Shown here: one piece after another, positions 1 through 15,770 of the stretch
Layout: every line of letters starts with the position of its first letter
Position numbering within the stretch: position 1 is the first letter of the stretch
Source of the DNA: Candidatus Poseidoniaceae archaeon
Lineage (GTDB): Archaea > Thermoplasmatota > Poseidoniia > Poseidoniales > Poseidoniaceae
Length of the DNA stretch: 15,770 bases
Direction of reading: 5' to 3'
NCBI GenBank assembly: GCA_022425185.1
Contig: JAKMFY010000050.1
Location: 1-15,770, forward strand
Translations under genes and position numbers: made by a program
Notes under the pieces: model-generated
What the model saw: the letters and a program-made list of their open reading frames with translations, nothing else
The model's database searches: none
Told to the model about the DNA's origin: nothing

Positions 1-1
1 G

Positions 2-418
2 ATTTTAGTCACTTGGCTTGTTCGGCAATATGGATGGAGAAAGCGAGGCATGGCCTTACGAGGAGATGAACGAAAAGCCTCTCTCCAACGTCATCAGAAA
101 CATGGCGAATATATCCTTTGGGCTGGAATTGCCCTTGCTGCAATTGCATTTCTTGCTCGAGCAGCCTCCGGGTACATCCAAGAAGGAGATATCACCTCGG
201 ATTTACTTCCGCAAAGTGTCCATGGATATACTGGACCGATTGGTTTGATTCTTCTCTGGCTTGTCGTACGATATGGTAGAGATACTGCTTCAAGCAAAGA
301 GCAGGGCGAAAAATTTTCCACTCAGAGAATGAAACATGGAAGAGCTGCAGATTTGGTCATGATCTTGATCATGTTCCATTCATTCCTCGGATTCATCTAC
401 ACTTTCCAAGTCGTTTGA
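2..418 (+). CDS. Membrane protein with internal repeat, 5' end cut off (DUF4079/cytochrome b561-like?)
   Basis: The frame is open from the left edge to TGA at 416-418, giving 138 visible codons. An ATG at 50 could be a start, but the 16 codons before it look like real protein: WLVRQYG followed by a basic stretch and QRHQKHG matches the later WLVVRYG followed by a basic stretch and QRMKHG. This suggests a duplicated two-helix unit, so the gene probably begins outside the window. Numbering from ATG 50, hydrophobic helices lie at about 21-41, 60-75 and 99-120. Histidines at 15, 18, 58, 96 and 110 sit near helix ends, which recalls heme-binding four-helix families such as DUF4079 and cytochrome b561. 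That family link is a resemblance from memory, not a firm match. The gene ends two bases before the stop of the convergent DHH gene. Function is unknown. Confidence 0.68.
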   Translation: MLVTWLVRQYGWRKRGMALRGDERKASLQRHQKHGEYILWAGIALAAIAFLARAASGYIQEGDITSDLLPQSVHGYTGPIGLILLWLVVRYGRDTASSKEQGEKFSTQRMKHGRAADLVMILIMFHSFLGFIYTFQVV

Positions 419-420
419 AT

Positions 421-1401
421 TCACTTAATTCGAAGTGTATTCTCACGATCGTTCCACATTTTGATCCAATCATTGAGATTTGAGTCAAGCCCTGGTGGTT
501 GAATTCGACACCCGCAAGCGTTCGCATGCCCCCCACCATGTGGGTCAAATGCTGTTGCGAGTTTGGATAAATCGTATCTATCTTGACCACCTTTGATGAA
601 CGAATTTGCATAGAAACTCGCTGACAAAGGAGGACGGTCTGGCCTGGACAAGTCTCCATCGCTGTAGCCATGTACTACACAACAAGCATCTGCCTTATCG
701 CCAACATGGGCTGTGATAAGATATCCATTTGAGCGTATTCCCGAGTCATCAAGACGGCATATCGCTAACCTATCGATAATTTCTGTTTTTTCTTGAACGA
801 TGTTAACTGCATCAATACGTTGCACTCGTGCTGCCTTCATGCGTTCAGAAACGAGTTCATTGTTTGTGATGTCAACTAATTCTTTACATGTTGTAAACAG
901 TTGTAAGAGGTGCTGCATGTAGGCATCATCATTCGAAGACAACGTTCGGGAAAGCTGTAAAACCGGACCGTCTTGGAGGAAATCATCACGAGATATGCCG
1001 CCAGAATCCAAGGCATCAACCATCGGCATAATTTCTTCAAGATGCGTGAGATCAAATTGGTCTTTGAATAATTCATAGGCTAAACGAGCGGCAGAAGGCG
1101 TATGCTCCCAATGAACAACTCCACCTTGTTTCGTGAATTCTTTTTCTTCAACTTCGTTTGGCTTGTTTGTCAAATGGTGATCAAGGTACCATCCACTTGC
1201 TGGATGGAATGGTAAGTCCACTGTCACCGTCTTTGAATCAATAACATCATCCAACATCCCCGCCCGAAGAATGGCTGCATGTCCGAAAACAACTTCTGCC
1301 TCAGGATAGGCTTTGAGCAGAACTGCTGCTGCGCACATCCCATCCAAATCGGAATCCGCTACAATTCGATTGATTTCTGGGAACGTTTCGGCACCAGTCA
1401 T
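421..1401 (-). CDS. DHH/DHHA1 family phosphoesterase
   Basis: A 326-residue protein of the DHH phosphoesterase superfamily (RecJ, NrnA and archaeal relatives), which uses two metal ions to cleave phosphodiester or phosphoanhydride bonds. Visible motifs are the N-terminal Asp cluster VADSDLDG (Asp16, 18, 20), the DHH triad at 74-76 inside YLDHHL, and the C-terminal DHHA1 signature GGGHANACG at about 289-297. No transmembrane segment or nucleic-acid-binding extension is seen, so a soluble nanoRNase or cyclic-dinucleotide/pAp phosphatase is the general expectation. The exact substrate cannot be told. The start is ATG at 1401 rather than the in-frame ATG at 1497, because AAAGGA lies 6 nt upstream of 1401 and the longer form would overlap the divergent Nudix gene with a 32-residue tail unlike the family. 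Confidence 0.88.
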   Translation of the reverse strand: MTGAETFPEINRIVADSDLDGMCAAAVLLKAYPEAEVVFGHAAILRAGMLDDVIDSKTVTVDLPFHPASGWYLDHHLTNKPNEVEEKEFTKQGGVVHWEHTPSAARLAYELFKDQFDLTHLEEIMPMVDALDSGGISRDDFLQDGPVLQLSRTLSSNDDAYMQHLLQLFTTCKELVDITNNELVSERMKAARVQRIDAVNIVQEKTEIIDRLAICRLDDSGIRSNGYLITAHVGDKADACCVVHGYSDGDLSRPDRPPLSASFYANSFIKGGQDRYDLSKLATAFDPHGGGHANACGCRIQPPGLDSNLNDWIKMWNDRENTLRIK

Positions 1402-1407
1402 GCCAAT

Positions 1408-1413
1408 TCCTTT
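1408..1413 (-). promoter_or_regulatory. Ribosome binding site deciding the DHH start
   Basis: AAAGGA read on the minus strand, 6 nt before the ATG at 1401. It supports the short start over the in-frame ATG at 1497. Confidence 0.6.
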
Positions 1414-1472
1414 TGTACGCGGGTTTTGAACGTATTGGAGTCTAACGGCGAAAAGGCCAAAGCATTGGATTC

Positions 1473-1477
1473 GAGGG
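1473..1477 (+). promoter_or_regulatory. Ribosome binding site of the Nudix gene
   Basis: GAGGG 7 nt upstream of the ATG at 1485, in the short region between the divergent DHH and Nudix genes. Confidence 0.55.
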
Positions 1478-1484
1478 ACAAAAT

Positions 1485-1886
1485 ATGGAGACTTCATGCG
1501 GCGTAGTTTTGGTCAACTTTGATGCTGTTCTCCTCCTACAATATCCGCAAGGGCATTGGGATTTACCAAAAGGTCATGTTGAGATGACTGACGTTGATCA
1601 CCTCGCAACAGTTCGAAGAGAATTGGGTGAGGAAACAGGGATCACTGAAATTACATTCGTTGAAAACTTTGTAGAACGCACAGCCTATACCTACAGACAC
1701 AAAGGAAAACGAATGCACAAGGAAGTCTTCTGGTTTTTGGCCGAAACCGAGCAACTCGATGTGAAAATTTCACACGAGCATCGTGGCCATCTATGGCTCG
1801 ATTGGGAGCAAGCTCTTGCCCAACTCACTCATGATGAGACAACATCTGTTGTTCGAAAAGCTTGGGAACATATGAAGAAGCAGTAA
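1485..1886 (+). CDS. Nudix hydrolase, diadenosine tetraphosphatase (Ap4A) type
   Basis: A 133-residue single-domain Nudix hydrolase. The segment WDLPKGHVE at about 25-33, followed by RRELGEETGI, is characteristic of the NUDT2/Ap4A hydrolase branch, which splits Ap4A asymmetrically to ATP and AMP and so removes stress-linked dinucleotides. The Nudix box runs from Gly30 to Ile53. It is one residue longer than the canonical GX5EX7REUXEEXGU, with the extra residue in the loop between GHVE and the helix; the REL-EE-GI metal-binding core is intact. The helix at the C-terminus (HDETTSVVRKAWEHMKK) is also typical. GAGGG 7 nt upstream supports the start. It diverges from the DHH phosphoesterase, and its TAA ends exactly one base before the stop of the convergent adenosyltransferase gene. 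Confidence 0.92.
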   Translation: METSCGVVLVNFDAVLLLQYPQGHWDLPKGHVEMTDVDHLATVRRELGEETGITEITFVENFVERTAYTYRHKGKRMHKEVFWFLAETEQLDVKISHEHRGHLWLDWEQALAQLTHDETTSVVRKAWEHMKKQ

Positions 1887-2585
1887 TCAGATTTGATCGA
1901 AATCTGAATCGTTCTCATTCTGCCTATGAATCGAACCTGCAATTCCATCTTCTTTTCCGCGTTTTCCAAGAGGGAGCCACAACATTTCCTCTTCCCCCAA
2001 GACTGCCGTAATCCAACGGCTGAGCACAAAGAGCCAATCTGAAAGCCGATTAACATAGGTCAATACAAGAGGTCGAACTGAATCTTCGCCTTCGATATCT
2101 CTTAGGCGGACAATGTTCCGTTCTAACCGCCGAGTTACTGTTCTGGCATGATGGAGCATTGCTTGAGGAGGTCCGCCTGCAGGCAGGATGAACGAGGTGA
2201 GCGGTTCGGTCTGACTTAGCCATGCATCCATATCAGAAACTAATACATCGGATTGATCATCGTTGATGAGAACCATATAATCTGGGAGGTTTTCTGGTGG
2301 GCAAGCAAGTTCAGCCCCAAGATCGAAAAGCTCATGTTGGACTCTTGAAAGGGCAGAGTCACAAATGAAATGGACGCGCCCAGCGCCCTTTCTATCTCCC
2401 CCATCTCTATGCCCCATCGGAACACGTGCACACTCCATCCTTGCAACACCAAGGAGTGAATTCAATTCGTCACAATCCCCAACAACAGAAAATCGTGCAT
2501 CGGATTTAGAACGGCGTGACCCGTCGACTAAGGAAGATTCTCCAGTATCTCCGCCACCTGTATGAACTCGATCTATCCGAACCAT
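1887..2585 (-). CDS. PduO-type cob(I)alamin adenosyltransferase
   Basis: A 232-residue ATP:cob(I)alamin adenosyltransferase of the PduO/MMAB family, which transfers the adenosyl group of ATP to reduced cobalamin to make coenzyme B12 for enzymes such as methylmalonyl-CoA mutase. Visible landmarks in family order are the ATP-binding N-terminus HTGGGDTGESSL (8-19), VGDCDELNSLLG (35-46), FILPAGGPP (132-140), the helix HHARTVTRRLER (145-156) and YVNRLSDWLFVLSR (177-190) with its Asn-Arg-Leu-Ser-Asp core. A glycine-rich insertion at about 55-70 and a charged tail after residue 205 are extra relative to typical members. AGAGGCG 5 nt upstream supports the ATG. The gene is last in the leftward cluster, 25 bp after the DUF2203 gene. 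Its presence implies that the cell uses or salvages B12. Confidence 0.93.
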   Translation of the reverse strand: MVRIDRVHTGGGDTGESSLVDGSRRSKSDARFSVVGDCDELNSLLGVARMECARVPMGHRDGGDRKGAGRVHFICDSALSRVQHELFDLGAELACPPENLPDYMVLINDDQSDVLVSDMDAWLSQTEPLTSFILPAGGPPQAMLHHARTVTRRLERNIVRLRDIEGEDSVRPLVLTYVNRLSDWLFVLSRWITAVLGEEEMLWLPLGKRGKEDGIAGSIHRQNENDSDFDQI

Positions 2586-2590
2586 TGCTA

Positions 2591-2597
2591 CGCCTCT
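2591..2597 (-). promoter_or_regulatory. Ribosome binding site of the adenosyltransferase gene
   Basis: AGAGGCG on the minus strand, 5 nt before the ATG at 2585. It suggests translation of an internal gene of a polycistronic message. Confidence 0.5.
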
Positions 2598-2610
2598 AAA
2601 CCATGCGAAA

Positions 2611-3093
2611 CTATGCTTCTATGAGTGGTTTTCGGGAAGAATATCCTTCATCAATACCATAATACCATTCGATATCAGGCTCTCCCATTGCCCATGAATA
2701 CATCATAATCTTGTTATCAATGACGCCATACCATTCTATTCTACCAGGATCTAGTCCTGCAACACGAGCACCCAGCCGCTCAATTCTAGCAACGGTTTGT
2801 TGCCAATCTGCGACAAGACCACCCAATAATTCAGCCATCTCAACAACATATGGATGCTCTGGAGCGTATCTATCGAGAAGTATTTCAATCTCCTCAGTCA
2901 TATCATGCGCTTCGTCAACAAGTGATTGGAGGGTTGCAAGTTCCCGTTCGACTCTTGAAAGACCTTCTCGGACTTCATCGACGGTTAGGATATGCATGTT
3001 TTCAAGCCCTTCAAGTTGCAATTCTTCTTCGGGAAGATCCTCAAACGACATGGGTTGACCTGAAAAGAGAGGTTCACGGTCAAGATTGAACAT
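2611..3093 (-). CDS. DUF2203 family protein
   Basis: A 160-residue soluble acidic protein. The C-terminal block starting LGARVAGLDPGRIEWYG and ending in SWAMGEPDIEWYYGIDEGYS then SRKPL follows the DUF2203 pattern, in which a helical hairpin is followed by a sequence of the form K-D-P-GLVDFPA...CW-GE-I-WH-D-GF-R-PL. The N-terminal half (about 36-115) is helical with heptad-like Leu spacing and may form a coiled coil. The family has no established function. ATG 3093 is the first ATG after an upstream in-frame stop, but the family domain begins near Met34 (MHILTVDEV, codon at 2994), so a shorter start is possible; neither has a clear ribosome binding site. It lies 63 bp after the 85-residue membrane protein gene and 25 bp before the cobalamin gene. 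Confidence 0.82.
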   Translation of the reverse strand: MFNLDREPLFSGQPMSFEDLPEEELQLEGLENMHILTVDEVREGLSRVERELATLQSLVDEAHDMTEEIEILLDRYAPEHPYVVEMAELLGGLVADWQQTVARIERLGARVAGLDPGRIEWYGVIDNKIMMYSWAMGEPDIEWYYGIDEGYSSRKPLIEA

Positions 3094-3156
3094 GTGGTCA
3101 TGTTTTTATTGGCACCACTTAATCTCATCGGACGTTTGGGATGCAAGGGAGTTGTT

Positions 3157-3414
3157 TCAAGACGATGTTTGAGGCGTGGCCTTGACCTGAAGGTTGCGAA
3201 ATACCTTGATTGAGAGGTGAACTCCAACATAGATCCATGCAAGAACCTCCATCGTCACGAGTACGTAATACCACGGTCCGAGAGATTGAATCATCTCAAT
3301 CCCACTGTAAGGGACGCCGTTAAATCCCATGTATACGGCTTGAGAAAACAAGTTTGAGGCTATCCAAATGGAGACCATCCAGAAAAAGATTGAACTTGAA
3401 ATTACTTTACCCAT
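3157..3414 (-). CDS. Small two-helix membrane protein, unknown
   Basis: An 85-residue protein with two hydrophobic segments (about 7-27 and 47-70) and a polar 15-residue C-terminal tail. The loop between them contains Gly, Pro and aromatic residues. No family is recognised. A TATA-like box centred 26 bp upstream of the ATG supports both the start and a leaderless transcript. It sits in the leftward cluster between a larger membrane protein gene and a DUF2203 gene. That it is a real gene is supported by the promoter, the coherent membrane topology and the absence of a competing gene on the other strand. Confidence 0.65.
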   Translation of the reverse strand: MGKVISSSIFFWMVSIWIASNLFSQAVYMGFNGVPYSGIEMIQSLGPWYYVLVTMEVLAWIYVGVHLSIKVFRNLQVKATPQTSS

Positions 3415-3434
3415 GTTATAATATTGACCTCTGG

Positions 3435-3445
3435 CATATTAAAAG
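3435..3445 (-). promoter_or_regulatory. Candidate archaeal TATA box for a leaderless transcript
   Basis: CTTTTAATATG on the minus strand, centred about 26 bp before the ATG at 3414, which is the usual distance from TATA box to transcription start in archaea. Transcription would therefore begin at or next to the start codon. The 88-bp region 3415-3502 is AT-rich and otherwise holds nothing recognisable. Confidence 0.5.
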
Positions 3446-3502
3446 TATCTGTTTAATGCTTAACATTTACCAGATTACGGAAGTATAATGCGTTTTACGG
3501 CC

Positions 3503-4270
3503 CTATTCTTCTTCAATCATTGGAAGAATTGTAGCGGCATCAGAATCCAGGGCGATGAGCGCATCATGGATGGCCTCTACATATGGTCGAGCAACTGCTC
3601 GTTCCCCACCTTCGCGAAGAAGTAATTCCTCCCACTCTGATGCCGCAGATGTGTCACCAAGGAAAAGGTGAATCCGATGTAATGCAAGATAGGCCATTGG
3701 ATTAAGATGTTCTTCATCAGCATCCCATCCTCGCTCGAAACAAGAAATCGCACCTTGTGGCCCAGTTAATCGCCCTTGCATGAGAGCAATCATACCTGCT
3801 TGTGACCAAGCAAGAGGTAACTTTCCAATGAGCAAGCCTCTGAAGATTAACCAGGTTTCCCCTCCCCCAATAACGACCAATGTAAGGAAAGCAGCCCACT
3901 GCTCCAATGTGGAAAGATCGCTCCATGTTTCAACCATAAGTCCAACAACACCCACACAGAATAACAATCCGGCATATGGAGCGACGAGAACATCCCGTTG
4001 AGTTCGTGCGAGATGGTATACACCTGCAACCAACCCAAAACCTCCCAGAGCACATAGCATAACAAAATGGGCATTGGAACCCATTGGCCTTGGAGCTGCC
4101 TGGCCGATTAAAATCAATACTGCAAGCATTATCAAAAGCCAACCAAAGCGAGAACTTGGTTGTGGAAAGGGCTGGTTCTTACTGTTGTAAAGCAATGCGA
4201 ATCCAATAAAGAATTCAAAACATATGAGCGCCCATCGTAGACTGGTTTCATCAGTCAATGGGAGCGCCAT
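3503..4270 (-). CDS. Five-helix membrane protein with TPR-like C-terminal tail, unknown
   Basis: A 255-residue protein. Hydrophobic helices are visible at about 11-28, 43-58, 67-87, 94-113 and 126-146. The remaining 110 residues are soluble. The part from about 153 to 220 has the look of two helix-turn-helix repeats of TPR type: Trp155-Ser-Gln-Ala-Gly, then AISCFERGWD, then AYLALHRIHLFLGDTSAA. TPR-like repeats usually mediate protein contacts, so this could be a membrane docking protein; that is inference. No named family is recognised. GGAG lies a few bases before the ATG. It starts 36 bp after the RlmH stop, so the two are probably co-transcribed. Confidence 0.75.
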   Translation of the reverse strand: MALPLTDETSLRWALICFEFFIGFALLYNSKNQPFPQPSSRFGWLLIMLAVLILIGQAAPRPMGSNAHFVMLCALGGFGLVAGVYHLARTQRDVLVAPYAGLLFCVGVVGLMVETWSDLSTLEQWAAFLTLVVIGGGETWLIFRGLLIGKLPLAWSQAGMIALMQGRLTGPQGAISCFERGWDADEEHLNPMAYLALHRIHLFLGDTSAASEWEELLLREGGERAVARPYVEAIHDALIALDSDAATILPMIEEE

Positions 4271-4306
4271 GAATCTCCGTTGTTACAGGTATTCTTTATG
4301 ATTCGC

Positions 4307-4729
4307 TCAGTCTTTATGATACAATGATCCTTTAAGAATTTCATGAGCCCTATACACTTGTTCGAACAAAATGATTGCTGCCATTTCATGTGTAAACGTG
4401 AGAGATGACAATGAAATGCGCTGCAACGTAGGCTCTTTTCCAGCCCAACCTTCAGCAGGACCAATCGCAAAATGTGTATCTTCGCCCGCGATTTTCCATT
4501 GTTTTATTTTTGCTGCAAATTCGGTTGATTCGAAAGAATCGCCGCGCTCGTCAAGAAGAATTAATCGACCTTTTTTTGACTTCAATTTATCGAGATAAAC
4601 ATCGAGTGAATCGTTGTGAATATGCGTCTTGACGCCCGCGCTGGAGAGACGTTGTTGATACATCTCGGCAATACTTGCAATGGCCTTATCTTTGAGTTTT
4701 CCATGAAGATGGATATTGATGCGGCCCAT
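4307..4729 (-). CDS. rlmH: RlmH-type 23S rRNA pseudouridine-1915 N3-methyltransferase
   Basis: A 140-residue SPOUT-class, S-adenosylmethionine-dependent methyltransferase. RlmH methylates a pseudouridine in helix 69 of large-subunit rRNA on assembled ribosomes. Family landmarks are LLDERGDSFEST (58-69), the knot Gly loop FAIGPAEGW (87-95) and the C-terminal block SLSSLTFTHE (106-115), followed by EQVYRAHEILKGSLYHKD (123-140), which contains the nearly invariant EQ-YRA and YH near the end. The protein is slightly shorter than E. coli RlmH (155 residues). ATG 4729 is chosen because the family begins with the strand directly after it; in-frame ATGs at 4759 and 4846 would add basic residues not seen in the family and move into the divergent gene. 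RlmH is mainly bacterial but also occurs in some archaea. Confidence 0.9.
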   Translation of the reverse strand: MGRINIHLHGKLKDKAIASIAEMYQQRLSSAGVKTHIHNDSLDVYLDKLKSKKGRLILLDERGDSFESTEFAAKIKQWKIAGEDTHFAIGPAEGWAGKEPTLQRISLSSLTFTHEMAAIILFEQVYRAHEILKGSLYHKD

Positions 4730-4801
4730 ATCTCTGCGAGAAGATGGTTCTTTTTTCATATTCGTACGAAAGATGAAAACAAACGTCGATTTGGAAACGC
4801 C

Positions 4802-5140
4802 ATGGGATGGTGGCCTTTTGGTAAGAAATCGGGTTCTAGGAGACAAATCATCAATGACCCTCTAAGGAAAGATACCAGAGTATGGTTATCGGAATTACGA
4901 GATATTTGCGAAATGAATTTTGACAACCCTGAAGCGGCTCGTAGACTGATTCGACAAATGCAAGTGGATTGGCACCAAGCATTCTCAGAAGGCGTGCTCC
5001 CTCAATACAATCGTGAAGGGCTTGAGAGCCGGGCGTTCCGTCTCTTGTCATGTTCAGATGATGAATGGATTTCATGGCTTGACAACGATAATTTCTGGAA
5101 GCCGGGATGGCGCCCTGGGCAAGAAGATAACGAGGATTGA
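4802..5140 (+). CDS. Trp-rich small soluble protein, unknown
   Basis: A 112-residue protein starting MGWWPFGKKSG, a short amphipathic and basic N-terminus often seen in small peripheral membrane proteins. The middle (about 25-60) is predicted helical and charged. The C-terminal third is rich in Trp and Asp (DDEWISWLDNDNFWKPGW at 86-103). There is no transmembrane segment and no recognised family. ATG 4802 is preferred to an in-frame ATG at 4616, which would run antisense through the RlmH coding region. It diverges from RlmH across 72 bp and is followed 25 bp later by the glutathione-transferase-like gene, suggesting an operon. Confidence 0.66.
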   Translation: MGWWPFGKKSGSRRQIINDPLRKDTRVWLSELRDICEMNFDNPEAARRLIRQMQVDWHQAFSEGVLPQYNREGLESRAFRLLSCSDDEWISWLDNDNFWKPGWRPGQEDNED

Positions 5141-5165
5141 AGAAGGGGTCCTTTGTCGTACATCC

Positions 5166-5855
5166 ATGAGCAAACCTACGCTCCACCTCTTGCAAACGTG
5201 CCCATTCTCATGGAAAGTTCGAGGGATTATTGAGCATCTTGGAATGGATGTTCAAGAGATTCAGATCAATGCAATGAAGACAAAAAAAGAACTTGCGTTT
5301 ACTGACGGATGGAACAAGGTCCCAGTGTTTACTGATGCAGAAGGGACGGTTGTTGTGGATTCCACTCCTATAATGTCCTACATTGATGACAAATACAATC
5401 AAAGTAAACTTTCCAACGCAAAGGGAACTGAACGATACGACAACATGCTCGAACATGTCGATAGTGCATGGAAAAGTGCTACAATTCCAATCCTCTACGG
5501 TTCTCTTGGATCTGCCCTAAGCACCACTCGCCGTGTCTCAAAACTCGAAAAGTTCGGATTCATTTCTAGACGACTCTATGCATGGGCAGGATTTCCAATC
5601 ATGTGGGGCATCATTGCTCGAAAGCGTGTAAAGAAAGATGGGCGAACACCAAAGAAACTTTGGCACGATCTCTTAACAGAGTATACTGAGTCTTTCCAAG
5701 GAAAGGATTTCTTTGGAGGAGAACACCCAGATCTCGTAGACTTTGCTGCATTCGGATACATGCGTTCGGTTTCACCCTTCAAACAATTCAGACTTCTAGA
5801 AGAACATGAAAATGGAATGATATGGTATCGTAAGATGGAACAACACCTCAACTGA
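5166..5855 (+). CDS. Glutathione-transferase-like protein, prostaglandin E synthase 2 type
   Basis: A 229-residue protein with an N-terminal thioredoxin-fold domain and a C-terminal helical GST domain. The N-terminus LLQTCPFSWKVRGIIEHLG (9-27) aligns with the CPFC-KVR segment of glutaredoxins and of membrane-associated prostaglandin E synthase 2, but the second cysteine is serine (Cys12-Pro-Phe-Ser15). WNKVPVF (about 50-56) carries the cis-proline turn. VVVDSTPIMSYID holds the Asp-Ser pair that holds the glutathione gamma-glutamyl group in GSTs. Near the C-terminus FFGGEHPDLVDFAAFGYMRS matches the GST helix with the buried Asp. A thiol-dependent redox or isomerase role is likely; the substrate is unknown. 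ATG 5166 fits the family start, and the longer form from 5013 overlaps the preceding gene. The SUMF1-like gene begins about 10 bp after its stop. Confidence 0.85.
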   Translation: MSKPTLHLLQTCPFSWKVRGIIEHLGMDVQEIQINAMKTKKELAFTDGWNKVPVFTDAEGTVVVDSTPIMSYIDDKYNQSKLSNAKGTERYDNMLEHVDSAWKSATIPILYGSLGSALSTTRRVSKLEKFGFISRRLYAWAGFPIMWGIIARKRVKKDGRTPKKLWHDLLTEYTESFQGKDFFGGEHPDLVDFAAFGYMRSVSPFKQFRLLEEHENGMIWYRKMEQHLN

Positions 5856-5864
5856 AGTGATCGT

Positions 5865-6731
5865 TTGGATATCATCTCTGTGAATGAATTTGAGTTCAAG
5901 CCCATTTCACAGGGTAGCTCATTCCTAGGAAGTGACAAAGGGGGCTGGATCTATGCAAGTCAAAGGCCTCGGTATGAGGTTCAACTCCCTGATTATTACA
6001 TTCTTGAGAACCCTATCACAAGGAGACAAGTCGCTCGTTTACTTGGAGAAAGCGAGGAAGTCGAAGATTCTGCTGAACCTATGATCGGCCTTATTGGAAG
6101 TGAGATAGAAGCTATACGCAAACAGATTGAAGAACAATTCGACTTCGATTCATTACCTGGTAACTGGGAGGTTCGCCCACCGTCTTTCCCAGAATGGCGT
6201 CATGCTCGTGATGAAATCAATCTCGACTCTGGAGTTGTCGAAATATTAGGCGATGCTGCTGCTGCAAATCATCGTGGAGCTATGATGGATGGGCGAGTCC
6301 GTCCAATTGAAACCACTGGCCCGTTGCAGTATCACCGATTAGCAGTAGAAATGCACCCAAAGCGGAAAGGTGTTTTTGCAACCTCAAACATCCCCGTTGA
6401 TCGGTCACTTACGAATACAGTTGTACGATTTGTCATATCTCCTGTACGCGAGTCTCCGGCAAGAAGGGTCCCTAAAACTGCAGATTCTTGGGGTAATTTC
6501 CGAACGGAACTATTGTGGACAACATTGCTTGGAATTATTCCGTCTTTCCTCATACCTATTCTTCGTGGTTTCGACACGTATGCCCTCGATGGTTGGCCGA
6601 ATCTGCTGTTCGGAGGACTTGTTGCAGGATTTGTGACTGGCGCAATATGGAGGCCAAGAAGGCCAACAATTTCCTATGAGGAAGGAGTCATTCAAGAATC
6701 CGGAGACTCATGGGCTAATGTTTCCCAATAA
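5865..6731 (+). CDS. SUMF1/formylglycine-generating-enzyme-like protein with C-terminal membrane anchor, no cysteines
   Basis: A 288-residue protein if translation starts at TTG 5865; GTG 5880 is an alternative. It resembles a divergent FGE-sulfatase (SUMF1) fold. GSSFLGSDKGG then RPRYEVQLPDYYILENPITRRQV (split, about 17-27 and 34-56) matches the family's opening F-MGS...E-P-H-V-L--F-I---PVT. WEVRPPSFPEWRHAR (101-115) matches the R-LPTE-EWE-AAR motif, and NTVVRFVISP (184-193) matches the closing GFR strand. There is no cysteine anywhere, so the copper-binding catalytic pair of true formylglycine-generating enzymes is absent and a binding or structural role is more likely. Two hydrophobic segments follow at about 216-234 and 245-262, then a short polar tail. 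No signal peptide is present, so the domain probably faces the cytoplasm. Its last 40 bp overlap the end of the convergent maeB-type gene. Confidence 0.72.
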   Translation: MDIISVNEFEFKPISQGSSFLGSDKGGWIYASQRPRYEVQLPDYYILENPITRRQVARLLGESEEVEDSAEPMIGLIGSEIEAIRKQIEEQFDFDSLPGNWEVRPPSFPEWRHARDEINLDSGVVEILGDAAAANHRGAMMDGRVRPIETTGPLQYHRLAVEMHPKRKGVFATSNIPVDRSLTNTVVRFVISPVRESPARRVPKTADSWGNFRTELLWTTLLGIIPSFLIPILRGFDTYALDGWPNLLFGGLVAGFVTGAIWRPRRPTISYEEGVIQESGDSWANVSQ

Positions 6732-9010
6732 GAATCCTTACGCATAGCATCAGCAACGCAGATTGCAGTCATGTTAACAATATGACGAACACCGTCTTGG
6801 CGAGCAACAAGTTGGACGGGATTTTTCATTCCTTCAAGAATTGGCCCAGTCATTTCAGCGTCAGCAAGTTGTTCAAGCATCTTGTAAACGATATTTGCTG
6901 AAGCAAGGTTTGGGAGAACCAAAATGTTCGCTGGGCCTGTGAATTCCATGAATGGATATTCTTGCTGAACCGTTGGATCAAGAGCAGTATCTGCCTGCAT
7001 TGGCCCATCGATTACAAGTGTGGGGTCGAGAATTCTGGCCATTTCAACTGCCTCTTCAATACGGTCACTTCGCTGAGCACGGGTGCTTCCAAAGTTAGAG
7101 AATGAAAGCATAGCAACCTTTGGACTTACACCAAATCTTCGGGCGACTTTTGCTGTTTGAACAGCAATTTCTGCAAGTGTGCGGCTATCAGGATAGACAT
7201 TCACTGTTGCATCTGCAAGGAAGAGAAGACGTCCTTTGATGGTCACCATGTAGCAACCAATCAGGCAATGAGCATCATCAGCAGGGCCGATTGTTTCCAA
7301 AACTGGACGTAGAACATCACTGTAATTTCGGCTGACACCGCCAACAAACCCATCAGCATCCCCAAACTCAACCATCTGACTTGCAAAGTATGGCCGGCTC
7401 TTGAGAAGACGAGCTGCATCGACTCTTGTAACACCCTTGCGCTGTCTTCGATCGAACAACTTTTCCGCGTAGATTCCTTTTCTTCGTTCGTCCGTACGAG
7501 GGTCATAAACCTCGTATTCGAAATCAAAATGCATTTCCTCCATCATTCTGGCGATTCTGTCTTTAGGACCGAGTAAAATTGGCTTACATATTTTCTGTTC
7601 GACCAGTTGAGCAGCAGCGCGAATAACCTTCTCATTGTCTCCTTCTGGGAAAACGATTCTCTTATTTCTTCGACGAACTTGGTTGATGACACTGCGCATG
7701 ATTGAATATGTCATTCCTAGTCTCGCCTCGAGGGATTCCCTGTAACTTTGGAGCGAGAATTCTTCTTTGGTTACCGAAGTAATTCCTTCATCAACTGCAG
7801 CCTGTGCTACAGCAGAGGCCTCCCAAATCAACACTCGGCGATCGAATGGTTTTGGGATGATGTATTCTGGCCCATATTCCATCGTTGCACCATCGTAAGC
7901 AGCTGAGATATAATCAGGAACGGGCTCTTTTGCTAATGCTGCAAGCGACCTCGTTGCTGCCATTTTCATATTCTGAGTAATATCTCTTGCACGTACGTCA
8001 AGAGCGCCTCGGAAAATGTAAGGAAAACCTAAGACATTGTTCACTTGGTTGGCGTAATCTGAACGACCTGTGGCAATGATAGCATCTGTGCGAACTTCAA
8101 GAATTTCTTCTGGAAGAATCTCTGGGGTTGGATTCGCAAGGGCGAATACAATTGGATTGGCTGCCATAGAAGCAATCATTTCTTTTGTAACAAGTCCGCC
8201 TTTAGAAAGACCGAGAAGTACGTCAGCATCCTTCATGGCTTCAGCCAGAGGACCATCTGGACAGTCGACTGCAAATTTCGCCTTGTATTCATTGAGTTCT
8301 CCTTTGTCAAGACGACTGGTTGTGATGATTCCTTGTGAATCTATCATCTTGATATTCGAACGCTTCACACCAAGAGCAACATAATGCTCTGCACACGCAA
8401 ATGCAGATGCTCCAGCTCCAAGGACAACGACATTGATTGTACCCAATTCCTTTTCTTGTAATTCTACTGCATTCAATAATGCAGCACCTGAAATGATTGC
8501 TGTACCATGTTGATCATCATGCATGACTGGAATGTCTGTTGCTTCCGCGATTCTACGTTCAATTTCAAAACATTCTGGCGCCTTGATATCTTCAAGATTA
8601 ATGCCTCCAAAGGTTTTGGAAATGTTGACAACTGTTGAAATAAATTCTTCCGGATCTGTCGTATCAACCTCGATATCAAACACATCAATGTCGGCAAATG
8701 TCTTCAAAAGAAGGCCTTTTCCTTCCATGACGGGCTTACTGGCCAAAGCACCAATATTTCCAAGACCTAATACAGCGGTTCCGTTTGAAATAACAGCAAC
8801 TAAATTACCTTTTGAAGTATAGCGATACGCATCCTCTGGCCTCTCTGCGATTTCGAGACAGGGGTAAGCGACTCCAGGAGAATAAGCAAGCGAGAGTTCG
8901 TGTGCTGTTGAGTGTGGTTTTGTTGGCACCACCTTGATTTTTCCACGAGGTTCTTTTTCGTGATACTCGAGTGCTTCACGACGGAGAATTTCGTCTCTTT
9001 TTTTCTTCAT
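6692..9010 (-). CDS. maeB: NADP-dependent malic enzyme fused to phosphotransacetylase-like domain (MaeB type)
   Basis: A 772-residue two-domain enzyme, close in length to E. coli MaeB (759). It decarboxylates malate to pyruvate with reduction of NADP, feeding biosynthetic NADPH. Malic-enzyme landmarks are LAYSPGVAYPCLEI (41-54), GNLVAVISNGTAVLGLGNIG (68-87), EDIKAPECFEIE (140-151), the metal-site HDDQHGTAI (164-172), the Rossmann loop VVLGAGASAFA (195-205), LANPTPEI (291-298) and GRSDYANQVNNVL (315-327). From about 450 a phosphotransacetylase-type domain follows: RIVFPEGDNEKVIRAA (451-466), DGFVGG (553-558) and FLADATVNVYPDS (597-609). In characterised MaeB enzymes this domain is not catalytic and senses acetyl-CoA. 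AGGGG 8 nt upstream supports the ATG. It diverges from pyruvate kinase. The strong likeness to proteobacterial MaeB suggests ancient transfer from bacteria if the host is archaeal. Confidence 0.97.
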   Translation of the reverse strand: MKKKRDEILRREALEYHEKEPRGKIKVVPTKPHSTAHELSLAYSPGVAYPCLEIAERPEDAYRYTSKGNLVAVISNGTAVLGLGNIGALASKPVMEGKGLLLKTFADIDVFDIEVDTTDPEEFISTVVNISKTFGGINLEDIKAPECFEIERRIAEATDIPVMHDDQHGTAIISGAALLNAVELQEKELGTINVVVLGAGASAFACAEHYVALGVKRSNIKMIDSQGIITTSRLDKGELNEYKAKFAVDCPDGPLAEAMKDADVLLGLSKGGLVTKEMIASMAANPIVFALANPTPEILPEEILEVRTDAIIATGRSDYANQVNNVLGFPYIFRGALDVRARDITQNMKMAATRSLAALAKEPVPDYISAAYDGATMEYGPEYIIPKPFDRRVLIWEASAVAQAAVDEGITSVTKEEFSLQSYRESLEARLGMTYSIMRSVINQVRRRNKRIVFPEGDNEKVIRAAAQLVEQKICKPILLGPKDRIARMMEEMHFDFEYEVYDPRTDERRKGIYAEKLFDRRQRKGVTRVDAARLLKSRPYFASQMVEFGDADGFVGGVSRNYSDVLRPVLETIGPADDAHCLIGCYMVTIKGRLLFLADATVNVYPDSRTLAEIAVQTAKVARRFGVSPKVAMLSFSNFGSTRAQRSDRIEEAVEMARILDPTLVIDGPMQADTALDPTVQQEYPFMEFTGPANILVLPNLASANIVYKMLEQLADAEMTGPILEGMKNPVQLVARQDGVRHIVNMTAICVADAMRKDSYWETLAHESPDS

Positions 9011-9018
9011 GTTTTTAT

Positions 9019-9023
9019 CCCCT
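9019..9023 (-). promoter_or_regulatory. Ribosome binding site of the malic enzyme gene
   Basis: AGGGG on the minus strand, 8 nt before the ATG at 9010. Confidence 0.5.
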
Positions 9024-9062
9024 AAACCTCTCTTGGTAGCATCAATGGTTTGAGCATTGTTC

Positions 9063-9078
9063 CTTGATTGGTCTTGAT
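9063..9078. repeat. Short direct repeat CTTGAT with 10-bp period
   Basis: CTTGAT occurs at 9063-9068 and 9073-9078, exactly one helical turn apart, between the divergent malic enzyme and pyruvate kinase genes. It may be part of a regulatory site or chance. Confidence 0.3.
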
Positions 9079-9099
9079 AGAGGGTTTCTGTAACTCGTT

Positions 9100-9111
9100 T
9101 TGGTGAACCAA
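9100..9111. promoter_or_regulatory. Inverted repeat in the maeB-pyruvate kinase intergenic region, possible operator
   Basis: TTGGTGAACCAA is a perfect palindrome with a 2-base centre and 5-bp arms, 52 bp before the pyruvate kinase ATG and 89 bp before the malic enzyme ATG. The same 153-bp region contains further TTGGT or ATTGGT words near 9034 and 9067 and the direct repeat CTTGAT-tggt-CTTGAT (9063-9078). This fits a shared regulator binding site for two pyruvate-forming enzymes, but no known operator is recognised. Confidence 0.35.
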
Positions 9112-9152
9112 CGATTGTAAGGACTATGGGTTGCTTGCTCTTGTTGAGGACT

Positions 9153-9158
9153 GAGGAG
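9153..9158 (+). promoter_or_regulatory. Ribosome binding site of pyruvate kinase
   Basis: GAGGAG 5 nt upstream of the ATG at 9164, a strong Shine-Dalgarno sequence that fixes this start and implies a leadered message. Confidence 0.65.
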
Positions 9159-9163
9159 AGAAC

Positions 9164-10633
9164 ATGCGTTCGAGAATCATCGCAACAATCGGCCCAGCAA
9201 GTAACGGCGTTGAGACGTTAAAACAGATGATTGAAGGGGGTATGGATATTGCTCGACTCAATTATTCTCATGGTGATTTCAAGGGCAAAGAGCAAACAAT
9301 ACAGAACATTCGTTCAGCGGAATCAGAGGCTGGGAAGTATGTCGGACTTCTAGCCGATCTTCCCGGGCCTAAACTACGATTGGGAACCTTCGAAGGCGAA
9401 GTTGTCTTGGAAAGAGGAGAACTTGTCGACCTCCATTGTGGGGTCTCAGATGGCTTGCCTACACAAGCAAATACAATTCTTGGCGAACCTGTGAAGACAT
9501 TACCCGTTGAGTGGGATGGTTTATCCAAGGATCTACGCGTGGGTGATCCAGTTCTTCTGTCAGATGGATTGATTCGATTAGAGGTTCTATCTGCTCCTGA
9601 ACATATCGGAGAAGTTGTTCGGTGCCGTGTTGAGGACGGTGGCATCTTAACAGAGAGAAAAGGAATAAATGTCCCAAGAACACTGGTTAAACTCCCTGCT
9701 GTCGGGCCTCATGATCTTGATTGTCTAGAACATGCCCTCTCTCAAAATGTTGATTTTGTTGCTGTGTCTTATGTCCGTAGTGCTAGTGATCTTACACCAG
9801 CACGTGAGCGTATCAAGAAGGCTGGTGTGCACACCTGGATTGTTGCTAAGATAGAACATCCTGCGGCTCTCGAACAGCTGAATGAAATCGTCGAAGCTGC
9901 TGATGTTGTTATGGTTGCGAGAGGAGACTTGGGTGTAGAAATACCCCTTGAAGAAGTTCCTGCTGCTCAGGAGAGAATCGTTTCTGCATGCCTCGAAAGA
10001 GGAACGCCTGTTGTTGTTGCAACCCAGATGCTCGAAAGTATGGTCAATCATGCACGACCTACTCGGGCTGAGGTAACGGATGTCGCTACAGCCATTCGAC
10101 AACACGTTAGCGCCGTGATGCTCTCTGGAGAAACCGCAGGAGGGCAGCATCCAGTGAAAGCGGTTGAAACAATGGCCCGCATTGCTGAAACTGTTGATGC
10201 TTCAACAGCAGATTTACCCGAACCTCCCGCCCTCGCCGCGTATGTTTCCACCCGTGTCATTGCTGGTGCAGCCGTCGATATCGCAAGAGAGACAAACGCA
10301 AATCATCTGATAGTTGCAACCGAACATGGGAATGCCGCTCGTTTGATGGCTGCATATCGGCCACGAATTCCGATATATGCAATGACGAATCGAATTCGTG
10401 CTGCTCGTAGAACAACTATCTTGCCGGGTGTTGAAGGATTGCTTGTCGAAGAAAAGACGAGGGCAAGATCGACTGTTGCAGAGGCTGTTCGATTATTATA
10501 TGAACAGAAAAAAATCAAGCCAAATGCGAAGATTGTTGCTATTTCAGGTTCACCTCAGGCAATCAGTGGTAGGACATCTACAATTCGATTGTTGCAAGTA
10601 CAAAAAGACGGCGAACTCTCTGATTTAGAGTGA
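9164..10633 (+). CDS. pyk: Pyruvate kinase
   Basis: A 489-residue pyruvate kinase, full length for the family, catalysing PEP + ADP to pyruvate + ATP in glycolysis. The N-terminus RSRIIATIGPAS starts the barrel. RLNYSHG (31-37) supplies substrate and nucleotide ligands, and KGINVPRTLVKLPAV (166-180) borders the mobile B domain. The catalytic lysine signature IVAKIEHP places Lys229, with metal ligands Glu231 and Asp255 (VARGDLG). VATQMLESM (285-293) and VMLSGETAGGQHP (318-330) complete the active site. The C domain (about 355-480) is present, with HLIVATEHGNAARL. At the position of rabbit muscle Glu117 the sequence has lysine (ADLPGPKLRLG, Lys70), the residue found in potassium-independent pyruvate kinases. 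The signature reads EHP where most enzymes have ENQ. It diverges from the malic enzyme gene and lies 59 bp before the giant propeller gene. Confidence 0.97.
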   Translation: MRSRIIATIGPASNGVETLKQMIEGGMDIARLNYSHGDFKGKEQTIQNIRSAESEAGKYVGLLADLPGPKLRLGTFEGEVVLERGELVDLHCGVSDGLPTQANTILGEPVKTLPVEWDGLSKDLRVGDPVLLSDGLIRLEVLSAPEHIGEVVRCRVEDGGILTERKGINVPRTLVKLPAVGPHDLDCLEHALSQNVDFVAVSYVRSASDLTPARERIKKAGVHTWIVAKIEHPAALEQLNEIVEAADVVMVARGDLGVEIPLEEVPAAQERIVSACLERGTPVVVATQMLESMVNHARPTRAEVTDVATAIRQHVSAVMLSGETAGGQHPVKAVETMARIAETVDASTADLPEPPALAAYVSTRVIAGAAVDIARETNANHLIVATEHGNAARLMAAYRPRIPIYAMTNRIRAARRTTILPGVEGLLVEEKTRARSTVAEAVRLLYEQKKIKPNAKIVAISGSPQAISGRTSTIRLLQVQKDGELSDLE

Positions 10634-10657
10634 AGCATTGTTCTGTCAAACAAACAC

Positions 10658-10688
10658 CGCATTCAAATAGTGAAAAGAACGCATTCAA
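10658..10688 (+). repeat. 9-bp direct repeat CGCATTCAA upstream of the giant gene
   Basis: CGCATTCAA occurs at 10658-10666 and 10680-10688, 22 bp apart start to start (two helical turns), the second copy ending 4 bp before the ATG at 10693. TTCAAATAG (10662-10670), which overlaps the first copy, sits about 27 bp before the ATG and could be a weak TATA box for a leaderless message. The arrangement suggests regulation, but no factor is recognised. Confidence 0.4.
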
Positions 10689-10692
10689 TTTC

Positions 10693-10806
10693 ATGAGCGA
10701 AGCCCGTATACATTCATCTCGCTCGCGACGAGCAATGTTTCTGACTGCGTTGATGTTACTATCATCGTGGTCTCTGGCACTTGCCGCTGTTCCGATGGCA
10801 TCTGCT
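10693..10806 (+). other. Signal peptide of the giant propeller protein
   Basis: It encodes residues 1-38: a polar and basic N-region with RSRR, a hydrophobic stretch beginning MFLTALMLLSSW, and an AxA-type end (MASA before His-Glu). This predicts Sec export and signal peptidase I cleavage, with no lipobox cysteine. Confidence 0.8.
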
Positions 10807-13800
10807 CATGAAACTCAAGATGTCATTTCATGGCCGCTTTCTGGCAGTAATGATACCGGTTGGGTTCAACTCAATGCCACGATTGGTACAGATCCAATCC
10901 TCAGCAGTCAAGCGACCGCAGATTGGATACTTGAGTTCGCTCCTGGTGCAGAAATTTCAAACGCTTCACTGCAAATCCATGTCAATGGATCTGACGGGTT
11001 AATGATCGATCAACCGCTTCTCGTAGCCAACGACATAGGCGTCAACCTTTTCGATTGGAGAGGACAAGGTGTTCTCGGCGCCGCTGATTCCTTTGATGGA
11101 GCAAATCCATACACAGATCGGCTTTCGCCAAATAGTGCAACAGGTGCAGGATGGACATTACCGTCAGATGCGACAATCACTGAACTTGCCTTTGAAGCCC
11201 TTGCACCAGTCGATCCTGTAACTTCGTTCACTCCGTTAACGATTCCGGTTACATCATATGCTCAGCATCCCGTTGATGGGCAACTGTACCTTGCAACCGG
11301 TAGTACAATCCTCGTCTTCGATGCTGCGAATGATCCTGCGATTATCGACTTTTATGATTTTGTTGAATTAGAGCCTGATTCTTCATTTGGAGCGATTGCT
11401 GATATTGCCATTGGACCAAATGGTAACCTTCACGTGGCTTTTTCAGAACCTTCAGAGTTTAGAATGATTTCACAAACAGACGGAACAGTAGGAGCTGGTT
11501 TACCATCATTCCCTGCAGGGGACATAGGAGCATTTGAAGTTCTAACCTCCGGCATTTACGCAGCAAACACAGGAGGGGACTTGTATTCATTCGATTCAAC
11601 CTCTTCTGGTTGGAGTCTGCTCCTTTCATCTTCCACATCCAGTGTCGTCAATGATTTGCACGAAGAAAACAATATCCTCTATATCGCCACGGACAATGGT
11701 GTAAACCGGTATGACCTCAACACCAATCAAGCACTGTCTTCTTGGAATTCTGGAAACGTTCTCCACAGTGATACGATTTCAGAAATAACAACTGCTGGAA
11801 ATCAGCTTCTCTTTTCCTCTCCTGATAACGGACTCGCTCGATTCAACTGGAACTCAGGCTTTTGGCTTGCAACATGGAATGACGGAAATTGGCTCGACTC
11901 TAATACAGTATCAGGCGCCCAAGCTTACCAAGATACACTTCACATTATGAGTGGAAGCAAACTCCATCGCTATGATCTCTCCACCGGTGTTTTCGGTTCT
12001 TCAATCGATTTGAATCAGATGAATCTAACACAAAATTCAGTCGGCATGATGATGCCGTGGTCACCCGGTGGCGCTCGAGCTCCTTCTTCAATGATGCATG
12101 CCATGCTCGATGGCAGCAGGCTCGTACTCATCGATGCTACAATGCAAAGCACAGTTCAACGAGAAATTGTCATTGCAAGTGGTCCATCTGGACCTGAAAT
12201 GAGTGATGCAGTCGAACATAATGGAATTCTCTATGTTGCAGGATTTACCTCTGAACAACTTGATAGATTCGATATTGCAAACTCTCTGTGGTTAACTTCT
12301 ATTGATTTAGGAGACAAAATCACTGCTCTTGGTCGAGCAGGAGATACCATCCTTGCTGGAACTGTTGATGATGGAGTCTTCCTCATCGAAAACGGCACTA
12401 TTCGAGCAAATGTTCCTCCTAGTTCTTCGACAGATGCTTCCGACAATTACGTTCTCGATATTGCGGCTGCAGGCGATTGCGGAGATCCGATTGGATGCAA
12501 CATCATCGTCACTCAACTCAACGGAGTGTACAGAATTGATGCCGATGCAACGGCCATAGGCTCTGCAACACTCCTAAGGTCTGGAGTAACAACTGGGCAA
12601 CTTGCAATCTATGCAGACGTATGCTACATCACAACACAAGATGGATTGCTAAGATACGATATCAGTAACGATACGTTCCTTGCCCCTTGGGGATCGACCG
12701 GCGTCAACGGTGTTGACAATGCCCCTGTGGCAGTCATTGGAGACATTGTTCACATGGGCTTGTCTGGATACGGTGTTGCTCGAAAGAATATTCTAACTGG
12801 AGAAATATTGACTCCCCTTAATTCTGATACGACGAACATGCAAACAAACACGATCTATGCCCTCCAAGCAAGCGGAAACGATTTGTGGATTGGAACCAAT
12901 ATTGCTGGCTACATCTGGGATGGGTTCTCAGTTAGTGAAACAACCATCGGACCGCGCAGTGATTGGACAAAACGGCCTTCGCAACATTTCGATTACGTGC
13001 TTGATGGAAATGCAATGTGGTCTGGTACAAACATAGGCGTATGCAAGTACGACCTCTCAGGAAACATTGCTGACTGCCTCAATGTCTACGATGGTATGCC
13101 AAATTGGGCTACATACACAGTTGGCGTCAACAGTACAACCGTGTTTGGAGGAACCTTCTCTGGCGTTGGACTCATCGAAAAGTCATCCTTCAGCGTTGTT
13201 GGAGAATGGGATGCTGGGTCACAAACCGATAATGCAATCGTAGAAATCATCGACGATATTGCTTACATCGGACTCAATGGAGTGGGTATAGCTCGATGGG
13301 ACATAGCAAACAGCCAATGGCTTACAACGTGGACCACAAGCAACGTCCTAGACAATGGAAATCAGTTTGTCACAGGCATGATTGAAGATATTCGACCAGG
13401 CCTTATCTGGATCGGCGGAGAAGACGGTTTTCAATTGATAAATACAACAACAGGTGCTGAAGTCTATGACATCGAGGTTTCAAACAGCCTTTACGTGGGT
13501 AACGGTGATCCATTTGATTTGACAATGTACGGATACACGATGTATTACCATCAAGGAGTTTCAAGCGATAGTGTCTACGGAATTGATGTAGGGAACTTCA
13601 CTGCGATAACACCGCTTGATGCTGGCCAAGAAGTCAGCGAAAATGGCGGAGATGTTGTCGGCATGACCATTGTTGGAGACACGCTTCTTGCAAGCGTTGT
13701 ATCTGGACAATGGTGGAATCAAGAAGGGAGCGGAGGCATCGCTCAGTACGACTTAGTATCTCAAACGTGGAATACGTCTGTTTTACCCGAGGGTTCAGTT

Positions 13801-15770
13801 GACCGGGTTACAGCATTCAATTCATCGACTGGACATACATGGATTTCTTGGGGAGAAATCGGCCTTGAAGTCTACAGCCCAAGCGGGACAAAACTAGGCT
13901 CATGGGATACACTTTCTTTCCCAGTTCGTGAGATTATTGAATATGATGGCTTGATTCTGTTTGCCACTGAAGACGGTGTTGAACGATTCAATGAGTCCTC
14001 TTTCCAATGGGAAACGGCATGGACGCCCGGTAACGGTTTGCCGAATGCAATGGGGGACTGGATTGGTGAACTTTGGACTGATGGAAGTACCTTGATGGTC
14101 GGTTCAGCAAGCTTCGCTGGCTGGGGCGGATTCCAACGAGGTATAATTGGTCAGTTGGATGCATCTGGCACCTGGACCACCTATACCACTGGTCAAAACG
14201 GAATTCCGAATGGCTATCCAATCTCGATGGAAGAATGTGGGTCCTACCTCTATGTCGGACTCTTCAATAATAATGGAGGTGTAACATACATTGACCTTGC
14301 AAACACAACTGCTGCAGGCTCGTTTACTACCTCCGTTCTCAAGAGCGGGCGAGTAGCTGCAGTTGCTTGTGATCCATCGGATACACTGTACGTCGGTTAC
14401 GATGATGATAACTTACCAATTTCGAAATACGATACCACCCAATCTACATGGATTGCGGAAATAACATCTAACACAAATGGAATTCCTACAGACCCTGTAT
14501 GGCTTGATGCATTCAGTTATGCAGATGGTAAATTGCTCATTGGTTACGATGACAATGGAGGTTTTGCAGCCATTTCAACACTTGGTCCAATTACTGGGCA
14601 AGCAAGTGTCCAATCGGTGGGAACTGCGGTTACATCGATCAAATACAGCGGGAATGAATGGCTCATTGGTCAAGCAGGAGGGGCAAGTGGATACTCTCAT
14701 GTTGACATACTCAGTTCCACGGGATTGAATACCGAATTTGAGTTACCAGCCTTGGTTAGCGGTAATATCGAAGCAATGGTCAGCGATGGTTCTCGTATTT
14801 GGGTCTCGACCTACTCAGTCACTGTAAACGGAAATAATCCTGGTGCGGGTTCTGGCGGTATATTGCAAGGAACATTCAACTCCAGTGGAGGTATTGACTG
14901 GAATGAGGGTTGGTCCTTATCATTCAATAATCAGGTAAATTCCATGCTCATGGAAGGAAATATGATCTACATCACCACCCAAAATGGAGGGATGTACACG
15001 CTTGATACTGCTACAAACGTATTGCAAAAGAAGAATGGTGCCGTCCACGACAGCCAAGATGGAATTGCATTGCATCAATCTGGGGGTGTCTCGACACTCT
15101 TCATCGGATTGCTTGGCACATCATCGACTGCTGCTGGAGTACAAATATTCGACATCGCAACTCAACAATTCACAAGTGGCCAGCTCCTATCTGGACTCCC
15201 TTCGGATAACATCCAAGGATTCGCCTTCTCGAATTCACACATCTACATTGCAACCCAAAACGGAATTGGTCGCTGGAATCTAACCACCAATGACTGGGAC
15301 AATCCGTTGACAACATCGGATGGCCTACCAACCTCAAACATTGAAGATATTCGGTACATCTCGAACACCCTTTACATCGCAAGCCCAAGTGGTCTAACAC
15401 AGTACATCCCAAACACAGGTGCAGTAAACACAATGACAACTGCTGATGGCTTGTTAGGGAATTCTGTTTGGTCTATTGAAACCTACACAACCAGTCAATC
15501 AGGTACATGGTTAATCCTCGGACATGATGGAGCAGGAACTGAACGGCCAGGCCTTACTGTCGTTGATCTCTCAAATGTCTCTGTTGCTGCCACTCATCGA
15601 TTTGATCAACTCCCTTCCAATTTCATCACCTCAGTCGCTTCGGATTATGGTGGCCTTCACATCGCAACTGATGTTGGGCCATTGGTTCATTACAACGGAC
15701 TGACTGGAGAATTCGAAGATGGACTTGCAAGTTTTGAACTCGGATCGGGTTGGCCAATCTATCGCATGGA
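10693..15770 (+). CDS. Giant secreted beta-propeller repeat protein, 3' end beyond the window
   Basis: The frame is open from ATG 10693 to the window edge: 1692 codons visible with no stop. Residues 1-38 form a signal peptide: basic SRSRR, a hydrophobic core (about 15-34) and a predicted cut after ASA38. Residues 40-180 look like a beta-sandwich (WILEFAPGAEISNASLQIHV). From about residue 185 the protein is a run of more than 30 degenerate units of about 35-60 residues. Each has the core hydrophobic-Y/W-I/V-G/A-T...N/D-G-hydrophobic-x-R/x-hydrophobic-D, for example ILYIATDNGVNRYDL, LWIGTNIAGYIWDG and IYIATQNGIGRWNL. Late units add a GLPSDNI/GLPTSNIEDI linker, as in the Reg_prop propellers of hybrid two-component sensors. 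There are many Asn-x-Ser/Thr sequons and a few paired cysteines. The likely role is a surface or extracellular protein for adhesion or polymer binding. Neither an anchor nor an enzymatic domain is in view. It is separated from pyruvate kinase by 59 bp. Confidence 0.93.
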   Translation, partial: MSEARIHSSRSRRAMFLTALMLLSSWSLALAAVPMASAHETQDVISWPLSGSNDTGWVQLNATIGTDPILSSQATADWILEFAPGAEISNASLQIHVNGSDGLMIDQPLLVANDIGVNLFDWRGQGVLGAADSFDGANPYTDRLSPNSATGAGWTLPSDATITELAFEALAPVDPVTSFTPLTIPVTSYAQHPVDGQLYLATGSTILVFDAANDPAIIDFYDFVELEPDSSFGAIADIAIGPNGNLHVAFSEPSEFRMISQTDGTVGAGLPSFPAGDIGAFEVLTSGIYAANTGGDLYSFDSTSSGWSLLLSSSTSSVVNDLHEENNILYIATDNGVNRYDLNTNQALSSWNSGNVLHSDTISEITTAGNQLLFSSPDNGLARFNWNSGFWLATWNDGNWLDSNTVSGAQAYQDTLHIMSGSKLHRYDLSTGVFGSSIDLNQMNLTQNSVGMMMPWSPGGARAPSSMMHAMLDGSRLVLIDATMQSTVQREIVIASGPSGPEMSDAVEHNGILYVAGFTSEQLDRFDIANSLWLTSIDLGDKITALGRAGDTILAGTVDDGVFLIENGTIRANVPPSSSTDASDNYVLDIAAAGDCGDPIGCNIIVTQLNGVYRIDADATAIGSATLLRSGVTTGQLAIYADVCYITTQDGLLRYDISNDTFLAPWGSTGVNGVDNAPVAVIGDIVHMGLSGYGVARKNILTGEILTPLNSDTTNMQTNTIYALQASGNDLWIGTNIAGYIWDGFSVSETTIGPRSDWTKRPSQHFDYVLDGNAMWSGTNIGVCKYDLSGNIADCLNVYDGMPNWATYTVGVNSTTVFGGTFSGVGLIEKSSFSVVGEWDAGSQTDNAIVEIIDDIAYIGLNGVGIARWDIANSQWLTTWTTSNVLDNGNQFVTGMIEDIRPGLIWIGGEDGFQLINTTTGAEVYDIEVSNSLYVGNGDPFDLTMYGYTMYYHQGVSSDSVYGIDVGNFTAITPLDAGQEVSENGGDVVGMTIVGDTLLASVVSGQWWNQEGSGGIAQYDLVSQTWNTSVLPEGSVDRVTAFNSSTGHTWISWGEIGLEVYSPSGTKLGSWDTLSFPVREIIEYDGLILFATEDGVERFNESSFQWETAWTPGNGLPNAMGDWIGELWTDGSTLMVGSASFAGWGGFQRGIIGQLDASGTWTTYTTGQNGIPNGYPISMEECGSYLYVGLFNNNGGVTYIDLANTTAAGSFTTSVLKSGRVAAVACDPSDTLYVGYDDDNLPISKYDTTQSTWIAEITSNTNGIPTDPVWLDAFSYADGKLLIGYDDNGGFAAISTLGPITGQASVQSVGTAVTSIKYSGNEWLIGQAGGASGYSHVDILSSTGLNTEFELPALVSGNIEAMVSDGSRIWVSTYSVTVNGNNPGAGSGGILQGTFNSSGGIDWNEGWSLSFNNQVNSMLMEGNMIYITTQNGGMYTLDTATNVLQKKNGAVHDSQDGIALHQSGGVSTLFIGLLGTSSTAAGVQIFDIATQQFTSGQLLSGLPSDNIQGFAFSNSHIYIATQNGIGRWNLTTNDWDNPLTTSDGLPTSNIEDIRYISNTLYIASPSGLTQYIPNTGAVNTMTTADGLLGNSVWSIETYTTSQSGTWLILGHDGAGTERPGLTVVDLSNVSVAATHRFDQLPSNFITSVASDYGGLHIATDVGPLVHYNGLTGEFEDGLASFELGSGWPIYRM
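11245..15770 (+). repeat. Degenerate protein-level blade repeats of the giant gene
   Basis: I count about 33 blade-like units by eye between residue 185 and the window edge. Spacing is irregular (roughly 30-60 codons) and DNA identity between units is low, so this is an old, diverged repeat array rather than a recent tandem duplication. With seven or eight blades per propeller it would form four or five propellers in the visible part alone. The most regular units are the last ones (15196-15480), where the GLP-S/T-NI linker recurs. Confidence 0.75.

What the first reader, a model, noticed from the sequence alone, without database searches (positions are those of the whole stretch)
10693..15770. 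Giant signal-peptide-bearing protein made of more than 30 propeller blades
One frame runs at least 1692 codons with a signal peptide, an N-terminal beta-sandwich-like region, then about 33 blade-like repeats related to Reg_prop/ligand-sensing propellers. Reg_prop arrays are best known as sensor domains of hybrid two-component systems, with about 14 blades in two propellers. Here the array is far longer, and no kinase or membrane helix appears in the visible part. It may be a free or surface-attached multi-propeller protein for adhesion or polysaccharide/protein capture in a planktonic cell.
Basis: partly seen in the sequence, partly recalled or inferred. Interest (0 to 1): 0.7.

Follow-up and report, generated by a model that had tools for sequence, protein, structure and literature searches.

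The report
Giant propeller surface receptor of ocean archaea
The window holds most of a very large surface protein, built from about 35 propeller blades, that nearly all examined members of one major group of ocean archaea carry; it is anchored by one membrane helix and ends inside the cell in an almost unchanging short tail, so it looks like a core receptor or adhesin whose ligand and inner partner are still unknown.

Summary

Relatives supply the missing end: a stalk with FN3-like domains, one membrane helix (163 of 163) and a 75-160-residue tail ending D-x-S-F-[LI]-D-[DE]-[LMI]-L (156 of 163). No kinase follows in three full-length proteins scanned, and HisKA kinases were found in only 2 of 40 genomes of the order. 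So it is neither a free protein nor a two-component sensor.

The gene is in 123 of 124 listed Poseidoniales (Marine Group II) genomes, one only weakly, and in none of 19 listed genomes of another order of the class. It keeps one housekeeping locus. Most likely it is a core surface receptor or adhesin that binds outside ligands and docks a cytosolic partner through its C-terminal peptide; ligand and partner are unknown. It resembles BT4663-type sensor ectodomains but is not a member of that family. Nine literature searches listed no description of it.

The parts
10693..15768 (+). Visible 1692 codons of the giant surface protein (about 2760 aa in relatives); the last 58 residues are on contig G000:C11, bases 1-174
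   Evidence: ORF list; P0001 matches C20 (residues 1-1696) and C11 (2703-2760)
10693..10806 (+). Signal peptide, residues 1-38, probable cleavage after A-S-A
   Evidence: Sequence; hydropathy of relatives, P0001 15-33; cleavage site is my reading
10807..11232 (+). Conserved N-terminal region before the blades, fold unresolved
   Evidence: Conservation; low pLDDT
11248..15720 (+). 33 four-stranded propeller blades (residues 186-1676); 35 in the full protein
   Evidence: DSSP strands of two models grouped by hand; blade profile with controls
11248..12171 (+). Blades 1-7, a seven-bladed ring in model A
13807..14748 (+). Blades 20-26, a seven-bladed ring in model B (from L002)

Best explanation
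A core, order-wide surface receptor or adhesin of Poseidoniales (Marine Group II). Predicted with good support: signal peptide; 35 four-stranded blades, enough for five seven-bladed propellers; a stalk with FN3-like domains; one membrane helix near the C-terminus; a 75-160-residue tail ending in a conserved peptide. Inferred: the chain projects from the cell membrane; the propellers bind one or more extracellular ligands (glycans or glycoproteins are my first guess, by analogy with BT4663); the stalk holds them away from the membrane; the C-terminal peptide docks a cytosolic protein that anchors, clusters or is signalled by the receptor. Ligand and partner are unknown.
For: Present in 60 of 60 genomes searched with the window protein, own included, and in 123 of 124 listed genomes of the two families of the order. 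Fixed locus: malic enzyme upstream, aminotransferase IV and PabB/PabA downstream, each in 42 of 46 loci. Helix in 163 of 163 and strict C-terminal pattern in 156 of 163, while the 30 positions before it have no residue above 0.53 outside f2; this is what a docking peptide would show. Nearest solved proteins are saccharide-sensing ectodomains (4a2l 3.2e-26). Eight cysteines invariant in 50 of 50, as in an exported protein.
Against: No ligand-binding face stands out: loops are no more conserved than strands. Neighbours are metabolic enzymes and give no functional hint. In f2 the strict tail pattern holds in only 10 of 15. Two of 124 listed genomes lack a strong match (G152 none, G080 weak). Binding and partner are untested.
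Confidence: 0.55

Rival explanations
1. Envelope building protein: many copies stand side by side as the main protein coat or spacer of these cells, the tail only anchors or spaces them, and ligand binding is secondary.
For: Order-wide, near single-copy, very large, kept at one locus. [quoted passage not shown] whether this is one of them is unknown.
Against: A conserved cytosolic end is not needed for a coat; propellers of this type are known as ligand-binding ectodomains (PMC5121618, passages). No evidence of abundance or of a lattice.
Confidence: 0.22
2. Sensor without its own kinase: ligand binding changes the ectodomain and the tail passes the signal to a separate cytosolic protein. It overlaps with the best explanation but makes signalling the main task.
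For: Propellers nearest to those of hybrid sensors; conserved C-terminal peptide.
Against: HisKA in only 2 of 40 genomes of the order, while 12 of 14 control genomes have it; no signalling gene among the conserved neighbours.
Confidence: 0.15
3. Ordinary hybrid two-component sensor cut off by the contig end, or an assembly artefact.
For: Reg_prop-like propellers; the gene is broken across contigs here.
Against: Complete relatives end 75-160 residues after the helix and three full-length ones have no kinase hit at E<=1. The same architecture recurs in many assemblies, one of them a single 2.06-Mb contig (L048).
Confidence: 0.02

Closest known systems
Ectodomains of Bacteroides hybrid two-component sensors (BT4663 4a2l/4a2m, BT3049 3v9f, BT4673 3ott)
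   Same: Nearest solved proteins by profile (3.2e-26, 8.3e-19, 1.9e-15 with A1) and among the first by fold; extracytoplasmic seven-bladed propellers followed by an all-beta domain (PMC5121618, passages)
   Different: 35 blades instead of 14; no kinase; near-invariant C-terminal peptide in a short tail; archaeal
[quoted passage not shown]
   Same: Seven-bladed propellers; fold match 1.7e-19; one Pfam model just over its cut-off in the window
   Different: Two propellers only; NCBIfam PorZ 30.6 vs 260 bits; PorZ ends in a secretion-type domain (PMC5121618), this protein in a membrane helix and tail
LRP2/megalin and ROS1 (animal receptors)
   Same: First Foldseek hits (megalin 8jut 4.2e-21; ROS1 9ozi 9.6e-21): several propellers in series on one chain; that both are single-pass receptors is recalled, from no call
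   Different: No LDL-A, EGF or YWTD family hit at E<=1, no kinase; whole-chain TM-scores are low (0.06-0.17), so this is analogy of plan, not shown homology

Membership tests
Reg_prop hybrid two-component sensor | Propeller ectodomain of the BT4663 type | tested here: met
   Profile A1 to 4a2l 3.2e-26; Foldseek 2.8e-20. Pfam Reg_prop itself is below cut-off, 10.9 vs 20.4
Reg_prop hybrid two-component sensor | About 14 blades in two propellers | tested here: not met
   35 blades by hand grouping of model strands
Reg_prop hybrid two-component sensor | Histidine kinase and response regulator domains after the membrane helix | tested here: not met
   75-160 residues after the helix in 163 sequences; no such Pfam hit at E<=1 in P0001, P0030, P0048
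Reg_prop hybrid two-component sensor | Y_Y_Y domain between propellers and membrane | tested here: inconclusive
   No Pfam Y_Y_Y hit at E<=1, but no fold comparison of that part alone
PorZ (type IX secretion) | NCBIfam T9SS_PorZ equivalog score | tested here: not met
   30.6 bits, cut-off 260; no hit in P0001 or P0030
LRP/LDL receptor family | YWTD propellers with LDL-A and EGF modules | tested here: not met
   No such Pfam family at E<=1 in the window, P0001, P0030, P0048
LRP/LDL receptor family | Single membrane helix with a short tail that carries sorting motifs | tested here: inconclusive
   Helix and conserved tail end present; no function of the motif tested
S-layer or coat protein | Forms a regular two-dimensional layer on the cell | not testable with these tools
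   Needs imaging or proteomics

The most novel reading that the evidence does not exclude
An archaeal transmembrane receptor of LRP- or integrin-like plan: a giant propeller array outside, one helix, and a short C-terminal peptide read by a dedicated cytosolic adaptor that clusters or anchors the receptor, or even drives uptake of bound polymers, as a core trait of the most abundant planktonic archaea of surface waters.
Probability: 0.3. Interest if true: 0.85.

Novelty: new variant of a known kind. Interest (0 to 1): 0.6.

Why it matters
Marine Group II archaea are called the most abundant planktonic archaea of ocean surface waters and lack cultured members (PMC6461757, start of abstract). 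One surface protein kept by nearly every genome searched in the order, at one locus, and not found in the other order of the class that was sampled, is a direct handle on how these cells meet particles, polymers, neighbours or viruses. The near-invariant C-terminal peptide turns the question of what it does inside the cell into a pull-down experiment.

Tried and rejected
Hybrid sensor: rejected (no kinase on the chain; HisKA in 2 of 40 genomes). Free secreted protein: rejected for the family (helix in 163 of 163). Tail as a mimic of the FtsZ C-terminal peptide: the FtsZ-like frames of G033, G002 and G046 end differently. Tail shared with other surface proteins: in 5 genomes a 140-residue tail query found, at E<=0.001, only this gene and its second copy; it did not find the family's own copy in G046 (f2), so the test is blind to diverged tails. 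A functional operon: the neighbours are metabolic enzymes, so I read the co-location as old synteny. Ligand face from loop conservation: no signal. N-glycosylation sites: more than 2 SD above shuffles in 2 of 8 proteins only. Matches in 16 other genomes of the phylum are short FN3 or propeller stretches; seven such loci read carry other surface-type proteins. PMC4478702 is not held.

Register of the propellers is unresolved. Model A closes blades 1-7 and model B blades 20-26 (read from the aligned ranges), which does not fit five rings in plain series. Rings 1-7, 13-19, 20-26, 27-33 and a split ring of 8-12 plus 34-35 would fit, and PorZ does complete one propeller from both chain ends (PMC5121618, passages); but slice edges may also explain it.

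Rows dropped: seven loci with frame breaks or runs of X, duplicate loci, frames under 1000 aa or with X, and rows covering under 85% of the slice (64 and 66 of 74 kept); P0016 (partial), L126 (cut by its contig) and the window itself from the tail counts. Blades 6, 7, 18 and 23 of model A and blade 35 were left out of the loop table. The 163 sequences are redundant; 119 are database clusters whose taxon was not checked. One search listed 120 of 201 proteins, and one search kept the best 80 of 91. Structure searches show only the best 50 rows.

Full report
What is there. The frame starts at ATG 10693, 59 bases after the pyruvate kinase gene, and runs 1692 codons to the end of the window, which is the whole contig G000:C20. 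The genome is a partial assembly (1.67 Mb, 301 contigs, 76% complete). The nearest named loci are Candidatus Poseidoniaceae or marine Euryarchaeota assemblies, so this is a Marine Group II archaeon. That f1 and f2 are MGIIa and MGIIb, and f3 Marine Group III, is inference.

The full protein. P0001 is 90% identical over the visible part and 2760 aa long. In G000 its residues 1-1696 match the window and 2703-2760 match the first 174 bases of contig C11; the 1006 residues between were not found in the assembly. C11 then carries the aminotransferase IV and PabB/PabA genes that follow the giant gene elsewhere, so the two contigs very probably flank one gene.

Blades. A profile trained on one blade and iterated over relatives found 30 blades (E<5) in P0001 between 185 and 1723 and none after that. 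In the window it finds 29 at E<5 and 26 at E<0.05; five of 20 shuffles gave 1-2 hits at E<5 and none at E<0.05; the reversed window and three other protein controls gave none. AlphaFold models of window residues 37-1201 (65 sequences, pLDDT 82.2, pTM 0.46) and of the L002 segment equal to P0001 1000-2190 (66 sequences, pLDDT 82.9, pTM 0.49) show repeated four-stranded blades. I grouped the strands by hand into 35 blades, 33 of them in the window; a few lack one assigned strand. Rings at blades 1-7 and 20-26 match solved seven-bladed propellers. The number 35 suggests five rings of seven, but the register of the rest is open (see Tried and rejected).

Beyond the window. P0001 continues with a beta-rich stalk; Pfam sees one FN3 domain in P0048 (29.6 bits, cut-off 25) and none in P0001 or P0030. 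A membrane helix follows (P0001 2634-2652): a 19-residue hydrophobic stretch is present in 163 of 163 complete sequences, with 75-160 residues after it (median 112). The tail is rich in proline and glutamine outside f2 and in aspartate and leucine in f2. Its end is nearly fixed: the strict pattern D-x-S-F-[LI]-D-[DE]-[LMI]-L at the very C-terminus holds in 146 of 148 sequences outside f2 and 10 of 15 in f2; the exceptions are P0055 (one substitution), L002 (two residues added), L118, L119, L129, L133 and L134. The 30 positions before it have no residue above 0.53 outside f2. As a DNA pattern (F-L-D-[DE]-L-L-stop) it gives 28 matches in 25 of 40 genomes against 4 for the control pattern; by place, 19 lie on a contig that also carries a match to this gene, 7 lie in genomes where the gene is in pieces or incomplete, and 2 (G003:C132, G048:C22) are something else. 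Eight cysteines, four pairs by spacing, are invariant in 50 of 50.

Who has it. All 60 genomes searched with the window protein, own included. With a profile of the second half, 123 of 145 genomes of the class match: every listed f1 and f2 genome except G152, with G080 only weak (4.6e-8, lying in a different 1474-aa protein); 19 listed f3 genomes have none, and two more genomes without a match were not listed. In 243 genomes of the phylum 80 match, 64 of them f1 or f2; the other 16 match in short FN3 or propeller stretches only (best 3.5e-32). A second near-full-length copy is listed in G033, G092, G106, G110 and G120. In the tree the second copy of G033 (L135) groups with P0018, P0020 and P0031, and the 15 f2 sequences group together, both with support 1.0 (midpoint-rooted; L126 of f1 falls at the root). 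This fits descent with the order.

Where it sits. In 46 loci compared, the malic enzyme gene lies upstream on the other strand in 42, and the aminotransferase IV and PabB/PabA genes downstream in 42 each; some misses are contig edges or missed frames, and the second copy L135 has other neighbours. In the window the upstream enzyme is a malic enzyme fused to phosphotransacetylase. This is old synteny beside housekeeping genes, unlike what I would expect of a variable adhesin island.

What it is like. By profile the nearest solved proteins are ectodomains of Bacteroides hybrid sensors (4a2l 3.2e-26, 3v9f 8.3e-19, 3ott 1.9e-15), while PorZ is weak (2.6e-4). By fold, megalin, BT4663, BT4673, PorZ and ROS1 lead, with low whole-chain TM-scores. 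PMC5121618 (passages) says that BT4663 binds disaccharides on the entry faces of both propellers and that PorZ completes one propeller with both chain ends. The sensor family is excluded by the missing kinase, and HisKA is found in only 2 of 40 genomes of the order, against 12 of 14 controls.

How it most likely works. Supported by prediction: secretion signal, propellers, one helix, conserved tail end. Inferred: the propeller head binds extracellular material and the C-terminal peptide docks a cytosolic partner. Receptor or adhesin 0.55, coat protein 0.22, kinase-less sensor 0.15.

In print. Nine searches listed no paper that describes this protein; the lists were capped. In three Marine Group II genome papers (PMC6461757, PMC6336850, PMC6864105) and in PMC9723583, seen by term search only, 'propeller' and 'fibronectin' do not occur in the main text. 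For adhesion, PMC6461757 names archaella, thrombospondin and flotillin genes and PMC6336850 flotillin-like proteins (passages). Subscription papers, such as the 2012 Science genome paper that I recall, were not searchable, and supplements were not read.

Noticed in passing
window 6692-9010 (-) and 9164-10633 (+): Malic enzyme fused to a phosphate acetyltransferase domain, and a pyruvate kinase; the pyruvate kinase lies next to the giant gene in only 13 of 46 loci compared, the malic enzyme in 42.
   Followed up: partly
window 1887-2585 (-): Cobalamin adenosyltransferase (Pfam 159 bits).
   Followed up: no
window 421-1494 (-), 3503-4267 (-), 5865-6728 (+): Three conserved neighbouring frames without any Pfam hit at E<=0.001; relatives occur in 19-22 of 46 loci. 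The first looks DHH-phosphoesterase-like to me (recalled, from no call).
   Followed up: no
L135 (G033:C1:1800000-1819000), L136 (G003:C234): A second copy of the giant protein with the variant end IDVSFLD[DE]LL, at another locus with other neighbours.
   Followed up: partly
L170 (G080:C28:1-10000): A different large surface-type protein (1474-aa frame) of the same order with a helix near its C-terminus and an acidic, Trp-rich tail.
   Followed up: no
literature, PMC7618865 and PMC13096325: A Poseidoniales protein (A0A7M3WA57) ranks first in domain novelty in The Encyclopedia of Domains, and Poseidoniales hypothetical proteins are among the most highly expressed transcripts in one ocean dataset (passages); whether either is this family was not tested.
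   Followed up: no
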